NCBI GenBank assembly: GCA_903899985.1
Contig: CAIULL010000168.1
Location: forward strand, 1 to 64,000
DNA length: 64,000 nt
Origin: an uncultured Schlesneria sp.
Lineage (GTDB): Bacteria > Planctomycetota > Planctomycetia > Planctomycetales > Planctomycetaceae
Direction of reading: 5' to 3'
Of the stretch, positions 1 through 64,000 are shown one piece after another. The position numbers and the translations under genes are program-made. The notes below the pieces were generated by a model that searched no databases, was not told the origin of the DNA, and was given only the letters and a program-made list of their open reading frames with translations. Every line of letters begins with the position of its first letter. Position 1 is the first letter of the stretch.

Positions 1-2
1 AG

Positions 3-1391
3 AACGACCTCGAATCGGAACGGATCGCGGTTGAGACGGCAAAAATTGCTCTCAAACAGGTCGTCGGCGAGCGGCGAGTCCTTGTTGATTTCTCTGAAGG
101 TCGAAATCTCGCAGAACTTGAAGCGAATGTAAAAGAGTTCGCCCGGGAAATTCAGCGGACAGAAAGTAAGACTCGTGCAGCGCTCGCCCAGAAAAAAGCC
201 GAACTTCGGGCACGCGAATTGACCTATGAGGTCGAATCGAAAAAGTACGAACGGCTGACCGCACAAATCAAAGCTTGCAAGATCTGCGCATCGCAAGACG
301 GTCAAGTCGTTTACGCCAACGTTCGAGACGGACGTTCCACGGAAAACGTCATGATTGACGTCGGCGTGGGTGTCCGTGAACGTCAGGCGATCATTAATCT
401 GCCAGACCTTGATCAGATGAAAGTCAACGCACGTATTCACGAATCGCGCATCAGCATGGTTCGTCAGAAGATGCCCGTGATCGTCAAGATCGATGCCTAC
501 CCTGAAGAAGTGTTTCACGGCGAAGTGGATATGGTCGCTTCCGTTCCAAGCTCGACTGGGGGATTCGGAAGTACGACCAAGGAATACGAGGCGGTCGTTC
601 GAATCACGGACGAAACCGAAAAAGTGAATAAACTTCGTCCCGGCCTGACAGCGACGACTGAAGTTCTGGTCGAACGGCGTGAGGATGTCTTGCAGATTCC
701 TGTGCAGGCCAACATCACAATCGGGGCAAAACAATTTGTGTTTGTGGCGATCGGTAAAAAGGTTGAACTGCGACCGATCAAGGTTGGAAAGACAAATTCC
801 AATTTCATTGAGATTCTTGATGGACTTTCTGAGGGGGAAGGGGTCGTGATGAATCCTCATTCGCACTTCAAGAAAGAGATCAGTGATCTGGAAATCGAAC
901 AGGCGAAAGAACAATCAAAAGAATCGAGTAAGACGCCTGAAATTATTCCGCCCGCGAAACCCGCCGAAGGGGCAAGTCCAGCGGCACCAACGAAAAAACC
1001 CGGTGAAGGGGCAACGCCTGCGGGTCCCGGCGCCGGTGGGTCGGAACGTTCACCAGCTGCCGGAGGGGGCGGTGAACGTCCATCAGGCAGACCGGGTGGT
1101 GGAGAAGGTCGCCCACAAGGTGGCTCGCCGGAATCAGGAGGTCGACCACCAGGCGGTGGTGGTGGATTTGATCCAATGGCCCGATTTAATGAAATGGATA
1201 AAGATCAGGATGGCAAAGTGACTAAAGACGAGGCAACGGGTCGAATGGCCGACAGCTTCGACAATTTCGATACCGACTCCGACGGCAGTGTGACAAAAGA
1301 CGAGTACCTTGGTGCGATCGCCAAATTTCGCGCTGGTGGCGGTGGCGGTGGTGGCGGACGACCAAGACCTTCTGAGGCGGGTGGAAACTGA
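3..1391 (+). CDS. HlyD/MacA-type periplasmic adaptor (partial, 5' truncated by window edge) with Pro/Gly-rich linker and C-terminal EF-hand pair
   Basis: Reading frame open from base 3; coiled-coil region then barrel-sandwich/beta-barrel adaptor segments (VGVRERQAIINLPDLDQMKVNARIHES, LRPGLTATTEVLVERREDVLQIPVQA); EF-hand loops DKDQDGKVTKDE and DTDSDGSVTKDE near the C-terminus. Confidence 0.85.
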   Translation, partial: NDLESERIAVETAKIALKQVVGERRVLVDFSEGRNLAELEANVKEFAREIQRTESKTRAALAQKKAELRARELTYEVESKKYERLTAQIKACKICASQDGQVVYANVRDGRSTENVMIDVGVGVRERQAIINLPDLDQMKVNARIHESRISMVRQKMPVIVKIDAYPEEVFHGEVDMVASVPSSTGGFGSTTKEYEAVVRITDETEKVNKLRPGLTATTEVLVERREDVLQIPVQANITIGAKQFVFVAIGKKVELRPIKVGKTNSNFIEILDGLSEGEGVVMNPHSHFKKEISDLEIEQAKEQSKESSKTPEIIPPAKPAEGASPAAPTKKPGEGATPAGPGAGGSERSPAAGGGGERPSGRPGGGEGRPQGGSPESGGRPPGGGGGFDPMARFNEMDKDQDGKVTKDEATGRMADSFDNFDTDSDGSVTKDEYLGAIAKFRAGGGGGGGGRPRPSEAGGN

Positions 1392-1591
1392 CGGTTTTTC
1401 ATTGCCTTCAGAGCATTGAAGCAACTCAACCCTACTTCCCCTGCTGGCGTGTTTATCGGGCTTTCACCAGTTTCTCGGATGGTTAGTTGTGTTCAGGCAC
1501 TAGGGCAAAGGCCCGTTAACCACCCCCGCAGGGGGGGGGGTCGCGTTCACTATTCTAAGTGTGCTTTTCCCTTTGAATCGGCATTGACCTT

Positions 1592-2305
1592 ATGAAGTTG
1601 GCCGCGCAGCTTGTCGATCTGACCAAGACCTATTTCCTCGGTGAGAACGTGGTTCGAGCGCTTCGTGGCGTCTCGGCTGACTTTCCTGAAGGGGATTTTG
1701 TCGCGATTATGGGTTCGTCAGGTAGCGGCAAAAGCACGATGTTGAACCTGCTTGGAGCACTTGATCGACCGACAAGTGGAAAATACATCCTGTCGAATTA
1801 CGACGTCAGTACGTTGAATGACGATCAGTTGTCCGAGATTCGCAATCGATTGATCGGGTTTATCTTTCAGTCGTATAACCTGATTGCTCAATATACCGTG
1901 CTGGAAAACATTCAGGTTCCATTCCATTATCGATCTGATCGACGGGCCATTGGTCCGGCAGAAATGAACCGGACGATTGACCTGGCTTCGAAGGTGGGGT
2001 TGGGAGAGCGACTCGATCATCGTCCGTTTCAGCTTTCCGGTGGTCAGCAGCAACGTGTGGCGATTGCCCGGGCACTGGTGAATGATCCTGAAATTATTCT
2101 TGCGGACGAACCGACGGGTAACCTTGATTCAACGACCGAGAAAGAAATCATGGAGCTTCTGACCGGCCTGAACAAGGAAGGTCGAACGATCATTATGGTC
2201 ACACATGAAAACTCGGTGGCCCGACGTGCAAAACGTCAGATCGTGATGAAAGACGGCTTGATTGCCAGTGAAGGCTTCTTCTCGGACGATAAAGACTTGA
2301 AATAA
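1592..2305 (+). CDS. ABC transporter ATP-binding protein (MacB/LolD type)
   Basis: Walker A GSSGSGKST, signature LSGGQQQRVAIARAL, Walker B IILADEPTGNLD. Confidence 0.93.
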   Translation: MKLAAQLVDLTKTYFLGENVVRALRGVSADFPEGDFVAIMGSSGSGKSTMLNLLGALDRPTSGKYILSNYDVSTLNDDQLSEIRNRLIGFIFQSYNLIAQYTVLENIQVPFHYRSDRRAIGPAEMNRTIDLASKVGLGERLDHRPFQLSGGQQQRVAIARALVNDPEIILADEPTGNLDSTTEKEIMELLTGLNKEGRTIIMVTHENSVARRAKRQIVMKDGLIASEGFFSDDKDLK

Positions 2306-2313
2306 AGTCTCGG

Positions 2314-2886
2314 TCAACCGGTCTTACGCAGCAATTGGATAGCCCGAAGCACGTAATCGTAACCACTCCAGATGGTTACGGCGACCATGCTCCAAAGCAG
2401 GACATCCCGAATCTGAAGAAAACCGACGCCGGCGATTGATAATCCAGAAAATCCTGGATCAAGCGAAAGCAGGCTGGCGGTTGCCGCAGCACATTGCAGG
2501 AACATCTTCAGCTTGCCTGAAGCTGACGCCGAAAAATCAGCTCCTTGCTGTTCGAGAAACCCCCGCAGGCTCGTCACCAGCATTTCACGGCCCAGCACAA
2601 TCACGACCATCCAGGGGATGACACCGGATGCGGAATGTGGCAAGAGAAATAGAAACGTTCCGCTGGTGATGAACTTATCAACGAAGGGATCGAGTATACG
2701 ACCGAGCTGAGTGATCAGGTTGTACTTTCTGGCGATGTACCCATCCAGAACATCGGTTGCCACCGCAAAGACAAACAGCCCTGCAGCCCAACGCCAGGCA
2801 GCCCCCGATTCAATCAGCGCAAACAGCACAAACGACAAAAACAGTCGCGATAACGTAATTGCATTTGGGGCATTGAGATTGCGCAT
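2314..2886 (-). CDS. pgsA: CDP-alcohol phosphatidyltransferase (CDP-diacylglycerol-glycerol-3-phosphate 3-phosphatidyltransferase-like)
   Basis: CDP-alcohol transferase motif DVLDGYIARKYNLITQLGRILDPFVDK; start placed at MRNLNAPNAITLSR. Confidence 0.85.
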   Translation of the reverse strand: MRNLNAPNAITLSRLFLSFVLFALIESGAAWRWAAGLFVFAVATDVLDGYIARKYNLITQLGRILDPFVDKFITSGTFLFLLPHSASGVIPWMVVIVLGREMLVTSLRGFLEQQGADFSASASGKLKMFLQCAAATASLLSLDPGFSGLSIAGVGFLQIRDVLLWSMVAVTIWSGYDYVLRAIQLLRKTG

Positions 2887-3117
2887 ACGGCATGCTCGAC
2901 TTTGCTTGATAGTGAAAAGGCTAATTCGCCGGAGATAGACCAGGGCCACGGTTGCAAAGCGAGGCGACAGACATTGTAATGAGGAATGAAATCTTGGCCA
3001 CTGGGGGCCAAACCGCCGCAATGGTCAGCGGCGCAGTCAAGATGTCGCAAGACAACCATCCTCCTCCGCTCGGAATGAATCTCAGGCGGACGTTGGAAAT
3101 TATGTTGGAAAATCTCA

Positions 3118-3387
3118 ATGCGTAAGATTCCGGTTATTTGTTCGCTGCTATTGGCATTCGGTCTCTCAGCCATGTTCGTCGGCTGTGATGCTCCAAAACC
3201 TGCAACCAAGACTCCTGGCAAGTCGTCCGGAGCCGGCTCGACGACTGGTGGTGGTGCCGAAGTTCCTGCCGCGCCGAAAAAAGGTGCTGAAGAAACACCT
3301 GCTAAGGCAACCGAAGAAGCACCTGCCAAGGCTGGTGAAGAAGAACCGGCAAAGGCAGAGGGTGCTGAAGTACGTGCAAAAGGGTAA
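3118..3387 (+). CDS. Small putative lipoprotein with Ala/Lys/Glu/Pro-rich low-complexity tail
   Basis: Signal peptide with lipobox-like FVGC; degenerate EEAPAKA-type repeats. Confidence 0.55.
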   Translation: MRKIPVICSLLLAFGLSAMFVGCDAPKPATKTPGKSSGAGSTTGGGAEVPAAPKKGAEETPAKATEEAPAKAGEEEPAKAEGAEVRAKG

Positions 3388-3466
3388 GCGACTGAATGTG
3401 GAGAGGGCCGAAAACAATGATGGTCGGCCCATTGATTTGAAGCGAAATTGTGACGTGACAAAATGA

Positions 3467-3502
3467 AACAAGCCGAACTTTTCAGTTCGGCTTGTTTTTT
3501 TA
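3467..3502 (+). terminator. Intrinsic terminator
   Basis: aacaagccgaa ... ttcggcttgtt stem followed by a T tract. Confidence 0.8.
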
Positions 3503-3697
3503 TTATTTCGTCGCTTCTTCCGATTTTCGCTGATTTTCGCGTTGAATCGCCTCGTAAACTTCCTGGCGATGAACGGGAATATCTGTCGGGGCTTCGATAC
3601 CCAACCTGACTTTATCACCACGAATATCGACGACGGTAATCTTAATATTATCGCCGATGAAAATGCTTTCATCGCGCTGACGTGAAAGAACGAGCAT
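3503..3697 (-). CDS. csrA: Carbon storage regulator CsrA
   Basis: [51 protein letters not shown] is canonical CsrA. Confidence 0.97.
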
Positions 3698-4075
3698 TTG
3701 CGTGTCTCCTTATCGGGCGTCCGTCGCGTCGTTCTCACGCTACGAACGAATCTCCAAGTTGTGGTCTCTCCGGTTCCTGACGCTTCGCAATCTGAGTTGT
3801 CGCCGCTTCACGAGTGAACTTGCCGCCAGTTCGAGCTTTATCTGATTCGATGCTTGATGACTGCCAAACAATGACTTGCGACAGCACTCCTCATCGTCAT
3901 CTCAGCTCATTAAAGAAGAACTGCAGATCGCAAAAATTGCTGGTTCTTAAAATTGTTTCGCAGAGTCCGCATCGGGTAGCGAATAGTCCGTGAACTGTGC
4001 GAGTTCCGCTGTTGCCTGCTATAACGATCGCAACACTCGTAACTGAATTACAACAAGAGAGGAAACAATTAAACC

Positions 4076-4996
4076 ATGAACAGGACTGAACAGCGCGGAG
4101 TCTTTAGAACGTTTCTGGCCGGAATGATGGGGATTGTCAGCCTGCTGGCATCTGGCACTTGCTTACAAGCTGCCGATCAAATCCAGGTTTTGATTATCGA
4201 TGGTCAGAATAATCACGATTGGCGTAAGACGACACCGGTTCTCAAATCGTGCTTGGATGCAGCAGGTCGTTTCAAGGTCGATGTGGTGACAACGCCGGAC
4301 AAAGGCAAACCGGCCGAAGACTGGAATGGATTTCGTCCGAAATTTGCCGATTACGGTGCCGTTTTGAGCAACTACAATGGCCAGCCATGGCCTGAGCCGG
4401 TACAGAAATCGCTGGAAGAGTACGTGTCGGGTGGAGGGGGACTGGTGATTGTCCACGCCGCGAATAACGCCTTTCCCGAATGGGCTGAATACAACAAAAT
4501 GATTGGACTTGGATGGCGTGGTGCCGATTACGGTGCTCGCGTGACGACCGATAATGAGGGAAAAGTCGTTCTGAAAGAGAAGAATCAGGGTCCCGGAGCG
4601 GGACATGGATCGCAGCATGATTTTGTGGTGATTGTCAGGGATCGTCAGCATCCCGTCATGGCGGGGATTCCTGCGGAGTGGATGCACGTCAAGGACGAGC
4701 TTTACCACGGACAGCGGGGACCCGCAGCAAACATGTATATCCTCGCCACAGCCTTCTCTGCGAAATCCACGGGAGGAACGGACGAGCATGAACCAATGGT
4801 CTGGTGGATCCCTTACGGAAAGGGAAAAGTCTTTACCACCGTGTTCGGACACGGCGATTACTCAATGAAATGTGTCGGCTTTCAGACGATTCTCGCTCGC
4901 GGAACCGAGTGGGTTGCGACCGACAAAGTCACGCTGCCGGTCCCGGCGAAGTTTCCAACGGCGACGGCCAAGTTATCAATCGACGATGCGAATTAG
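4076..4996 (+). CDS. ThuA-like domain secreted protein
   Basis: Signal peptide; VLIIDGQNNHDWRKTTPVLK, GGGLVIVHAANNAF, and C-terminal GKGKVFTTVFGHGDYS typical of ThuA-like proteins. Confidence 0.85.
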   Translation: MNRTEQRGVFRTFLAGMMGIVSLLASGTCLQAADQIQVLIIDGQNNHDWRKTTPVLKSCLDAAGRFKVDVVTTPDKGKPAEDWNGFRPKFADYGAVLSNYNGQPWPEPVQKSLEEYVSGGGGLVIVHAANNAFPEWAEYNKMIGLGWRGADYGARVTTDNEGKVVLKEKNQGPGAGHGSQHDFVVIVRDRQHPVMAGIPAEWMHVKDELYHGQRGPAANMYILATAFSAKSTGGTDEHEPMVWWIPYGKGKVFTTVFGHGDYSMKCVGFQTILARGTEWVATDKVTLPVPAKFPTATAKLSIDDAN

Positions 4997-4997
4997 T

Positions 4998-5041
4998 CTT
5001 CGTGCCACTGCTTGACCTCTCTGGGTCAAGCAGTGCTCTTC
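4998..5041 (-). repeat. Dispersed imperfect-palindrome element, copy A (reverse orientation)
   Basis: Reverse complement reads gaagagcactgcttgacccagagaggtcaagcagtggcacgaag; matches copies near 21931, 39182 and 53045. Confidence 0.8.
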
Positions 5042-5133
5042 TGACTTCAGGCCGAGCAATAGCGAAGACACTGCTTCTCCGAAGACTACGTAGTAGTGGC
5101 ACAAAGCGAAGAGTTACTTCCGAAACCGCTGCA

Positions 5134-6918
5134 TTACTTTTTCGGCACATCGACCTTGATATGCAGGTCTCGCAATTGCCGAAGATCCACTTCGGCGGGT
5201 GCTCCTGTCAGCATATCGCTCGCCTTCTGCGTCTTGGGGAAGGCGATCACGTCGCGGATATTGTCTGACGCCAGGAACAGCATCACCCAGCGATCAAGAC
5301 CCAACGCGACACCTGCGTGCGGCGGTGCCCCGTAGCGAAGCGCTTCAAGCAGAAAGCCGAATCTGGCTTCTGCTTCTTCATTCGAAATTCCAAGAAGGTT
5401 GAAGATCTTCTGCTGAACGGTCGGATCGTGGATTCGGACGCTACCGCTCGCCGCTTCGTAGCCATTACAGACCAGGTCATAGGATTGAGCCCGGACTTGT
5501 CCCGGATCGGTATCCAGTAGCGGAATGTCTTCATCGACGGGCTGACAGAAGGGATGATGTTCGGCGTCCCAGCGTTTTTCTTCGTCGTTCCACTGGAACA
5601 TGGGAAAGTCCAGAACCCAGGCGATCTTCAGTTCTTGCGGATCGTACAAGTTCAGTTCCCGGCCCAATCGGAGTCTCAGGGCATTCAGTGCTGCCGAGCT
5701 GACCTTGAACGTATCGGCGACGCAGAACAGAAGGTCACCCGGCTCGGCTTGCAGCTTGGCGATGATCGCCTTCTGATGTTCTGCACTAAAGAACTTCGCG
5801 ATGGGAGAATCAAGTTCGCCATCTTTCACTCGGAAGAACGCCAAACCCTTGGCACCGTACTGTTTCACGAATTCCGTCAATTCATCAATTTGTTTGCGGC
5901 TGTATTTTTCGGCGGCGTTCGGGACCCGAATGCCACGGACGCGTCCGCCTGCCGCGATGGTCGATTTAAACACTCCGAAATCACACGCACTGGCGATCTC
6001 TGCCAGGTTGGTCAGTTCCAGGCCAAATCGCAAATCTGGTTTGTCACTGCCGAATCGCTCCATGACTTCGCGGTGGGTCAGCCGAGGGAGCGGTAGTTTC
6101 AGTTCCGTTCCACGCAATTTTTTGACGAGTCGCGCCATCAGGCCGTCAATTGTTTGGAGGATGTCCTCTTGCTGTACGAAGGCCATTTCGACGTCGATTT
6201 GAGTGAACTCGGGCTGCCGGTCAGCTCGCAAATCTTCGTCGCGAAAGCATTTCGCCAGCTGAAAATAGCGATCAAATCCAGCAACCATCAGAATCTGTTT
6301 GTAGATCTGCGGCGATTGCGGCAGGGCGTAAAAGCAACCTTCGTGAACGCGGCTCGGTACCAGGTAGTCACGCGCACCCTCGGGTGTGCTTCGCCCGAGC
6401 ATTGGCGTTTCGATTTCCAGGAACTGGTTTTCGTCGAAGTAATCGCGAGTCGCTTTTGACAGTTGATGACGCAGGATCAATGCCTGCTGCACGGCCGGAC
6501 GTCGCAGGTCGACGAACCGGTATTTCAACCGCAATTCCTCGTTGGGAAGATCGGCCTGGGTCGGGAAGAAGGGTGGAGTCTTGCTCTTATTGAGCACTTC
6601 CATCTGCCGCCCCTTGACGTCAATTTCACCGGTCGCCAGTTTGGGGTTCGTCATATCAGCCGGACGAGCAACAACCTCACCCGTGACTCGAATCACGTCT
6701 TCGTTGCGGAGCGACCGCGCGACAGCGTGCATTTCTGCATAAGAGGGACTGAAGACGACTTGCGTAATTCCATATCGGTCACGCAGGTCAATGAAAACAA
6801 GTCCGCCGAAGTCACGATACGTGTCGACCCAGCCACACAATGTGACTGATTGTCCAACATGAGCCGTCCGCAATTCACCGCAGGTATGAGTCCGAAGCAC
6901 GAAAGTCGATCCTTGCAA
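5134..6918 (-). CDS. aspS: Aspartyl-tRNA synthetase (bacterial type with GAD insertion)
   Basis: [72 protein letters not shown]. Confidence 0.97.
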
Positions 6919-7076
6919 ATACGATAAGAGCCGCCGTAGCGTTTTTAGTTTGAACCCGTATGGGACGGTACGTGGATGTCAAACCCACGCAACACGCTAA
7001 ATGACGCGAAACGGTGATTATAGGTTCACACTGATCCGTGGGGAAGCAGCCCGCATCGATCTGGGATCGAGGCGCT

Positions 7077-9803
7077 TCAATCTTCCTCATGCTCTTCGTC
7101 ATCCTGATCTTCCGCGAACGAGACAGCCCATTCCGGGTAGGGAATTTCGCTCCCTTTTTGCGACCGCCATAAGATTCGATTCAGGATATCTTCCGGAGCT
7201 TTGTCGACTTCAAGGAAATTGAGACTCGCCGAACGAATGGCATCGTCGCGCAGAATCGGGTCACGGATCGCGTTGGGATCAGGATTCATCTGATCGAGAG
7301 GAATTTTATTGGGCACCGATTCAAACGGGGAAAAATTGGGAATATTCGTCATACAGTCGAACATGGGAGTTGCACTGGCGTCGAACTGATTCATTGGGGG
7401 CAAACCCAAAATCTGTTCGACCGTGCGAAGGATACTCGTCGTATTGTACTGCGTGCTGATGACCTGTCCGCGTTTTGCATAAGGGCTTATGCAATATGCT
7501 GTTGTGCGGTAGCCGCTGATGTGATCCCAACCATCCTGTGGGTCGTCCTCAATCCCGAAAATGGCCATCTCTTTCCAGAAAGGCGATTGGCTGAGCCCCT
7601 GCACGATCCTGCCAAACGCCAGATCGTTGTCTGCCATCTGCGAAGCGGGGGTCGGCGAACCGGGGCTGGTGCCACTGGTATGGTCGTTTGGCAAACAAAT
7701 TATGACGAGACTGGGAAATTTTCCCTCGGCCTCGAATTGCTTAAGCTCTTTCAGAATAAAGTCGGCTCGAAACTGGTCTGGCACTGCCATTGCCCAGCCA
7801 ACATAGTCGGTCGGCGAAAACGGCCTGATCGATTCGATCGTGGGGCTGCTTTCGAAGATCACCTCTTTCGAGTCGTCTTTCCAGGTGCGATAACAGGCGA
7901 GAAAATTTGGTTTTCCCTTTTTCTGCGGATCTCTCCAACGGACTACGGGTGCCATGAATTCACCATAGTTTCGGATCGACACGTTGTGAGCGATCGCGTT
8001 GTCCCAGAGAAAGCCAGCGGGCGAATACGAGATCGCGTCAGACTCGTCGTTCACTTCCATTCCGTCTGGATAGCTGCGAGGAAATCCAGCGAAGCTTTTT
8101 TCGAGGTAATCGGTTGCGAAGGCCATGGTGCTCCATTGATGTCCGTCGGCACTCAAGATGCCAGAGCAATACGTGTTGTCGAGCAAGACGAATTCACGCA
8201 CCATTTTATGTTGATTGGGTGTGACCGTGTCCCCGAAGATGCACAGGTCCGGGCGACCGTTACCCTTTGGCAGTGCACCGAACACCTGGTCGTAAGTACG
8301 GTTTTCTTTGATGACGTAGACGACGTGCTTGATTAAGCTCGGCTCGCCGATCCGCTCAGGGATCGCTCTTGCGGGCTGGCCAGAGCGCGCCGGCAGTGCT
8401 GCTTGTGCGATCGCCCCACGTCGCATGTTGTTCGCAGCTCGTTCAGAAAGCTGGGGAAGCTGGTCGTCATTGGGAATCGGCATCAGCGACACTGAACCGT
8501 GGTAATGATGTGAGTTGTAACCCTCGTCTCCGTTCGGCTTCTTTTTGGGTGCCTGAGGTAACCCTTTGATGTTGGCACAACAGATGGCATTTCGATGAGG
8601 ATCAAACACGACGGCACCGGGGAACCATCCAGCAGGAATCAACCCGGTGAGTCGAGAATCGCCTTTCTCCTTGGGGTCGAAATCGAATACGGCAATTGCG
8701 TTCTGTGTTCCGTTGGCAACAAACAGTTTCTTACCCGAGGGATGGAAGGCGATTGCATTGGGAGAAGCTCCAAACAAGTCTGAGGGTTTGGTTTTCGCCC
8801 AGATGGTTTCGACCACTTTCAGTGCAGCAACGTCGATGACGCTTAAGTGATCGCTCCCTGCATTCGTACAAACGACGTATTGTCCATCGGGTGACACGGC
8901 CAGTCCGCAAGCATGTAATCCGACGATCAATTCGACGGTTTCTGCCGGGCCGTCGAGATTGACGATGCTGACCGACCCTTCGCTGGCGATGTGTCGGATC
9001 GGGTCGACACGAACTTCTGTACCTCGACCAGCCGGCCCGCGAACACTTTGGTCGTCTGGTCGTCTTCCCGCCCAGTTGCTGACGAATGCTTTGTTACCTA
9101 CGAGGACGACATCGTACGGAACCGCACCAACATCAAAGCTTCGTAGTGTCTGACCGGTCGCAGTATCGAGTTCGAGAAGTCGGTTCGACAAATTTCCACA
9201 AACGTAAAGTCGAGAACCGTCCGAGTTGGTCGCCAATCCGCTCGGGATTTCTGCCGGACGACGAGGTGCTTTCGCCTGCGGCAGTGGAAATACATGCGAA
9301 GCGTAAACCACTAAGTCGTCTTTGACCCCGAATACCTTGATATTACCGTTAACGTTACTCAAGTAGATCTGCTTGCCGTCCGGCGAAAAGATCAATCCCG
9401 TGAAGCTCACCTGACCACGACGATCCGGGGTGATGAGGTCTAAAAGATTTGACGAAGCACCATTCGTCGTCGGCTTCAACTGAGAATCGTCTGGGAAAAG
9501 CACTTTTTGACGGATTTCGCCCGTTTTGGGATCTATCACAATCAATTCGCTCGTTTTGCCTGAAACGACGAGCAAGTCGCCTTTAGGAGACAATGCCAGC
9601 GCTTGTGGCCGAAGCCCAGCAAGCTCGACTTGCTTGCCGTACGGAGTGAGCAATTGGTTCACCGGCGTGACAATAACATCCTCGCGCGAGCGACCAACTC
9701 GATCGATTGTCGCTTCAACAGCCGGATCGTCCTGGCAGATTCCGTACGATGCACCGCCACCAACGCACACCAAGAACAGTACCGCGAGCCATCGAAATGT
9801 CAT
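7077..9803 (-). CDS. Secreted YncE-like beta-propeller / phosphoesterase (alkaline phosphatase superfamily) protein
   Basis: Signal peptide at MTFRWLAVLFLVCVGGGASYG; N-terminal YVTN-type repeats; IKHVVYVIKENRTYDQVFGALPKGNG phosphoesterase motif; MAIFGIEDDPQDGWDHISGYRTTAYCISPYAKRG. Confidence 0.88.
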   Translation of the reverse strand: MTFRWLAVLFLVCVGGGASYGICQDDPAVEATIDRVGRSREDVIVTPVNQLLTPYGKQVELAGLRPQALALSPKGDLLVVSGKTSELIVIDPKTGEIRQKVLFPDDSQLKPTTNGASSNLLDLITPDRRGQVSFTGLIFSPDGKQIYLSNVNGNIKVFGVKDDLVVYASHVFPLPQAKAPRRPAEIPSGLATNSDGSRLYVCGNLSNRLLELDTATGQTLRSFDVGAVPYDVVLVGNKAFVSNWAGRRPDDQSVRGPAGRGTEVRVDPIRHIASEGSVSIVNLDGPAETVELIVGLHACGLAVSPDGQYVVCTNAGSDHLSVIDVAALKVVETIWAKTKPSDLFGASPNAIAFHPSGKKLFVANGTQNAIAVFDFDPKEKGDSRLTGLIPAGWFPGAVVFDPHRNAICCANIKGLPQAPKKKPNGDEGYNSHHYHGSVSLMPIPNDDQLPQLSERAANNMRRGAIAQAALPARSGQPARAIPERIGEPSLIKHVVYVIKENRTYDQVFGALPKGNGRPDLCIFGDTVTPNQHKMVREFVLLDNTYCSGILSADGHQWSTMAFATDYLEKSFAGFPRSYPDGMEVNDESDAISYSPAGFLWDNAIAHNVSIRNYGEFMAPVVRWRDPQKKGKPNFLACYRTWKDDSKEVIFESSPTIESIRPFSPTDYVGWAMAVPDQFRADFILKELKQFEAEGKFPSLVIICLPNDHTSGTSPGSPTPASQMADNDLAFGRIVQGLSQSPFWKEMAIFGIEDDPQDGWDHISGYRTTAYCISPYAKRGQVISTQYNTTSILRTVEQILGLPPMNQFDASATPMFDCMTNIPNFSPFESVPNKIPLDQMNPDPNAIRDPILRDDAIRSASLNFLEVDKAPEDILNRILWRSQKGSEIPYPEWAVSFAEDQDDEEHEED

Positions 9804-10381
9804 ACCACACCTCGCCTTAAAAATGTTGCCCCGGATTCGCATTCTCGCATATCGCGCGAGCAACAGAGTGTTGCCAACCTCGTATTCAAAACGTACCGAA
9901 GTTCTGCCTTGGTTTTGTCCATCAAGTTGAACCAAACGTGAAACGACTCGTCACCCGAATGACATTCGTCGCCGTTGATTTCTTGGTAGATCGTCGTCTC
10001 CGCCCCGAAATGGACGAAACTCATACACCCTGGACGTACCAACAAATTGATCCTCGCGATCATGCAAATCAAACGCAACTCAGATATCTCCGAATTCACC
10101 GAACGTTAATGAACCAACCTTTTCCAGAGATCGAATGCCTCAAAACCATACAAGGATAAATCAATAATTCCCTGCAGAATTTTCAATGGTTTTTTATCCG
10201 CCGTTCATAATCCCTGAATATTTAGTAACTAGATTTCTCACTCCGCTACTTCGTTCTATATGAAGGGCCGTGAGCGTCTGTGACTCATTTATTATTTGTG
10301 AAATTAATTACGCGGCGTGCGCTAATCAATAACTATTTGTGTTTACGTGTGTTCGAGTTTTATTTTAAGGATATTTAGCAG

Positions 10382-11560
10382 ATGAAACAACGAAGTGTAG
10401 TGCGAAAAACGAACGCAGTGAATCGACGAGGATTCACGTTAATTGAACTACTGGTGGTGATTGCAATTATCGCCGTGTTGATTGCTCTCCTGTTGCCAGC
10501 GGTTCAGCAAGCCCGCGAAGCTGCACGCCGGACACAGTGCAAGAACAATCTCAAACAAGTGGGATTGGCGCTTTTGAACTTTGAGTCCAGCTACAAAGTC
10601 TTTCCTCCGGACGTCGATCATTATCGTACTCTGGCTGCAGGAGATTCATCGGACGAACCTCTCGATACTGATGCAAACGCTTTGGCCGGTGGCGCCGCTG
10701 ACAAGCACACGGGCTGGCAGCAAATGATCCTGCCGTTTCTCGATCTGACTCCGATCTATCAGCAGATCAACTTTAAGGTCTCTGTGTTTAACACGGCGAA
10801 CCTTCCGCCAAGCACTGGCAAGTATGGCGGTTCCAATTCAGCCTATTCAAATCCGGTTCGCGCGTTTATTTGTCCGAGCAGCCCAGCTCCCGCTGTGATC
10901 AATTATTGGTCAGGGAACTGGGAATCATCAGGAAATGGCTCGGAAACCTGGGGAATGGCCAGTCCACCTACGCAAATCTGGGGTCGTACTGACTACCTTG
11001 CATTGCCAGGTTTTCACTGTGAAACGATTGCGGCACTCGGCATTGACCCAACCGCGTACCCAAGTACGGGAACGAATAAGTATTGCAACAATGAACCGGG
11101 TGTGATCAGCTCACCAAACAACGCACACGGCAACCCAATCGCGTCGGTCACCGACGGAACGTCGAACACGCTGATGGTCAGCGAAGATTGCGGTCGTCCG
11201 GTCGGATACAATCGCATGCGTCTGATCTACAATCAGGGAGGAAGTGGTCCTCAGGTCGACGGTGTCCAATACCCTGCCCCAGGTGGTGGTGGTGCCTGGG
11301 CTGACCCCTTCAGCTACGCACACTTGGCTGGTTCGATCCCACAAGGGACGCGAGAAGGCTGGACGAATGGTAGCTCGGTGATTGCTCCCGTTTGCATGAT
11401 CAACTGCTCGTCGGACAACGAGCTTTACTCCTTTCACACCGGCGGCGTAAATGGATTGATGGCTGATGGCTCGGTCCGTTTTATCAGCGAGAATATCAGC
11501 CCGGTGATTCTCGTAAACCTGATCTGCCGCAACGACGGTAATGTTGTTGGTGAATTCTAA
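10382..11560 (+). CDS. DUF1559 family prepilin-like protein
   Basis: [47 protein letters not shown] and C-terminal LMADGSVRFISENISP. Confidence 0.95.
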   Translation: MKQRSVVRKTNAVNRRGFTLIELLVVIAIIAVLIALLLPAVQQAREAARRTQCKNNLKQVGLALLNFESSYKVFPPDVDHYRTLAAGDSSDEPLDTDANALAGGAADKHTGWQQMILPFLDLTPIYQQINFKVSVFNTANLPPSTGKYGGSNSAYSNPVRAFICPSSPAPAVINYWSGNWESSGNGSETWGMASPPTQIWGRTDYLALPGFHCETIAALGIDPTAYPSTGTNKYCNNEPGVISSPNNAHGNPIASVTDGTSNTLMVSEDCGRPVGYNRMRLIYNQGGSGPQVDGVQYPAPGGGGAWADPFSYAHLAGSIPQGTREGWTNGSSVIAPVCMINCSSDNELYSFHTGGVNGLMADGSVRFISENISPVILVNLICRNDGNVVGEF

Positions 11561-11661
11561 GAACGATTATTCGAGGTATCACTCAATATTTGGTGGGGCT
11601 GTCGGAAGGCTTTGTAAGCGATCCGTGAACTAATTATGACGACGGCAAGAATTCGTGGGGT

Positions 11662-11684
11662 GTTCCGGCGGCCGATGCCGGAAC
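11662..11684. repeat. Intergenic hairpin (gttccggc-ggccgat-gccggaac)
   Basis: 8-bp perfect arms with 7-nt loop, flanked by further imperfect pairing. Confidence 0.55.
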
Positions 11685-11770
11685 TACCTCACGATTCTCG
11701 TGTTTTGAGGTAATCGGTTTCTGCTAGGTTTTCATTTCCACATGAGTGAAGTGTCTTTAAGTGCCGGAGA

Positions 11771-12268
11771 TTGATGGCGATGAACCTGAGCTCGAAAATC
11801 AATGTTGGGATTCTCTGCATCACGAGTCTATTGTGGAGCGTGGCATTAAGTGGATGCCAACATGAAATGACTGATATCGAGCGGCTGGAATTGACTCACG
11901 GAACCTTGAACGATGTTGTCCCAGTCGGAGGGACCATTACGGTCGATGGACAGCCACAGGCTGGAATTGCCGTCATATTATATGACGGAGAAGGAAAAAA
12001 GCTTGCTCCGATTCGTCCCGCATTGACGGATGAAGACGGCAGGTATGATTTCACGAAATACGTCGCTGCCGACGGTGTCGAGCCGGGAAATTACAAATTG
12101 ACGTTTAAATGGCTGGAAATCGTGAAGGATAAGAAACTTGGTAACCAAGTGAAAGGGACGGACAAATTAAGAAATCTTTTCAGTGATCCCATCAAATCGC
12201 AATTGTCAGTGACCGTTGAAGAGGGTGATCCCATCACGGATTTGGATTTTGATTTAAAAACTAAATGA
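11771..12268 (+). CDS. Small lipoprotein with carboxypeptidase-regulatory-like (transthyretin-like) domain
   Basis: Lipobox LSGCQ; VGGTITVDGQPQAGIAVILYDGEG...DEDGRYDFTKY...VEPGNYKLTFKW. Confidence 0.75.
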   Translation: MMAMNLSSKINVGILCITSLLWSVALSGCQHEMTDIERLELTHGTLNDVVPVGGTITVDGQPQAGIAVILYDGEGKKLAPIRPALTDEDGRYDFTKYVAADGVEPGNYKLTFKWLEIVKDKKLGNQVKGTDKLRNLFSDPIKSQLSVTVEEGDPITDLDFDLKTK

Positions 12269-12278
12269 CGAAAATCCA

Positions 12279-12340
12279 CCGTAGCATGGGCTTTAGCCCG
12301 TGCAAACGTTTTGTATCACGGGCTAAAGCCCATGCTACGG
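12279..12340. repeat. Perfect 24-bp inverted repeat with 14-nt loop
   Basis: ccgtagcatgggctttagcccgtg / cacgggctaaagcccatgctacgg are exact reverse complements. Confidence 0.95.
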
Positions 12341-12376
12341 CACATCGGTCTCCATTTTCAAAAACGGACGACCGCG

Positions 12377-13156
12377 TCAGAGTAAAAAGTCGGGTAGATC
12401 GGCAACCGTCTGTATGGTGAAGTGCGCGCCGACTGCCCGAAAATCGCTTTCGATCATAGCGAGTCTGGATTGAAGATCCGCAGGTGATAATTGTGAAACC
12501 TCAGATTCGGAGAGGCCGAGCGAATTGCCGGTTTTGGTAACGCCGACTGTAATCGCACCGGCATTGAGTCCCGCCTCAATCCCGATCGGTGTGTCATCGA
12601 CGACCAGGATTCGATCCATCGGATAGACACCGAGTTGCTGAGCCGCGAGGAAGTTCATCCACGGAGCGGGTCGGCCTGTTGGGACGTCGTCGGCGCAAAC
12701 CACGACTTCTGGAGAATAGCCGGCTGACGCCGCAATCGGAACGATGATGTTTATCAGTTCCCGAGCGTAACCGGTTGAGGAACCGATTTTTAGACCCCGG
12801 CTTCGTAATTTCTCGATTGCCTCGGGAACGCCGGGAATCACATCTGTTCCTTTGGCGAGAGCGTCTTTTTGGAGTGGCAGGAAGTCGTAATACATCTGGT
12901 CGATATCGACGTCGGAGGGAGTTCGTCCATAACGTTCGAACCAAAGGGCGGCCACTCGCGGAAGCGTGGCGATGGCGACAATGTGATCCCGTTTTGATCG
13001 TCCCATCGGGCCGCGTGCTTCGGCGACCGTGATTTCGACGCCGTTCTTGCGGAAGACCTCGAGGAACACATTCGCAGGTGCACGACTTCCGTAATCGACA
13101 GTGGTTCCCGCCCAATCGAAAATGATCGCTTCAATCGGATGTTTCAGTTCGATCAT
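12377..13156 (-). CDS. phnX: Phosphonoacetaldehyde hydrolase (phosphonatase)
   Basis: HAD motif EAIIFDWAGTTVDYG; MGRSKRDHIVAI carrying the expected Schiff-base Lys context; GSSTGYARELI; CADDVPTGRPAPWM. Start codon forms an ATGA overlap with the upstream gene. Confidence 0.92.
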   Translation of the reverse strand: MIELKHPIEAIIFDWAGTTVDYGSRAPANVFLEVFRKNGVEITVAEARGPMGRSKRDHIVAIATLPRVAALWFERYGRTPSDVDIDQMYYDFLPLQKDALAKGTDVIPGVPEAIEKLRSRGLKIGSSTGYARELINIIVPIAASAGYSPEVVVCADDVPTGRPAPWMNFLAAQQLGVYPMDRILVVDDTPIGIEAGLNAGAITVGVTKTGNSLGLSESEVSQLSPADLQSRLAMIESDFRAVGAHFTIQTVADLPDFLL

Positions 13157-14283
13157 GACCATTGCTCCCAATCTTGTTCTGCGAGTCCGAAAGACATTGT
13201 CATGCCAGAGCCTCCTGTACAAGTACGAACAAACACGTTTGGCAGCGGCTGGGCGGCGAAAATCGGTTCGGACGGATGTTTGGCATAGATCCCATGCCAA
13301 TGCTCCTGGATCGTCCAATCAGGTAGTTGAATAATCGACCGCAGTTCGCGAAGTATCAGTTCGTCAATCAGCTGTTTGTCGAACGGTTCGATCTGTTGGT
13401 CGTATTCATGCGAGTCGCCCAGAATCACGCAACCCTCGTCATTCTGCGAGGCCATGACATGAATTCCAAACTGATCGAGTTCCGGAGATTCGTTGGCGAC
13501 ACGCTGCTTCAGCACGGGAAGACTCGGACAGATCTCGAAATTGCGATAGTGACGGATTGTCAATCCGCTGGCGAGATGGGGGCCGATACGCCAACCGTTC
13601 GGTTGCGGCACCGTTTTTATCATTTGCAACTTACATCGTTTCAGTCCGACATTCGCAAATAGCTCTGGAAACAGAGTTTCAAAATCGGCTCCGCCGCACA
13701 CGATGACGCGATCAAAGTTCCAACGGCGACCGCTGGCGCTTTGGGCCGAGTTTCCGTCGGTTTCAGTAATCGTCGTCTGAAATTCGAATCGCACGTCGAA
13801 CATCGACGACAGCCAACCGGGGAGTGCGCGAATGGCCGCTGGAGGATTCACGCAAAGTTCGGTCGGGCTGAATAGTCCGCCAAGCAATCTTGCCGGATTT
13901 GCAGCACTGGTCTTTTCGAGAACCTGAGCAGGATCAAGCAACGTACAGTCGACACCGATTTCTGCTGCGACTGCTTGAAACTCTTTTAAGACGTCCCATT
14001 CATCCGGACGGTGAGCCAGGTGGATCGACCCACAGGGTGAAGCCCAGATCTTCGCCTGACCGGCAAGTTTCAACCAACGCTCGCGGCTGAGAAGCGCTGT
14101 GTGATGAGCTGACCCTGCGGGCTGCCCGATCGGCCAGACCATGCCGAAGTTTCGGATTGAGGCACCACTGGCCATCGCGGACCGTTCGAATACAGTCACC
14201 TTGTGGCCTCGTTCGGCCGCCGACCAGGCGTGGGCCAATCCAACGATACCCGCCCCGACAACTCCGATGTTTAAGTGAGGCAC
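13153..14283 (-). CDS. FAD-dependent oxidoreductase, phosphonate-associated TIGR03364-like family
   Basis: IGVVGAGIVGLAHAWSAAERGHKVTVFER dinucleotide-binding motif; VFVRTCTGGSGMTMSFGLAE; gene context with phnX. Confidence 0.8.
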   Translation of the reverse strand: MPHLNIGVVGAGIVGLAHAWSAAERGHKVTVFERSAMASGASIRNFGMVWPIGQPAGSAHHTALLSRERWLKLAGQAKIWASPCGSIHLAHRPDEWDVLKEFQAVAAEIGVDCTLLDPAQVLEKTSAANPARLLGGLFSPTELCVNPPAAIRALPGWLSSMFDVRFEFQTTITETDGNSAQSASGRRWNFDRVIVCGGADFETLFPELFANVGLKRCKLQMIKTVPQPNGWRIGPHLASGLTIRHYRNFEICPSLPVLKQRVANESPELDQFGIHVMASQNDEGCVILGDSHEYDQQIEPFDKQLIDELILRELRSIIQLPDWTIQEHWHGIYAKHPSEPIFAAQPLPNVFVRTCTGGSGMTMSFGLAEQDWEQWS

Positions 14284-14870
14284 TCGAAGCCCTCCTCGAA
14301 GTCTGACTTGGCAACACGGTCAAGGTGACTGGCATAATGTTCGATCGGCGGGGTCACCAATTGCGGCTGTTTCGCGAAATCATCCCAGCGGCGGAGTGCG
14401 ACGGCCGCTTCGCAGAATGGATGTGATCGAAATAAAGCGACTTCATCGTCAGTCATGATTCCCCCTTGCAGTCGTAAACTGACGACGGATGCCGGACTGA
14501 GTTGTTCCATGTAGTTTGATTCCGTCGCGCAAAGATAACGTTTCGCCGCAACATGTAACCTGACTGGTTCGACGACTTCCGGACCGAATCGACGCTCGAG
14601 CCACTGGGCGGCGAGCGTTTCATGTTGATCGTCGATCCCGCGTTCCGGTGCGTCATCATCGAGATGGTGAAGCAAGTGGCCGACGTCGTGTAACAACGCT
14701 GCGGTGATTAACGACGAACTGGCACCTGCGGTCTCCGCAAAAAATGCGGCTTGCAAAGCGTGTTCCTGTTGAGTAACAGCTTCGCGCCCATATTGAGAAC
14801 CTCCCCGTTTTTGAAAAAGTTTCATCACGGTGATCGTTGTCGCGCAGTGTTTGCCGTCAGTCTCAAGCAT
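14271..14870 (-). CDS. PhnZ-like HD-domain protein (phosphonate-degradation-associated HDIG family, TIGR03276-like)
   Basis: QYGREAVTQQEHALQAA followed by LLHDVGHLLHHL and DDQHE; resembles the PhnZ Y-x-x-E loop and HD metal ligands; overlaps the next gene by 13 bp. Confidence 0.8.
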   Translation of the reverse strand: MLETDGKHCATTITVMKLFQKRGGSQYGREAVTQQEHALQAAFFAETAGASSSLITAALLHDVGHLLHHLDDDAPERGIDDQHETLAAQWLERRFGPEVVEPVRLHVAAKRYLCATESNYMEQLSPASVVSLRLQGGIMTDDEVALFRSHPFCEAAVALRRWDDFAKQPQLVTPPIEHYASHLDRVAKSDFEEGFECLT

Positions 14871-14990
14871 TTCTTGAAATCCTCATCGGTCCTTCATCAT
14901 TCGACAATCTCGATTCAGTATAGACGTGATTGTAGTACACTTCAGGTCACGAAATGTGCGGTCGTCGAGTCAATTTTTCGCGAGTTTTTG

Positions 14991-16289
14991 ATGAAATTAG
15001 TCAATGAATCTGGCATTCAAACTCGAACCCATAATGTCAACGACCGAACTCGTTTCAGCGATTTCGCGTTTGCATTCTGGACAGTCACTGCGGCGTTTGG
15101 CTGTTACTTCTGCATGTACTTTTTTCGCAAGCCGTTCACGGCGGCTCGTTTCGACGACGCCGGTGTCTGGGGACTGAGCTTCAAGATCGTGCTGGTGATG
15201 GCTCAGGTGGCAGGCTATATGCTGTCAAAATTTATCGGCATTAAAATCATTGCGGAAATGCCGCCACACAGACGAGCGATGACCTTGTTGTGGCTGATTT
15301 TCCTGGCGGAAGGAGCATTAGTGTTATTCGGCCTGGTTCCACGACCGTGGAATGCCATCTGCCTGTTTCTGAATGGATTACCATTGGGAATGGTCTTCGG
15401 TTTAGTGCAAGGCTATCTGGAAGGGAGACGGCTGACGGAATTGCTGACGGCGGGGCTTTGTGCGAGTTTTATTGTGGCTGACGGCATGACGAAATCGGTG
15501 GGAACCTGGTTACTTTTCCAGGGCGTTACCGAAGATTGGATGCCCGCCGTCGCCGGTTTGATCTTTCTGTTACCCTTTGGCCTCTGTGTGGCAATTCTGG
15601 CAAGAACGCCACCACCAACTGATGTTGACGTTGCCGCCCGCAGCAAACGAGACACGATGGACAGGTCGGAGCGGGTGGCGTTCGTCAGACGTTATGGAAT
15701 TGGATTAATACCGATTGTGCTGATGTACCTTCTGGTCACAATTGTCAGAAGTATTCGCGCCGATTTCGCGCCCGAAATCTGGAAAGAACTGGGAAACGCG
15801 ACCGCATCGTCGATCTTTACCCGTTCGGAAACGATCATTGCGTTTTATGTCCTGTTCGTGAACGGCGCGGCCGTGTTGATTATCAATAACCGCCGGGCAT
15901 TCCTTTCATCCCTCGCAACGTGTGGCTTGGGATTTGTGCTGATGACGGCGGCATTGTTATCAGGCACAACTTCGATGGACGGTGGTTTCAGTTTCATGGT
16001 GCTGATTGGTCTGGGGCTGTACCTCCCTTACGTCGCCGTACATACCACATTGATGGAACGGATGCTGGCGATGACCGGCGAACGAGGGAATGTCGGGTTT
16101 CTGATGTATCTCGCCGATTCGGTAGGATATCTGGGATACGTCGTGGTCATGGTCGTGCGTAATTTTCATCCGTCGGCGACAGGTGTCCTTGGTCTGTTGA
16201 CGTGGCTCAGTTGGCTCACAATTGTCGTTTCCATCGCTTGTCTTGCGACGAGTGGGATCTATTTCTCGATTGCCAAGAAAACCTCATGA
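14991..16289 (+). CDS. DUF5690-like multi-pass membrane protein (putative transporter)
   Basis: Many hydrophobic helices; FAFWTVTAAFGCYFCMYFFRKPFTAARF; stop overlaps the next start (ATGA). Confidence 0.75.
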   Translation: MKLVNESGIQTRTHNVNDRTRFSDFAFAFWTVTAAFGCYFCMYFFRKPFTAARFDDAGVWGLSFKIVLVMAQVAGYMLSKFIGIKIIAEMPPHRRAMTLLWLIFLAEGALVLFGLVPRPWNAICLFLNGLPLGMVFGLVQGYLEGRRLTELLTAGLCASFIVADGMTKSVGTWLLFQGVTEDWMPAVAGLIFLLPFGLCVAILARTPPPTDVDVAARSKRDTMDRSERVAFVRRYGIGLIPIVLMYLLVTIVRSIRADFAPEIWKELGNATASSIFTRSETIIAFYVLFVNGAAVLIINNRRAFLSSLATCGLGFVLMTAALLSGTTSMDGGFSFMVLIGLGLYLPYVAVHTTLMERMLAMTGERGNVGFLMYLADSVGYLGYVVVMVVRNFHPSATGVLGLLTWLSWLTIVVSIACLATSGIYFSIAKKTS

Positions 16290-17482
16290 AGTCCGACAAG
16301 CCATCAGCAAGTACCACCAAACCCCTCGCGAACGACGTTACTGCCCTTAACCCGTCAAACCACGCGAACCGATCGGGCAGGCTTGCACAGGGGGCAGTTT
16401 TTGCGGGGGTGGCGGGCGAGATCGCATTGCATCAGTTATCGATACCCAAGCCCGCCGAATCCGAGGTCCTCGTTCGCGTGTCGGGCTGCACGATATGCGG
16501 AAGCGATCTGCATAGCTTTCACGGACGTCGAACCGTTCCCGTACCGACCATTCTGGGTCACGAGATCGTGGGTGAGATCGTCGACATAGGAGGTACGTCG
16601 GCAAGAATTGATCTGGAAGGACGGGAATTACAGTGTGGTGACCGCGTGACCTGGGCCATCATGGCGAACTGTGGGGCCTGCGATTTATGTCGACGAGATT
16701 TGCCTCAGAAATGCCTGCATGGTTTCAAGTATGGACATGAGCCCTTTCGTCCCGGTCGGGAGTTATCGGGGGGGTTGGCGGAGTATTGCCTTCTTGTACC
16801 AGGGACATCGATCGTTCGATTGCCCGAGGAACTTCCGTTGGCCGTTGCGTGTCCGGCGAGCTGTGCGACGGCCACGATTGCTGCGGCGTTGGAAGCCGCC
16901 GGAGACCTCACCGGCCGAACGGTTTGCCTGATCGGTGCCGGTATGTTGGGTCTCACTGCTTGTGCGATGTCGCGCGTTAAAGGTGCTGCAAAAGTCGTGT
17001 CCGTGGACCCCGTGTCCGCGCGAAGAAACCTTGCCATAGAATTTGGTGCGACTCGGACTTCTGATCCGGACGACCTCCCTGCGGTTGCGATGGAAGAAGT
17101 TGGTACGCTTGGCTTCGATGTGGTTGTCGAACTTTCAGGCAACCCGGCTGCGTTCCAACTGGTCTGGCCCTTGATTCGCACGGGAGGAATCCTTGTGTTG
17201 GTGGGTTCTGTGTTCCCCGGTCCTTCGATTCCGATTGCCCTGGAACAGGTCGTACGACGACACCTCACAATTCGAGGGATACATAATTATGCACCTCGGC
17301 ATCTGTTGGAAGCGGTGAAATTTCTGTCATTGGCACACACTCAATACCCGTTTGCTCGACTTGTTTCTGAATGGATTCCGCTCACGTCAATCGCTGATGC
17401 GTTCCGTCATGGCAGTCACCCCGACGCAATCCGGGTTGGCGTTTATTCAACGGACGCTTCACATCATGTCTCGGCCAGTTGA
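16286..17482 (+). CDS. Zinc-dependent alcohol dehydrogenase, phosphonate-catabolism-associated (TIGR03366-like)
   Basis: GCTICGSDLHSFHGRR, TILGHEIVGEIVDIG, NCGACDLCRRDLPQKC structural-Zn cysteines, GAGMLGLTACAMSRVKGA Rossmann motif. Confidence 0.85.
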   Translation: MKSDKPSASTTKPLANDVTALNPSNHANRSGRLAQGAVFAGVAGEIALHQLSIPKPAESEVLVRVSGCTICGSDLHSFHGRRTVPVPTILGHEIVGEIVDIGGTSARIDLEGRELQCGDRVTWAIMANCGACDLCRRDLPQKCLHGFKYGHEPFRPGRELSGGLAEYCLLVPGTSIVRLPEELPLAVACPASCATATIAAALEAAGDLTGRTVCLIGAGMLGLTACAMSRVKGAAKVVSVDPVSARRNLAIEFGATRTSDPDDLPAVAMEEVGTLGFDVVVELSGNPAAFQLVWPLIRTGGILVLVGSVFPGPSIPIALEQVVRRHLTIRGIHNYAPRHLLEAVKFLSLAHTQYPFARLVSEWIPLTSIADAFRHGSHPDAIRVGVYSTDASHHVSAS

Positions 17483-17537
17483 TGGTTCAGCGACACTTCT
17501 GCCTCGCAAGCGAAAGGAATCGCAGTCGAAACAAGTC

Positions 17538-17620
17538 GTGCCACCCTTTGACCGTCCTCGGTTCATGACTCGATGACATGTCTGAAGAGCGCGGCTTTCG
17601 CCGAGGACGGTAAACCCGTA
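17538..17620 (-). repeat. Dispersed imperfect-palindrome element, diverged copy (reverse orientation)
   Basis: gtgccaccctttgaccgtcctcggttcatgactcg resembles the reverse complement of the copy at 61751-61852. Confidence 0.45.
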
Positions 17621-17938
17621 GCACAGATGATTCAGGCTTTCTGCTCTAAAAAAACAGTTCGTCCTCCCCGTTTGATCAATGCCAAAGGCAGATTTCGCCG
17701 GTTTTCGAATCAAAAGAGGTCGAAAAATCAAAAAATTGGTGATCGACGTGTAAAGGCACACAATTCCAATTGACCGACTTGAGTCAGTGGCTATACTCCG
17801 CCCCGTCCTGTCCGACTCACATCTGAATCACACATCTGCAAAACAATTTCCCCAATGTCATGTCTGTTCCCGAGCGGCGACGCCTGCATTCGGAACAGTG
17901 TCTTTCGACTCGTCGCTATGGATTTCAAGGAGGAACGC

Positions 17939-18499
17939 ATGTTCGGAATTCGCTTTGTTAAGGGCATGGCGGTCAGCCTTGCCACAATCGGAATGATGGT
18001 ACCACAGACCCGCCTGCTGGCAGAAACACAGCAGCCAAAAGCCGCTATCGGCAAGACGAATCAGGTGACTCGTGTTCCTGATCTCGTGCTGACTGCCGGC
18101 GGAACGATGAGTGGTCGCGTCTGCGATCACACTGGGAAGGTTCTGGATGGCGCGAAAGTCGTTCTCAAGCAGAACAACAAAGAAATCGCTCAAACCGTCA
18201 CGAATGACGAAGGACTTTACTCCTTTAAGAATCTCAAAAGTGGCCTTTATCAGGTCAGTTCCGGAAATACGGACGGTGTGTTCCGAGTCTGGTCGGAAAA
18301 GACCGCTCCGCCAACCGCGAAAGAACATGCACTGCTCGTGATGGGCGAAAATGGTGCTCGCGGACAGTTCGGTTCGGTAGATCCAACACTGATTCTTCTG
18401 ACCGCTGGTGTCATTACCACGGTCGTGCTGAGCGCCATTCTTCTCGGCCAGGTCAATTCACTGGATAACAAGGTCGACAAGATTCCGCACTCGCCATGA
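17939..18499 (+). CDS. Secreted carboxypeptidase-regulatory-like domain protein with C-terminal TM helix
   Basis: aaggagg RBS just upstream; signal peptide; GGTMSGRVCDHTGKVLDGAKVVLKQNNKEIAQTVTNDEGLYSFKNLKSGLYQVSSG; C-terminal hydrophobic helix. Confidence 0.75.
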   Translation: MFGIRFVKGMAVSLATIGMMVPQTRLLAETQQPKAAIGKTNQVTRVPDLVLTAGGTMSGRVCDHTGKVLDGAKVVLKQNNKEIAQTVTNDEGLYSFKNLKSGLYQVSSGNTDGVFRVWSEKTAPPTAKEHALLVMGENGARGQFGSVDPTLILLTAGVITTVVLSAILLGQVNSLDNKVDKIPHSP

Positions 18500-18540
18500 C
18501 GAGTCGCTAGATCTCGAAAAGAAAATTCTGGACCCCCCCC

Positions 18541-18563
18541 AATCGTCTCCCCCCCAGACGATT
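18541..18563. repeat. Hairpin with all-C loop (aatcgtct-ccccccc-agacgatt)
   Basis: 8-bp perfect arms, seven-C loop. Confidence 0.75.
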
Positions 18564-18565
18564 CG

Positions 18566-18606
18566 AACCGCCGGTGGCTCGCCCTGAGTCATCGGCGGTT
18601 TTTTTC
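18566..18606 (+). terminator. Intrinsic terminator
   Basis: aaccgccg ... cggcggtt stem followed by a T tract. Confidence 0.75.
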
Positions 18607-18621
18607 TTTGAACGCGTTGGT

Positions 18622-19548
18622 TCAGATGTTGTCTGCAAGAAATCGTTCTACGCGTCGAAAGTACCAGCCGCCGGAGACCAGTAAAAGTGCGAGTGAAGCG
18701 AGTGAGATGAGAACTAAGTCCCAGCGCGGGACTCCGGCACCCAGTACCGCCCAGCGGAATCCGTCGAGTGCAGCCGCCATGGGATTCAGGTGATACAACC
18801 AATACCAGGGGGCAGGAACCTTGCTGGATTCATAAAGTACAGGGCAGACAACCATTCCGAGCTGTAACATAAACGGCACGACATAGCCGAAATCGCGATA
18901 GTGGGCGTTCAACGCTGACAACCATAATCCGAATGCCAGCCCGGAGAGGACGGTAAAAACAACGAAGATCGGTGCGAGCATCACTGCTGCCGTCGGGGGA
19001 ACCTGGAACCACAACATCAGTAGAACGAGTACGACCAGTCCGATGCCGAAATCCAGCAATGGTCGCAGGCAAGCCGACAACGGAAGCACGACACGTGGAA
19101 AATAGACCTTTGTCACCATTTGACGATTATCCACGAGGGAAGAGGTCGCGGTGGAAAGTATCCCCGAAAACAACTGGTACAGGATCAGTCCGCAAAAACT
19201 TGTCACCTGGTACGGAACATCTCCGTCAACTGGCTGACTTTTCAACATTTGGAACAGGCCGTTGAATGCAATCATCTGGGCTAACGGTTGAAGGACCGTC
19301 CAGGCAACTCCCACAGCCGTTTGACGGTAGCGGACCTTGATGTCACGCTCCGCAAAAATCCAGACCAGTTCACGGTAACGCCATAATTCTCGTAGATCAA
19401 ACCAGCCTGAGTACTGATTCGCGTCAACGATCACGACGTCCGAACCGGGATGAACGTCCGCCTGAGAAACGCTGTCGGGCAGGCTCATCGTTGTGGTATT
19501 CTTTCCATAAGAACTCATTTCACTGAAGCAATCGTTGATGATAGCCAT
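18622..19548 (-). CDS. ABC-2 type transporter permease (polysaccharide/lipid export, Wzm-like)
   Basis: LRELWRYRELVWIFAERDIKVRYRQTAVGVAWTVLQPLAQMIAFNGLFQM; multiple TM helices; WYWLYHLNPMAAALDGFRWAVLG. Confidence 0.9.
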   Translation of the reverse strand: MAIINDCFSEMSSYGKNTTTMSLPDSVSQADVHPGSDVVIVDANQYSGWFDLRELWRYRELVWIFAERDIKVRYRQTAVGVAWTVLQPLAQMIAFNGLFQMLKSQPVDGDVPYQVTSFCGLILYQLFSGILSTATSSLVDNRQMVTKVYFPRVVLPLSACLRPLLDFGIGLVVLVLLMLWFQVPPTAAVMLAPIFVVFTVLSGLAFGLWLSALNAHYRDFGYVVPFMLQLGMVVCPVLYESSKVPAPWYWLYHLNPMAAALDGFRWAVLGAGVPRWDLVLISLASLALLLVSGGWYFRRVERFLADNI

Positions 19549-19756
19549 CCGCAGAGAAAATCGTCCACGATGAAAGCCCCGTACGAACTTTGCGTGTCAT
19601 CCAACTCGCGACAACCGTTCGGTGAAAAACACCGAGAAATCTGAAAACTCTCCAACAAACCGTTTTTGCATAACGTATGCATCAGCATTGCGAGCTGAGA
19701 ATGTGGTTCGTACACTCGGGATGGAAGTCCGTTTTTGTCGACTGAGGTATTCGTTG

Positions 19757-20659
19757 ATGTTATTTAACAATTCATTTCGATCCCGACGTGGATTCACGTT
19801 GATCGAGCTGCTGGTCGTGATTGCGATCATCGCCGTCTTGATCGCGTTATTGCTTCCAGCCGTTCAGCAGGCACGAGAAGCCGCACGTCGGACGCAATGC
19901 AAAAACAACCTCAAGCAATTGGGGGTGGCATTACACAACTACCATGACACTTACAATGGGTTGCCACCAGGGTGGGTTGGCGTAACTAACAATTTGACAG
20001 ATATTTACGGCATTAACGCCTGGGGTTGGTGCTCGCGGATTCTTCCTCAAATTGACCAGGGGCCACTGTATAATCAGATTAATTTCAGTAGCAGGATGGA
20101 TTCCCCGACGAATGCGACTCAGCGAGTCAGTTCGATCGCCGGATTTCGATGTCCTTCTGACGTGGCTCCGGGAACGACCTGGACAATCCAGACAGCCACG
20201 GGGACGAATCTTGTCGATCTGGCGGTGGCAAATTACGTTGGTGTTTTTGGAGTCAGCGATATCGACAACTGCGTTGGCTCGCCCAACAGTCCCTGTCTGG
20301 GAGAAGGCGCCTTCTTTCAGAATAACAGTGTCCAGTTCCGTGATTTTTCTGATGGTTTGAGTAACACAATCACTGTCGGTGAACATAAAACTCGGCGCGA
20401 TTCCGGTTTTAACTGGACTTCAACCTGGGCCGGGGTCGCGGCCAATGGCGCGGACGCGATTGTCAGAATACTTGGGACAACCGACCACACACCAAATTCA
20501 CCAGCCAATCACATCGATGACTTCAGCAGCTATCATGTTGGTGGTGCACACTTCGTGATGGGGGACGGTTCTGTCCGTTTCGTCAGTACCAACATCGATC
20601 TGGGTGTCTATCAACATCTGGCGACTCGTGGCGCTGGAGACATTGTTGGCGAATTTTGA
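19757..20659 (+). CDS. DUF1559 family prepilin-like protein
   Basis: [70 protein letters not shown]. Confidence 0.95.
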
Positions 20660-20674
20660 AGTGAGGGATCTCTG

Positions 20675-21796
20675 ATGCCGAAGCGAAACCTGATCCGAGT
20701 ACTTTGTCTGTCACTTGTTTGGATCAGCAGCGCTGCGGCGTTGGCCGAGGACGCTTCGATTCGCCGCCTGCTGTATGTCGCAACGCCCGGAATCCGCAAT
20801 TATCTTGAATACGGTGGGCATGGCCTGGTCGTGTTTGACATCGACGATGGGCATAAATTCGTCAAGCGAATTCCTACTGCGGGACTCGACGAGGCCGGAA
20901 AGCCGCTGAACGTAAAGGGAGTTTGTGCTTGTGCAATCACGAACCGAATTTATGTTTCTACAATTAAAACACTTCAAGCAATCGATCTGACAACGGAAAA
21001 GCTGGTCTGGGAAAAGCCCTTCGAAAAGGGATGCGACCGCATGGCGATCGCGCCTGACGGCAAAGTCCTGTATGTCCCATCTTTCGAGGGCGATCTCTGG
21101 TATGTCGTTGACGGAGCGACGGGAGACATCGTCGCGCGGGTTGAACCACAATCGGGTGCACACAACACCGTTTATGGTCTGGATGGAAGACATGCCTACC
21201 TCGCCGGACTGAAATCACCCTTCTTGACCGTCGCTGATACGTCATCTCATAAAATTGAAAAGAAGGTGGGGCCGTTTTCGGCCAGTATCCGTCCCTTTAC
21301 GGTTAATGGCCGGCAGACTCTCGGTTTTGTCTGTGTGAATGAACTTTTGGGGTTTGAAGTCGGCGATCTGAAAACTGGAAAAAAGTTGCATCGCGTTGAA
21401 GTTGCTGGGTTTAAGACCGGTGCGGTGAAGCGACATGGCTGCCCAAGTCACGGAATTGGGCTGACTCCCGACGAAAAGCAGTTATGGGTCTGTGATGCGT
21501 TTAACCAGCAAATGCACGTGTATGACGCGACAGTGCTGCCCCCGAAACTGATTGCGAGCATTCAAGTCAGGGATGAACCGGGATGGATCACCTTCAGTCT
21601 GGATGGCAAGCTGGCCTATCCCTCGACGGGTGACATTATCGACGTCGCCAGCCGCAAGATTATTGTGGGACTGACAGACGAAACAGGCACGGCGTTACAG
21701 AGCGAAAAAATGGTCGAAATCCAAGTTCAACGTGATACCAATAAAGTCGTCCGAACCGGTGACCAATTCGGTGTGGGGCGTGTGGCGGGGGAATAG
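20675..21796 (+). CDS. Secreted YVTN/YncE-like beta-propeller protein
   Basis: Signal peptide; repeated blades such as RMAIAPDGKVLYVPSFEGDLWYVVDGATGDIVARV and GIGLTPDEKQLWVCDAFNQQMHVYDA. Confidence 0.8.
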   Translation: MPKRNLIRVLCLSLVWISSAAALAEDASIRRLLYVATPGIRNYLEYGGHGLVVFDIDDGHKFVKRIPTAGLDEAGKPLNVKGVCACAITNRIYVSTIKTLQAIDLTTEKLVWEKPFEKGCDRMAIAPDGKVLYVPSFEGDLWYVVDGATGDIVARVEPQSGAHNTVYGLDGRHAYLAGLKSPFLTVADTSSHKIEKKVGPFSASIRPFTVNGRQTLGFVCVNELLGFEVGDLKTGKKLHRVEVAGFKTGAVKRHGCPSHGIGLTPDEKQLWVCDAFNQQMHVYDATVLPPKLIASIQVRDEPGWITFSLDGKLAYPSTGDIIDVASRKIIVGLTDETGTALQSEKMVEIQVQRDTNKVVRTGDQFGVGRVAGE

Positions 21797-21868
21797 TAAA
21801 CTTCCTCCTCGCCAAGTCTTGACCCCAAAAGTAACACCAGGATTTTTTTGAAATGGTCGCGAGCTGAG

Positions 21869-21970
21869 GTGCCATTGCATCGGTGACTTCTCCGACGCAG
21901 TCCATTCGGCTTGAATAGTCGCTTACGGAAGAGCACTGTTTGACCGAATACGGTCAAGCAGTGGCACAAG
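21869..21970 (+). repeat. Dispersed imperfect-palindrome element, copy C
   Basis: Core gagcactgtttgaccgaatacggtcaagcagtggcacaag (21931-21970) with related upstream part gtgccattgcatcggtgacttctccgacgcag. Confidence 0.8.
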
Positions 21971-22068
21971 TCTTTTCCACTCGTCCTTGTCTGGCCAAGG
22001 GGGTAGAATGCTTTTGTCGTGGCGCAGTCAAAACTTTTTAACGTGACCAATTGTCGGGAGTGCACTTC

Positions 22069-22341
22069 ATGTCTCAAGCTGTTGTTGATCCCGTCGAATT
22101 GCGGCGATTCGCATCTCTGTTGCGTGAGTTTACGACCGAACTGCAAAGTCGATTAACGGCCGTGAACGGACAGATGAACTCACTCAGCCAGACATGGCGA
22201 GATCAGGAACACCTCAAGTTTGCGGAAGAGTTTTCACAACATTTGAAACTGCTGGCGCGCTTCATCGAAGCGAACGAAACCCACGTGCCGTATCTCATGC
22301 GAAAAGCCGAGCGGATTGAAGAATATCTTTCGCAGAAGTAA
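22069..22341 (+). CDS. WXG100-like small helical protein (type VII secretion target-like)
   Basis: About 90 aa: LRRFASLLREFTTELQSRLTAVNGQMNSLSQTWRDQEHLKFAEEFSQHLKLLARFIEANETHVPYLMRKAERIEEYL; helix-turn-helix layout with central TWRD turn in place of W-x-G. Confidence 0.7.
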   Translation: MSQAVVDPVELRRFASLLREFTTELQSRLTAVNGQMNSLSQTWRDQEHLKFAEEFSQHLKLLARFIEANETHVPYLMRKAERIEEYLSQK

Positions 22342-22362
22342 TGCGATTTCCGGAGTCTTTTC

Positions 22363-22992
22363 ATGTCCGGTCCGATGAGTGCCAATGTCCAATCTGTGAA
22401 TGCGATTAAGGACGTTCGAAACGCGCTGATCCGGTTTCAAGAACGGGCCACCAACGCCATGGGTGATTTGCGGCAGAAGATTGATCGTACCGTCGCCTGG
22501 CTGGAACTGGATCGGCCGAACTATTGGCAGGATCAGGAACGTCGCGCGTATGATCTGGTTGCTTCGACCCGTGTCGCGCTCGAAACGTGTAAGTTGCGCA
22601 CGGTTGCCGGTCGCCGGTCCGATTGCATCGAAGAAAAAAAAGCTTTTGAACGCGCAAAAATGCGGATGGAATATGTTCGTGAGAAACAGCAAGCGGTCCG
22701 AAAATGGATGGTTCAATCGGGGAAAGAAGCGAACGAATACAGGTCACGAACCAGCAATTTCATGCGGACTTTGGAAAATGATGTGCCACTGATGATCGCG
22801 CAACTGGGACGCATGATCGATGCGATCGAACGATATTCCGAGCCGAATCTGGTGACGGTCAACTCGCCATCGGTCGTGTCTTCAGCGCCGGAGAAGGACG
22901 ATTTGACAATTACCGCGCCGACCAATGTGGTTCCAGTCGATGCAGCACATTCTATCGTTTCTCAGGCGGATGCCAGTTCCGAGATTCCATAG
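22363..22992 (+). CDS. Helical/coiled-coil hypothetical protein, partner of the WXG100-like gene
   Basis: 21-bp gap from the upstream gene, same strand; long amphipathic helical content and no signal peptide. Confidence 0.65.
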   Translation: MSGPMSANVQSVNAIKDVRNALIRFQERATNAMGDLRQKIDRTVAWLELDRPNYWQDQERRAYDLVASTRVALETCKLRTVAGRRSDCIEEKKAFERAKMRMEYVREKQQAVRKWMVQSGKEANEYRSRTSNFMRTLENDVPLMIAQLGRMIDAIERYSEPNLVTVNSPSVVSSAPEKDDLTITAPTNVVPVDAAHSIVSQADASSEIP

Positions 22993-23131
22993 CAAGGGGA
23001 TTGCTCGTAACCTGATCGGAGCCTCGCCCTCGCCTGATGAACTGATCGAAATTCCGGCAAGATGGAAGAGGTTGGAGGTTTCAAGTTTGTTTCGTGGAAA
23101 CGATGGTGATCGATTCGGCTGTGAAGGGTAT

Positions 23132-23380
23132 TCTGCCCTGTTAAGGGCAGGACAAATCAGCCCAGGACAAAGTGCTGCGGCAACAGCCGCAAAGCGCCGC
23201 CCTGGGTTTGCTGAATTGATGATGTCCGCCCTGCTCAGGGCTGTACAATCTCAGTTAATACCTTTTGTGTCGCCCTTAACAGGGCTGACGATTTCAACGT
23301 ACGCAGACCCAGGGCGGCGCTACGCGGCGACTGCCGCTTCGCTCTGCCCTGGGCTGACTTGTGATGGCCTTTCAGGCCAG
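23132..23380. repeat. Long imperfect inverted repeat (about 250 bp span)
   Basis: Left arm ctgccctgttaagggcag...cagcccagg...gcgccgccctgggt pairs with right arm acccagggcggcgct...ccctgggctgactt; internal cagggct/agccctg pairs. Confidence 0.75.
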
Positions 23381-23486
23381 AGAACGATCCAGTTCCGCGA
23401 AGCCGAGAGCACTGACCAGCGAAGATGCACGCTCGTGTCATACGGATCGCGACGTAACTTAAGGTCAGTACTACGAATGGAACAAG

Positions 23487-24884
23487 ATGAGTGACGAGGA
23501 CGAGCCACGCCCGCAAATTGCGATGCCACCAGTTCGTACGTCATACACTTGTCCTGGCGAGTTGTATTCGATTCCGCACAGCATTCATCTGGCTCGCATG
23601 GCGGCCTTTTATTCCAAATGTCGGGACTGTGAGCATCGTCTTGAAGTGGGACATGTCCCACTCCGAACAGGGGGACCGCCGCCAGAAGTTGAGCATCGAG
23701 TGATTCGGACTTCGCTGCTGACCGATGAAGCGGTCCGAGGTGTTTACTTGAATGAGCTGGATCGAAATCGAGCCTTGCTTTGGGGCGAGGCTTTCGCTGC
23801 GTCACTTTGGGAACTTCAGCCGATGATCGCTCGTCAGGAAGCGACGGATGATTCCCAGATTGTGAGAGCATCGTCCGTCAAACAAGAGAGTCATGCTTCC
23901 AGCGGACCAGTGGTGGTTGTGGGGTTTGACGAACGTCCGTCGTCACCAGATATCGTGACTGGAATCGTACTTGGACTTCGACGGATGGGATGCCTTGTGG
24001 TGGATCTGGGTCAAACCTCGTTGCCAGTCATTGGATTTCAACAGCAGGTGCGTGGTGCCAGTGCAGGCCTCTTTGTCACCGGTGCAGGTTGTGATCCCTC
24101 ATGGACCGGTTTTGATTTTCTGGATCACGAAGCCAGGCCGTATTCGCATGAGGCTCTGACAAAAATGGAACGGGACGTCCAGACGGGAGTCGGTCGACAG
24201 ACTCGCAAGATTGGCAGTCATCACCCGGTTCAAGAACTTGCCAGCTATGAAGCGAGCCTATCAATCCATTTTCACGCGCTCAGACCGCTCCGCGTTGTCT
24301 GTGGTTCATCGACCCGGCTAATGCCCCGAATCCTTGATCGACTCTTTAGCAGGCTTCCGTGCCAGCTGACTCACGTGGCACTTCCGACTCGAAAACGTAA
24401 CCTGTTTGACCCGCGCGACGTTGACCTCCAACGTGTTGCCAGGACCGTCATTGATGGTCGACATCATCTCGGACTGGTCATCGACGAGGACAGTCAACAC
24501 GTTGCGTTTGTGACCGATTCCGGGCGCCTTGTCAGTTCAAAAGAAGTCGCCAGACTGTTGATTGAGATCGCACAACGCGAGAATCATCAGGCTCGATTCG
24601 TCGTTGCCAGTTCAATGATGGGGGACGTGATGCAATGGCTGTCAGGTCGAGATGCGACGGCGATCGACGGAGGTGAATTGACAGCGAATCTCGTCAGGTT
24701 GCTCGTCGAAAGCGATGCGGTACTGGCCCTGTCGAGCGACGGGCGAGTCTGGTTTCGCCAAAGAGAAATTGCCTGCGACGCAGTTCTGGTGTTGGCGAAC
24801 ATTCTTCAGGCATTGAGCTTAAGCGACGCACCATTTACGGAAGTGGTCGCCCGCATCAGCGATGACCTCAAGCACGAAGGTTAA
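23487..24884 (+). CDS. Phosphohexomutase-like (PGM/PMM family) protein with degenerate catalytic motifs
   Basis: VRGVYLNELDRNRALLWGEAFAASLW; VVVVGFDERPSSPDIVTGIVLGLRRMGCLVVDLGQTSLPVIGF; GLFVTGAGCDPSWTGF at the TASHNP position; LGLVIDEDSQHVAFVTDSGRLVSS at the DGDxDR position. Confidence 0.75.
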   Translation: MSDEDEPRPQIAMPPVRTSYTCPGELYSIPHSIHLARMAAFYSKCRDCEHRLEVGHVPLRTGGPPPEVEHRVIRTSLLTDEAVRGVYLNELDRNRALLWGEAFAASLWELQPMIARQEATDDSQIVRASSVKQESHASSGPVVVVGFDERPSSPDIVTGIVLGLRRMGCLVVDLGQTSLPVIGFQQQVRGASAGLFVTGAGCDPSWTGFDFLDHEARPYSHEALTKMERDVQTGVGRQTRKIGSHHPVQELASYEASLSIHFHALRPLRVVCGSSTRLMPRILDRLFSRLPCQLTHVALPTRKRNLFDPRDVDLQRVARTVIDGRHHLGLVIDEDSQHVAFVTDSGRLVSSKEVARLLIEIAQRENHQARFVVASSMMGDVMQWLSGRDATAIDGGELTANLVRLLVESDAVLALSSDGRVWFRQREIACDAVLVLANILQALSLSDAPFTEVVARISDDLKHEG

Positions 24885-24890
24885 AGAACT

Positions 24891-24996
24891 GGGGTCGGGT
24901 GTTCAAATTTCCAAATTCGCCGGTAAGGCGATGTCCGAAATGGGTATCCATTGATTGGCCAATTTTGAAATTTTGAAATTTGAACACCCGGCCCCC
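24891..24996. repeat. Near-perfect inverted repeat between convergent genes
   Basis: ggggtcgggtgttcaaatttc near 24891 and gaaatttgaacacccggcccc ending near 24996 are almost exact reverse complements. Confidence 0.85.
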
Positions 24997-25012
24997 GCTT
25001 CGAAAGCCAACG

Positions 25013-25047
25013 AAAAAAGCGAGCGAAGTCAATTGACCTCGCTCGCC
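25013..25047 (-). terminator. Intrinsic terminator for the DUF1559 gene at 25092
   Basis: Reverse strand: gcgagcgaggtcaattgacttcgctcgc followed by tttttt. Confidence 0.8.
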
Positions 25048-25091
25048 TGAATTGCCCTGATTGCAAGATCCGTGACACGGATCAAGAACGA

Positions 25092-26168
25092 TTAATAGTC
25101 ACCTGGAATATCGCCACCTTGACGGGTCAGCAAAGCGCCGAGGGTCTGAAGGCTGATGTTCTGGTTAATAAAGTGCACGGAACCGTCAGCAAACAGAACC
25201 TGGTTACCACCCGTGTGCCACGAGTACATTTCGCTATCGTTAACAGCAGCGAAGAACTCGGTCGCACCAGGGGGACATACCGCTGCCGTACAAGTTGGCA
25301 ATAGTCCCTGACCCTTTGGACTTGGCTTGTTTGCCGAGTTGATGATCGTTCCGTCCGCCGTCGCGCCGTCGATGGCACCTGAATTACCGGTATCAGCCCA
25401 ACCCCAACCGTCTTTCGGAGCGAAGTTTGCGGAGGTCAATCCCTGAACAAGAATCCGGTTTGGTCCGCGGAAAAGGCCTGGTCTTCCTGCAGTTTCGCAA
25501 ATCATCATTGTATTTGAGGTACCGTCCGTGATATCCCGGATTTTCGTCGCCAGCGTGGAATGCATCGCACACGCCCATCGATTATCGTCTGGTATCGAAA
25601 GGACCGCAGCAGGTGGACAACCGTAAGACGGTGCAGGGCCCAAGTTGCCTTGATAATACAGACTGAATCGAACACCGCTTAACGCCATGTAGTCGCAGAT
25701 ACCGAAACCCTGTGGATTTGGCACGTTGACGCCGTCTGGCGACAAGAGACCAGTGATTCCGGCTGGATTGGTTCGAGAGCCCTTACTGGGGGCACTTGGA
25801 CAAACCAACATCGGCAAATTGGTCGCGGTGAGTGTCCACTGTGATGGATCAGCCCAGCTGAGGTTGAAGTTAAATTGGTTGTAAAGTGGTGCCTGATCCA
25901 TGTAAGGAAGAACCATCTGGATCCAGTTCTGATTGACGCCCGTTGTGCACTTTTCATAGGGGAAAACGCCGGTCGTACTTTCGTAGTTCATCAGAGACAA
26001 CCCCAATTGCTTGAGATTGTTCTTGCACTGTGTGCGGCGCGCCGCTTCACGGGCCTGCTGCACGGCAGGCAATAGCAGGGCGATCAGAACGGCGATGATG
26101 GCGATTACCACCAGCAATTCAATCAGTGTAAATCCACGGGTCAAAGGTTTCTTACTTCGAAGCATCAC
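25092..26168 (-). CDS. DUF1559 family prepilin-like protein
   Basis: [63 protein letters not shown]. Confidence 0.95.
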
Positions 26169-26237
26169 TCAAAATCTCCTGAAAACAAACAGAAAAAAAC
26201 TTGCACAAACTGAAAGAGACCGCACCATCGCGTCTAT

Positions 26238-26690
26238 TTATTTTTTTGTGCTGATCTCAAAAGGGGGCAGCTCGTTATCACCTTCTTCGATGGTAACTCG
26301 CAGTTCTTTCAATCCTGACTCAGCAGGATTCTGATATTTCTTGGGAAGCAGCTCAGGGCCGTATTCCACTTCGCTGCGATTCGGATCGATCGGCTTACAC
26401 CAGGAGATTGAAACCCAGTACTCGCCAGGTTCCGCACCATCAAATTGTTTCATTGTCGTCAGTCGAAACGCTCCGTCCTCATCAACCGTTCCACCGGAAG
26501 GATTGCGACCGTCGTTTTTGTCGACGGGCGTCAAACTGACTCGTGCGTATTGAGCCGGTTGACCGTCTACCATGACTGTTCCTCGGACGGGAAATATCCC
26601 CGTCGACTTTCTTCCGGAACAGCCTCCAATAAGCAGGACTATCGAGACACCGACCACAAGCGGTCGAGCCAACCGCCCGAACATACTCAA
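26238..26690 (-). CDS. Small lipoprotein with transthyretin/carboxypeptidase-regulatory-like fold
   Basis: Lipobox LIGGC; FPVRGTVMVDGQPAQYARVSLTPVDK...GTVDEDGAFRLTT...GAEPGEYWVSISW. Confidence 0.75.
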   Translation of the reverse strand: MSMFGRLARPLVVGVSIVLLIGGCSGRKSTGIFPVRGTVMVDGQPAQYARVSLTPVDKNDGRNPSGGTVDEDGAFRLTTMKQFDGAEPGEYWVSISWCKPIDPNRSEVEYGPELLPKKYQNPAESGLKELRVTIEEGDNELPPFEISTKK

Positions 26691-26850
26691 CTTCCTTTTC
26701 AGATCACATGAAAATTACCCAATAATTTGAGCGTCATGATATGGCTAAATTAAGAAGAGGCAACGAATGAATTGTTAATAAATGATTAACACGAGGTATT
26801 CACCGAAACCTTGAACGCGGCTGCTTGTTAGCTACAGAACAAGTTTTCAT

Positions 26851-28047
26851 CTATTTCACGCTGAACGCATATATTTCCGTATCCTGATCTGCCCGAAAAT
26901 CGTTGTCGCTGGTCACGATGAAGACTCGAGAACCGTCTGCTAATTTGGGACCGAAGGCGATCCCTTCAATCTTTTCTGGAAACTTATCACCAGCGAGGCC
27001 AAACTTCGGCGCGAGCAGGTCAATGAAGAGCTTCTTGGCAACTGGACGAACTCCTACTGGAGTCCCCGTCACTGGAAGTCGCTCGATCGAACTGATATCG
27101 GTTGCACCCGACAGGTCAATCTCATAAAGCAGTTTGGCCTTTGTCTCATTGCCCGGCTTGCCGTCCCGTTCGATCACCATCAGCCGGTTGGGTGAAATCC
27201 ATTCGATGTCGCTGCATCCGAGTGACTTGTCATCCAGTTGATAAAGAAATTCGCGAGATCCTCCCGTTTTCAGGTCATGTTCCCAGATCCGAACATTGAT
27301 CCCCACTCGCTTATTCTTTTCATCGAGACCTCCGTCCTGAATCAGAGGACTTTGGGCAATGGTGTAAAGTTTCTGTCCATCTTCGCTGAGTGCCGCCCCT
27401 TCCCAGCCCCGATTGTTTTGCCGACCGGAGGTGTTGATGGGAGGCAATTCTTCCTCAGGTGTCCCGCCAGGATTCTTAATCAAATATCGTGCGGGCGTGG
27501 GCAGCACTCGTAGCTGTTTTCCATGTGCGTCGAACTCCCTGACCGTTGGACCGTATTCTTCCGCGATCAGGAAAGTTCCGTTCCTGGTGGCGCGAATCCC
27601 TTCGGGATCGAGACGCAGACTTCGCTCGGGATGGTCTTTGTCGAATTGAGTCTGCCGCCCGAGGAAGTTTTCTCCCGTGGGGGTCGTCAAGTGATGTGTT
27701 TCCAGCAATTTCGTCGTGACAGGAGTTGCCGAGCGGGGATCAACCACGATTTCGACAATTTGAATACGGCAGCGATATGAGGTTGCTCCGTCATCCGGGC
27801 CGCGATCGGGCAGCATGACATATTTATTCCCGGTTCCAAGCCACGCGATCGCTGAACCATGTCCACCGAGTCGATTTTGAGGAGTGCCATTTTCTTGCTT
27901 GTCGACTTCGCCGGACAAATCGGTGGCCATCGCCGAGACGGAGGTGCGACCGATCAGGGCAATGTCCTGAGCCGAGCAACATGAGTCAGCAATTGCGAAA
28001 ACCAGAAAACTTGCGAACAATCGGAGTGTCAACCGAGCTGAAGCCAT
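26851..28047 (-). CDS. Esterase-like phytase-family secreted protein
   Basis: Signal peptide; SLRLDPEGIRATRNGTFLIAEEYGPTVREFDAHGKQLRVLPTP and KIEGIAFGPKLADGSRVFIVTSDNDF typical of phytase-like esterase proteins. Confidence 0.85.
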   Translation of the reverse strand: MASARLTLRLFASFLVFAIADSCCSAQDIALIGRTSVSAMATDLSGEVDKQENGTPQNRLGGHGSAIAWLGTGNKYVMLPDRGPDDGATSYRCRIQIVEIVVDPRSATPVTTKLLETHHLTTPTGENFLGRQTQFDKDHPERSLRLDPEGIRATRNGTFLIAEEYGPTVREFDAHGKQLRVLPTPARYLIKNPGGTPEEELPPINTSGRQNNRGWEGAALSEDGQKLYTIAQSPLIQDGGLDEKNKRVGINVRIWEHDLKTGGSREFLYQLDDKSLGCSDIEWISPNRLMVIERDGKPGNETKAKLLYEIDLSGATDISSIERLPVTGTPVGVRPVAKKLFIDLLAPKFGLAGDKFPEKIEGIAFGPKLADGSRVFIVTSDNDFRADQDTEIYAFSVK

Positions 28048-28070
28048 GCCACAATCTTCCTGTGATTCCC

Positions 28071-28102
28071 AAAAAAAAGCTCGACAACGTCGATTGTCGA
28101 GC
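28071..28102 (-). terminator. Terminator-like hairpin in the leader of the phytase-like gene
   Basis: Reverse strand: gctcgacaa-tcgacg-ttgtcgagc followed by an 8-nt T run, about 24 nt before the ATG. Confidence 0.65.
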
Positions 28103-28265
28103 CGTGGTTCCGTTAAACATTCGCGATTACGATACGAGCCAATAAGAAAATTGAGCGAATGAAATGTGTGTTTTTGATGAAGGTCTTGCGATGACCGTCA
28201 ACATCCTGAATCGCAAACCGCTTTTTGAGTTGAGCTTTTCAAAGTGGCCAGGGCCAAGGCCCGTT

Positions 28266-28294
28266 AACCATCCCCGTCGAGGGGTGGTTTTTTG
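28266..28294 (+). terminator. Terminator-like hairpin in the leader of the sugar ABC ATPase gene
   Basis: aaccatcccc-gtcga-ggggtggtt followed by T run, about 30 nt before the predicted ATG. Confidence 0.6.
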
Positions 28295-28324
28295 TATACG
28301 TCTGCTATTTTAAGGTATCGCGAG

Positions 28325-29812
28325 ATGACGACGGGCGATCTGTTGACGATGTCGAAGATCTCAAAGCGGTTTGGGGCGACTCAGGCGCTTCACGAAGTAT
28401 CGCTGACCGTGCGCGCCGGGCATGTTCTCGCTTTGATCGGTGAAAACGGTGCGGGCAAAAGTACGTTGATGAAAGTCCTGAGCGGTGCGCACTCGCCCGA
28501 TTCCGGAAGCATGCAACTGGCGGGACAGACGTACGCTCCCAAAGGCCCGCACGATGCTCGTCTGGCGGGTGTCGGAATGATTTATCAGGAGTTGAACCTC
28601 GCGCCCGATTTATCGGTCGAAGACAACATCATGCTTGGGCAGGAGCCACATTGGTTCGGTCTGCGGGATCGGCGAACGCAACGAACCAAGGTTCGCCGCG
28701 CGCTGGATATGCTCGGTCATCCTCATCTGCGACCGGAAACACCCGTACGGAACCTGTCAATTGCCATGCGTCAACTGGTGGAAATCGCACGCGCTCTGGT
28801 CGCGGATTCGAAAGTCCTGGTATTTGACGAGCCAACCAGTTCCTTAACGAAGCAGGACGTCGAACACCTGTTTGCTGTCATTCGTAAACTGCGCGATGCG
28901 GGCTATGGGATCGTTTACATCAGCCATTTTCTGGAAGAAATTCGTCAGGTCTGCGATTGTTATGCGGTACTTCGGGATGGTCATTCGGTCGGACATGGCG
29001 ATCTGGCGGGAACAACCGATAACGAAATTGTTTCATTGATGGTCGGACGTGGCGTTGCAGAATTGTTTCCGACAGTGTCTCACACTCCTGGGGAGACGCT
29101 GTTATCGATGACAAATCTGAGTGGTGACCGGAGTCCCAACCGTGTTTCCCTGGAACTGAAGCGAGGAGAAATCTTTGGCCTGGCCGGTTTAATTGGGGCA
29201 GGCCGAACCGAATTGCTTCGTTCCCTTTTTGCGCTTGATCCGGTCCGAAGCGGCGAAGTCAAAGTTGCAAACGTTTCGGTCGATCATAACACTCGATCTC
29301 GTATCCGTGCCGGACTTGGTCTGGTTTCAGAAGACCGGAAGACGGAAGGACTGGCGCAGACGCGATCAATTGCTGACAATCTGACATACAGTCGCTTACA
29401 GCCCTATACCCGGTCTGGTCTGTTGATGCTCGGCAAACGGCGGACGGAAGTACTTCATTGGATGAAGCGATTGCAGGTCAAAGCTCGTTCGCCCGAACAG
29501 TCGATCGGCGAGCTTTCGGGGGGCAACCAGCAGAAAATTGCCATTGCTCGTGTTCTGCATCAGCAGGCCGACGTGGTGTTGCTCGATGAACCGACACGAG
29601 GAATTGACGTCGGCACAAAATCAGAGATCTATCGGTTGATGGGCGAATTAGCAGCGGACGGGAAAGCGATCATCTTTGTCAGTTCTTACCTGACCGAACT
29701 GCTTGCCGTCTGTGATCGGATCGGCGTGATGTCTGGCGGGGTCCTGCGTGAAGTTCGTCCGGCTAGTGAATGGACAGACGAATCGATTATGAGTGTCGCA
29801 GTTGCGAAGTGA
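28325..29812 (+). CDS. Sugar ABC transporter ATP-binding protein (RbsA/MglA type, two ATPase domains)
   Basis: GENGAGKSTLMKVLSGAHSPDSG, VLVFDEPTSSLTKQDVEHLF, second domain LSGGNQQKIAIARVL and VVLLDEPTRGIDVGTKSEIY. Confidence 0.95.
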   Translation: MTTGDLLTMSKISKRFGATQALHEVSLTVRAGHVLALIGENGAGKSTLMKVLSGAHSPDSGSMQLAGQTYAPKGPHDARLAGVGMIYQELNLAPDLSVEDNIMLGQEPHWFGLRDRRTQRTKVRRALDMLGHPHLRPETPVRNLSIAMRQLVEIARALVADSKVLVFDEPTSSLTKQDVEHLFAVIRKLRDAGYGIVYISHFLEEIRQVCDCYAVLRDGHSVGHGDLAGTTDNEIVSLMVGRGVAELFPTVSHTPGETLLSMTNLSGDRSPNRVSLELKRGEIFGLAGLIGAGRTELLRSLFALDPVRSGEVKVANVSVDHNTRSRIRAGLGLVSEDRKTEGLAQTRSIADNLTYSRLQPYTRSGLLMLGKRRTEVLHWMKRLQVKARSPEQSIGELSGGNQQKIAIARVLHQQADVVLLDEPTRGIDVGTKSEIYRLMGELAADGKAIIFVSSYLTELLAVCDRIGVMSGGVLREVRPASEWTDESIMSVAVAK

Positions 29813-29846
29813 TCTGAAATGGAATTGTCTGATAAGGACGGCACAG

Positions 29847-32318
29847 ATGTCGCTGGTACGAATTGTCGGAACGATCCTTTTGTTTTCCGTAAGGGTTGCC
29901 ATTGCGGCGGAACCGGACGCGGTGATTCAAGTGTCTGCCGACAGGACCATCGCCAGGATTTCCCCCTTCACAACAGGGGCGTGTATTGAAGACGTCAATC
30001 ACGAGATCTACGGCGGTCTTTACAGCCAGATGGTCTTTGGCGAAAGCTTTCAGGAGCCACCGATCACTGAAAGTCCGCCTGGATTTTCGGCCTTTGGCGG
30101 CGCCTGGCTCGTGCAGAATGGCGAGGTTGCCGCGGCGGCCGGTGACGGCCCGAAGCTGATTCACCAACAGACGAAACTGTCCGATGGTGAAGCTTCAGTC
30201 GAAATTCTGTTTCCCGATAAAAAGTCGGGTAATGCCGGTTTGATTCTCAGGGTCGATCGACCTGCTGTGGGAGCCGATCACTTTACGGGATATGAAATCG
30301 CATTATACCCGGAAACCGGGACGTTGTTGCTGGGACGCCATCGACAGAACTGGGAACCGATCACAACGGTTCCCTGTCCTGTTCCCATCCAAGAATGGAT
30401 CACGCTGTCGGTTCAATTGAAGGGTCGATCGTTTACGGTCACCGTCAACGGACAGGTTCAACTTCAACACGAGGACAATCAACATCCTCTGCTTGAAGGA
30501 CAAGTCGGGTTGCGGACGTGGCGGCGGGAAGCCATGTTCCGAAACATGAAGGTCAAAACCGGCGACCATATTGAACAGATCCCGTTTAAGGATTCGCCAC
30601 AGGGGGTCGATGCTGTCAGCGGAATGTGGCGAGCCGTCAGGCGGGGAAATTGTCAGGGCGAAATCGCCTTGGAAAATTCAGGATTTGTCGGCCGACAGAG
30701 TCAACGAATGACATTAAAGTCGAGCGATGGTCAGATTGGAGTGGAAAATCGTGGCCTCAATCGATGGGGCATGAACTTTGTCGCGGGTCAGCCGTACGAA
30801 GTCATCGTCTGGGCGAAAACAGTCAGTTCTGAAAAAATCGATGTCGCATTCGAAAGTCGTTCCGGAAGTCGCATTCTGGCTGAAGCTCAGGCGACCCTAA
30901 AAGAAGGGGATTGGCAACGACTTGAATTGACACTGACGCCAACCGAAGCCGATTCGCGAGGCAACCTGGTCGTGTCACTCAAACAGCCCGGCTCTGTCAT
31001 CCTCGGATATGTTTCTGTGCAACCAGGTGCATGGGGTCGATTCAAAGGGTTGCCCGTTCGAAAAGACGTCAGCGAGGCATTGATTGCACAAGGCTTGACC
31101 GTGCTGCGATATGGGGGTTCGATGGTGAACTGTCCCGAATACCGCTGGAAGCAGATGATCGGACCGCGAGATCGGCGTCAACCTTACAAAGGGACATGGT
31201 ATCCGTATTCAACCAATGGATGGGGGATCATCGACTTCATCAGCTTCTGCGAGGCGGCGCGGTTTTTGTGCATCCCGGATCTGAGCATTGATGAGACACC
31301 TCAGGACATGGCTGATTTCGTTGAGTACGTCAACGGACCGGCTGACAGCGAATGGGGTCGTCGCCGTGTTGCCGACGGGCATCCGGCCCCGTATGGATTG
31401 AAATACATCCAGCTGGGAAACGAAGAGGCGGTGAACGATGTTTACTGGCAAAAATTCAAGCCGCTGGTCGAAGCGATCTGGAGTCGAGATCCAAACATCA
31501 TCCCGATCGTCGGAGACTTTGCCTATGGAAAGCCGATCACCGATCCTTACGACTTTCCGGGTGCCCCGAGCATCAAGAGTCTGGCGGCTCATAAACAGAT
31601 TCTTGATTTCGCGCATCAACACGGAAAGCCGGTCTGGTTCGATGTCCATATCTGGAACGATGGATTACGCGACGCCGATCCGCAGATTGAAATTCTTGGC
31701 GGATTGATCGACTGGTTGGGAAAATTGAGCCCCAACGCGGATTTTCGTGTCTGTGTATTCGAAGAAAACTCCAATAATCACTTGTGGCGTCGAGGACTGG
31801 CCCATGCTCGAACAATCAATCAGTTGCAGCGCTTTGGTGACAAAGTACCGATTGTTTGTGCCGCAAATTGTCTTCAACCCGACGGCCAGAATGACAATGG
31901 CTGGGATCAGGGTCTGGTGTTTCTGTCACCGTCCCACGTGTGGATACAATCGTCTGCTCACGTCACACGAATGATTTCCAAGAACAGTCTGCCGCGCTGC
32001 GTCGCAACGGAATGTCAAAGTCCGAATGATGCACTTGATGTCACCGCGCGTACCAGCGATGACGGAAAGGTCCTGGTCCTGCAGGTCGTCAATTCCGAAA
32101 ATCGACCCCTTTCAACTCGTCTGAATATTTCCGGGTATGATTTGTCAGGCTGCGTGGTGAAGATCTCGCAGATCACAGGACACCTGGATGAACACAATCA
32201 GGAAACCGATCCAGATCGGATCGTACCAGTCGATCGGGTCTGGCACCCGGTATTTGACGCGGCAGGGTCCAGGTACGTTTTTCCTCCACAGTCGTTTTCG
32301 ATTCTGCGATTTGAGTGA
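29847..32318 (+). CDS. GH51-like alpha-L-arabinofuranosidase with embedded laminin-G/DUF1080-like domain
   Basis: ISPFTTGACIEDVNHEIYGGLYSQMVFGESFQEP; LKYIQLGNEEAVNDVYW (acid/base Glu); FRVCVFEENSNNHLWRRGLAHAR; N-terminal insertion ...GLILRVDRPAVGADHFTGYEIALYP...VGLRTWRREAMFRNMKV. Confidence 0.88.
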   Translation: MSLVRIVGTILLFSVRVAIAAEPDAVIQVSADRTIARISPFTTGACIEDVNHEIYGGLYSQMVFGESFQEPPITESPPGFSAFGGAWLVQNGEVAAAAGDGPKLIHQQTKLSDGEASVEILFPDKKSGNAGLILRVDRPAVGADHFTGYEIALYPETGTLLLGRHRQNWEPITTVPCPVPIQEWITLSVQLKGRSFTVTVNGQVQLQHEDNQHPLLEGQVGLRTWRREAMFRNMKVKTGDHIEQIPFKDSPQGVDAVSGMWRAVRRGNCQGEIALENSGFVGRQSQRMTLKSSDGQIGVENRGLNRWGMNFVAGQPYEVIVWAKTVSSEKIDVAFESRSGSRILAEAQATLKEGDWQRLELTLTPTEADSRGNLVVSLKQPGSVILGYVSVQPGAWGRFKGLPVRKDVSEALIAQGLTVLRYGGSMVNCPEYRWKQMIGPRDRRQPYKGTWYPYSTNGWGIIDFISFCEAARFLCIPDLSIDETPQDMADFVEYVNGPADSEWGRRRVADGHPAPYGLKYIQLGNEEAVNDVYWQKFKPLVEAIWSRDPNIIPIVGDFAYGKPITDPYDFPGAPSIKSLAAHKQILDFAHQHGKPVWFDVHIWNDGLRDADPQIEILGGLIDWLGKLSPNADFRVCVFEENSNNHLWRRGLAHARTINQLQRFGDKVPIVCAANCLQPDGQNDNGWDQGLVFLSPSHVWIQSSAHVTRMISKNSLPRCVATECQSPNDALDVTARTSDDGKVLVLQVVNSENRPLSTRLNISGYDLSGCVVKISQITGHLDEHNQETDPDRIVPVDRVWHPVFDAAGSRYVFPPQSFSILRFE

Positions 32319-32454
32319 CATTCGCCTCGACGAAAATCGTGACAAGCACGAAAACATTTGTTTTCATTCGGGCCGCTCAGCAGCCGCATCAACGCGCGAA
32401 CGATTCTCCTATTCTCAGCCCATCGTTCGACGCGCATCAACCGGCTGTGCCGGT

Positions 32455-35400
32455 TCAATTCGCTTGAACTGCCGGTTTGGCGTTGTTCGGTGCGACGGCC
32501 ACCGGGCCGTCAGTTGGAGCCAATCGTAAGCGCATGTTGTACGACTTGAGATCGATTGAGGGCTCGCCGGGGTTAATTCCGACCGCGTGAAAACCACTGT
32601 AAGAAGACGGAATCTCGGCATTGATCAGCATCTTACCGGTTTGTTTGTGTATGGCGGTGAGATTTAATGTCCCAATTCCGATATTGGCCGGACCACGTGG
32701 TTTCCAGGATCGAGACACACACAGCAACACGGGTAACGTCGAGAATCGATCGATGACCAGATTCTGATGTTTGATCTCAAGTGGTGGCCAGGCAAATTGA
32801 TGACCTTTGCGATTCCAACAGTAGATCGTCCCATTCATCCGAATAGAAGCGAGGTTTTCGCCGTACGTTTGATGACCGCTATCCTGCGAATTGACGATCA
32901 GGTAAATCCGGTCGTCGTCGGAAAGCAAGTACCTTTCTTGAGGTCGTTCAACCTTCTTTCCCGGAATTGATTCGAGAGCCGTCATTTGGCCGGTCGCGAC
33001 ATCGATTCGCTGGATCTGGCCATCTGCAAAAAGGGCGACAACTTCGTCTTCTCCCAGTGGACTGACCAACGTTCCAGGTGGGAATTCAAGTTTCCATCTG
33101 GTTGAGTCTGTAACAGGGTCGTGAAGTCTCAATAAGACTTTTTGTCGGCCGATTCCGATCACCCTTAACGGATTTGAACCCGCAAATTCAAGCAATACAA
33201 GAGAAGATCCGTGTGCCATGATGGCGTTGTTTAACATTTTTGTGGCACCGGGAACCTCGAGCGGTTTGCCATCAATCGCGCGAAACGCCAGCGCTTCATC
33301 CTTGCCGGGGATGATGACGAACAGTGTGTCTCGAGTGCCGACAACAACAGCATGCATGGGAAGTCCATCGAGTTTCCATACTTCCTCTCCGGTTCGTGGA
33401 TCGAGAATCGAAAGAGATCGACGTCCATAAACGCACAAATAGTCTGGTTGAACGATTGCAAGACTGCCCGTTTGTTGTGCCCTTTGCAAAAACAATGATT
33501 GGGCACCATCGTTCTGACCGGGTGCCGTCATGGACCTCAAAACAAAGCGATTCGAATGACGCCCCGACGCAAGACCGTCATTCTGGTCCCCGAGTGACTT
33601 CGTCCAGAGGACTTGTCGGTCGACGGGTGAGATTGCGTGCAAGATCCCACGATTGACGAAAAACAATTGATGCCCAATTTGTCGGCAACTCAAGTGACCT
33701 TCATCGAGACCTCGACCGGCGGCACGAAGAGGGACCATCCATTCGACGGAACCAGTTGCGGACGATTCCAGGACAAGACGTTGTTCGTTCTGGTATGCAT
33801 CAATACTGATTCGATCAAAGAACGGTAATGGTGTATCGAGGATCACGTTTTGCGCGGGCTGAAGATGATTAACGACGGAATGGACTGGTCGCATCGGCGT
33901 TTCAGGCCAGGTCAACACCTGCGTTGCAGGCTCAAAATTGAGTTCCTTGTTTTCACGCGCGGCGTCTGCCAGTTTGATACCCGTCATCCCATCACGAACC
34001 AACACGTCAGGGTACTTTGACCTCAGTAATTCATAGTAATAAACAGCATCAGCGGGTCGTTGAACTTGAATCATCAACCTGGCCAGTCGCTCGACCGCTT
34101 GCGAGGCGACAGTCTGATTGGAGTCGCCGACCAGTTGCTGCAAAACGATCCGGGCACCCGCGAGATCCTTGGCGTCGACCAGCCATTCGACCAGTCGTTG
34201 CCGTGCATTGATCGCAGCCGGGTGGAACGAAAACAACGTGACGATGCGTTGGCAGTCTTTAAGGCTGAGACCTGCTGCTTCAGTGGTGATTCGCACGATT
34301 CGATCATCAATCACCTGTCGTTCGGCTTCTGGTGTCGCTGACCAGAGATCCAACATTCGGCCACTCAACCAGACAGTTCGTTTTGCCGTGATGCGACGAT
34401 CATCGGAACGAGTGATCTCGGTATCGCCTGACTCCTCTGCCAGTTTACGGATGACATCGAATGCCTCGACCGGTTTTTGTTCGCCCAGCAGCTTTTCAGC
34501 GGTCAATTCCCAATACAGCAGTTTCTCGGCCGGTGTTGCGGCCAGTCTTCGCAAATCCTCCAGTTCTTCGCCACGATGAAGAACGTCATTTTCGATAACG
34601 GTCGAAAGAGATTCAATGAGTGCCGCATGGTGTCGCGATCGTTCTTCCGGTAACAAGCGATCTGGGGCAATCCGTCGCAACAGGGAAAGAGCGTCAGAAT
34701 AGTCGCGGTTCAAAAGTTGTATTTCGCTTGAGCGCAACAACGCGGTCGGATCGTCTGGATCGGCCTTCAGTCGTTGTTGAATCTCTGCCAGCAGTGCATC
34801 ACGTTGCCGATAGACCGTTAATCCTGTCGGGCTGAGCGAAACCAGTTTTCCATGGTGCATTGCCAGATTGCCAAGCGAAGGTTGATTTGACGCGACGAAT
34901 GTTTGCGATAACCGCTTTCCGGTCGCTAATTCAAGGGAGCGCAATTCACCGTTATTCAATGGCAGATAAAAACGATCATCGACGACGACCCCGCGGCCGG
35001 ACGGTCGAATTCCGTCATCTAAGGGAGCTGACCAGGCTGTCAGTCCATCGGAAAGGTTGAATGCCGTGACACTTGTATCACCGACGATCAGGACCTTCTG
35101 GTCAAATACCCCGGCGAGGTAAAGCCCCTGTTCCTTCGGCTGTTCCCAGATACGACGCCCATCAACGGCGCTCAGGCAGACAAGAATGGGGTGTTCCTGC
35201 GGAGTATAAACGACATAATTTCCGACAATGACCGGTGCCGAAGGGGACCACAGCTCGTTCAAGTCACGTTGTTTAAGCAGCTGCGAACCATTTTCCTGTT
35301 CATTTTGGTCCCCACCCGAATTCGGTGTGTATCGATGAGCCCAAAGGACAGACTGCCGCATGCGGTCGATTGCGACCAGCCAACCAACGGTTGTCGGACA

Positions 35401-37194
35401 GATAATGACTCCGTCACCCACGGCAACCTGTGACGTAATCCATCGCCGGGCGATATCAAGATCGATTTTGGTATCAGCATATGCGATCAATTGCGACCAT
35501 TTTGGAACACCGGTTTGTCTGTCGAGTGACCAGAGCTTGATATCGTCACCCTTACCGGCAACGACGAACAATTCGTCGCCATCCACAGCAGGCGTTCCGT
35601 AGAAATATGATCCGGCGAGGGGAGGATCAAACGCTTCACGGGATTCGTTACCTCCCAGGCTCCACAACGTTCGTCCCGTCTGCAGGTCGTACGAGACCAG
35701 GCGGTTGGTTTTCCAGGGGAGTCCAAAAGGATCATTCGTATCGTTGTTGCCGTCCCAACCCCAATGTTGACCAGGCTGATTGCGCGAGAGAATTCCGTGA
35801 TCTTCGATGGCAAACAGTTGCTTTCCGTCGCTGCTGATCAGTCCATAAACGCCATCACGAAACAAAAGACTGGTCAGCGGACTGAATTCGGGCGCGGAGC
35901 CCTGATATTCGCTTAAATGCTGGAACGGATTGGCACGAAATCGCCAGGCGTCTTGAGGATCAACCTGTTGAGGGGGCAGTCCGCCGAGAATCCGTTCGGC
36001 GGAGACCCCTTCCACGCTTTCCCAGAGCGGGCGACCTCGTTCAATCTCGACACTGCGTATCCCTCGCAGATCGCGGTAAATCACCTTGCCATCCACGACC
36101 AGTGGAATCGAAGTCAGAATCATTGACCGCTTTTGATCCTGTAAGTCCTGAACGAGCCACTTCAGCGAGTCTCGTACCAGGCGGCTGGATGTGAGCGGCA
36201 AAAACCAGTCTGGCGAAAGCAGCGGGTCACCACCGATTGCGGTTCCGATTCGAGCTGCAGTTCCGTAAAGCTGAGTCCAATCCGCCAAAGCGACCGAATG
36301 CAAGGCCGTTTCCACCTGAACCTGCTGGAGCCATTCCGAGGCTTTAACAGAGCTGGTTCCGACCCCTACAAGCGTGTTCGGGCCCTTGGAAAGTTGACTG
36401 AGGATTGCGCTGGCTGCCGTGGAATCTCCTGATCGAGCGAAGGAAATCGCGGCTCGCAATCGCCAGGAATCACTCTTTGCAATCGGAGCAGGTGACGCGG
36501 CCAGTTCTTCAAACCACCTCGCCGCCAGGCCAAATTCGGAGCGGTCAAAGTGCAACATACCCAGATAGTTGGCCGCCTCGTATCCGGCGGCGGTGTGGAA
36601 AAATCGGGTCGCAACGTTCACGTACTCGGACGTTTGACCGCTACGACGCGCTGCGGTCAGTTGTTGCTGAGCCAGTCCACCATATTGCGACCGATACTCA
36701 ACCAGGGTCGCCTCAGGAAGTTGACCAAGCATCTGATTCGCGGTTCGACGAACCGATTGCCACGGTCCCTTCGCCGATCGGTGCAGCGAGTCTTCCGGTT
36801 GATCGAGCAGCCGTTGGAACAGTTCGATCGCCAATTTCCAATTTTTTTGTTTCACGGAAAGTTCGGCCGCCTGCAGCAGCTGTTCAATCTTTGCATCATG
36901 CGGTGCCCGACTGTCGATCGCATCGTGTCCCGATTCCGTGTTTTCCTTGTTGGGCTGATGATCAGGCAAAGGTCGCTTCCTCTGCGGAGCGCGACCGGGG
37001 TTTCCCTTGGGAACAAACACATCCCGAAAAAAATCCTGCAGTATTCGAACTTGTGCTTCGGTCGGTGCCGGGGGAATGTCTTTATCATCGGCAAAAGAAG
37101 TGAGTCCGCGCGACAGGACGATCGCGAGAAAAATGAACAAACCACGTCCTGCAGATGTCAGGAAAGTTGAATGATGAGATTGTTGACGACTCAT
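32455..37194 (-). CDS. Large secreted PQQ-like beta-propeller / TPR protein
   Basis: Signal peptide; TPR-like N-terminal segment; repeated PQQ blades such as VVAGKGDDIKLWSLDRQTGVPKWSQLI, SLSILDPRTGEEVWKLDGLP. Confidence 0.88.
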   Translation of the reverse strand: MSRQQSHHSTFLTSAGRGLFIFLAIVLSRGLTSFADDKDIPPAPTEAQVRILQDFFRDVFVPKGNPGRAPQRKRPLPDHQPNKENTESGHDAIDSRAPHDAKIEQLLQAAELSVKQKNWKLAIELFQRLLDQPEDSLHRSAKGPWQSVRRTANQMLGQLPEATLVEYRSQYGGLAQQQLTAARRSGQTSEYVNVATRFFHTAAGYEAANYLGMLHFDRSEFGLAARWFEELAASPAPIAKSDSWRLRAAISFARSGDSTAASAILSQLSKGPNTLVGVGTSSVKASEWLQQVQVETALHSVALADWTQLYGTAARIGTAIGGDPLLSPDWFLPLTSSRLVRDSLKWLVQDLQDQKRSMILTSIPLVVDGKVIYRDLRGIRSVEIERGRPLWESVEGVSAERILGGLPPQQVDPQDAWRFRANPFQHLSEYQGSAPEFSPLTSLLFRDGVYGLISSDGKQLFAIEDHGILSRNQPGQHWGWDGNNDTNDPFGLPWKTNRLVSYDLQTGRTLWSLGGNESREAFDPPLAGSYFYGTPAVDGDELFVVAGKGDDIKLWSLDRQTGVPKWSQLIAYADTKIDLDIARRWITSQVAVGDGVIICPTTVGWLVAIDRMRQSVLWAHRYTPNSGGDQNEQENGSQLLKQRDLNELWSPSAPVIVGNYVVYTPQEHPILVCLSAVDGRRIWEQPKEQGLYLAGVFDQKVLIVGDTSVTAFNLSDGLTAWSAPLDDGIRPSGRGVVVDDRFYLPLNNGELRSLELATGKRLSQTFVASNQPSLGNLAMHHGKLVSLSPTGLTVYRQRDALLAEIQQRLKADPDDPTALLRSSEIQLLNRDYSDALSLLRRIAPDRLLPEERSRHHAALIESLSTVIENDVLHRGEELEDLRRLAATPAEKLLYWELTAEKLLGEQKPVEAFDVIRKLAEESGDTEITRSDDRRITAKRTVWLSGRMLDLWSATPEAERQVIDDRIVRITTEAAGLSLKDCQRIVTLFSFHPAAINARQRLVEWLVDAKDLAGARIVLQQLVGDSNQTVASQAVERLARLMIQVQRPADAVYYYELLRSKYPDVLVRDGMTGIKLADAARENKELNFEPATQVLTWPETPMRPVHSVVNHLQPAQNVILDTPLPFFDRISIDAYQNEQRLVLESSATGSVEWMVPLRAAGRGLDEGHLSCRQIGHQLFFVNRGILHAISPVDRQVLWTKSLGDQNDGLASGRHSNRFVLRSMTAPGQNDGAQSLFLQRAQQTGSLAIVQPDYLCVYGRRSLSILDPRTGEEVWKLDGLPMHAVVVGTRDTLFVIIPGKDEALAFRAIDGKPLEVPGATKMLNNAIMAHGSSLVLLEFAGSNPLRVIGIGRQKVLLRLHDPVTDSTRWKLEFPPGTLVSPLGEDEVVALFADGQIQRIDVATGQMTALESIPGKKVERPQERYLLSDDDRIYLIVNSQDSGHQTYGENLASIRMNGTIYCWNRKGHQFAWPPLEIKHQNLVIDRFSTLPVLLCVSRSWKPRGPANIGIGTLNLTAIHKQTGKMLINAEIPSSYSGFHAVGINPGEPSIDLKSYNMRLRLAPTDGPVAVAPNNAKPAVQAN

Positions 37195-37389
37195 TCTCGA
37201 ATCCCTCGTTAGACCGAGCAGGACCGAATCAAGGCGAACACCAGAAAAGAAGCAGTGATTCGCCTGGCTTAACGCCATGATAAGTATATCCACCCCCCTA
37301 CCCTGCAGGTAGGTATTGTTTTCGCAGTTCTGCGGTAATTTCGGGTTTCATCGAGTGTGGTCGAGACTTCGAGGCCCGCCATGATTCGT

Positions 37390-38079
37390 TCAAAAAAGTG
37401 TCCGATTCTCTTTAACGGGACGAAGACATTCGATCGAATCATGATTGACGCTGTTTACCAGCGAACTGACCGGGTTCCCCGTTATCCAATCGTTCGGGCA
37501 GGGGATCAGCAGATTCGTTAACGTACCGGGATCAGTCACGTCCGGGTTCAACCAATGGTCCCAATCGGATTTCGCAAGGATCACTGGCATACGGTCATGA
37601 ATGTTGGCCATGAACTCGTTGGCTTCGGTCGTAATCACCGCACAGGATTCAAGTGTGTCACCATCGGGTGCCTGCCAGTGGTCCCAAATTCCCGCCATGG
37701 CCAATGGTTGACCATCTGCGCGAAAAATATTCCAAGGCTGCTTGGATTTGTTGTCTAACCGCTTCCACTCATAAAATCCATTGGCGGGAATCAGGCAGCG
37801 GCGTTTGCGGAAAGAATCGCTGAAGGAAGGTTTCGAATGAATTGTCTCACACCGGGCGTTATTCAGCGGTGGTCCTGTGACGGGGTTTCTGGTCCAACCC
37901 GGGACCAGCCCCCATTGAACGGGTTCCGCTAGACGCACCCCTTTGGGGTGCATCCGAACGGTAAGAATCTGCTGCATTGGACAAAGATTATACCGAGGCA
38001 GCCATTCCGGCTCGCGAAACAATTCAAAGACCTCGGCCAGATCAGCCGACGACATCCACAGGTTGATTCGTCCACACAC
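37390..38079 (-). CDS. SOS response-associated peptidase family protein (SRAP/HMCES/YedK-like)
   Basis: MCGRINLW start with catalytic Cys2, VQWGLVPGW, NNARCETIHSKPSFSDSFRKRRCLIPANGFYEWKR, DRMPVIL. Confidence 0.95.
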   Translation of the reverse strand: MCGRINLWMSSADLAEVFELFREPEWLPRYNLCPMQQILTVRMHPKGVRLAEPVQWGLVPGWTRNPVTGPPLNNARCETIHSKPSFSDSFRKRRCLIPANGFYEWKRLDNKSKQPWNIFRADGQPLAMAGIWDHWQAPDGDTLESCAVITTEANEFMANIHDRMPVILAKSDWDHWLNPDVTDPGTLTNLLIPCPNDWITGNPVSSLVNSVNHDSIECLRPVKENRTLF

Positions 38080-38158
38080 GATGTTTTTGCTTGCGGCGAA
38101 GATTAATGGAGTTCAGACACTCCGTTCCTGTCGTGCCCCGGATGAACGCGCCGATCGC

Positions 38159-38968
38159 TTATCCGAGTTTGACATCAAGTGGCGGAGCGCCCATGACATG
38201 GTAACCACTGTCACAATGATGCGTTTCACCAGTCACTCCACTGGAAAGATCACTCAAAAGATACAGACCAGACTTACCGACTTCTTCGACATCGACGTTC
38301 CGGCGAAGCGGTGACATCGAACCGTACAAGTTCAGCATCAGATCGATGCCGCTGACTGCGGATGAACTGAGGGTCCTGATCGGACCGGCACTGAGTGCGT
38401 TCACGCGAATTTTCTTTTGACCCAACTCGGCAGCCAGATACTCAACGGATGATTCGAGAGCCGCTTTACATAGCCCCATGACGTTGTAACCGGGGATCAC
38501 TTTTTCGCCCCCCAGGTACGACAGGGTAATGATACTGCCCCCGTTCGGCATCAACTCTTGAGCCCGCTTGCAGATCGCCATCAGGCTGAAGACACTGATA
38601 TCCATCGACGTCTTGAATCCTTCGCGACTGACCGCGTAGACAGGACCTTTCAGGTCTTCCATCGGAGCATAAGCAATGGAGTGAACGATAAAGTCGATCG
38701 TTCCAAACGTTTCTTTTGCGAGGGCAAACGTCTTGTCCAGATCGTCATCCTTCTGAACATCGCACGAGACCAGCATCTTGGCCCCGATGGGTTCAACCAG
38801 TTTACGGACACGACGTTCCATTTTCGGACTGGCTGGGTCTCGGTCAGGAAGATGCGTGAAACCAAGTTCAGCGCCTTCCTTATGCAATTGCTCGGTAATC
38901 GCCCATGCGATCGAGTAATCGTTGGCGATCCCAAACACCAGACCTTTTTTTCCCGCCATCAAACTCAT
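38159..38968 (-). CDS. fabI: Enoyl-[acyl-carrier-protein] reductase
   Basis: [86 protein letters not shown]. Confidence 0.97.
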
Positions 38969-39181
38969 CGTCGTTTCCTTCTGTAATCAGCGGCAACTCC
39001 GTCGCCGCATATTCCGTAAACCCGCAGCCGATGATCACACGATAACAGAGTCGGAAAAAGCCGCAACCGTCAGCCCCGAATGCAATCACATGAAGCCGCA
39101 CTTCAAAATTGTGACCTTTGTGGCTGCTTAGAAGTCTTGGGGCAAGCAGTGTCTTCTCGTGTCCAGCTTTTGAAGCCCGAA

Positions 39182-39218
39182 GAGCACTGCTTGACCCAGA
39201 GCGGTCAAGCAGTGGCAC
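39182..39218 (+). repeat. Dispersed imperfect-palindrome element, copy D
   Basis: gagcactgcttgacccagagcggtcaagcagtggcac; a related upstream half lies at about 39131-39155. Confidence 0.8.
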
Positions 39219-39240
39219 GGACTCAATGGAAATACAGTCG

Positions 39241-41832
39241 CTACTTTCTCACCTTCAGATCTCGTTCGATCGCTTCGAATTGAGCTTTTAACGGTTCGCC
39301 GCCAAGATCGGGATACAGGACTTTGGTCAGCTGAATTAACTTGCGAGCTTCGTCGAGCTGGCCAAGCCGAATGCAGGCAGCCAGGACTTCTTTTCTGGCC
39401 GTCAGCCATTCTTGCGAGCCTGGTTTCGTGAGTGACTCGACTCGACGCCAGCATTGTTTCAGCAGAGAGACCGCTTCCGGCTTTGGTATCTCGGAAAGCA
39501 GTTGAGCCAGCTCGCGTTGTTTGTCGGCGTCTTTGGCAAACTGTTCCGACAGTCGTTTCGCAAGTTCGACTGTCTTTCCGATTTCCCCTGACGTGGCATA
39601 AGCGCTGATCAGGCATTGATCCAGCAGCTGGCATTGCTCGGCGGACAATTCGTCTCGCCGCTGATCGAGTCGTTGAATAACAAGTCGCTGCAGCGAAGCG
39701 ATACGCTTCTGTTCGGCTGCCGATGTCGCACCAACGAACCTTGTTAACTTTTCCACAACATCAAGCATCTGAGCAGGAGAGACCGACTTTTGATCCAAGA
39801 TGCGCTCGGCGTCGGCCGTATTTCCCATGCCACTCAAGGCAACAATGCGAAGCGGGATCATCTTCTTTTGAAATGCGTCCGTCATCGTTGCATTCGATAA
39901 ATCGGACCCCTGTTGACTGACGAAGGCTGCAACCCGTGTCAGCCAGTCTTCGGCTTGGCGGCACCGGGAAACGATACTGGCTTGAGGTTGCGTCGAAATG
40001 CGAGCCGTCCCGGCTTCTGCTATGGGAGAAATCTCCGATGACCCCATCAGCAAGATCGCGGCGAGCCTGAGCGCCACTTCAGCCGTAGATGCGGACCATG
40101 CTTCTGTCGAATCGCCTCGAGTCGACAGAAATTGCGACAAACGTTCGATCGCTTCTCGTTGGAAGTCTGCAGACGGGAGACGTCTTTCATTCAATCGGCG
40201 CAAGATCGTTTCGTAGCATCGTGCGGCTCCGTTCATCGCGTCCTCTGCTCGAGCATGACCCGCTTCGACCTGCAAGTAGAGTGGCAGCGCTTGAGTCGCC
40301 TGCAGTCGTTGTTCTTCGAGTTGCCCCTTGAGAAATCGGGCCTCATTCGATGTGGGGTCACCCGGGTAGTCCTTCAAATGACGATCAATCGCGTCCGTGT
40401 ACGCCTGGCGGCGCTGCTCAGACTTTTTCTCATCGAACAGCCGACCAAGAGCATAGGTGCCAAGAAGATGCGCTTTCGTCGTGCGTTCATTCTTGGGATA
40501 TTCGGATACTAATCGAAAGAATTCTGACGCCGCTTTTTCGAACTGCTTTTGATCGAGCAAGATGGAAGCTCGGGTCAGGCCGAGTTCCATGGCCAAGTCC
40601 GTTTGGCCTCCCTTCCGGGCTGTCGTTTCCGACACGGCATATTGCGAAAGAGCCGCATCGATCCGCCCTGCGGTAAAATCCATCCGCGCCCGTTGCATCA
40701 AGGAATCCAGTTCAGGCCCGTATTTTCGAGTGGTCTGAACATTTTCCCAAAGTTGTCGACATCGCCGACTCCAGAAGCCGCCGACTTGTTCTTCGCAGCG
40801 CTCGATGGCTGTGTTGATTTGCTCAGTCAAACTTTCTGACAGGGTTTCCTGCTGTTTTTCGAGTGTGATCTCGCGTAACGCGATTAACGCACGCGTCTGC
40901 AATAACCACATTTCGCCCGTCAATCGCTGGCGCCTGTTGCGTGTCTTCAGAAGTAACTGGACCGCCTCCGTCGGGCGTTGAAGTTCCAGGAAAACGCGTA
41001 CTCGTTCGGCCACCATCGCGTCGAGAACCGCTTCGCCCGGGTTCGGCTCGCTCTTTTCCAGGCCTGTCAGCATGTCCGCAGCACGCGGGACATCGCCTTT
41101 CAATCGAGAACACGTCACGAGCAAAACCTTCGCCAGCGATTGGATCGGCTCATCAGCGACTCCGATCAGTCGCCTGAGCGATTGTTCCGCGTTGATTGCA
41201 CTTGTCGATCGTTCGGCAGACCCGCCTGGTGCCAGTTCCGCGAGATTTCGTGACGACTGAGCCAACTGCCAGCGAACTTGATGCAAGAGCGCACGCAATT
41301 CATAGCCTGACGGTGACCCGGCCCCCGTCTTCTTCACATCACGCGGCGGCTCGGTCAGCTTCTTCTCAATGACCTGTAATTGCTCGGTCGCCTTTGTTGA
41401 AACCATTCGAGCCTGATTCAGCATTGATTCGTCAAACGGTCGAAGTTCTCGTTCGGCACGTAACCAGTCTCCCTGGGAAACCAGAACTGAAGCGAGTTGG
41501 CCGCTCAGTAAGATCGCTTTTGGATTCTGACGGTCTTGATCCAGTAGATCCTGAATCACTTTTTGAGCTCGTTGCCAGAGTTCGTCCCGTTGATCGTCAG
41601 GAACAAAGCCGGCATGCTCGGTCAGCGTGCGAGATAATTCGATGGCGAAGAGGGATTTATCAGCCAGTGATAGCTTCGCGTTTGACAGTCGAGAAATCGC
41701 TTCAGCCTCAGCAAGCGAAAACAGACCTCGCTGACGCAACTGCTCAAAGTACCGTGGATACGTCTCGTCAGACCTGAGGGTTGAGATCGGCAGACAGATC
41801 AATAAGAGGAAAACGAAAGTCTGCCGAATCAT
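39241..41832 (-). CDS. Secreted TPR-rich protein
   Basis: Signal peptide MIRQTFVFLLLICLPISTLRS; multiple TPR-like helical repeats. Confidence 0.8.
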   Translation of the reverse strand: MIRQTFVFLLLICLPISTLRSDETYPRYFEQLRQRGLFSLAEAEAISRLSNAKLSLADKSLFAIELSRTLTEHAGFVPDDQRDELWQRAQKVIQDLLDQDRQNPKAILLSGQLASVLVSQGDWLRAERELRPFDESMLNQARMVSTKATEQLQVIEKKLTEPPRDVKKTGAGSPSGYELRALLHQVRWQLAQSSRNLAELAPGGSAERSTSAINAEQSLRRLIGVADEPIQSLAKVLLVTCSRLKGDVPRAADMLTGLEKSEPNPGEAVLDAMVAERVRVFLELQRPTEAVQLLLKTRNRRQRLTGEMWLLQTRALIALREITLEKQQETLSESLTEQINTAIERCEEQVGGFWSRRCRQLWENVQTTRKYGPELDSLMQRARMDFTAGRIDAALSQYAVSETTARKGGQTDLAMELGLTRASILLDQKQFEKAASEFFRLVSEYPKNERTTKAHLLGTYALGRLFDEKKSEQRRQAYTDAIDRHLKDYPGDPTSNEARFLKGQLEEQRLQATQALPLYLQVEAGHARAEDAMNGAARCYETILRRLNERRLPSADFQREAIERLSQFLSTRGDSTEAWSASTAEVALRLAAILLMGSSEISPIAEAGTARISTQPQASIVSRCRQAEDWLTRVAAFVSQQGSDLSNATMTDAFQKKMIPLRIVALSGMGNTADAERILDQKSVSPAQMLDVVEKLTRFVGATSAAEQKRIASLQRLVIQRLDQRRDELSAEQCQLLDQCLISAYATSGEIGKTVELAKRLSEQFAKDADKQRELAQLLSEIPKPEAVSLLKQCWRRVESLTKPGSQEWLTARKEVLAACIRLGQLDEARKLIQLTKVLYPDLGGEPLKAQFEAIERDLKVRK

Positions 41833-41890
41833 TCTGAAGCCCCGGACAGTAACGCCGCGATCGTTCCGTTCTAGCGGGAATCGATCTCAC

Positions 41891-41925
41891 GTGCCACTGC
41901 AGCGGAGTGTTCTCCGACACTGTGT
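41891..41925. repeat. Partial copy of the dispersed palindrome family (half element)
   Basis: gtgccactgcagcggagtgttctccgacactgtg resembles gtgccattgcatcggtgacttctccgacgcag at 21869. Confidence 0.4.
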
Positions 41926-41946
41926 TTTCACCTTGTAAGCGAATGA

Positions 41947-42174
41947 TCAACGCGGCGGTTCTGGCCAGGGGGTGCTGAAAAGCAAAAATGCGGTGAGCAG
42001 GAACGGTAAAAGTGAGTACCAACCGTAATACTCGAGCATGCCGGGTGCGTTGGCGGAAAGTAAGAATAGCAAATACAAACCAGCCTTCTTTCGGAGATCG
42101 AGTCTCCAAATAAAGCTGACCGCGAATTTGCAGAAATCTACCACGGTTGGAAACGCGGCAGTTAAATCCGTCAC
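41947..42174 (-). CDS. Small hypothetical membrane protein
   Basis: Start overlaps the upstream gene stop by 4 bp (translational coupling); two hydrophobic segments. Confidence 0.65.
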   Translation of the reverse strand: MTDLTAAFPTVVDFCKFAVSFIWRLDLRKKAGLYLLFLLSANAPGMLEYYGWYSLLPFLLTAFLLFSTPWPEPPR

Positions 42175-44684
42175 TTCAGGGCGTCTTGAACGATTTGAAT
42201 CGTCTCGTCACGGCGATGGGGCTTGGTCAGATGTTCCGCGGAAATCTCGAGCTGAATCCGGGCATCCGCTTCTGAAGTTGGTTCCAGAATCAATTCGAAG
42301 GCAACGTTCGTACGGGGAGCAAGTTCATCGATCGAATCAAAGATAACTTTGTCACCCTTTTGATGAAACTTCCGCCCGCGAACCTCGACAAGTTTCAACT
42401 CGGAAGGTAGCCGAATGCTCAATTGAACGTTACGAGCGGAAGCGGTTCCTGCGTTTTTCAGTTGCAGCTTGGAAGTGATCCGATCACCGACTGTCACAAC
42501 ACCTGTCGCACTGAGCGTTTCCATTTGCAGTTCTGGTCGGCCGACAACATCGACAGTCGAATTGACCGACGCTGTGCTTCCTGTTGCTCCGGTCGCCGTG
42601 ATCTTTCCACCAAGCGTCCCCGTTTCTTTAGGAACGTATTTCACCGTCACCGCTTTGTCATCGCCAGGTGCCAGTGGACCGAGCGTCCAGACGACCGCTT
42701 TCAGTTTGGAATCGTATTTGCCCCCATCAGAGGCCGTTTCAAATTCCATCCCGGCGGGCACGACTTCGGCGATGCGAACGTTGGCGACACGTAAGTTTCC
42801 GTCGTTGCGCACGTTATTCGTAAAGACAACTGGACGCTCGACGTAAACACGATTGTGGCCTGATCGTGTCAGTACCAGCAGTTCGCCGACAACATTAATC
42901 GTGCTTTCAATTTCTTTTTTGATTCCACTGTCGGCCGTCAGGAACGCTCGATTACTGCCACTTCCCGTCGCAGTCGCAGTGACAGGCAAGACGATCTCCC
43001 GTACTTCATTCGGGGCCAGCTTTCCAATCGGGCATTCGATGTCAGTACCCGCTTCATGCTTCAAATGTCCAGGAATAATGTCTCGAACCGAAATGTTGCT
43101 GGCATCCACAGTGCCGATATTTTTCAGGTTGAAGACGATGTCGAAGGTCTGCCCGAGACGTACTTCCTGCGGCGCTTTCACGGTGAAATCCAATTGGGGA
43201 GTGGCCACCTGAATTTCTGCCGAGACTTCTGTGGCAAAGTAAACGCGGGCAACGCTACCAATCGGACCTTCCTGCTTGGGAACCACTTTAATCGAGATTT
43301 TCTTTTCTTCGTTTGGCTTCAGGGCTGGTTCATTCCAGATCAACCGTTTACCAGAAAGTTCGGCTCGTGGCGACGTTCCGAGAAGTTCTGTTCCTTTGGG
43401 AATACGATCTTCAATCACGACATTATGTGCGACCACGGACCCCGTGTTTTTGACGATGATGGTGTAGATCAATGGCTGTTCTAAGACCGCCTGCTGCTGA
43501 GCAATTTTCTCGATTGTCAATCGCGGTTGTTGAAGACCTGTCTGCGACGCATCCCCGACAACACCGTCACCGCTCAGGTCCATGGGAATCGGTTGATCGA
43601 TCTCCGCAGGACGTTTTTTCGTCGCCGGTGAACGAACTGGTGGTGCGTCGTTGAATTCGCTTCCTAATTCTGTCGGCATTGCGGGGCGATTTTTCGAAGG
43701 GGATTTTCCCACAGGTTCCCCACCTTCGGGGGAATTACCAGAAGGATCAGAAAGCGGATTTCGACGAGTTGCGGGTAAAGTCGAATCGTTTGAGGTCGAT
43801 GTTTCGAGTGGTGCCGATTCACGACTCGGCTCTGGAAGATCCGCGTCGGTGCGCTGATCCGTCGGATCGGAATCGGGAAGCTTCAGCGACGGCGTTTTCG
43901 CTGTTTTCGGCTCGTCGTCGAAGGGATTCAATTCTTCTTCAACATTGACCTCGGCCTTCTTTTCTCTGGCCATGGCCCGTCGAGACCTTGGAATGTCTGC
44001 CTGATCACCGAAATCGAGTGTTCGAGGGGGGATTTGTTGTTCAGTTACGACAGGTGTCTCGTTAGCAGGCGCGGGAATGACGGCGTCGGCAAAGGGATCG
44101 TCCGTCGATTCCGGTGTCCCGTTCTCGCCGTCAATGGAAATCTCGTTGACCTGCCGAATGGGCTGCGCGGCTGTTTCCGGCGTTTCTTCGGTGGGACTCG
44201 TCGAAAAATCGTCGTAGGGCAGCTTTTTCGGTTCGCTGTCCAACGCGTTTGAGTCCTCGTCTTCAACGGGAGCTTCTTCTTCCCGCGAGCTCAATCCAAG
44301 GCGTCGTGGCTGAGATTTGATGGACTTGGATTCTTGAGGATTCAGATCATTTGACCCGAGAGCGGTCTTGATGTTCGACGCTTCAGGTTCGAAATTACTG
44401 ACGAGTTCAATTCGATTCTTGTCTAACGAGGCCGACGGTCGTGGCCGCTTTGGAAGCGGCCGACCTTCGTCAAGTTGGCCCATCGAAACAACTGGCAATG
44501 CGTCACCCGTCCGGTCGGCCGAACGGTTGAAGTCGTTTGAATTGTCTGCCTCTTCTACAGGCTCAACCTCGGAAGTGGTCGAGTTTGCGACTCGGCTCAT
44601 CCCCTGCTGTGCTTGATAGACCGCGAAAAGTCCGACGCCGATGACACCCACCATGACGGCGAGTTTCCAGATTCCATTCCACAT
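42171..44684 (-). CDS. TM-anchored protein with repeated DUF11/CARDB-like domains
   Basis: TM near MWNGIWKLAVMVGVIGVGLFAVYQA; disordered charged linker; repeats such as YTIIVKNTGSVVAHNVVIEDRIPKGTELLGTSP and VFTNNVRNDGNLRVANVRIAEVVPAGMEF. ORF remains open to 44960. Confidence 0.85.
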   Translation of the reverse strand: MWNGIWKLAVMVGVIGVGLFAVYQAQQGMSRVANSTTSEVEPVEEADNSNDFNRSADRTGDALPVVSMGQLDEGRPLPKRPRPSASLDKNRIELVSNFEPEASNIKTALGSNDLNPQESKSIKSQPRRLGLSSREEEAPVEDEDSNALDSEPKKLPYDDFSTSPTEETPETAAQPIRQVNEISIDGENGTPESTDDPFADAVIPAPANETPVVTEQQIPPRTLDFGDQADIPRSRRAMAREKKAEVNVEEELNPFDDEPKTAKTPSLKLPDSDPTDQRTDADLPEPSRESAPLETSTSNDSTLPATRRNPLSDPSGNSPEGGEPVGKSPSKNRPAMPTELGSEFNDAPPVRSPATKKRPAEIDQPIPMDLSGDGVVGDASQTGLQQPRLTIEKIAQQQAVLEQPLIYTIIVKNTGSVVAHNVVIEDRIPKGTELLGTSPRAELSGKRLIWNEPALKPNEEKKISIKVVPKQEGPIGSVARVYFATEVSAEIQVATPQLDFTVKAPQEVRLGQTFDIVFNLKNIGTVDASNISVRDIIPGHLKHEAGTDIECPIGKLAPNEVREIVLPVTATATGSGSNRAFLTADSGIKKEIESTINVVGELLVLTRSGHNRVYVERPVVFTNNVRNDGNLRVANVRIAEVVPAGMEFETASDGGKYDSKLKAVVWTLGPLAPGDDKAVTVKYVPKETGTLGGKITATGATGSTASVNSTVDVVGRPELQMETLSATGVVTVGDRITSKLQLKNAGTASARNVQLSIRLPSELKLVEVRGRKFHQKGDKVIFDSIDELAPRTNVAFELILEPTSEADARIQLEISAEHLTKPHRRDETIQIVQDALK

Positions 44685-45072
44685 GGGAATCCCTTCCCCA
44701 AAATACCCCCCGACACTCGCGAAACCACCGCATTGCGGTTTGATTGCCGGTTTGACAGGAAAAATGCAATTTTCGATGCCGCAGTTCCATCCGGCGGTTT
44801 CTGCCAGACCAGCAAGACGAGTCTCTAACAGATTTGGAATTCTCTGGAAAGAGGAATACAGCAACGGAATTCCCTGAAGAGTGTCGGCCTGCGAGAACGC
44901 AAAACCGGAATCTTCGTCACATTTTGACTTAACGGCAAAGTTTTTCCAGAAGTTCGGCAATCGCTACAACCGATACTGGTGGTATAGCCGTTAGTGTCGG
45001 TGCGTCGAGTCCTTGACGGTAAGGATTCAGCGCACTGAAGACCCGTCGGGCTACACTTGTCAGGGAACCATC

Positions 45073-46545
45073 ATGACCGGACGGATTCCATTTGGTTTGC
45101 TCACAATGCTGACGGCATTGGTTTGTGCACCAATTCAGGCTCAGGACCTAATGGGACCGCCTTCCGGAAACGGAGTGGAGCCTGCGGGTTTTCACGCGTT
45201 TCAAGAAGCGGACAGCCCAGGCCAATATCACGGCATTCCGCTTGGTTATCAGCGAGCACCCGCTGGTCCACCAGGCCCCAAGCCGACGACGATCTATGAA
45301 GAACTGCCCGACGATCAGGGTATCGGCTTCGACGAAGGTCCGCTTGGCCGGATGCTGACGGACACGTTCCGGCATGCCTGGTTCCGCAGCGAATATCTGC
45401 TGTGGAACATTTCGGCACCAGGACACGGCATTCTCGGGGCACAACCGCAGAACGGAAGCGTGACCGCAGTTAACGCCTTCAATCCTTATTCGAACTATGG
45501 TGCGCCAGGTCCTCAAAATCTGGTGAATGGCGTGTTGTTTGCCAGAACTGTCAACACGGTTCAAGGTGTGGCAACCACTCCGGGACTGGATAACTTTTCC
45601 ATCAATAACCTGAACGGATTCCGCGGTACGTTTGGAGTGCCCGTCTCGACAGGTGCGGTCGAAATCAGTTCGTTCGTCCTGCAATCGAGTTCTGACACCT
45701 ACAACGGCGGAAATATCAACGCGAACGTTTACGAGGGGAATGTTTCCCCGGGAGTTGGAACTGGCTTTATCCAGGTACAGAAGGTAGCGGTTCCCGCCTT
45801 GTTAGGTACGTTCCCGCTTGTCGGAAGTAATGCACAAGAAGCTCAGTTCATCACGCAGCCGCTCCTTGTCAATGGCGTTCCTCAGGCCTTGACCGCAACC
45901 TCGCCAGGTCTCGACTATGATGTCAGCTACCATGCCCGGCTGACGACGTTTGCGTGGGGAGCAGAAGCGAACTACGTGACCGACAGCCCTGACCCGAATT
46001 CGCTGTTTCAATTCCGACCGGTCTTCGGTGCCCGCTACTTCAACTTCCGGGACAGCCTGGATCAGTATGGACAGTACAACTACTCCAGCGGTACCCCAGT
46101 GGTGAATTCGGTTGTTTCCCGAAGCATCAATTCCGCAGCGACAAACAACATTTTTGGACCTCAAGTCGGTGTGCGGGCCGAGGCAATGCACTCGCGATTC
46201 CTGATCGGGGTCGAACCAAAAATTATGTTAGGTATGAATACCTGGCAATCGACGCTCGACACCAGCAATGTGCTCAGCCCGACTGACCCGGCTCAGAACC
46301 TTGTTCAGAAGGGAACCACGTTCACCCCGTTGTTTGACGCCAAGTTCTACTCAAACGTGGCCGTGACGAAAAACTTCTCTGCCTACATCGCTTACAACTA
46401 TATCTGGGCGGGTCAGGTGAATCGCAGCTACAACGATATTCAATACAACATCCTGAATGCGAATCATTCGAATTTCGGTCTGCTCAGAAACTACTCAGGA
46501 GCCACTTTGCAGGGACTTTCGTTCGGTTGCGAATTCCGTTATTGA
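45073..46545 (+). CDS. BBP7-like outer-membrane beta-barrel protein
   Basis: Signal peptide; WFRSEYLLWNISAPG; FRPVFGARYFNFRDSLDQYGQY; terminal GLSFGCEFRY aromatic C-terminus. Confidence 0.85.
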   Translation: MTGRIPFGLLTMLTALVCAPIQAQDLMGPPSGNGVEPAGFHAFQEADSPGQYHGIPLGYQRAPAGPPGPKPTTIYEELPDDQGIGFDEGPLGRMLTDTFRHAWFRSEYLLWNISAPGHGILGAQPQNGSVTAVNAFNPYSNYGAPGPQNLVNGVLFARTVNTVQGVATTPGLDNFSINNLNGFRGTFGVPVSTGAVEISSFVLQSSSDTYNGGNINANVYEGNVSPGVGTGFIQVQKVAVPALLGTFPLVGSNAQEAQFITQPLLVNGVPQALTATSPGLDYDVSYHARLTTFAWGAEANYVTDSPDPNSLFQFRPVFGARYFNFRDSLDQYGQYNYSSGTPVVNSVVSRSINSAATNNIFGPQVGVRAEAMHSRFLIGVEPKIMLGMNTWQSTLDTSNVLSPTDPAQNLVQKGTTFTPLFDAKFYSNVAVTKNFSAYIAYNYIWAGQVNRSYNDIQYNILNANHSNFGLLRNYSGATLQGLSFGCEFRY

Positions 46546-46620
46546 CCTCAATGGGTTTCCGGCCTAGAGTCCGCCACTTTGATCGTCAATCGTTGTCAAC
46601 GGATGCGAAAGGAATCGCAG

Positions 46621-47811
46621 ATGACCTACACCCTGACTATGAACATGACCGAAGATCGACCGGTACCGTTTATCGATCTGGTACCACAATTTAACGCCAT
46701 GTCTGCTGAAATCATGGCGACCGTCGAAAAAGTCTTCTCCGAACAAAAATTTATTCTGGGCGATGAGGTTTCCGAGCTGGAGCGCGAAATCGCTGAATAC
46801 TGCGATGCACGTCACGCGATCGGCTGTAACTCGGGAACCGACGCACTGATCATCGCACTGCAGGCACTGGGAATTGGTGAAGGCGACGAAGTCATCACGA
46901 CTCCGTTCTCGTTCTTCGCGACCGCGAGTTCAATCTGTCGGGCTGGTGCGACACCTGTTTTTGTCGATATCAACCCCGAAACGTTCAATCTCGATGCCAG
47001 TGCCGTCGAAGACGCGATTACACCGCGTACCAAAGCGATCATGCCGGTGCATCTCTTCGGTCAATGCTGTGACATGGAAGCCCTGTGGCGGATTGCCCAG
47101 AAGTACGATCTGGAAATTGTCGAAGATGCCTGCCAGGCAATCGGAGCCGAATACCAGGGTCGACGAACGGGTGTCCTGGGATCTGTTGGTTGCTTCAGCT
47201 TCTTCCCGACCAAAAATCTGGGCGGAGCAGGCGATGGTGGAATGATGACCACCGACGACCCTGAACTGGCCAAACGATTGAAATGTCTTCGAGTCCACGG
47301 TGACGTCGGACAGTACGAACATATCGAAGTCGGAATGAACAGCCGCCTTGATTCGCTGCAAGCCGCAGTCTTGCGAGTGAAGTTGAGAAAGCTCGATTCC
47401 TGGACTGAAGCACGCCAGCAGAACGCGAATCATTATGGCGACATGTTTCGACAGGAAGGGGTTCTCGACACAATCATTCTTCCGAAGATTGAACCGAACC
47501 GTCGACATGTGTTTAACCAGTATTGTATCCGGGTCCGTCAGGGCCACCGTGATCAACTGATGCAGCACCTGAAGGCGAAAAAAATCGGCTGTGCCGTTTA
47601 TTATCCAAAGCCGCTGCATTTGCAGAAGTGCTTCAAGCACCTGGGTTATCGGCCCGGTCAATTCCCGGAATCAGAAGCCGCGTCACGCGACATCCTTGCA
47701 CTGCCGAGCTACCCCGAATTGCCGGTCAGCGATCAGGCACGAGTCGTCGCTGCCGTCAGTGATGCTTGCAAAGAACTGCGAGCCAACCGAAGTCAGCGGC
47801 GTGCAGCCTGA
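46621..47811 (+). CDS. DegT/DnrJ/EryC1/StrS family aminotransferase
   Basis: CNSGTDALIIALQALGIGEGDEVITTPFSFFATASS, VEDACQAIGAEYQGRRTGVLGSVGCFSFFPTKNLGGAGDGGM, NSRLDSLQAAVLRVKL. Confidence 0.95.
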   Translation: MTYTLTMNMTEDRPVPFIDLVPQFNAMSAEIMATVEKVFSEQKFILGDEVSELEREIAEYCDARHAIGCNSGTDALIIALQALGIGEGDEVITTPFSFFATASSICRAGATPVFVDINPETFNLDASAVEDAITPRTKAIMPVHLFGQCCDMEALWRIAQKYDLEIVEDACQAIGAEYQGRRTGVLGSVGCFSFFPTKNLGGAGDGGMMTTDDPELAKRLKCLRVHGDVGQYEHIEVGMNSRLDSLQAAVLRVKLRKLDSWTEARQQNANHYGDMFRQEGVLDTIILPKIEPNRRHVFNQYCIRVRQGHRDQLMQHLKAKKIGCAVYYPKPLHLQKCFKHLGYRPGQFPESEAASRDILALPSYPELPVSDQARVVAAVSDACKELRANRSQRRAA

Positions 47812-47829
47812 CATTTGCCTTTTTTCCCC

Positions 47830-47868
47830 AACGGCATCATCGAATTCGATGATGCCGTTTTTTTTGCA
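47830..47868 (+). terminator. Intrinsic terminator
   Basis: Perfect palindrome cggcatcatcgaattcgatgatgccg followed by a T tract. Confidence 0.9.
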
Positions 47869-47999
47869 ATCGAAAGCCCAGCAGTAGCGTCGCCCGCAAT
47901 CAATTGGGAGGGCGAAGGCTGCCGAACAGCTGAGACTCTCAATTTGTAAATTCCTGCGGGACATGGTTCCAGGCCATCGCTCAGCCAGTCACCGCTTGA

Positions 48000-48410
48000 T
48001 CAACTCGGATGAACCCATTCAGTCGTTCCGTCGTCCCAATTCTCCTTTTTCCAGATGGGGACCGAGACTTTCAATTCATCGATGAGGAACTGGCCTGCTT
48101 CAAAGGCCTGCTTTCGATGAGGACAACTGACGGCAATCGCCACGCTGATCTCACCGAGCTCAAGATGACCCAATCGATGAATGATCGCGACTTGATCAAT
48201 GGGCCATCTCGATCGTGCCCGGGACTCAAGCTCAGCCAGCTTGGCCTCGGCCATTTGTGGATAACCTTCGTATTCCAGTGCGACTGTTCGACGACCTTCG
48301 GTCATTTCCCGTACTGTTCCCAGAAACAGCACAACCGCTCCTGATTTCGATGACCGAACTGATTCCGTCAGGGCGTGGTAATCAATTGGCGTTTGTGTCA
48401 AAGCAAACAT
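48000..48410 (-). CDS. moaE: Molybdopterin synthase catalytic subunit MoaE
   Basis: GAVVLFLGTVREMTEGRRTVALEYEGYPQMAEAKL, IIHRLGHLELGEISVAIAVSCPHRKQAFEAGQFLIDELKVSVPIWKKE. Confidence 0.96.
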   Translation of the reverse strand: MFALTQTPIDYHALTESVRSSKSGAVVLFLGTVREMTEGRRTVALEYEGYPQMAEAKLAELESRARSRWPIDQVAIIHRLGHLELGEISVAIAVSCPHRKQAFEAGQFLIDELKVSVPIWKKENWDDGTTEWVHPS

Positions 48411-48527
48411 GGTCAGGCCGATTCCTCGAAGTACGGATGGAAATTCATTTCAGAGGTCCTGTTAGTCTTATGGGACCAATTCCTCTTTTTCACCAGGGCC
48501 ATCAAACCATTCGAAATCAGTAAACCT

Positions 48528-48770
48528 TTATCCCCCACTGACGGGTGGAAAACAGGCGACTTCGTCGCCAGTCCGAATGGCCGCGTCGTCTGCCGCATAG
48601 TCATTATTAACAGCAATCAGCAGTCGCGAAATCATCGGTTGCAATCCCGGATGTTTTTCCGTGAGGGCCTGCTTCAACTGGAGAACTGACTGCCCGTCGG
48701 ACCAGGGGATTTCGGAAACCGAGCTTCCCACGACGTCGCGAGCTTTTGCAAAAAACTTGACATGTAACAT
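48528..48770 (-). CDS. moaD: Molybdopterin synthase sulfur carrier subunit MoaD/ThiS-like
   Basis: MLHVKFFAKARDVVGSS; C-terminal DEVACFPPVSGG di-glycine. Confidence 0.93.
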   Translation of the reverse strand: MLHVKFFAKARDVVGSSVSEIPWSDGQSVLQLKQALTEKHPGLQPMISRLLIAVNNDYAADDAAIRTGDEVACFPPVSGG

Positions 48771-48792
48771 GGCGACCTGATTTCCACCTGGC

Positions 48793-51700
48793 TTAAAGTA
48801 TTCTTAATCCCTTCGGCAGCGAATCACCTAAAATCAGCGATTCGTCGTCGGTCTCAAGGTTTGTCACCTTAGAAACCAATTCTCGATAGTGGTTTGCGAC
48901 CGCCGCGCGCTCCATGGATTTCAACACATGATTCCGTGTCGATTCGTCGATATCCCGGTAGCGATCACCGGTCTTTCTGGCGACTTGCATGGCGGCGAAT
49001 GCGACCAGATGTTCGGTGAAATCGTGTTTCACCAGTCCCATCAACCAGCGTGACGCCAGGTCTGCCGGCACGACCGTATTCAACGGCCCGTAAACGGGAC
49101 GACGTGCCCCGACTCGACCGAGTGACCAGTAACCAGATGGACGAAGCGCTGCGAACTTGGGCTTTTCCAGCATTTCCAGCAACAGATCACCAAGTTCTCG
49201 CTTCATCGCGATGGGCAAAAGTTCGCATGCCCCCAGCAGCCGAATCAGTTCGGAAGATTCATGCGTATTACTTCCGAAATCCGCACCCTTCCCTTTTAAT
49301 CCCGGTTGTCGGACCGCTTGTCTGAGCTGGCTGATCAGTGGGGCTGACAATGCCTGTTGTTGTCCGGCCGTCAGACCTCCCGCAATCCGCCGCCACAGGA
49401 TATACCATTCCGCACGACAAGCTGTGGTCGAGAACGCCAGATGGGTCTGAAGCAGTTTCCAGGTCTCGTTACAACGCCAGTCATCCACGGCCAGGCCATA
49501 GCCGGGTCTCAACGAGTACCCCACCAGATTAAGCCACCGGGCTTCGTGCTGAGCACTGATCTTCCGACCCGGCTCACACTCGATCAACGCTTCCCAAAAC
49601 TGACGCAGCAATGACGTCGGCCATTCATCGCGATCAAGCGCCAAAACCTCCACCAGATTCTTCACCACCGCCCCCACAGGGGGTTGATGCGCGTCGCGAG
49701 ATGGGTTAGACGTCGCCAAGTCTTTCGCGTTTTGTGGTTTTTTTGAATTCTCGATACCGCCTGCTGCTTCAACAGTCGCTTTCGAAAACGCACTCGTGAT
49801 AACATCGCGCGCCGATTGAACCACGTCATCGTCAAATAATCCCTGGCGCTCACCCGACGCATCATGGGCTGACACATCGGTCTGAGTTGCGGATCGAACA
49901 TCGAACAGCAGCTTCCACGAGCGCTTGCCATCCACCTCACTGCACCAGAGGTCGAGCGTACCGATTTCCGTTAACTTTGCCTTCAGGATCACGGCCACCG
50001 AGGCAGCCTCTTTTGACTTGCCGGTCTTAAGGACGGTTCGAATCGGTGGTAACGATTTGATCTGCTCGGGATCAATCGGGATCAGATCTCCGGGACGATC
50101 CGTCAATCGGGTGCTTGAAACGTACAGGGGAAATTCAATCGGCTGTGAAACCAGCAACTGAAACGTGTGGCGACTCAAATCGATCTCTTGCCCCGGCTCA
50201 ATTCCAGCAGGAACAAGACACAATGCCGAATGTCCTGAAAAATTGGGATTTGATGCATGACCACTTGATGATCCGTCTTGAGATTCCGGGTCCGCTCCGG
50301 ACCCCTCGACCCCAATGTAATATGACCGTGCCAGCCCTGCGTTAATGCGGACACCGACGCCGCGTCGCACCATTCCGTAATAGGCAGCTCCCCGTGCCAC
50401 AGCAAGATCGAGCCGTTCATTATCAAGTACAATCGGCGACCAGTTCGGATGATCCACCCGAAACCAACCTTGAAAGGCTCGTATCAATCGATCCCGCAAA
50501 ACCGGCGAAGCAAACACCCCCCCATTGAACAAGACTGCCGCCGCCACAGGCGGTTCGTGCGCGTCGGGAGATGGGTTCAAAATGGGGTGATCGCTTGCGC
50601 GTTGTGGGTTTTCTTTAATGCCTGAATTATTTGACGCGGTGTTGGGCGTTGCGACAGGCTGGCTTGGTGTTCCAATTGATCCCGAGATCAATTCGTCGTT
50701 AGCGGCAACGTCACGATGTGCTGACAGGAATGATGCCAGATATTTCGTGATGGCTGGGTCGGAGGCATACGGAAGGCCAAATTCCTGGAATCCTGATTTT
50801 AATGCCGCGGGCTTCATATCAAGCGGTACGTCAGGGAAGAACCCATCGGCTAATAGTAATTCCACTTCCTCGCGAGTCACCTGGACCTGGATCGAACCGC
50901 CGATCAGCTTGGAACCGCTTCCCGGCATGGTCAGGGTCCATTTCTCGGGGGCGTTGTCCCCCATCAAGACTTCCTTCAGTTGGCGGCAGCTGCGGACGAG
51001 GACCCCCCACTGTCTTGGTTCAAGCTGTCCACCCGGTTTGATCCGGTTTTCCAGGTGATGCGCCAGTGCGAGATCGAGGTTATCACCGCCGAGGATCAGG
51101 TGGTCACCCACAGCAACTCGATGGAATTGGATCTTTCCGTCAGTACCACTTCGTACTCGGATCAAAGTAAAATCCGTTGTTCCTCCACCGACGTCGCATA
51201 CCAGGATATTCTGACCGGGTGAGACAAGTTGTTCCCATGTCTCGGCATGTTTATCGATCCAGGCGTAAAATGCGGCTTGAGGTTCTTCGATCAGCACGAC
51301 ACGATGCAAGCCCGCCTCTTTCGCCGCCTTAATCGTCAGTTCACGTGCCACTTCGTCGAACGACGCTGGTAATGTCAATACAAAGTCCTGATCGGCAAGC
51401 GGGTGTTCGGGAAATTGAGCATCCCAGGCGTGGCGAAAATGTTCCAGGTAGCGGGCACTGACGGTGACTGGTGACAGTCGATCGACGTCTTCGGCCCCCT
51501 GCCAGGGCAAGAGGGCTGCTGTCCGATCGACTCCGCTGTGACAGAGCCACGATTTTGCGGATGAAATCAGTCTTCCGGGAACAAGCGTCCCGTGATCGCG
51601 AGCAAAATGTCCGACGGTATAGCTTCCGCTTCCGGGCCACGGGAGATTCAACGATTCAGCAGGAAATTCTCCGCTGGCCGGTTGATAATGGAATGACGGA

Positions 51701-51870
51701 AGAGTTTCACGCGATTCGACCACACCCGGCGCAACGACTTGTGGAACAAGAAAGGTGTGAATCGGACGCTTTTTTTCGGTCGTGTCTACGAACGCCATCG
51801 CGGAATTCGTCGTCCCGAGGTCGAGTCCGACGACGTATCGGCTGGGTTGAGACGGATCTGCTGCGGTCAC
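48793..51870 (-). CDS. Hsp70-family (DnaK-like) protein with extended C-terminal region and two in-frame repeat insertions
   Basis: VVGLDLGTTNSAMAFVDT phosphate-1 motif, VLIEEPQAAFYAW, ILVCDVGGGTTDFTLIRV; repeat-derived segments NPSPDAHEPPVAAAV and NPSRDAHQPPVGAVV. Confidence 0.92.
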   Translation of the reverse strand: MTAADPSQPSRYVVGLDLGTTNSAMAFVDTTEKKRPIHTFLVPQVVAPGVVESRETLPSFHYQPASGEFPAESLNLPWPGSGSYTVGHFARDHGTLVPGRLISSAKSWLCHSGVDRTAALLPWQGAEDVDRLSPVTVSARYLEHFRHAWDAQFPEHPLADQDFVLTLPASFDEVARELTIKAAKEAGLHRVVLIEEPQAAFYAWIDKHAETWEQLVSPGQNILVCDVGGGTTDFTLIRVRSGTDGKIQFHRVAVGDHLILGGDNLDLALAHHLENRIKPGGQLEPRQWGVLVRSCRQLKEVLMGDNAPEKWTLTMPGSGSKLIGGSIQVQVTREEVELLLADGFFPDVPLDMKPAALKSGFQEFGLPYASDPAITKYLASFLSAHRDVAANDELISGSIGTPSQPVATPNTASNNSGIKENPQRASDHPILNPSPDAHEPPVAAAVLFNGGVFASPVLRDRLIRAFQGWFRVDHPNWSPIVLDNERLDLAVARGAAYYGMVRRGVGVRINAGLARSYYIGVEGSGADPESQDGSSSGHASNPNFSGHSALCLVPAGIEPGQEIDLSRHTFQLLVSQPIEFPLYVSSTRLTDRPGDLIPIDPEQIKSLPPIRTVLKTGKSKEAASVAVILKAKLTEIGTLDLWCSEVDGKRSWKLLFDVRSATQTDVSAHDASGERQGLFDDDVVQSARDVITSAFSKATVEAAGGIENSKKPQNAKDLATSNPSRDAHQPPVGAVVKNLVEVLALDRDEWPTSLLRQFWEALIECEPGRKISAQHEARWLNLVGYSLRPGYGLAVDDWRCNETWKLLQTHLAFSTTACRAEWYILWRRIAGGLTAGQQQALSAPLISQLRQAVRQPGLKGKGADFGSNTHESSELIRLLGACELLPIAMKRELGDLLLEMLEKPKFAALRPSGYWSLGRVGARRPVYGPLNTVVPADLASRWLMGLVKHDFTEHLVAFAAMQVARKTGDRYRDIDESTRNHVLKSMERAAVANHYRELVSKVTNLETDDESLILGDSLPKGLRIL
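49665..49758 (-). repeat. Coding-sequence-embedded dispersed repeat, copy 1
   Basis: cccccacagggggttgatgcgcgtcgcgagatgggtt...cgcgttttgtggtttttttgaatt. Confidence 0.8.
50535..50621 (-). repeat. Coding-sequence-embedded dispersed repeat, copy 2
   Basis: ccgccacaggcggttcgtgcgcgtcgggagatgggtt...cgcgttgtgggttttctttaat; aligned with copy 1. Confidence 0.8.
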
Positions 51871-52051
51871 GGAACGTTCGGCCTTCTGTTTTTATTTGTC
51901 GATGAATTATTCGAGTCAATTGTTGTACCACAAGATCCATTTGCATTCTCTATTATCACCAGACTCATCTCGCTGCAAAGTGCCCATTTCCATTAAACTG
52001 CCGTCTTGTTCGTCAAAGTCGGATGAACATGTTTGCAGTGGCAGGGATGTC

Positions 52052-52948
52052 ATGATTCGGATCGGATCTCAAATTGAAGGCGGACGCCGACCGTTGGCGG
52101 TCGGGATCTGGTCGTTTCTTGTCATATTAATGCCGTTAACCGGGACGCACATTTCTTCGGAATTGGCGTTCTGGGTGCTGATTCTGGTTTCGTTGTTGTG
52201 CTCAGCGGCGGTTTTGATTGTTGACGATCGCCGGAGGCATTTGGAACCGAATTCGACTTTCCGGGGATATATTCCAGTTGCAATCTCGTTGACGATCGCC
52301 ACTTTATGGGCAGTTTTTCTCAGCGAGAGAAGTCGACCGTTAGAAAGTACCGGTTCAGCCGTCATAGGGCTTGCCTCCGTCGTGCTGGCCGCAATCTGGC
52401 GTATTCCACCACCTGGACTTCCAGCGAAAGTCATCCCGGCGACTGACCAACCGGCCAACAAGAGTTGGCAGTTCGAAACTGCAAATAAAGCAACGCCGGA
52501 ACAGACTGACGAGCTGACTGCTAAAGCAGCGTCCACAGTTCCGTTCTCCCAGACCCCCTTGTCGATCCTGGACGAATTCTCTGAAGAACCCGGGCGTGAT
52601 TCATCAGATTTTGCTCCGTCCGCCGATGTCACACATTGGTTAACTCGTTCAAAAACGATTGACGGAGAAATCATCGAAGGGGGCGTTCGAGTTGAATTCG
52701 CAACTGGCCAGCGAGATGTGACGGTACACATCTCCTTTTGCCCGCCTTTAGGGTGTGTCCCCTCGATCGATACGGAAGATCTCGACGGTGACGGTCTTGA
52801 AATTCGGGTCGCAGCCGCGTTTCCGTTCGGAGCTCGACTCGCCGTTCGGCGGTCGGCTGTTTCTAAATCGGAGCTGACATCCAATTCGACGCAATCAGGC
52901 CGAATTGGATTTGTTGCGATTGCCAGCAACGCTCGTCGAGTTGCATAG
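52052..52948 (+). CDS. Hypothetical membrane protein
   Basis: Several hydrophobic helices (SFLVILMPLTGTHISSELAFWVLILVSLLCSAAVLIV) then soluble C-terminal domain; preferred over the antisense ORF. Confidence 0.6.
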   Translation: MIRIGSQIEGGRRPLAVGIWSFLVILMPLTGTHISSELAFWVLILVSLLCSAAVLIVDDRRRHLEPNSTFRGYIPVAISLTIATLWAVFLSERSRPLESTGSAVIGLASVVLAAIWRIPPPGLPAKVIPATDQPANKSWQFETANKATPEQTDELTAKAASTVPFSQTPLSILDEFSEEPGRDSSDFAPSADVTHWLTRSKTIDGEIIEGGVRVEFATGQRDVTVHISFCPPLGCVPSIDTEDLDGDGLEIRVAAAFPFGARLAVRRSAVSKSELTSNSTQSGRIGFVAIASNARRVA

Positions 52949-53044
52949 TCGTTTGGGAAACTTCCCAATCAGGATTTTGTTCTACGGCTTCGGAGTCCTC
53001 GGAAAAGCAGTGGCTTCCTTTTACAACGAATTACAACGGACGAA

Positions 53045-53084
53045 GAGCACTGTTTGACCGAGTACGGTCAAACAGTGGCACAAG
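53045..53084 (+). repeat. Dispersed imperfect-palindrome element, copy E
   Basis: gagcactgtttgaccgagtacggtcaaacagtggcacaag. Confidence 0.85.
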
Positions 53085-53295
53085 ACGATCATTCCCCATC
53101 CTTGCCCGAAACGCATCAATCGATACTAATGAGTTCGAGTGCTGGGATCCGAAAGCCTGCCTGATTGCGCGGCAGCGAAACGTCGTTCGAATCCCTCCTG
53201 CTTGCTTGACGGCATTGGGTTTGCATATCGTGGATACGTAAACTTTGATTTGAGATGACCGCGAACGCTCTGCGGAGATTTTCCTCGTGCATGTT

Positions 53296-54708
53296 ATGAC
53301 CCCGCGTGAAGTTTTGGCATTGTGTCGGCAGAAAGATCTTCGTGCCGTAGACCTTCGTTTTATGGATTTTCCTGGAACTCAAAAGCATTTCACCATTCCC
53401 GTGACTGTCCTTACGGAAAAGAGCTTTGAAGACGGGTTCAGTTTCGATGGTTCTTCAATTCGGGGCTGGCAGTCGATTAACGAGAGCGACATGCTCGTTG
53501 TTCCGGCAGCCTCGACTGCTTTCGTCGATCCGTTTATGGCTCAAACATTGGTGATGACCTGCAACATTCAAGATCCGATCACGCGGGAGGATTATGCCAA
53601 AGATCCGCGCAATGTTGCCCGTAAAGCAGAAAATTACATGAAGCTGACGGGGTTGGCGGACACCGCCTACTTCGGTCCTGAGGCGGAGTTCTTTGTTTTT
53701 GACGATGTTCGCTTCGACCAGAACGAGCACGAAGCCTATTATCACGTCGACAGCATCGAAGGTCAGTGGAATCGCGGGCGGAGCGAGGCGACGGGGAACA
53801 ACGGCTACAAAATTCGCCACAAGGAAGGGTATTTTCCCGTTCCTCCGACCGACACCTTACAAGGTGTCCGGACGGAAATGATGTTAATGCTGCAAGATTG
53901 TGGCGTAGAAGTCGAAGCACAGCATCACGAAGTCGCCTCTGGTGGCCAGTGCGAAATCGACATGAAGTATGCGTCACTCGTGAATACGGCTGACAACCTG
54001 CTGCTCTATAAATACATCGTGAAGAATGTCGCTGCCCGACATGGGAAATCGGCGACGTTCATGCCCAAACCGCTTTGGAACGACAATGGTTCAGGTTTAC
54101 ACCTCCATTTTTCTCTTTGGAAGAACGGCACAAACCTATTCGCTGGTTCGGGTTACGCTGGATTGTCAGACATGGCGATGCACGCGATCGGCGGAATTCT
54201 GAAGCATTCCGCCGCCCTGATGGCGATCTGCTGCCCGACGACGAACAGCTACAAGCGTTTGATTCCTGGTTTTGAAGCACCGATTAACCTGACCTACAGC
54301 AGTCGCAACCGATCGGCCGCGATCCGCATCCCGGTTCACACGCCAAGTCCTGAAGACAAACGGTTTGAATTCCGCTGTCCCGACTCGTCATCGAACGGCT
54401 ACCTGGCAATGTCGGCCATGTTGATGGCGGCGATTGATGGAATTCAGCGACGTATCGATCCCGGTCGTCCGCTCGATAAGGATATCTATGATCTTGCTCC
54501 AGAAGAGCTTAAGGATGTTCCCAAGACACCGGCTTCGCTTGAGGAATCACTGGCGGCATTGCGCAGGGATCACGAGTTTTTACTTCGTGGTGATGTGTTC
54601 ACAGAGGATGTCATCGACACCTGGATCTGGTACAAAACAGAAAAGGAAGTCGACGCCCTGAGACAACGGCCCCACCCGTTTGAGTTCGCCATGTACTACG
54701 ATATTTGA
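53296..54708 (+). CDS. glnA: Type I glutamine synthetase
   Basis: DLRFMDFPGTQKHFTIPV, SFDGSSIRGWQSINESDM, FGPEAEFFVFDDV, GSGLHLHFSLWKNG, NSYKRLIPGFEAPINLTYSSRNRSAAIRIP; likely ATG at 53296. Confidence 0.96.
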   Translation: MTPREVLALCRQKDLRAVDLRFMDFPGTQKHFTIPVTVLTEKSFEDGFSFDGSSIRGWQSINESDMLVVPAASTAFVDPFMAQTLVMTCNIQDPITREDYAKDPRNVARKAENYMKLTGLADTAYFGPEAEFFVFDDVRFDQNEHEAYYHVDSIEGQWNRGRSEATGNNGYKIRHKEGYFPVPPTDTLQGVRTEMMLMLQDCGVEVEAQHHEVASGGQCEIDMKYASLVNTADNLLLYKYIVKNVAARHGKSATFMPKPLWNDNGSGLHLHFSLWKNGTNLFAGSGYAGLSDMAMHAIGGILKHSAALMAICCPTTNSYKRLIPGFEAPINLTYSSRNRSAAIRIPVHTPSPEDKRFEFRCPDSSSNGYLAMSAMLMAAIDGIQRRIDPGRPLDKDIYDLAPEELKDVPKTPASLEESLAALRRDHEFLLRGDVFTEDVIDTWIWYKTEKEVDALRQRPHPFEFAMYYDI

Positions 54709-54780
54709 GCGTTCAGCCGTGGTTTTTGTCGCGTTCGCTTTCGCGCCCCGAAGCAAACCGGACATTTATAAAGCGGATTC

Positions 54781-56013
54781 ATGACTGGACACCAAATCCA
54801 ACAAGCCACACTCAGCAATGGGCTGACGGTTCTTGTCGAAACCATGCCTGCGGTTCAATCAGCGGCATTTTCCTTATTAATCCCCGCCGGAAGTGCCTTC
54901 GATCCCGTTGGTCAAAACGGGATCGCCAACGCGCTGGCCGACTGGATCACTCGCGGTGCGGGTTCCATGTCCAGCCGCGAGCTGCTTTCGGCCTTTGACC
55001 GGCTGGGAATCCAGGCGCATGAATCCTCGTCGCTGCATCACCTGGCGATTGGTGGGTCGTGCCTGGCTGGGAATCTTCCCGCCGCGTTAAAGCTTTACGG
55101 AGACGTCATCAAGCGACCGCAATTTAATGAAGAAGATTTTGAAGCAGTCATGGCAGGGGTCGAACAGTCGCTGCTTGGGATTGAAGACGACCCACGTCAA
55201 AAGGTGATGTTTGAACTGATCCGTCGCTGCTTCCCCACACCCTGGGGACAGCCCGCAGAAGGGACGTTGGCCGACCTGGAACGGATTACTCCCGATTCGG
55301 TTCGAACCCAGTTTCAGCGATGCGTTCGGCCGAAAGGCGCTATTCTGGGAATCGCTGGTAACGTGACGTTGGAAGAGATTCTGCCCGTGCTGGAAGAGAC
55401 CTATCATGACTGGACCGGCGCGAACGAGATTTCGCTGAAAACCGGAGACCGAGGGGCCTATCGCGATCACATTGATCACGAATCGACCCAGACACATATC
55501 GGCGTTGCCTATCCGGCAGTCGCGTATGGCGCCGAGAATTACTACCACGCGTGGGCCGCAGTGAACATCCTGAGTGGTGGCATGAGCTGTCGGCTGTTTA
55601 CAGAAGTCCGCGAAAAACGAGGACTCTGTTACTCCGTTTATGCGACGTTGAATTCATTGAAAGATCAGGGACAAGTTCTCTGTTACGCTGGTACGACCAC
55701 CGAACGTGCTCAAGAAACGCTCGATGTCCTGCTTAACGAACTGAAACGTCTCGGCGATGGAATCGAAGAAGCGGAACTCAACCGCTGTAAAGCCCGGGCA
55801 AAAAGCTCACTGATTATGGCTCAGGAATCGACTGGAGGTCGTGCCGGATCACTAGCCCGCAACTGGTTCTACCTGAACCGCATTGTCACGCTGGACGAAG
55901 TCCGTTCGAAGATCGAAGCGCTCACCACCGAAAGCGTGCTTGAGTACATCAAATCGCATCCGGCTCAGGATTTCACCATTCTGACAATCGGCGAAAAATC
56001 TCTTGTGGGATGA
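54781..56013 (+). CDS. M16-family (insulinase-like) peptidase homologue lacking the HxxEH motif
   Basis: TLSNGLTVLVETMPAVQSAAFSLLIPAGSAFDP; GGMSCRLFTEVREKRGLCYSVYATL; expected HxxEH segment reads NGIANALADWITRGAG. Confidence 0.85.
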   Translation: MTGHQIQQATLSNGLTVLVETMPAVQSAAFSLLIPAGSAFDPVGQNGIANALADWITRGAGSMSSRELLSAFDRLGIQAHESSSLHHLAIGGSCLAGNLPAALKLYGDVIKRPQFNEEDFEAVMAGVEQSLLGIEDDPRQKVMFELIRRCFPTPWGQPAEGTLADLERITPDSVRTQFQRCVRPKGAILGIAGNVTLEEILPVLEETYHDWTGANEISLKTGDRGAYRDHIDHESTQTHIGVAYPAVAYGAENYYHAWAAVNILSGGMSCRLFTEVREKRGLCYSVYATLNSLKDQGQVLCYAGTTTERAQETLDVLLNELKRLGDGIEEAELNRCKARAKSSLIMAQESTGGRAGSLARNWFYLNRIVTLDEVRSKIEALTTESVLEYIKSHPAQDFTILTIGEKSLVG

Positions 56014-56061
56014 GCCCACAACTGAGATCAGATCAGCGGTTGATCTTTTTTCAGATCGAGC

Positions 56062-57033
56062 TCACTCGGTGATTGGCTCAAAGGCGACCTTTTCGAGACG
56101 CTTCAATTCGTCGTTGATTTCCGATCCTTCGAAGAATGAAACCCAGCCGCGTACGGTTTGCGTTTCGCCCGGTTCGCAGTCAGGGACCCTCGGGTCTGCA
56201 TGCAGGCAAGGACAAGGGGGATTGCCCCAGGCTCGGACGCAATGATCAAACCCCAGGATGACCCAGCGATTTCCGTCTTGGTTTTTACAGGCGGCAAAAG
56301 GAGCGACAAAAATCTTGTTTTCGTTGGTCTGTTCGGCGAAGCCTGTCAGTCCCTTCAGCATTCCGCACATCTGGATATCAAGCCCGGTCAGCTTTTCGGA
56401 AGTCGGGTTCGTGATCGAGAATTCCATCCGGACCCCTGCCTTAACCGATTTGACCTTGGTGTTAAGCGTCACCAGATTCGGCAGTTTGCGACTGACGGAA
56501 AGCTTGCCTGGTTCGTCTCGCTTCCACTCAAGTCGTTCAAGCCGCAAACCTTGCTGATCCCAGATTGTCGGGACATGTGTGTGGGCAAGGTATAGAAGCT
56601 CGCGTTTTCCGTTGCGAAAATGCCACACCGCTTCCGGGACATCAACCACCAGATATCCACCCTCTTTCCACGGTGCGAACACACTGACTTTCGTTTCGCG
56701 CTGCGGTTGAATGGCTCCGTCTAAAAAGCCAATTCGAGGATGTCGGCCACCGGGGTAAGGGAGAACGACCAATGCTTGCGATTCGACGGGTTTCAACAGA
56801 TCTGACACTGCCGACTGTTGAATACGATCAACAAGCGTTTTGGTTTGAAGCGTCGAGAGCGTCAGCACGCTGCCGATTTCTTCCGTGGAACACTGATGGG
56901 CCAGCAGATTGGTCAGCCAGTAGGTCAATTCCTCCGGGGATTTCGCGGGACGTACATCGACCGCCACCGGTCCCGCCGACAATAGTGCAGGTACGACACT
57001 CAGGCAGAACACATAAGCGAAAAGCCGATTCAT
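56062..57033 (-). CDS. Hypothetical secreted protein
   Basis: Signal peptide MNRLFAYVFCLSVVPALLSAGPVA; coherent globular sequence. Confidence 0.65.
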   Translation of the reverse strand: MNRLFAYVFCLSVVPALLSAGPVAVDVRPAKSPEELTYWLTNLLAHQCSTEEIGSVLTLSTLQTKTLVDRIQQSAVSDLLKPVESQALVVLPYPGGRHPRIGFLDGAIQPQRETKVSVFAPWKEGGYLVVDVPEAVWHFRNGKRELLYLAHTHVPTIWDQQGLRLERLEWKRDEPGKLSVSRKLPNLVTLNTKVKSVKAGVRMEFSITNPTSEKLTGLDIQMCGMLKGLTGFAEQTNENKIFVAPFAACKNQDGNRWVILGFDHCVRAWGNPPCPCLHADPRVPDCEPGETQTVRGWVSFFEGSEINDELKRLEKVAFEPITE

Positions 57034-57057
57034 ATTCGATCCCTTTTTACTACGGCG

Positions 57058-58071
57058 TCACGATTTGAACGACACAACTGCTTGCTGGTTTGTAGGAATC
57101 AAAGCGTGAAACTCGCTACGTCCGAATCCCGCTCGATCAAAGATGTGTTCATATTCCGCAAACGTGTAGGCATCGCCGTGTGCCGTCGTGGCCAGCGTTG
57201 TCAGCGCGAATCCGGCCGTGGAAGGTGGGTGAATCCGGTCAGGTTCGGGGATGAATTCCAGCGTGATCGTTTTTCCGCCCGGTGCGGTTGCTGCGAAGGC
57301 CTTGGCAGCCAGTTTGTCACATGTTGGCTGATCGAAGTGATGTAGAAAATTGGTCAACAGCACGATGTCGTACGGGCCACCCCAATCAACGTCGAATGCA
57401 CTCCCCTGAATCAGTGAGTGACGATCACCGACGCCAGCGCGTACCGCATTTTCCGTGGCGACGGTCAAGACGTTTGGCCAGTCGAGCGCGGTGATCTGCG
57501 ACTGTGGATATTGCCGGGCGATCGTAATCCCAAAAATACCGTGTCCGGCGGCGACATCGAGAACTCGCAGCGGTTGATGGGGATTACCTCCAACGAGCTC
57601 GGCAAGCAATTGAGCCGGCATCTGCATCATTGGACCCATCGCTCGGGCAAATGCGACCCAGACGGGATTGTCGTACGATACCGTTCCTTCATCCGAGATG
57701 GCTGTTCCACCACGACGGACTGCTGCTGTTAAATGACTGAAACTCTCACGGATTTGCGGCGTCAGCAGAAAATCCAGAGTTCCCCCCACAAAGGCGGGTG
57801 AATGGCGATTCAGAAAAACGTTTGTATCGGGTGTCAGTTCGTATCGGTCCTCATGCTTGGTGAGAAATCCGTTTATGGTGAGGCTATCGGCCAGAATTCG
57901 AATACCACGCGGAGAAGCCAGACACGCCTCCGCGATCTCGCTTGCTGTCCGTCTCCCTTCCGCGATCTTCGTAAACAGATCAAGTTCAATCGCAGTTCGA
58001 AGCGATTCCGTTTTTTGGTAGGCATTGATCGTGTCAAAAAATAATGCTGGCGATGGGGGATGAGCAGTCAT
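57058..58071 (-). CDS. SAM-dependent methyltransferase (O-methyltransferase type with dimerisation domain)
   Basis: FDTINAYQKTESLRTAIELDLFTKIAEG N-terminal winged helix; VLDVAAGHGIFGITIARQYPQSQITALDWPNVL SAM motif. Confidence 0.9.
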   Translation of the reverse strand: MTAHPPSPALFFDTINAYQKTESLRTAIELDLFTKIAEGRRTASEIAEACLASPRGIRILADSLTINGFLTKHEDRYELTPDTNVFLNRHSPAFVGGTLDFLLTPQIRESFSHLTAAVRRGGTAISDEGTVSYDNPVWVAFARAMGPMMQMPAQLLAELVGGNPHQPLRVLDVAAGHGIFGITIARQYPQSQITALDWPNVLTVATENAVRAGVGDRHSLIQGSAFDVDWGGPYDIVLLTNFLHHFDQPTCDKLAAKAFAATAPGGKTITLEFIPEPDRIHPPSTAGFALTTLATTAHGDAYTFAEYEHIFDRAGFGRSEFHALIPTNQQAVVSFKS

Positions 58072-58212
58072 ATCACTTCTTTCCGGAGAGTGAGCGATGA
58101 AAACAATGAAGTCGGGTGTTGAGGATTCGTTTTGGGATGAAAGCACTTTAACGGCGAGATTTTATCAAATCCCTTCCGTGGTGTTGTTGGAACACCCGCA
58201 GATTTCGTAAAA

Positions 58213-59208
58213 ATGCCTGTTTCATCTGTGAAGATCAGGCCACGATATTTCGACGGTAAGAGATTTGAAATGCCTTTACATCCCGAAGCCGCAGCATTTC
58301 TCGAGCAGGTTGCCCGACAGAAAGCTCATCCTTTCGAGACATTGCCGGTCGATACCTTGCGGCGTGCCGCCATCGTCGGAGCTGGTGCGAGCCCGAATCC
58401 ACCAGTGCTGGCCAGGGTCCAGGACCTTTCCATTAAACAGACTGACGGAACATCGCTTCCCGTTCGGGTCTATACTCCATTGGGGACGGAACCTTTCGGT
58501 GTCTGTCTCTATTTTCATGGCGGCGGCTGGGTTCTGAACAATCTCGACACTCACGACGATCTCGTCAGGCGGCTGGCTGCCGAGTCGGGTTGTCTGTTTG
58601 TTAACGTTGATTATCGATTGGCACCCGAACACAAATTTCCGGCGGCGATCGAAGATGCCTATACGGCGTTAAGCTGGGTTTATGATCATGCGGCAGAACT
58701 CGGATGCGATCGAAATCGGATTGCCGTTGCGGGTGACAGTGCCGGGGCCAATCTCGCCGCAGTCGCGTGCCTGATGACACGCGACCGGAGCGGTCCGCCG
58801 ATTGCATTTCAGGCGTTAATCTATCCAATCACCGATTGTGACTTTGAACGACCATCGTACCGGGAAAACGCTGAGGGATATTTTTTGACCCGGCGCGAGA
58901 TGACTTGGTTCTGGAACCAGTATGTTTCGTCGCCCGAACAGATGCGTGATCCATATGCCTCGCCGCTGTTGGCCAAGTCACTCGCCGGGCTTCCCACTGC
59001 GTCAATCCTGACCGCCGAATATGATCCGTTACGCGATGAGGGGGAGGCATATGCGGCGGCACTTGAAGCCGCAGGAGTCAAAGTGGCTTTGAAGCGTTAC
59101 GATGGGATGATTCACGCGTTTGTTCGTCGAGTACAACAGTTCGAATGCGCGCGGATCGCCATACGGGAACTCGGCCAGCAGCTTCGAGCAGCGATCGGGT
59201 CGAAGTAA
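58213..59208 (+). CDS. Alpha/beta hydrolase (HSL-like esterase)
   Basis: YFHGGGWVLNNLDTHDD oxyanion motif, IAVAGDSAGANLAAVACLM nucleophile elbow, DPLRDEGEAYAAAL, MIHAF. Confidence 0.93.
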   Translation: MPVSSVKIRPRYFDGKRFEMPLHPEAAAFLEQVARQKAHPFETLPVDTLRRAAIVGAGASPNPPVLARVQDLSIKQTDGTSLPVRVYTPLGTEPFGVCLYFHGGGWVLNNLDTHDDLVRRLAAESGCLFVNVDYRLAPEHKFPAAIEDAYTALSWVYDHAAELGCDRNRIAVAGDSAGANLAAVACLMTRDRSGPPIAFQALIYPITDCDFERPSYRENAEGYFLTRREMTWFWNQYVSSPEQMRDPYASPLLAKSLAGLPTASILTAEYDPLRDEGEAYAAALEAAGVKVALKRYDGMIHAFVRRVQQFECARIAIRELGQQLRAAIGSK

Positions 59209-59256
59209 GAAGTCAGTGCTTCCTTTTTTATTTTAAAACGCGAAATCGGATTCGAG

Positions 59257-59940
59257 ATGCATAAATACGTCATTATGGGTGCTCAGGGTTGCGGCAAGGG
59301 GACGCAGGCCAAATTGCTGAAGGAAGAATTTGACATCGTTCACATTTCCGTGGGTGATATCTTTCGCTGGCATATTCAGTCGCACACGAAGCTGGGTGCG
59401 AGGATCAAGCGATTGATTGCCGACGGGCAAATGGTCAGCGACGAAACGGTCGAGCAAATTATTCGCGAACGACTGGACCAGCACGACTGGAATTTTGGAT
59501 TCATTCTGGACGGATTTCCTCGAACAAAAATCCAGGCCGAATTCTTTCTCGAAAGTTATGACATCGACGCGGTGATCCACATTGTGGTGCCTGATGAAGT
59601 GGTGTTCGAACGCGTACTCGCCCGCAGGCTCTGCAGTCAGTGTGGTCTGGATTACAACCTGATTCATCACCGACCGGCCGTCGCCGACAAGTGTGATGTC
59701 TGCGGTGGTAAACTGGTGATCCGCAGTGACGATAACGAAGAAGGGCTTCGTCAACGCCTTCGCGACTATCGGACGCAGACCGAGCCGGTACTCGATATTT
59801 TCGCGAGAAAAGAACTGGTGATTCAAACGGATGGCAGCCATGACATCGCCACCGTTCAAAAGGATATTCAAACGCAACTGGGGCTGCGCAAGACAGTTGA
59901 CAAAGGAACAAAATCGAAGGGGGCTTCGAAGAAAGGATAG
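59257..59940 (+). CDS. adk: Adenylate kinase with Cys4 lid
   Basis: IMGAQGCGKGTQAKLL P-loop, FILDGFPRTKIQAEFF, CSQCGLDYN...KCDVCGGKL zinc-lid, LRDYRTQTEPVLD. Confidence 0.93.
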   Translation: MHKYVIMGAQGCGKGTQAKLLKEEFDIVHISVGDIFRWHIQSHTKLGARIKRLIADGQMVSDETVEQIIRERLDQHDWNFGFILDGFPRTKIQAEFFLESYDIDAVIHIVVPDEVVFERVLARRLCSQCGLDYNLIHHRPAVADKCDVCGGKLVIRSDDNEEGLRQRLRDYRTQTEPVLDIFARKELVIQTDGSHDIATVQKDIQTQLGLRKTVDKGTKSKGASKKG

Positions 59941-59957
59941 CCGGTTGTTCCACGACC

Positions 59958-59979
59958 TGACCGAAGACGGTCAAGCAAT
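59958..59979 (+). repeat. Short fragment of the dispersed palindrome family
   Basis: gaccgaagacggtcaagca matches the element core. Confidence 0.4.
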
Positions 59980-60376
59980 ACGGGAATGATTTTCTGTGGA
60001 AATATGCTGTGGCGATTGTCTTTGTCCTGGCGGGACTAAAGATTAGCCGGTCGTTGAGTGCACCGACACCAACGGATGACGCGGCCGAGAAGGTCTTGAA
60101 TCCTGGAGGGATTCCACATAACAACGGTTGGTTGGTCACGTAGAAATGTCTCAACAATACACCTGTCATCCTTCCAGGACGCGATTTCAAACATCGAACC
60201 TGATCTGTCGGTGTCGCTGGCGCTCAACCATCACCGGCTCATGGCTTCAGTACTTCCAAGACACAAGAAATGCAAAACAATAGCGAGTTGTTTCTGTTCT
60301 TTGATCGTTTTAAGCTGAATGATGAAGTTGTCGCTTCTTGAAGCGCGAGTTTTAGCTCGTTCTCCATTTTGTGGCG

Positions 60377-60400
60377 CACGGGCTGATGCCCATGCTATGG
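60377..60400. repeat. Single-arm relative of the 12279 inverted repeat
   Basis: cacgggctgatgcccatgctatgg differs from cacgggctaaagcccatgctacgg at 3 of 24 positions. Confidence 0.6.
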
Positions 60401-60441
60401 GTTATGTGAAAGTTCTTGTCGTTAGATTCAGGGGGCTGGCC

Positions 60442-61722
60442 ATGGGTAGAAATCGGTTGTCGGTGCGGATTACTGCGATGATATCGACCTTACTGATGAC
60501 CTGTGCGCTGGTGGCGACCGCCCAGGAACCGCCAAAGGTCAAGCCAGCCCCTTTGCGTGGGATGATCAGTCTCATCGTCCGAGAACCCGTTCAGCGGGAA
60601 TTGGGAATTGAAAACGATTCACCAGAACTCGAGAACATTCGAAAGCTGCTGAAACCCCTTTCCACTGTTCTTAATCAAAGATTGAACTATCCCACGGAAG
60701 AAGACAAAGCCGAACGCCTGAATGCTCAAGACCTCTATTCAAAGGTCGAAGGCGAATTTGTGCTGGAATTGAAAAAGTTATTAAAGCCCGAGCAGTTCAC
60801 CCGCTTGAAACAGATTCATTGGCAACGTTGGGGCCTGCAGGCAGTTCAGGATCCTGATCTCGCCAATCAGTTAGAAATCACTTCGGATCAGATGAACAAA
60901 CTGTCTGAAGTGAATCGCGACATTGACACGCGGCGCAAAGAAATACGTGCTCAGAATGGAGACAATCCGGCCGTCAAGGTGCAGGAACTCGATGCCGAAC
61001 GGAATAGAAAATACACCGAAGTTCTGACCCCCGAACAATTGGCCAAGTTTGAACAACTGAAAGGAAAGCCTTTTGATCTGCCCGCCCCGGCGACCACAGC
61101 GGGACCCGCCAACGTTGCAGTTGGCGGGCCGATTCGAACTCGGCCCGGCGGACTGATGGCATTTGCGTTAAGAGAACCAATTTTGAACGAGCTGGGGATT
61201 AAAAATGATGCTCCAGTCGTCGCGGAAATTCGCAAATTGTCCGAAGCGCATTCCACGGAATTGCGAAAAGAATTGCAGACGATCAATCCTGTTGTTCGCG
61301 AAAGAGTTCAGGAAGCCGAGGCGAAGCTCCAGGGGCAATATGATCAGGAACTGCAGAAGTTGCTGACGCCGGAACAGTTTGTTCGGCTACGGCAAATTCA
61401 TTGGCAGCAACTGGGTGTGCAGGCCTTGAACGAGGCTGACGTGGCAAAGGCACTTGGGATCACAAAAGACCAGAAGGAACAACTCGTTGCCGTGGAGTTA
61501 GCTTTTTTCAAAAATGTCAGGGAATTGCTCAACCCACCCGCTGGTCGTCCCGCTGGTCCTGTACCACCTGAGATTCAGAAGAAGATGAAACAAGCGCGGG
61601 ACGAACAGGAAGCGAAAGTCAATGAAATCCTGACTCAGCAACAGCGATCCCAATTTGCTGAATTGAAGGGTAAGCCATTCGAATTAGAACTGCTGTGGGC
61701 TCCGCAGCGCCCAACGCCGTGA
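60442..61722 (+). CDS. Secreted hypothetical protein with internally duplicated domain
   Basis: Signal peptide; duplicated blocks LKKLLKPEQFTRLKQIHWQRWGLQAV and LQKLLTPEQFVRLRQIHWQQLGVQAL; QLKGKPFDL and ELKGKPFEL. Confidence 0.75.
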   Translation: MGRNRLSVRITAMISTLLMTCALVATAQEPPKVKPAPLRGMISLIVREPVQRELGIENDSPELENIRKLLKPLSTVLNQRLNYPTEEDKAERLNAQDLYSKVEGEFVLELKKLLKPEQFTRLKQIHWQRWGLQAVQDPDLANQLEITSDQMNKLSEVNRDIDTRRKEIRAQNGDNPAVKVQELDAERNRKYTEVLTPEQLAKFEQLKGKPFDLPAPATTAGPANVAVGGPIRTRPGGLMAFALREPILNELGIKNDAPVVAEIRKLSEAHSTELRKELQTINPVVRERVQEAEAKLQGQYDQELQKLLTPEQFVRLRQIHWQQLGVQALNEADVAKALGITKDQKEQLVAVELAFFKNVRELLNPPAGRPAGPVPPEIQKKMKQARDEQEAKVNEILTQQQRSQFAELKGKPFELELLWAPQRPTP

Positions 61723-61750
61723 ACGATTTTTCAAAACGGTCATGACGTGA

Positions 61751-61852
61751 CGTGCCACGGCATCGGAGTCTTCTCCGACGCAGAGTCTTTGACCCGTAAC
61801 CTTATGATTGTAAGACACTGAGTGACCGAAGACGGTCATATAGTGGCACAAG
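61751..61852 (+). repeat. Dispersed imperfect-palindrome element, copy G
   Basis: gtgccacggcatcggagtcttctccgacgcag ... gacactgagtgaccgaagacggtcatatagtggcacaag. Confidence 0.7.
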
Positions 61853-61905
61853 AGTTCGATCGACGCCGCCACCCGATCAATAGCCTCTCCAATGAAAGTC
61901 ACTTT

Positions 61906-62763
61906 ATGAAATTTGCGATCTGCCAGGAATTGTTCGAGAACTGGGATTGGAAGCGTCAGTGTCAGTTCATGGCTGAAACCGGATACACGGGGATTGAACT
62001 GGCCCCGTTCACGCTCGCGTCGCGCATCACAGACGTTTCCGCATCGCGCCGCAGAGAATTAAAGTTGCAGGCTGAAGAATACGGGCTGACGATTTGCGGC
62101 TTGCATTGGCTGCTGGCGAAGACCGAGGGCTTTCACCTCACGACCAGTGATCGATCGGTTCGTGAGGCGACAACGAAGTATCTGATCGAGCTGGGGAACG
62201 CTTGTGCGGACTTTGGCGGAACCGTGATGGTGTTCGGCTCGCCCGCTCAGCGAAGTTTGTTACCCGGCGTTTCCCGTGAAGAGGCCTATGACAACGCTGC
62301 GGAAGTCTTTCGAGCGGCGGTCCCCGCGTTTGCTGATCGTGGCGTCAAGATTGTCATGGAGCCACTTACGACTCGCGAGACGAATTTCGTCAATACGTGT
62401 GCCGAAGCAGTGGAACTGATCGACCGGGTCGGGCATCCCAACTTCGTATTGCATCAGGATGTGAAGGCCATGCTCAGCGAATCGACTCCGATTCCCGAGT
62501 TGATTGCCAGATATGCCAGCATTACCGAACATTTCCATGTGAATGACGATAACCTGTTGGGACCTGGGATGGGGCGAACAGATTACCACCCGATTGTGAA
62601 GGCGCTGCTTGAGACCGGCTATTCCGGTTGGGTCAGCGTCGAGGTCTTCGATTACAAACCGGGTGCTGAATTCATCGCTCGCGAAAGTATCAACTACATG
62701 CGTCGTATCATTGAAGAAGTGACTGCTGCGAATAAGGCGGCGGCGCAAGGAGACCGAACGTGA
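61906..62763 (+). CDS. Sugar phosphate isomerase/epimerase family (xylose isomerase-like TIM barrel)
   Basis: FMAETGYTGIELAPFTLA, IVMEPLTTRETNFVNTCAEAVELIDRVGHPNFVLHQDVKAM, FHVNDDNLLGPGMGRTDY. Confidence 0.9.
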   Translation: MKFAICQELFENWDWKRQCQFMAETGYTGIELAPFTLASRITDVSASRRRELKLQAEEYGLTICGLHWLLAKTEGFHLTTSDRSVREATTKYLIELGNACADFGGTVMVFGSPAQRSLLPGVSREEAYDNAAEVFRAAVPAFADRGVKIVMEPLTTRETNFVNTCAEAVELIDRVGHPNFVLHQDVKAMLSESTPIPELIARYASITEHFHVNDDNLLGPGMGRTDYHPIVKALLETGYSGWVSVEVFDYKPGAEFIARESINYMRRIIEEVTAANKAAAQGDRT

Positions 62764-63950
62764 TCCACGGCGACGATTCCATCAGTGTGGATCTGGGTCC
62801 CCGCTCATACGAGATTCCCATCGTCAGTCACCAACTGGCCCATTGTGCAAAACTGTTTGAGAAATGGTGGTACATTCGCGATGGCATGTCCTCCGCGTTT
62901 TGCACGCAGCCACCCCCTCACGGCAGTGTCTGGATTGCTGAGAAGCGCAATGTCGGCCGGCCGTTCGCACTGATCGTCACTGACGCAAACGTCGCGAATT
63001 CACATGCAGCGGCAGTGCGTCAATCTTTGATCACTGATGGCTGGCGATGTGAAACCGAAGTCCTTCCTGCAGGTGAGATGTCAAAGTCGCCTGAAATTCT
63101 GACGAAGGTTTACGATCGTTTGATCGATCTGAATGCCGACCGACGGACACTGATCATCGCGGTCGGTGGGGGGGTCGTCGGTGACGCAGCCGGATTCGTT
63201 GCCGCGACGTTCATGCGCGGTCTTCCCTTCATTCAGGTTCCCACCACACTCTTGTCGGCAGTTGACAGTTCCGTTGGCGGCAAGACAGGCGTGAATCACC
63301 CCCGTGCCAAGAACATGATTGGGGCCTTCTATCAGCCGATCGGGGTCTTGATCGACACGGCGACACTCGAAACTTTGCCTGATCGTGAATACCGGGCTGG
63401 TCTTGCCGAAGTTGTTAAGTATGGCGTGATCCTTGATGCGGAATTTCTGGCGTATCTTGAGCATCATGTTACGGAGATCAATTCGCGAGAGCCGGCAGTC
63501 CTGCGACACATCATCGCACAAAGCTGCCGTCTGAAAGCGGATGTCGTCGAGCAGGACGAATTCGAGACCAAGGGTCTGCGAGCGGCACTCAATTACGGTC
63601 ATACTTTCGGCCATGCGTTCGAAGCACTCGCAGGATATGGTGAATTACTGCATGGTGAAGGGGTGGCGATCGGGATGGTTCACGCCAGCCGTCTGGCAGA
63701 GCGACGTGGATTAATCGATTCATCATTAACGAGCCGCCAGATCAAACTGCTCGGTGATTTACATCTGCCGACGAAATTGCCGGATGGTCTGAAGTTTGCC
63801 GCTGACGATGTGATTTCACGCATGCGTCTGGACAAGAAAAGCGTGTCGGGAAGCTTGCGATTTGTGTTGCCGGTTCGGGCGGGAGCGGTCAAGACGTTTT
63901 CCGATGTTCCCGAGTCGGATGTGCGAGCGACATTGGCTGCCGGTACCTGA
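62760..63950 (+). CDS. aroB: 3-dehydroquinate synthase
   Basis: GGGVVGDAAGFVAATFMRGLPFIQVPTTLLSAVDSSVGGKTGVNHPRAKNMIGAFYQP, EVVKYGVILD, LNYGHTFGHAFEA; GTG start overlapping the previous stop. Confidence 0.96.
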   Translation: MIHGDDSISVDLGPRSYEIPIVSHQLAHCAKLFEKWWYIRDGMSSAFCTQPPPHGSVWIAEKRNVGRPFALIVTDANVANSHAAAVRQSLITDGWRCETEVLPAGEMSKSPEILTKVYDRLIDLNADRRTLIIAVGGGVVGDAAGFVAATFMRGLPFIQVPTTLLSAVDSSVGGKTGVNHPRAKNMIGAFYQPIGVLIDTATLETLPDREYRAGLAEVVKYGVILDAEFLAYLEHHVTEINSREPAVLRHIIAQSCRLKADVVEQDEFETKGLRAALNYGHTFGHAFEALAGYGELLHGEGVAIGMVHASRLAERRGLIDSSLTSRQIKLLGDLHLPTKLPDGLKFAADDVISRMRLDKKSVSGSLRFVLPVRAGAVKTFSDVPESDVRATLAAGT

Positions 63951-64000
63951 AAACGTCTCTCAACTGCCGAAAGTGACTTGTTCAAAAGAAACGTTCATTC

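Follow-up and report, generated by a model that had tools for sequence, protein, structure and literature searches.

Two segments of an Hsp70-family gene from an uncultured Schlesneria sp. are copies of a short palindromic repeat, here called element X, that recurs throughout the genome. X is probably a new REP/RPE-like family of short interspersed palindromic repeats without coding capacity of its own, multiplied in a lineage of four related freshwater Schlesneria species. Its characteristic site is directly past stop codons, in the sense orientation, and the copies inside genes are a minority. Coding-tolerant palindromic repeats are a known oddity in Rickettsia and in a few REP-rich genomes; X adds a case in Planctomycetota that seems to be independent of these.

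Unit, copies and predicted structure of element X

The window, that is, the whole stretch of DNA analyzed, comprises 64,000 nucleotides. Its own genome (G000) has 8.0 Mb in 296 contigs and was compared with 14 others of the genus, namely three close X-rich relatives (G001, G004, and G005) and 11 congeners. The features of the window are as follows.

48793 to 51870, minus strand: host gene (ORF) for an Hsp70-family protein of 1025 aa with a C-terminal DUF3731 (Pfam PF00012, E 2e-18; PF12531, E 2e-76); orthologues in 15 of 15 genus genomes
49668 to 49735, plus strand (antisense to the Hsp70 gene): X copy A; covariance-model match of 61 bits, E 4e-20; present in G000, G001, G004, and G005, missing from the other orthologues
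49671 to 49683, plus strand: hairpin 1 of copy A, CCCCC-ACA-GGGGG, from the sequence and species comparison
49689 to 49732, plus strand: hairpin 2 of copy A (model columns 22-65); G000 keeps 10 of the 11 pairs, with pair counts from 41 copies
49672 to 49734, minus strand: coding part of copy A, translated as QNAKDLATSNPSRDAHQPPVG
50538 to 50605, plus strand (antisense to the Hsp70 gene): X copy B; covariance-model match of 81 bits, E 1e-27; presence and absence as for copy A
50541 to 50553, plus strand: hairpin 1 of copy B, CCGCC-ACA-GGCGG, from the sequence
50559 to 50602, plus strand: hairpin 2 of copy B; G000 keeps 10 of the 11 pairs
50542 to 50604, minus strand: coding part of copy B, translated as QRASDHPILNPSPDAHEPPVA
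32389 to 32456, minus strand: third X copy; covariance-model match of 89 bits; hairpin 1 begins 1 nt past the stop of the upstream ORF
32455 to 37347, minus strand: open frame of 1631 codons, stop to stop, with its TGA (32455-32457) directly ahead of the third X copy

A weak X-like match at 16326-16381(-) (nhmmer E 0.017) could be chance or the remnant of a decayed copy. Immediately downstream of the Hsp70 gene, two ORFs at 48000-48410(-) and 48528-48770(-) resemble by eye MoaE and MoaD, subunits of molybdopterin synthase.

The X unit measures 65 to 68 bp and exactly 65 bp within tandem arrays, with CCGG at its start and GTTGA at its end. The consensus of 41 aligned copies is nGnCCGGCACAGCCGGTTGATGCGCGTCGCAnGAnGGGTTCAGAATAGGGnnATCGTTCGCGCGTTGA. 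Copies A and B both belong to the training set of the covariance model, so their bit scores are not independent. A search with copy B alone recovered full-length relatives down to E 7e-14, its matches spanning the full unit, and copy A as the query gave many short matches. A sequence-only reading of this DNA had described two aligning copies of about 90 bp; both lie where it placed them, with a unit of 65 bp instead of 90. The two hairpins that it described and their common TGCGCGTCGSGAGATGGGTT are present, and its peptides NPSRDAHQPPVGAVV and NPSPDAHEPPVAAAV were found within the 1025-aa ORF. Its account is corrected in that both copies run antisense to the gene.

The consensus is predicted to form, both on the same strand, hairpin 1 (CCGGC-ACA-GCCGG) and then a longer, imperfect hairpin 2. 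The stem of hairpin 2 is GCGCGTCG.AYGA / TCGTTCGCGCGT, with 92% of the cells paired over the 41 copies, and GGGTTYAGAATAGGG is a conserved loop region. The mean folding energy of the X sense strand is −23.0 kcal/mol, versus −17.7 kcal/mol for the complement, and G.U pairs kept on the sense strand (e.g., columns 22:65) would be A.C on the complement. As for the paired changes noticed between the two hairpins, RNAalifold gave no covariation term for the 41 copies, and a few both-sides changes were found in hairpin 1; covariation is limited because most pairs scarcely vary. One such change separates copy A of G000 (CCCCC/GGGGG) from its orthologue in G004 (CCGCC/GGCGG), and one half of it alters an amino acid, from Ala to Gly. 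This change could be explained by structural selection or by template-directed palindrome correction. The predicted structure draws on conservation, strand asymmetry, and a few paired changes, and the compensatory evidence consists of few changes.

Distribution among genomes and placement behind stop codons

The covariance model (R1) gave at least 150 X matches in 86 clusters in G000, as dispersed single copies and as head-to-tail arrays of up to ten units; among the matches listed, 54 of the 58 neighboring pairs less than 400 bp apart are head-to-tail. An exact-core pattern with one mismatch allowed occurs 112 times in G000, 107 times in G005, 95 times in G001, and 84 times in G004, and 0 to 6 times in each of the 11 other genus genomes. 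Since the reversed pattern gave 0 to 2 hits per genome (0 to 1 per strand; one in G000) against at least 150 genome matches, the X matches are not chance. Further genomic copies, whose absence would have told against the sequence-only reading, exist in number. These copy numbers are lower bounds, because many copies lie at contig ends, and the compared genomes are mostly draft MAGs.

Beyond these genomes X is narrowly distributed. Among 298 genomes of the class, only 1 of 156 genera has X matches at E ≤ 1e-7, and the other 155 gave none above threshold. X was not found in the plasmids, phages, and viral contigs searched as horizontal vectors, and the Rfam 15 covariance models had no match at X in five copy-bearing loci. 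The nearest named relatives of the Hsp70 gene belong to uncultured Schlesneria sp. MAGs. Contigs C126, C148, C167, C209, C263, C291, and others of G000 end in or near X copies. Since many contigs terminate in this way, X arrays probably break the assembly; X can also mislead gene annotation in this group. Two further repeat arrangements were observed in G000. A second module, GGCGAGCCGGGGTGCGTCAGCCCCCGGA, occurs 37 times near X, and 29 of these occurrences lie downstream of X on the same strand, which gives a mosaic (L193, L202, L213, L216, L230, and others). An array at C40:7497-7907 (L247) consists of about ten 38-bp units, each with just the hairpin-2 part of X, and lies directly past a stop codon.

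The placement of X relative to genes was determined with gene calls from a simple home-made hexamer gene caller. Among the 150 matches listed for G000, 131 lie between genes, 10 lie inside genes, and 9 overlap a gene end. Hairpin 1 begins at the first base past the stop of the nearest co-directional upstream gene in 14 of 96 runs, and 0 to 3 nt past the stop in 22 of 96 sense runs, compared with none when the strand is flipped; random intergenic placement (1000 trials) put a mean of 0.8 and a maximum of 6 runs at this distance. The same test in G005 and G001 gave 8 of 42 runs versus 0 flipped and 0.23 expected, which is a replication, though not a fully independent one, given the ancestry common with G000. 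The stops ahead of X are TAA (15), TGA (12), and TAG (4), and a fixed DNA target word such as TRR was rejected because many copies follow other triplets. The third copy in the window is of this stop-adjacent type. The position of X behind the stop is kept across species while the stop codon and the flanks change. No functional theme was seen among the upstream genes, which are diverse. Orthologous gene ends that lack X already end with the coding end and stop: those of C38 in G004 and G001, C35 and C164 in G005, and C254 and C153 in G001. At any single one of these, the direction, gain or loss, is not proven.

A shorter form of X, without hairpin 1, occurs in few copies in the distant Schlesneria genomes G006, G007, and G002, directly past the stop codons of unrelated genes (e.g., stop-TTTTTCATGCGCGTCGCGAGACGGGTTACGAATGGG). 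A G000 copy (C174) and a G002 copy (L100) stand behind the same gene, MurB-like by reading. The simplest reading of these sequences is that an old low-copy gene-end element would, in one clade, have acquired hairpin 1 and multiplied. In some long-form copies (L343, L374, and L376, in G005 and G001), the host ORF crosses hairpin 1 and stops (TGA, TAG, or TAA) directly before TGCGCGTCG, the place at which stop codons adjoin the short form. A captured gene end may be the origin of hairpin 1.

This habitat raises the possibility, which we hold to be real but somewhat doubtful, that X is primarily a functional 3' UTR RNA element, an mRNA-end stabilizer or a stop-proximal translational regulator, kept at gene ends by selection, with spread secondary and in-gene copies as side products. 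Such a role would account for the flush, strand-specific placement, for its persistence across species, for the occurrence of the short form behind stop codons of distant congeners, and for the better folding of the transcribed strand with its G.U pairs. Moreover, E. coli REPs within 15 nt of stop codons were reported to stall ribosomes and to lower the translational output of the gene ahead of them (PMC12306157). The diversity of the upstream genes, the many X copies far from any sense stop, and the orthologous gene ends without X speak against it, and the arrays of up to ten units, together with a copy number that depends on the lineage, suggest that X spread without one.

For X as an interspersed repeat, the flush placement poses a sharp question, as it may reflect either mRNA-end selection or an insertion preference. 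Selection at the mRNA end is a reasonable working model because an effect on translation was reported for stop-proximal REPs in E. coli (PMC12306157). As has been proposed for these REPs, a transcribed hairpin abutting a stop would be a 3' UTR structure that is either tolerated or of use to the cell. It is rather unlikely that the spread of X relies on recognition of stop codons themselves (or of the mRNA end or the terminating ribosome), with insertion directly behind any stop and the in-gene copies as rare off-targets.

Possible routes of spread

From copy number, arrays, and presence and absence among species, we infer that X is copied and mobile. Copies would arise through DNA-level copying by an enzyme, perhaps on the folded sense strand. 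No mobilizing enzyme was found at the G000 loci or from the genus counts, where neither the number nor the neighborhood of Y1 transposases tracks X. Because the intergenic flanks have diverged, none of the sites yielded a target duplication or an insertion junction that was clean on both sides. Regarding MITE features, the X consensus has no terminal inverted repeat, and the same flanks are too diverged for a duplication to be judged.

Mobilization of X, as a REP, by a RAYT (TnpA-REP) transposase resident in the same genome is distinctly unlikely. The strand-asymmetric hairpins, high copy number, and 3'-end habitat would suit such a system, and one of the 11 Y1_Tnp matches in G000 has X at a distance of about 200 bp from the predicted end of its coding region. 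However, X lies within the examined flanks at only 2 of these 11 loci, and the locus closest to X has its own GGGGACAGGTC inverted repeats. Genus counts of Y1_Tnp also fail to follow X, with 18 in G010 and 17 in G007, yet 0 to 5 X copies there. Furthermore, X has no GTAG/GGAG foot, and its arrays are head-to-tail, not inverted. A RAYT-driven REP is thus not supported by the neighborhood or the counts of Y1_Tnp. At L057:1100-1940 (G000:C18), a RAYT-like Y1 transposase gene lies between inverted GGGGACAGGTC repeats, and about 200 bp past its coding end stand X and the second module.

Integron attC sites were likewise rejected, as the GTTRRRY/RYYYAAC cores are not in the consensus by inspection and X stands behind ordinary chromosomal genes. 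A strong integron integrase match (433 bits) is present in G000 at C182:728-1675 (L271), on a 3-kb contig.

Copies inside genes and comparison with known repeats

The X consensus has one open frame per strand, and the antisense frame reads QRxxDxPILNPSxDAHEPAVP. Read-through copies inside genes mostly run antisense and add about 21 residues to variable linkers, twice in Hsp70 and once each in SPFH and LpxK. Alignment of the Hsp70 orthologues showed both linkers with X in G000, G001, G004, and G005, exactly the X-rich genomes. X is absent from both linkers in the 11 other congeners and in the more distant planctomycetes aligned, and the segments are hence not ordinary linker conserved in all orthologues, which would have told against the sequence-only reading. 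The SPFH protein carries X in the same antisense frame in all four X-rich genomes and lacks it in G014; in LpxK it occurs in that frame in G000, G001, and G004 (aligned) and is absent in ten congeners. Weaker same-frame copies were seen in the N terminus of a DAO oxidoreductase and in an OEP efflux protein. X is therefore in frame, and in the same frame, in several unrelated protein genes, with empty orthologues for Hsp70, SPFH, and LpxK, as in RPE-type repeats. Sister species with and without the inserts make repeat-driven protein change traceable site by site. That the Hsp70 segments are ordinary linker, alike by internal duplication or convergence, is hardly credible. Although other species also have linkers of variable length at both sites, each segment has more than 100 nucleotide-level counterparts elsewhere in the genome, most of them outside genes, and the same peptide frame recurs in unrelated proteins.

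Comparison of the four species gives pN of 0.12 to 0.23 and pS of 0.17 to 0.28 for the Hsp70 inserts, versus pN of 0.04 to 0.06 and pS of 0.41 to 0.48 for the rest of the gene. The near-neutral pN/pS indicates that the peptide is nearly unconstrained as protein, its nucleotides changing more slowly than the synonymous sites of the gene. At each of the three sites compared among the coding copies, the hairpin-2 stem is less variable than the unpaired columns; the same holds for hairpin 1 at Hsp70 copy B and SPFH, but hardly at Hsp70 copy A (0.22 versus 0.23). This lower stem variability, coming from short stretches, is suggestive only. An AlphaFold2 model of Hsp70 (mean pLDDT of 51.7, low) placed both inserts in coil below pLDDT 50, which is uninformative by itself. 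The insert peptides are most likely near-neutral passengers. Most insertions of X into genes would have been lost, the survivors being mainly those that are antisense, with an open frame, in tolerant linkers.

Several known systems invite comparison. Like X, the structures associated with Class 3 TnpA-Y1 in Planctomycetes and Acidobacteria have atypical secondary structures and reach high copy numbers in some genomes (PMC6006769). They flank the transposase gene and have a 5' CnGA foot, whereas X was not seen flanking Y1_Tnp genes and is without such a fixed foot. Stop-proximal E. coli REPs likewise place a hairpin near the stop; the likeness is one of position only, X typically lying exactly 0 to 3 nt away and in one fixed orientation.

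REPs of the GTAG and CGTC super-families are short, palindromic, and mostly intergenic, with a bias toward gene 3' ends, and are sometimes intragenic (PMC3733652). X is similarly short and palindromic, with more than 100 dispersed copies that are mostly extragenic (131 of the 150 matches listed), biased toward 3' ends and sometimes intragenic. In contrast, X clusters are head-to-tail, REP clusters are mostly inverted dimers, and no link of X to a RAYT gene was seen. No fixed tetranucleotide precedes hairpin 1 as a GTAG-type tag would. The CGTC super-family has an unpaired terminal CGTC, a stem of 8 to 9 bp, a loop of 4 to 5 nt, and a CCA-like tail; X does not share this layout, its CGTC lying inside the hairpin-2 stem. 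Since X is without the tags and the inverted-dimer organization that define the REP super-families, we do not file it as a member.

The Rickettsia palindromic elements, for which the published precedent is R. conorii, are in-frame palindromic repeats in unrelated protein genes (PMC3733652). X differs from them in its occurrence in Planctomycetota, its 65-bp length, its two separate hairpins, and its location, with most copies outside genes and many flush behind stops; the two are likened by description, not by sequence. The proposal that the Hsp70 segments are a planctomycete analogue of such an in-frame mobile repeat is supported as an analogy by the genome-wide copies, the empty orthologues, and the same frame elsewhere; its mobile part is what we infer, and the in-gene copies are a minority. 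Like the Rickettsia elements, X is palindromic, stands in frame in unrelated genes, some of which carry two copies, and is tolerated as added peptide.
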